From a bacterium (GTDB lineage Bacteria > ARS69): a DNA stretch of 6,327 nt. Both the position numbers and the translations under genes were made by a program. This document shows positions 1 to 6,327 of the stretch, in pieces. The notes under the pieces are model-generated. The model saw nothing but the letters and a program-made list of their open reading frames with translations. It searched no databases and was not told where the DNA came from. The stretch is taken from the NCBI GenBank assembly GCA_025774865.1, contig JALGZO010000533.1, forward strand, positions 1-6,327. Direction: 5' to 3'. Position 1 is the first letter of the stretch; each line of letters begins with the position of its first letter.

Positions 1-2
1 GC

Positions 3-626
3 CACCGGTGGGAGGTACACGATTGGTCTCGGCTCGGCGAAGAGTGGACCGACGGGGCGCGCATCCGGAAAGGGCTCGATCCGCAGGAGTGGAAGAACAC
101 GCTCGTGGAGAGGATGCTCCTCAAGTACATTCCGGAGGGCGCCACGGTACTCGAGGTCGGTCCGGGCGGCGGCCGGTGGACGGAGTACCTTCAGCCTCGG
201 GCGAGCCGGCTCTTCCTCGCCGACATCTCCGAGAAGTGTCTCTCCCTCTGCCGGGAGCGGTTCCACGACCGCGACAACATCGAATACCGTTTCATCGCGG
301 ACGACGGGCTCGCGTTTCTCGACGAGGCGAGCATCGATCGCATCTGGTCGTACGATGTGTTCGTGCACATCAACCCGACCGACATCGACGCGTATCTTGG
401 TGACTTCCGGCGCATTCTGAAGCCGGGGGGCGTCGGCGTCGTTCACCACGCGGGCGGATCGTACGGATCGCACGCCAGCCGCACCGAATTCTTCCGCTCC
501 TACATGGATCGGGACTTCTTCGCGCACCTCGTGCGCAAGCACGGACTCGTGCTCGTCGAGCAGAACGAGGAGTTGGCGCACATGCCGGGTGACGTGATCT
601 CGGTACTGCGCAAGCCGGAGGGCTAG
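3..626 (+). CDS. Class I SAM-dependent methyltransferase, 5'-truncated by the window edge
   Basis: The reading frame is open from the first complete codon at position 3 to the TAG at 624-626, giving 207 residues with no start in view. The residues before the first internal ATG (position 105) read as real protein (WSRLGEEWTDGARIR), so that ATG is not the start; perhaps 20-30 residues are missing. A Rossmann-type motif I is seen (VLEVGPGGGRWTEYL, about residues 49-63), followed by an acidic strand-2 end (LFLADIS), a motif around IWSYDVFVHI, and the post-motif III signature RILKPGGVGVVHHAG. These are typical of the Methyltransf_11/25 class, which transfers a methyl group from SAM to a small molecule or sugar. 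The substrate cannot be read. It is convergent with the pseudo-receiver gene, sharing a CTAG in which both stop codons overlap, so no terminator fits between them. Confidence 0.9.
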   Translation, partial: HRWEVHDWSRLGEEWTDGARIRKGLDPQEWKNTLVERMLLKYIPEGATVLEVGPGGGRWTEYLQPRASRLFLADISEKCLSLCRERFHDRDNIEYRFIADDGLAFLDEASIDRIWSYDVFVHINPTDIDAYLGDFRRILKPGGVGVVHHAGGSYGSHASRTEFFRSYMDRDFFAHLVRKHGLVLVEQNEELAHMPGDVISVLRKPEG

Positions 627-1033
627 GGCGACGGTTCTCGAGACGTCGGACCACGGCGGGTCCTGCCGTCCAGCGCCTCCCGCACGCGCTGCACGACCTC
701 GCGGCTCACGAGGGGCTTCTCGAGGAAGTCGACCGCCCCGGCTCGAAGCGCGCGAACCGCGAGCGCGACGTCCGGCGTGCGGGCCGCCATGATCACCGAC
801 AGCCGTGGTGCAACACTCTCGAGGGCTTCCCGGAGGTCGAACCCGCACATGTCCGGAAGCTCGACCTCCGTCAGCACACAGCCGCGTGACACCTCGTCGC
901 AATCCGCGAGGAGCTCTTCGCCCGTCGCGTACACCTCGACCGGAACCCCGAGCGTCTCGAGCATCGTCCGCACCGAAGAGCGGGCGCACGCATCGGGTTC
1001 CACCACCCGGACCGTGACACGGGCTCCGGCCAT
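623..1033 (-). CDS. Single-domain pseudo-receiver protein with Glu at the phosphoacceptor site
   Basis: A 136-residue protein made only of a CheY/FixJ-type receiver domain (about residues 6-122) with a short Arg/Pro-rich tail and no output domain. It aligns without gaps to the receiver of the neighbouring FixJ-like protein, so the active-site positions can be read directly. The acidic pair ED is EP (E12, P13), the phosphoacceptor Asp56 is Glu (E56 in LTEVELPDMCG), the switch Thr84 is Ala, and only Lys106 (FLEKP) is kept. It therefore probably cannot be phosphorylated normally and may be held in an active-like state. The ATG at 1033 is chosen because GGAGGT (1039-1044) lies 5 nt before it. A GTG at 1168 overlapping the regulator's stop is in frame, but would add 45 Pro/Arg-rich residues with no domain character. 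It lies 131 nt downstream of the FixJ-like gene on the same strand and is probably a paralogous duplicate of its receiver. A role as partner or inhibitor of the kinase or regulator is inference. Confidence 0.85.
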   Translation of the reverse strand: MAGARVTVRVVEPDACARSSVRTMLETLGVPVEVYATGEELLADCDEVSRGCVLTEVELPDMCGFDLREALESVAPRLSVIMAARTPDVALAVRALRAGAVDFLEKPLVSREVVQRVREALDGRTRRGPTSREPSP

Positions 1034-1038
1034 CTTGG

Positions 1039-1044
1039 ACCTCC
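1039..1044 (-). promoter_or_regulatory. Ribosome binding site of the pseudo-receiver gene
   Basis: Read on the minus strand this is GGAGGT followed by a 5-nt spacer and ATG (1033-1031). It is close to a full match to the anti-Shine-Dalgarno sequence, and it decides the start in favour of 1033 over the longer GTG frame from 1168. Confidence 0.75.
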
Positions 1045-1073
1045 GCGGGAGCGGGTCAGGACACCCACCCGGT

Positions 1074-1090
1074 GGCCGGGAAGATCGGCC
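1074..1090. repeat. Short inverted repeat between regulator and pseudo-receiver genes
   Basis: GGCCG (1074-1078) and CGGCC (1086-1090) flank a 7-nt loop within the 131-nt gap 1034-1164. There is no T-tract on either side, so it is not a convincing intrinsic terminator. The rest of this gap shows no gene and no clear promoter. Confidence 0.3.
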
Positions 1091-1164
1091 CGGATGAGCT
1101 CCTTGGAAGATGGAGGAATCCGGAAGGGCGGGAAAGTGAGGGATTCTACGTACAGACGCCGGAG

Positions 1165-1776
1165 TCACCTGCGGACGCGCATCACCATCTGCACGAGCTC
1201 GGCGAGCGACTCGGCCCGCATCTTCTTCATCGCGCGCGACCGATGAATCTCCACGGTCCTCTCACTGACCGAGAGGTCGTACGCGACGGCTTTGTTCGGA
1301 GCACCGTCGACGATCTTCTCCATGACCTCGCGCTCACGCGGAGTGAGACTCTCGACGGCGTCCAGGATCGCCTTCCGGTCGGCGAGCCGCCGCCGAATCG
1401 TCGCGTCCTGGTCGATTGAGTGGTGGACGCTGTCGAGGAGTTCCTGTTCGTCGAACGGCTTCTGCAAGAAGTTGACGGCGCCACTACGCATCGCGTTCAC
1501 CGCGATCGGCACATCACCGTGACCCGTGACGAAGACGATCGGGAGGGTACTCCCCATCCGGGTCAGGCTTTCTTGAAGTTCCAGGCCCGACATGCCCGGC
1601 ATCCGCACGTCGAGAACGAGACACCCCGGCCGCGCGGGCTTGTAGGCGTTCAGAAAGGCACGGGCGTCCACGAACGTCTCGACGGCGAGCCCGACCGACC
1701 GAATCAGCATGCTCAGCGCGTCACGGACTGCGTCGTCGTCCTCGACGACGAATACGGTGGGCTCGGAACCACTCAC
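1165..1776 (-). CDS. FixJ-family response regulator (receiver + LuxR-type HTH)
   Basis: A DNA-binding two-component regulator. The receiver domain (about residues 7-122) has all conserved active-site residues: E12/D13 acidic pair, D56 phosphoacceptor (LVLDVRMPGMSG), T84 (VTGHGD) and K106 (FLQKPF). The VTGHGDVPIAVNAM stretch is characteristic of FixJ/TodT/TtrR types. A linker leads to a LuxR/GerE helix-turn-helix (about 143-200: LTPREREVMEKIVDG, then SVSERTVEIHRSRAMKKM). The GTG at 1776 is preferred: GGGGGAG (1782-1788) sits 5 nt upstream, and the resulting 203 residues match the usual FixJ length. The ATG at 1833 (222 residues, GAGG at 5 nt) is a real alternative but adds a Gly/Ser/Pro-rich leader. 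The divergent histidine kinase at 1890 is the obvious cognate sensor. Target genes are unknown; an inverted repeat in the shared promoter gap makes autoregulation plausible. Confidence 0.93.
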   Translation of the reverse strand: MSGSEPTVFVVEDDDAVRDALSMLIRSVGLAVETFVDARAFLNAYKPARPGCLVLDVRMPGMSGLELQESLTRMGSTLPIVFVTGHGDVPIAVNAMRSGAVNFLQKPFDEQELLDSVHHSIDQDATIRRRLADRKAILDAVESLTPREREVMEKIVDGAPNKAVAYDLSVSERTVEIHRSRAMKKMRAESLAELVQMVMRVRR

Positions 1777-1844
1777 GTCGACTCCCCCGGCGCGACTCGC
1801 GGAGGGGGGAATCCCGCTCACGCCGCCGTCCATGGTAGCCTCGC

Positions 1845-1876
1845 CCGGAACGCCTTGTCCAACCTCCCCGTTCCGG
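1845..1876. promoter_or_regulatory. Perfect 8+8 bp inverted repeat in the divergent regulator/kinase gap
   Basis: CCGGAACG (1845-1852) and CGTTCCGG (1869-1876) are exact reverse complements separated by 16 bp. They lie between the FixJ-like gene and the kinase gene, the only intergenic space available for both promoters. Half-site centres are 24 bp apart. The right arm contains the GG of the GGAG that may serve as the kinase ribosome binding site, 11 nt before ATG 1890. A role as operator for the response regulator or as a shared promoter element is inference. The GGAAC core also resembles the -35 element of ECF-type promoters, on both strands. Confidence 0.45.
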
Positions 1877-1889
1877 AGCGAGCCTGCGA

Positions 1890-3638
1890 ATGGTCCGGCG
1901 TCTGAGCGCGACGTGGCGCCTGTACCTGGCCCTGGCCGGGTCCGGGGCGGCAATGGTCGGTGCAATGCTCTACGGGTGGCACACCGGTGAGCGCATGAGT
2001 CTCCGGCACTTACCGTTGATCGACGCCGCGGTCCAGATCCAGCTCGAGGCCACGACCGCCCATCTGTGGTTCGAGGAGATCCTCAGCGGCGATCGGCACG
2101 AGAGTATGCAGGATGTCTGGCGCCACCTCGACTCGGCCGACGGCTACGCCCGGGCCATGCTGGACGGCCGACGAAGCGCCGAGGGTACCATCGTTCCGCT
2201 GGAAGACCCGCGCCTCCGGCAGGAGATCGAGGAGGTCCGCCGCAAGCTCGCGCAGTTCAACGGGATCACGCGGGAGAGGTGGGACGCGAGAAGGACGTCG
2301 GCGGCCGGCACGGGGATCGACCAGCGCTACGACGGCGTCTTCGGGGAGTTCATCTCTCTGGCCCATGACGTCGAGACGAGGGTCCAGCGTGAGATCGAGG
2401 ACGACATCGCGCTCTTCCGGCGCATCCAGTTCTCTCTCATCGTCGGTGCCGCACTGCTGGCGGTGCTGGCCGGTCTCGTCATCGCTCGATACGTCGAGCA
2501 GCGGCGGCGGACGGAGCGACGCCTGCAGCGGAGCGAGGAAGAGCTCCGACTCACGTTCGAGAGTACGCCGATCGCGATGGCGGTTCTGGACGGCAGCGGG
2601 CGGTTCGTCCGCGTGAATCCCGCGTGCTGCGAGATGCTCGGATACGATCGAGACGAGTTGTGCCGCCTCCGTCTCGAGGACATCACGCACCCCGACGACG
2701 CGAGTCGGAGCACGCACCTCGTCGAGGAGCTGATCGGCGGCGGCGCCCACGCCCGGAGGACGACCAGTCGCTATCTCCGCAGGGACGGAGCGATCCTCCA
2801 CGGATTGATCCACGCGCGGCGGATGATCGGCGTGGGGAGCGCCCCGATCGTCGTCGGTCAGATTCTCGATCGAACCAAGGAAGTTCACGCCGAGGAGGAA
2901 GCGCGTCAGCAGCGGGAGCGGCTCGCCCACGTCGCCCGCGTCACCACGATGGGCGAGATGGCGACCGGAATCGCACACGAGATCAACCAGCCGCTGGCCG
3001 CCATCTCCACCTTCGCACAGGCTTGCCAGCGCCTGATCGGCGCGGAGAAGATCGATTCTGGCGAGCTCACCGACACCCTCGGCCAGGTCAGCGCACAGGC
3101 CCGCCGGGCCGGCGAGGTCATTCGCCGCTTGCGGACGTTCGTCAGCAAGCGAGAGTCGGAGCGAGAGCGGGTGGTCGTCAACGATCTCATCGAGGAGGCG
3201 GTCGAGCTCGTCAGAACCGACGTGGGACTCCACGATCTCCAGATCGACCTGCAGCTCGCGGACGACCTGCCCGAGGCCATCGTCGACTCCGTACAAATCC
3301 AGCAGGTGATCTTGAATCTCGTCCGCAACGGGCTCGAAGCCATGCAGGAGACGGGCGCGAAGAAGGGCATCCTGACCTTGCAGACGACGCCCGCCGAAGG
3401 CGAGATCGAGATCCGGGTCGCGGACCAGGGTCCCGGACTGGCCCCCCAGGTGGTCGAGCGGCTCTTCGATCCGTTCTTGACCACGAAGGCGTCCGGCATG
3501 GGAATGGGGCTCTCGATCAGCCACTCGATCGTCACGGCGCACGGCGGACGCATCTGGCACACGTCGAACGAAGGTGGAGGGACCACGTTTCACGTCGCGC
3601 TTCCGGCGGACATCGGCTCCGACGCCGCGCGGCCCTAG
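1890..3638 (+). CDS. FixL-like membrane PAS sensor histidine kinase
   Basis: A 582-residue sensor kinase. It has a first membrane helix at about residues 11-29, a periplasmic region (about 30-180) predicted to be helical with AHLWFEEILSGD near its start, and a second membrane helix at about 181-200. A short charged coil leads to a PAS domain (about 217-332, with GYDRDEL and DITHPDD). The HisKA segment carries the H box GEMATGIAHEINQPLAAI with phosphoacceptor H363, of the FixL/NtrB/TtrS class. The HATPase_c domain shows the N box (N476, N480), G1 (ADQGPGL, D512), F box (LFDPFLTTK, 525-533) and G2 (SGMGMGLSIS). All catalytic motifs are intact. It should autophosphorylate on H363 and pass phosphate to D56 of the divergent FixJ-like regulator. 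The ligand is unknown: the PAS domain could bind a small molecule, but a heme site cannot be established from sequence. A long open frame on the opposite strand is a codon-bias shadow. Confidence 0.95.
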   Translation: MVRRLSATWRLYLALAGSGAAMVGAMLYGWHTGERMSLRHLPLIDAAVQIQLEATTAHLWFEEILSGDRHESMQDVWRHLDSADGYARAMLDGRRSAEGTIVPLEDPRLRQEIEEVRRKLAQFNGITRERWDARRTSAAGTGIDQRYDGVFGEFISLAHDVETRVQREIEDDIALFRRIQFSLIVGAALLAVLAGLVIARYVEQRRRTERRLQRSEEELRLTFESTPIAMAVLDGSGRFVRVNPACCEMLGYDRDELCRLRLEDITHPDDASRSTHLVEELIGGGAHARRTTSRYLRRDGAILHGLIHARRMIGVGSAPIVVGQILDRTKEVHAEEEARQQRERLAHVARVTTMGEMATGIAHEINQPLAAISTFAQACQRLIGAEKIDSGELTDTLGQVSAQARRAGEVIRRLRTFVSKRESERERVVVNDLIEEAVELVRTDVGLHDLQIDLQLADDLPEAIVDSVQIQQVILNLVRNGLEAMQETGAKKGILTLQTTPAEGEIEIRVADQGPGLAPQVVERLFDPFLTTKASGMGMGLSISHSIVTAHGGRIWHTSNEGGGTTFHVALPADIGSDAARP

Positions 3639-3649
3639 CGCGCGTCGTT

Positions 3650-3722
3650 CTATCTCGACCGAATTGCCCGCTTCGTGATGCTCCTTCCCGCGATGTCGAT
3701 CCGGTAGAAGTATCCGCCGGAG
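3650..3722 (-). pseudogene. Relic of a second C-terminal sorting-domain tail
   Basis: Immediately after the TAG of the propeller gene, in the next frame, the minus strand reads SSGGYFYRIDIAGRSITKRA and then IRSR and a stop at 3652-3650. This has the pattern of the last residues of a FlgD-like / type IX-type sorting domain. It compares well with the neighbouring gene's own ending (GGVYFYRLRSDGGSRTGRMVLVR is that ending at residues 387-409, 23 residues with similar spacing to the stop). The two copies share the 11-mer CGGTAGAAGTA (3702-3712 and 3775-3785), 73 bp apart and therefore out of frame. Outside that block they differ, which suggests the remains of a different, paralogous gene rather than a fresh duplication. 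It has no start of its own and nothing upstream in this frame is coding. Confidence 0.6.
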
Positions 3723-4952
3723 CTACCGCACCAGGACCATCCGGCCCGTGCGGCTCCCGCCGTCCGAACGGAGACGGTAGAAGTACACTCCGCCCGCCGC
3801 GGCGACACCCGCGTCGTCTCGCCCGTCCCACGTCGCCGCGTGAACGCCGGCTGGCTGCACTGCATCCACGAGGGTCCGGATCCGCCGACCCGTCACGTCG
3901 TGCACGGTCAGCGTGACCCTGACCACGTGGTCTCCGGCGAGCGAGTAATGGATTCGTGTCGAGGGACCGAACGGGTTCGGTGCGTTCGCGAGGAGCTCGG
4001 ACCGCGCCCTCCCTGACACGTCCGGGGCCCCGGTGACGGCATCGCGCACGATCAAGGCACCTGCATCGCCGGCCGCCCAGCCCCAGGACGCGTCGACGAA
4101 GAACACGTCGTTGAGACTCTGCATTGTCGCGCTCGCTTCTGGCACCCAGCTCAGCCCGCCGTTGACGGTCGCAAAGACGGCGCCCAGATCGCCGACCGCC
4201 CAGCCCTGTCCGGAATCGACGAAGAAGATGGCGTTGATGCCTACGTTGATCCCGGTGCTCCGCGGCGTCCAGGTGCCGCCGCCGTTGTTCGTGTAGAGCA
4301 CCGTGCTGTTGGACCCGCCGATCCAGCCTTCCGCGGGCGAGACGAAGTGCACGCCTCTCAAATCGTTCGTCGTGCCGCTGGTCTGATCGAACCAGGTGAG
4401 ACCTCCGTTCGTCGTCGCCCGGATCACTCCTTCGTCGCCCACGTGCCAGGAACTCGACCCGCTCGCCGACGCGCCGCGGTAGCGCGTCGTCCCCGTCTCG
4501 GCGACGCTCCAGCTCGCGCCGTCGTCACCCGAGCGCAGGATCGTCCCGTCACGCCCCGAGGCGTACGCGAGGCCCGGTCCACCGAAGGCGACGTTTAGCA
4601 GGTTCGCGGTCGTGCCGCTCGCGACCGGCCCGAACAGGCCTCCGTTGACCGAGCGAAACACCGTCCCGTTGTCGCCCACGATCAGGCCCACCGCGGGGGC
4701 GGCGCGGAACGCCACGTCACCCAGATCCCCCGCGGTGAGCACCGCCGCCGTCCAGGTGTCCCCGCCGTCGGTCGTGAACCGGGAGGTCCCGTTGTCGGCC
4801 ACGATCCATCCATTCAAGACGTTCGTGAACCACACACCCTCCAGGATCTCGGACGTTCCGCTGCTCACGGGCGACCAGGCTTGCGCGGCGGCCGGCGCCA
4901 CCGCGGCCAACGGCAGGCCCACCAGAACAGCCACCAAGGTCATCAAGCGCAT
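3723..4952 (-). CDS. Exported seven-repeat beta-propeller protein (YCF48/BNR-like) with C-terminal sorting domain
   Basis: A 409-residue secreted protein. Residues 1-25 form a signal peptide (hydrophobic core, AAAQA before the mature W26). Seven units of 39-41 residues follow, beginning near W26, W67, F107, W148, W187, W228 and W269. Each has the pattern W-x(n)-SGT..L..V.F....GW.VGD.GTV..T.NGG.T, as in YCF48/BNR-type propellers; seven units fit one closed propeller. A C-terminal domain (about 320-409) starts with ANAPNPFGPSTRIHYSL, continues VTLTVHDVTGRRIRTLVD and WDGRDDAG, and ends GGVYFYRL...GRMVLVR. This is the FlgD-Ig-like / type IX secretion sorting-domain pattern, so the protein is probably surface-exposed or released. 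The ATG at 4952 is chosen for the signal peptide and AGGAG 7-9 nt upstream. The frame stays open further upstream but without protein character. It is divergent from the ECF sigma gene. No catalytic residues are recognised; the ligand is unknown. Confidence 0.92.
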   Translation of the reverse strand: MRLMTLVAVLVGLPLAAVAPAAAQAWSPVSSGTSEILEGVWFTNVLNGWIVADNGTSRFTTDGGDTWTAAVLTAGDLGDVAFRAAPAVGLIVGDNGTVFRSVNGGLFGPVASGTTANLLNVAFGGPGLAYASGRDGTILRSGDDGASWSVAETGTTRYRGASASGSSSWHVGDEGVIRATTNGGLTWFDQTSGTTNDLRGVHFVSPAEGWIGGSNSTVLYTNNGGGTWTPRSTGINVGINAIFFVDSGQGWAVGDLGAVFATVNGGLSWVPEASATMQSLNDVFFVDASWGWAAGDAGALIVRDAVTGAPDVSGRARSELLANAPNPFGPSTRIHYSLAGDHVVRVTLTVHDVTGRRIRTLVDAVQPAGVHAATWDGRDDAGVAAAGGVYFYRLRSDGGSRTGRMVLVR

Positions 4953-5041
4953 GATGGATCTCCTCTTCTCGTCGCCTTCTTTCGCCCCGAGCGCTTGACC
5001 ACGGTCCCGGCCACGATCGGGCGCCTTCACGCCGAATAAGC

Positions 5042-5055
5042 GGACTCGAGAGTCC
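5042..5055. repeat. Dyad GGACTC-GA-GAGTCC
   Basis: Perfect 6-bp arms separated by 2 bp, about 90 nt upstream of the propeller start. The size and spacing fit an operator, but a small chance palindrome cannot be excluded. The GACTC/GAGTC core returns in the dyad at 5130-5147. Confidence 0.35.
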
Positions 5056-5129
5056 ACATCTCGCATGCACCGACGGTCGAAGCTCACCGCCAGATACATG
5101 GAGCGATCCGAAACGGTCTTGGGCTCCCC

Positions 5130-5147
5130 GACTCCCGGACCGGAGTC
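5130..5147. repeat. Dyad GACTCC-N6-GGAGTC
   Basis: Perfect 6-bp arms around CGGACC, 75 bp after the 5042-5055 dyad and containing the same GACTC/GAGTC core. It lies near the middle of the divergent region, upstream of the sigma gene. A shared binding protein for both dyads is possible but unproven. Confidence 0.35.
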
Positions 5148-5231
5148 CCAGGTACGTAGAACCCGAAACGCGGCTACGCGAACGTCCGGATGGCAGGTGG
5201 CGTCCGATCGTCGCTTAATGAGGGCCGTCAC

Positions 5232-5253
5232 GCGCTCCGGGAGCGCTTTGTTT
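5232..5253 (+). terminator. Terminator-like hairpin in the sigma gene leader
   Basis: GCGCTC-CGG-GAGCGC (5232-5246) is a perfect hairpin, or 7-bp arms around a single G, followed directly by TTTGTTT (5247-5253). This is the form of a short intrinsic terminator in the plus orientation. It ends 18 nt before the preferred sigma start at 5271, so it could act as an attenuator of sigma transcription. If translation really began at the ATG 5190, this would be coding sequence instead. Confidence 0.4.
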
Positions 5254-5270
5254 CCTACCGCGAGGTGCCC

Positions 5271-5921
5271 TTGTCGACCTGCCTGCAAGTTCTCGATGTC
5301 GCCGGCGACCAGCGGCCGGTGGATCCCTCGGACGAGGAGCTCGTCGGTCGTTGCACGAGTGGAGACGAGCAAGCCTGGAAGACTCTCGTCCAGCGCTACC
5401 GCCGTCTCGTTCACGCGATCTCGATGCGGGCCGGACTCCAACCCGATTCCGTGGACGAGATCTTCCAGGAGACGTTCGCTAGACTCGCGGAGCGCATCGG
5501 GGAGATCCAGCAGCGCGAGCGCGTGCGGGCCTGGATCGTCACGACGGCGCGTCACCTCACGATCGACACCATCCGCGCCCAGGCGACCGCGCGCCGGTTC
5601 CAAGAGTCCGTGATTTCGTTCGAGGAACTCAAGCCCCGCGAGGCGGAGCTCCCGCTGGAAGAGATCTTCCAGCTCGAGCAGCAGCACCTCGTCCGACGCG
5701 CGCTGGCCCGGCTGGACTCGCGGTCACGCCGGCTTCTGCACCTCTTCTTCTACGACTCCGACGACAAGCCCTGCTACGCCGCGATCGCGAAGGAGATCGG
5801 GATGGCGGTGGGATCGCTGGGCCCCACTCGCGCCCGCTGCCTGCAAAAGCTCCGGACCGAGTACGAGAAGCTCGTGGGCGAGGAGCCGACCTCGGAGCTC
5901 CCGATCTCCCGCTGCGCCTGA
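5271..5921 (+). CDS. ECF-type RNA polymerase sigma factor
   Basis: A 216-residue sigma-70 family protein with only regions 2 and 4, hence the ECF class, which redirects RNA polymerase to a dedicated promoter set. Region 2 covers about residues 30-106 (DEQAWKTLVQRYRRLVHAI, DEIFQETFARL, VRAWIVTTARHLTIDTIRAQ). Region 4 covers about 139-197 (RRALARLDSRSRRLLHLFF, then the helix-turn-helix YAAIAKEIGMAVGSLGPTRA with RCLQKL). A Glu-rich linker joins them. The start is uncertain. The TTG at 5271 is preferred because GAGG (5262-5265) lies 5 nt before it and region 2 begins about 20 residues in. The ATG at 5190 adds 27 residues (243 in total) but has no Shine-Dalgarno sequence, and the GTG at 5265 has none at good spacing. 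A probable zinc-type anti-sigma gene follows 178 nt downstream. The divergent propeller gene may be a target, which is inference. Confidence 0.9.
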   Translation: MSTCLQVLDVAGDQRPVDPSDEELVGRCTSGDEQAWKTLVQRYRRLVHAISMRAGLQPDSVDEIFQETFARLAERIGEIQQRERVRAWIVTTARHLTIDTIRAQATARRFQESVISFEELKPREAELPLEEIFQLEQQHLVRRALARLDSRSRRLLHLFFYDSDDKPCYAAIAKEIGMAVGSLGPTRARCLQKLRTEYEKLVGEEPTSELPISRCA

Positions 5922-6001
5922 TTCAACTCGATCCCCCCCCATACCGACGATCCGAGCCGGCCGAAGGCGACTCTCGCACCGCCGTCGTTCGAGTCCGTGA
6001 G

Positions 6002-6028
6002 TCGAGAACTCGGGTTCCGAGAGCTCGA
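6002..6028 (+). repeat. Two-tier hairpin between sigma and anti-sigma genes
   Basis: TCGAG (6002-6006) pairs with CTCGA (6024-6028) and, inside, CTCGG (6009-6013) pairs with CCGAG (6017-6021) around a GTT loop, leaving a 2x2 internal loop (AA/AG). That gives ten base pairs in 27 nt. No T-tract follows, so it is not a standard intrinsic terminator. It may be an RNA processing or attenuation element in the sigma/anti-sigma transcript. Confidence 0.45.
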
Positions 6029-6044
6029 ATGTCGCGCGACGTAT

Positions 6045-6085
6045 CAGACGGACCCGGACGCCCGTCTGTCGGCCAGTATCCGGTC
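6045..6085 (+). promoter_or_regulatory. Competing stem-loops just before the anti-sigma ribosome binding site
   Basis: CAGACGG (6045-6051) pairs perfectly with CCGTCTG (6062-6068). The overlapping segment GACCCGGA (6051-6058) can instead pair, with one bulge, with TCCGGTC (6079-6085), which ends 1 nt before the Shine-Dalgarno sequence at 6087. The two pairings share bases and cannot coexist. This has the shape of a translational switch, but it is seen by eye only. Confidence 0.3.
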
Positions 6086-6086
6086 T

Positions 6087-6094
6087 GAGGAGGG
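6087..6094 (+). promoter_or_regulatory. Strong ribosome binding site of the small His/Cys protein
   Basis: GAGGAGGG followed by a 5-nt spacer and ATG (6100). It is one of the strongest Shine-Dalgarno sequences in the window and it supports a real gene although the frame is cut by the window end. Confidence 0.75.
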
Positions 6095-6099
6095 AAGTC

Positions 6100-6327
6100 A
6101 TGCACCCGACGGACCCGCGACTGATCCGGTACGTGCTCGAAGGAGAGTCGAGCCGCGGCGCCGGCCGCGTCGCGGCTCACCTGCAACAGCGGTGCCCCGA
6201 GTGCTTGAATCGCCTCCACGAGTACGAGACGCTCGTGCACACGATGCGGGCCGATCGAACCCCCGAACCCCCCGCCGAGTGGGTCGAACGCGCCGTCCGC
6301 CTGTACTCCCTGGGCGGCTTGATGAAA
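6100..6327 (+). CDS. Probable zinc-binding anti-sigma factor, 3'-truncated by the window edge
   Basis: The first 76 codons of a protein that continues past the window. It begins MHPTDPRLIRYVLEGESSRG and carries H27-x4-C32-x2-C35 in VAAHLQQRCPECLNRL. This resembles the zinc-binding anti-sigma (ZAS, zf-HC2) motif, normally H-x3-C-x2-C; here there is one extra residue between His and the first Cys. The position directly downstream of an ECF sigma gene on the same strand supports an anti-sigma role, sequestering the sigma factor at the membrane or in the cytoplasm. No membrane segment is visible in the part shown, though it could follow. The start is firm, with GAGGAGGG 5 nt upstream. The 178-nt gap to the sigma gene is unusually long for such a pair and holds hairpins, so separate expression control is possible. 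A different small zinc-finger protein cannot be excluded. Confidence 0.7.
   Translation, partial: MHPTDPRLIRYVLEGESSRGAGRVAAHLQQRCPECLNRLHEYETLVHTMRADRTPEPPAEWVERAVRLYSLGGLMK

Follow-up and report, generated by a model that had tools for sequence, protein, structure and literature searches.

FixT is a single-domain receiver whose expression is raised through the FixLJ two-component pair and which, without being phosphorylated, inhibits autophosphorylation of the kinase FixL (PMC7078487). The Osp protein of Rhodobacter sphaeroides inhibits CckA likewise; it too is a single, unphosphorylated receiver whose expression is under the pathway that it inhibits, and both Osp and FixT proteins are without the metal-binding acids (PMC9430884). 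Proteins that match the receiver profile, but in which the phospho-accepting Asp is absent, are defined as pseudo-receivers or aspartate-less receivers (PMC12632262). Asp to Glu and Thr to Ala are common changes in aspartate-less receivers, and the operon of one of them, CmrT, includes an ordinary kinase-regulator pair (PMC12632262). According to a 2025 review, the mechanisms of bacterial pseudo-receivers are still a mystery (PMC12632262).

Here we describe a stand-alone pseudo-receiver (PsR) encoded in a stretch of DNA of 6,327 nucleotides, hereafter the window, which makes up the entire contig C537 in a fragmented MAG (785 contigs, 4.7 Mb). Like FixT of S. meliloti and C. crescentus, which is reported to be unphosphorylated, the window PsR is a single receiver encoded in a fix cluster and keeps the conserved Lys. 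As fixT adjoins fixL and fixJ, so the PsR gene lies 131 bp behind a FixJ-like gene, with the kinase gene divergent from both. Transcription of fixT is raised through FixJ and FixK; the PsR gene carries a predicted FixJ box that is unique in its genome. Both metal acids have been lost from S. meliloti FixT, whereas the window PsR has lost the second and keeps the first as Glu12. FixT differs in keeping the phospho-site Asp, in place of which the PsR has Glu56. Caulobacter FixT binds Fe-S through four Cys; four are also present in the window PsR (C16, C45, C52 and C63), but the PsR family has no common set. The likeness to Osp extends to the single receiver and, by prediction on the PsR side, to the lack of phosphorylation and to expression under the inhibited pathway. 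Osp differs in belonging to the CckA-ChpT-CtrA pathway, in keeping the Asp and in lacking the Lys. Finally, CmrT (of the CmrRST operon) and ChxR share with the window PsR a receiver fold from which catalytic residues have been lost, but they carry DNA-binding domains, whereas the window PsR has no output domain and lies under a predicted FixJ box.

Results

The pseudo-receiver locus

The features of the locus are collected in Table 1.

Table 1. Coordinates of the pseudo-receiver gene and its neighbours in the window
Feature	Position	Strand	Remarks
Stand-alone pseudo-receiver (PsR) gene	623..1033	-	136 aa + stop; Glu12, Pro13, Glu56, Ala84, Phe103, Lys106
Shine-Dalgarno-like GGAGG	1040..1044	-	6 nt 5' of PsR ATG; read from sequence
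Predicted FixJ box GTACGTAGAATCCCTCAC	1136..1153	-	within fixJ-PsR gap, upstream of PsR gene; PWM and pattern match
Canonical FixJ-like response regulator, REC + LuxR-type HTH	1165..1776	-	complete active site; inferred GTG start at 1776
Membrane histidine kinase, 2 TM, PAS, HisKA, HATPase_c	1890..3638	+	divergent from fixJ/PsR; FixL-related, without haem-PAS motif

The PsR reading frame begins with an ATG at 1033, is coding to 626 and ends with a stop at 625-623, on the minus strand, a detail missing from an earlier, sequence-only reading of this DNA. It is intact, and its GC content by codon position (0.78/0.51/0.82) is similar to that of the neighbouring genes. A longer version, starting from a GTG, reading to 1168 and overlapping the fixJ stop, was disfavoured by codon-position GC: since GC3 is 0.58 in the extension as against 0.82 in the gene itself, we prefer the ATG start. 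The fixJ-like gene is on the same strand, and the divergent kinase is presumed to be the partner of its product. The haem motif that is absent from the PAS domain of this kinase is present in the orthologous kinase of genome G004 (locus L108) and in several gammaproteobacterial loci. The signal here need therefore not be oxygen, and the sensor part of the kinase seems, on comparison of the window and G004 sequences, to have been exchanged within the family.

Elsewhere in the window genome, the contig ends at L106 and L109 (G000:C110 and C785) share sequence; together they look like the two parts of another fixJ-kinase locus, upstream of which lies a Ser/Thr kinase gene.

Active site and fold

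The Pfam model Response_reg (PF00072) recognises residues 9-118 of the 136-aa protein at an E value of 1.5e-17, exceeding the curated cut-off. Alignment with the adjacent FixJ-like receiver is gap-free over 122 residues (31% identity). Pro13 replaces the second metal acid, Glu56 the phospho-accepting Asp and Ala84 the switch Thr/Ser; the position of the first metal acid is still acidic (Glu12), and Phe103, Lys106 and the segment GAVDFLEKP are retained. The sequence-only reading had thus been right about the three substitutions, about the retained region and about a single receiver with no output domain. Among 163 receivers surveyed in this and other genomes, Asp56 is found in 156, and the three losses are combined in the window PsR only. 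With its receiver profile and absent phospho-Asp, the protein is a pseudo-receiver; FixJ itself is recognised by a REC and a LuxR-type DNA-binding domain with a complete site, and the window PsR, with three losses and no output domain, is of another kind.

The predicted structure is an ordinary (beta-alpha)5 receiver (mean pLDDT 82), and fold comparison matched it to the phosphorylated FixJ receiver with a Z score of 17.7. As to the active or inactive state, the comparison of the model with both kinds of receiver structure ended in a tie.

A family of stand-alone receivers behind fixJ

In a first scan the closest stand-alone relative lay directly 3' of fixJ in a gammaproteobacterial MAG (L023), and its second metal acid is likewise lost. 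The family search covered 296 genomes of the order to which L023 belongs and 150 genomes of one family within that order; matches whose score marked them as complete regulators carrying an output domain were excluded from the stand-alone count. All 31 stand-alone matches lie within 1.5 kb behind a same-strand regulator that has a C-terminal domain. Including the window PsR, the family comprises at least 34 stand-alone receivers, all others being in Gammaproteobacteria and nearly all directly 3' of a canonical FixJ-like regulator. These partners have complete sites (DDDTFK in 34 of 35, DDDSFK in one). The trees and residue counts below refer to 34 PsRs, the query included; three more degenerate receivers behind fixJ (L168, L182 and L198) were left out.

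In a more distant member from another gammaproteobacterium (L071, 5593-7044), the PsR follows a FixK/CRP-like gene in a fixLJ neighbourhood. A strong FixJ box (5742-5759) is found there within the 5' part of the FixK/CRP-like ORF as called from its first ATG.

Stand-alone receivers also lie behind fixJ in many Alphaproteobacteria (L019, L024, L028, L060, L092 and others) and in a few other bacteria. Their gene position is that of the PsRs, but the alphaproteobacterial ones mostly have complete sites (DD-D-T-K) and no FixJ-like alpha4, and in trees the PsR clade is separate from them. L034, L042, L047 and L053, and further L065, L070, L073, L081, L087, L088 and L089, are receivers of this separate, alpha4-less group; that of L089 (Rhodoplanes) has a degenerate site, NDETLQ.

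Plasmids and phages searched for PsR relatives yielded general receivers only. The Burkholderia pyrrocinia and Cupriavidus plasmid matches were rejected, as these proved to be regulators of other kinds or receivers whose active sites are complete. No relatives were found in viral contigs, and a class-wide profile search returned mostly FixJ receivers, with only two additional linked pairs. We found no description of a fixJ-linked PsR family among the open-access papers that we searched.

A predicted FixJ box in the fixJ-PsR gap

The gap between fixJ and the PsR gene has a median length of 144 bp in the family, against 131 bp in the window. The box TA[ACG]GTA occurs in 27 of 35 gaps, where Markov shuffles give an expectation of 1.8, and a -10-like hexamer follows about 40 bp past the box in 17 of 35 (0.007 expected); these counts are inflated by related species, yet synonymous sites are far diverged between many of them. 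By eye, several of the remaining gaps hold variants of the box, for example L222-L224.

We derived a weight matrix from 22 family boxes, which come from related species and from which the query was left out. On 35 kb of S. meliloti pSymA the top match of this matrix was CTAAGTAATTTCCCTTAG, which lies 3' of the receiver gene next behind fixJ. In S. meliloti the fixK promoter carries the published FixJ site TAAGTAATTTCCCTTA, and the consensus of selected FixJ sites is GTAMGTAG or GTAGTTTCCC (PMC4999443). Judged by its top pSymA match against the published site, the matrix therefore describes FixJ boxes. Its best score in the window, 12.5, falls on the GTACGTAGAATCCCTCAC site of Table 1, on the correct strand, and the next is 4.9. 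A score of 12.5 has a P of 0.001 for a stretch of the length of the gap and was reached in 2 of 60 simulated whole windows. Additionally, the pattern GTAMGTAGNNNCCC, which was composed after sight of the window site, has a single match in the 4.7-Mb window genome, inside the fixJ-PsR gap, as against two for the reversed control pattern.

In the window gap we saw no -10-like hexamer at a distance of 40 bp from the box, which may reflect the promoters of another phylum, and a search of the fixJ-PsR gap for an FNR/FixK box found none. Since a FixJ box lies upstream of it, the PsR gene is a predicted FixJ target, and we infer from these motif matches that it is regulated by FixJ.

The second-best score in the window belongs to a second GTACGTAG at 5152-5169 on the plus strand. 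This site lies in the divergent interval between the gene for a YCF48/FlgD_ig protein and an ECF-like sigma factor gene (5190-5921, plus strand).

Candidate partners of the pseudo-receiver

A FixJ-driven gene with a product unable to carry phosphate fits feedback. Because the metal site, the Asp and the Thr are lost, phosphorylation of the window PsR is, by receiver chemistry, very unlikely. We think it rather probable that the PsR acts as a FixJ-induced, non-phosphorylatable brake on its own two-component pair. As its promoter suggests, the active FixJ-like regulator would cause PsR to be made; the protein, in which neither the second metal acid nor the Asp nor the switch Thr remains, would be incapable of accepting phosphate; and it would then bind a partner of the same pair and damp the pathway in the manner of FixT and Osp. 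We infer both the partner and the sign of the effect.

One option is that the PsR occupies the FixJ receiver. FixJ dimerises through alpha4-beta5, and since the PsR retains alpha4, a heterodimer with FixJ is a serious alternative to inhibition of the kinase. Helix alpha4 is 61% identical between the PsR and its own FixJ, compared with 36% in FixJ-FixJ pairs of equal overall identity. In contrast, alpha5 is at the control level and beta5 is not above it (74 vs 88%). Against control pairs chosen for equal identity over the remainder of the domain, alpha4 and beta5 combined were not distinctive (60 vs 58%); with pairs matched on whole-domain identity, alpha4 was the only element to stand out. We therefore regard alpha4 conservation as moderate evidence for a FixJ contact. 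In the alphaproteobacterial fixJ-linked receivers the FixJ-like alpha4 is lost, with 15% identity to their own FixJ as against 51% in the PsR family; S. meliloti FixT has likewise lost the FixJ-like alpha4-beta5 that the PsR family retains. Through this retained face the PsR might form a heterodimer with one DNA-binding domain, a dominant-negative brake acting receiver on receiver. As an account of the family this is tentative, although for the window protein it is the form towards which we lean slightly.

The other option is that the PsR, like FixT and Osp, binds the transmitter of the adjacent kinase and inhibits its autophosphorylation, which we consider possible but somewhat unlikely. Its gene position is that of the single-domain receiver directly behind fixJ in S. 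meliloti, which we take to be FixT, and both the predicted FixJ box and the missing second metal acid, a lack shared with FixT and Osp, are consistent with such a role. However, trees place the PsR family apart from the alphaproteobacterial fixJ-linked receivers, and the family keeps the FixJ-like alpha4 that FixT has lost. S. meliloti FixT forms no clade with the PsRs either, but sits on a very long branch (about 7 changes per site), the length of which leaves its placement unsettled. Moreover, the query and its own FixJ share no more than 8% identity in helix alpha1, which speaks against kinase docking in the FixJ manner.

The acid at position 56

The sequence-only reading had taken Glu56 for a natural mimic of phosphorylation and the protein for a constitutively active decoy or adaptor, and had suggested looking for Glu56, Pro13 and Ala84 together in homologues. 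They do occur together: residues 13, 56 and 84 read PEA in 4 of the 34 PsRs, the query included, and PES in 6. Position 13 is Pro in 14, Ala in 10, Gly in 5 and something else in 5, and is acidic in none. Asp occupies position 56 in 17 members and Glu in 16, with Gly in the remaining one (acidic in 33 of 34). At position 84 there are 12 Ser, 10 Gly, 9 Ala and 3 Thr, whereas Lys106 is present in all 34. From the counts at positions 13, 56 and 106, the trait of the family is therefore a lost metal site, a kept Lys and an acid at 56. On the tree, position 56 has changed at least six times, mostly between Asp and Glu. By this sequence comparison, Glu56 is one of two interchangeable acids and not a family hallmark.

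That Glu56 locks the receiver on, so that it permanently serves as decoy or adaptor for some unrelated target, appears improbable to us. It is true that aspartate-less receivers have Glu at this site more often than any other residue (26%; PMC4395418), that Glu mimics phospho-Asp in some regulators (PMC4395418, PMC12632262), and that in this family it is found in 16 of 34 members, with Lys106 in all. However, the 17 members with Asp56 are also without the second metal acid, and the repeated changes at this position do not sit well with a fixed mimic. Residue 84 is Ala or Gly in 19 of 34, which makes Thr-Tyr coupling doubtful; a ChxR-like constitutive regulator would be expected to retain the Thr/Ser and Tyr/Phe coupling residues by which its on state can be relayed, whereas the query has Ala84. 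In ChxR itself, Glu replacement left constitutive activity standing (PMC4395418), and the tie between active and inactive structures in the fold comparison gives the mimic no help. What survives of the decoy or adaptor proposal is a protein that is without the residues required for phosphorylation and that probably works through protein binding; with Asp56 in half of the family, a defining role of Glu as an 'on' mimic is not supported. The acid at 56, Asp or Glu, and the invariant Lys106 are more likely a structural pair than a mimic of phosphate.

Descent and selection

With six active-site columns masked, a single branch sets the 34 PsRs apart (UFBoot 97, SH-aLRT 76), and the window PsR groups with the other pseudo-receivers and not with its own FixJ. 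This is mirrored by a clade of the FixJ partners, in which the FixJ proteins of the window, G001 and G004 are included (98/87). The simplest reading of these trees would be a single old duplication, after which the pair was kept or transferred together. Between close gammaproteobacterial PsRs dN/dS is 0.05-0.31, and FixJ receivers are slower still. The gammaproteobacterial PsRs, the members that these figures cover and among which the window gene does not count, are under purifying selection and are no decaying duplicate.

The phylum of the window was sampled by five genomes of one family. The PsR was not found in the four others, so that within this phylum it is known from one MAG. Two of the four have a fixLJ pair without a PsR, so there has been loss or transfer. 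We considered whether a gammaproteobacterial contig had contaminated the MAG and rejected this: the YCF48/FlgD_ig protein encoded nearby shares 63% identity with one in G002, which is of the same family, and has no counterpart in the gammaproteobacterium G386. The window FixJ is most similar to that of G004, also of the same family (about 65% over the receiver). By these similarities, the contig belongs to the lineage of the MAG.

That the gene is a decaying duplicate of the neighbouring FixJ receiver is very unlikely. Three active-site losses, an amino-acid divergence higher than that of FixJ and absence from the four related genomes examined would all suit decay. Against this stand the purifying selection and fixJ linkage of the family, the grouping of the window PsR with pseudo-receivers away from its own FixJ and, in the window itself, an intact ORF with a Shine-Dalgarno sequence, a GC3 like that of its neighbours and a promoter box unique in the genome. 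The sequence-only reading had named homologues with Asp56 as the sign of such decay; they exist, as half of the family, but in a family that is selected and fixJ-linked, so that this sign of decay is only half borne out. Least credible of all is that the PsR drains phosphate from the kinase or serves it as a second phosphorylated output, for although the locus is a two-component one and half of the family keeps Asp56, the second metal ligand is acidic in none of the 34, and the window PsR is without Asp, metal acid and Thr.

Discussion

The fixJ-linked PsRs would represent a fresh variety of single-domain feedback pseudo-receiver, of the FixT and Osp sort but with a FixJ-like output face, as judged by comparison of their sequences. 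The family offers a fixed genetic partner, a predicted promoter logic, a constraint that can be measured and, at position 56, members with either acid. The role of the acid at this position, and whether the target is the kinase or FixJ, are therefore testable. If damping of its own two-component pair by the PsR is indeed what happens, then feedback of the FixT type, known from Alphaproteobacteria, would extend to Gammaproteobacteria and to another phylum.
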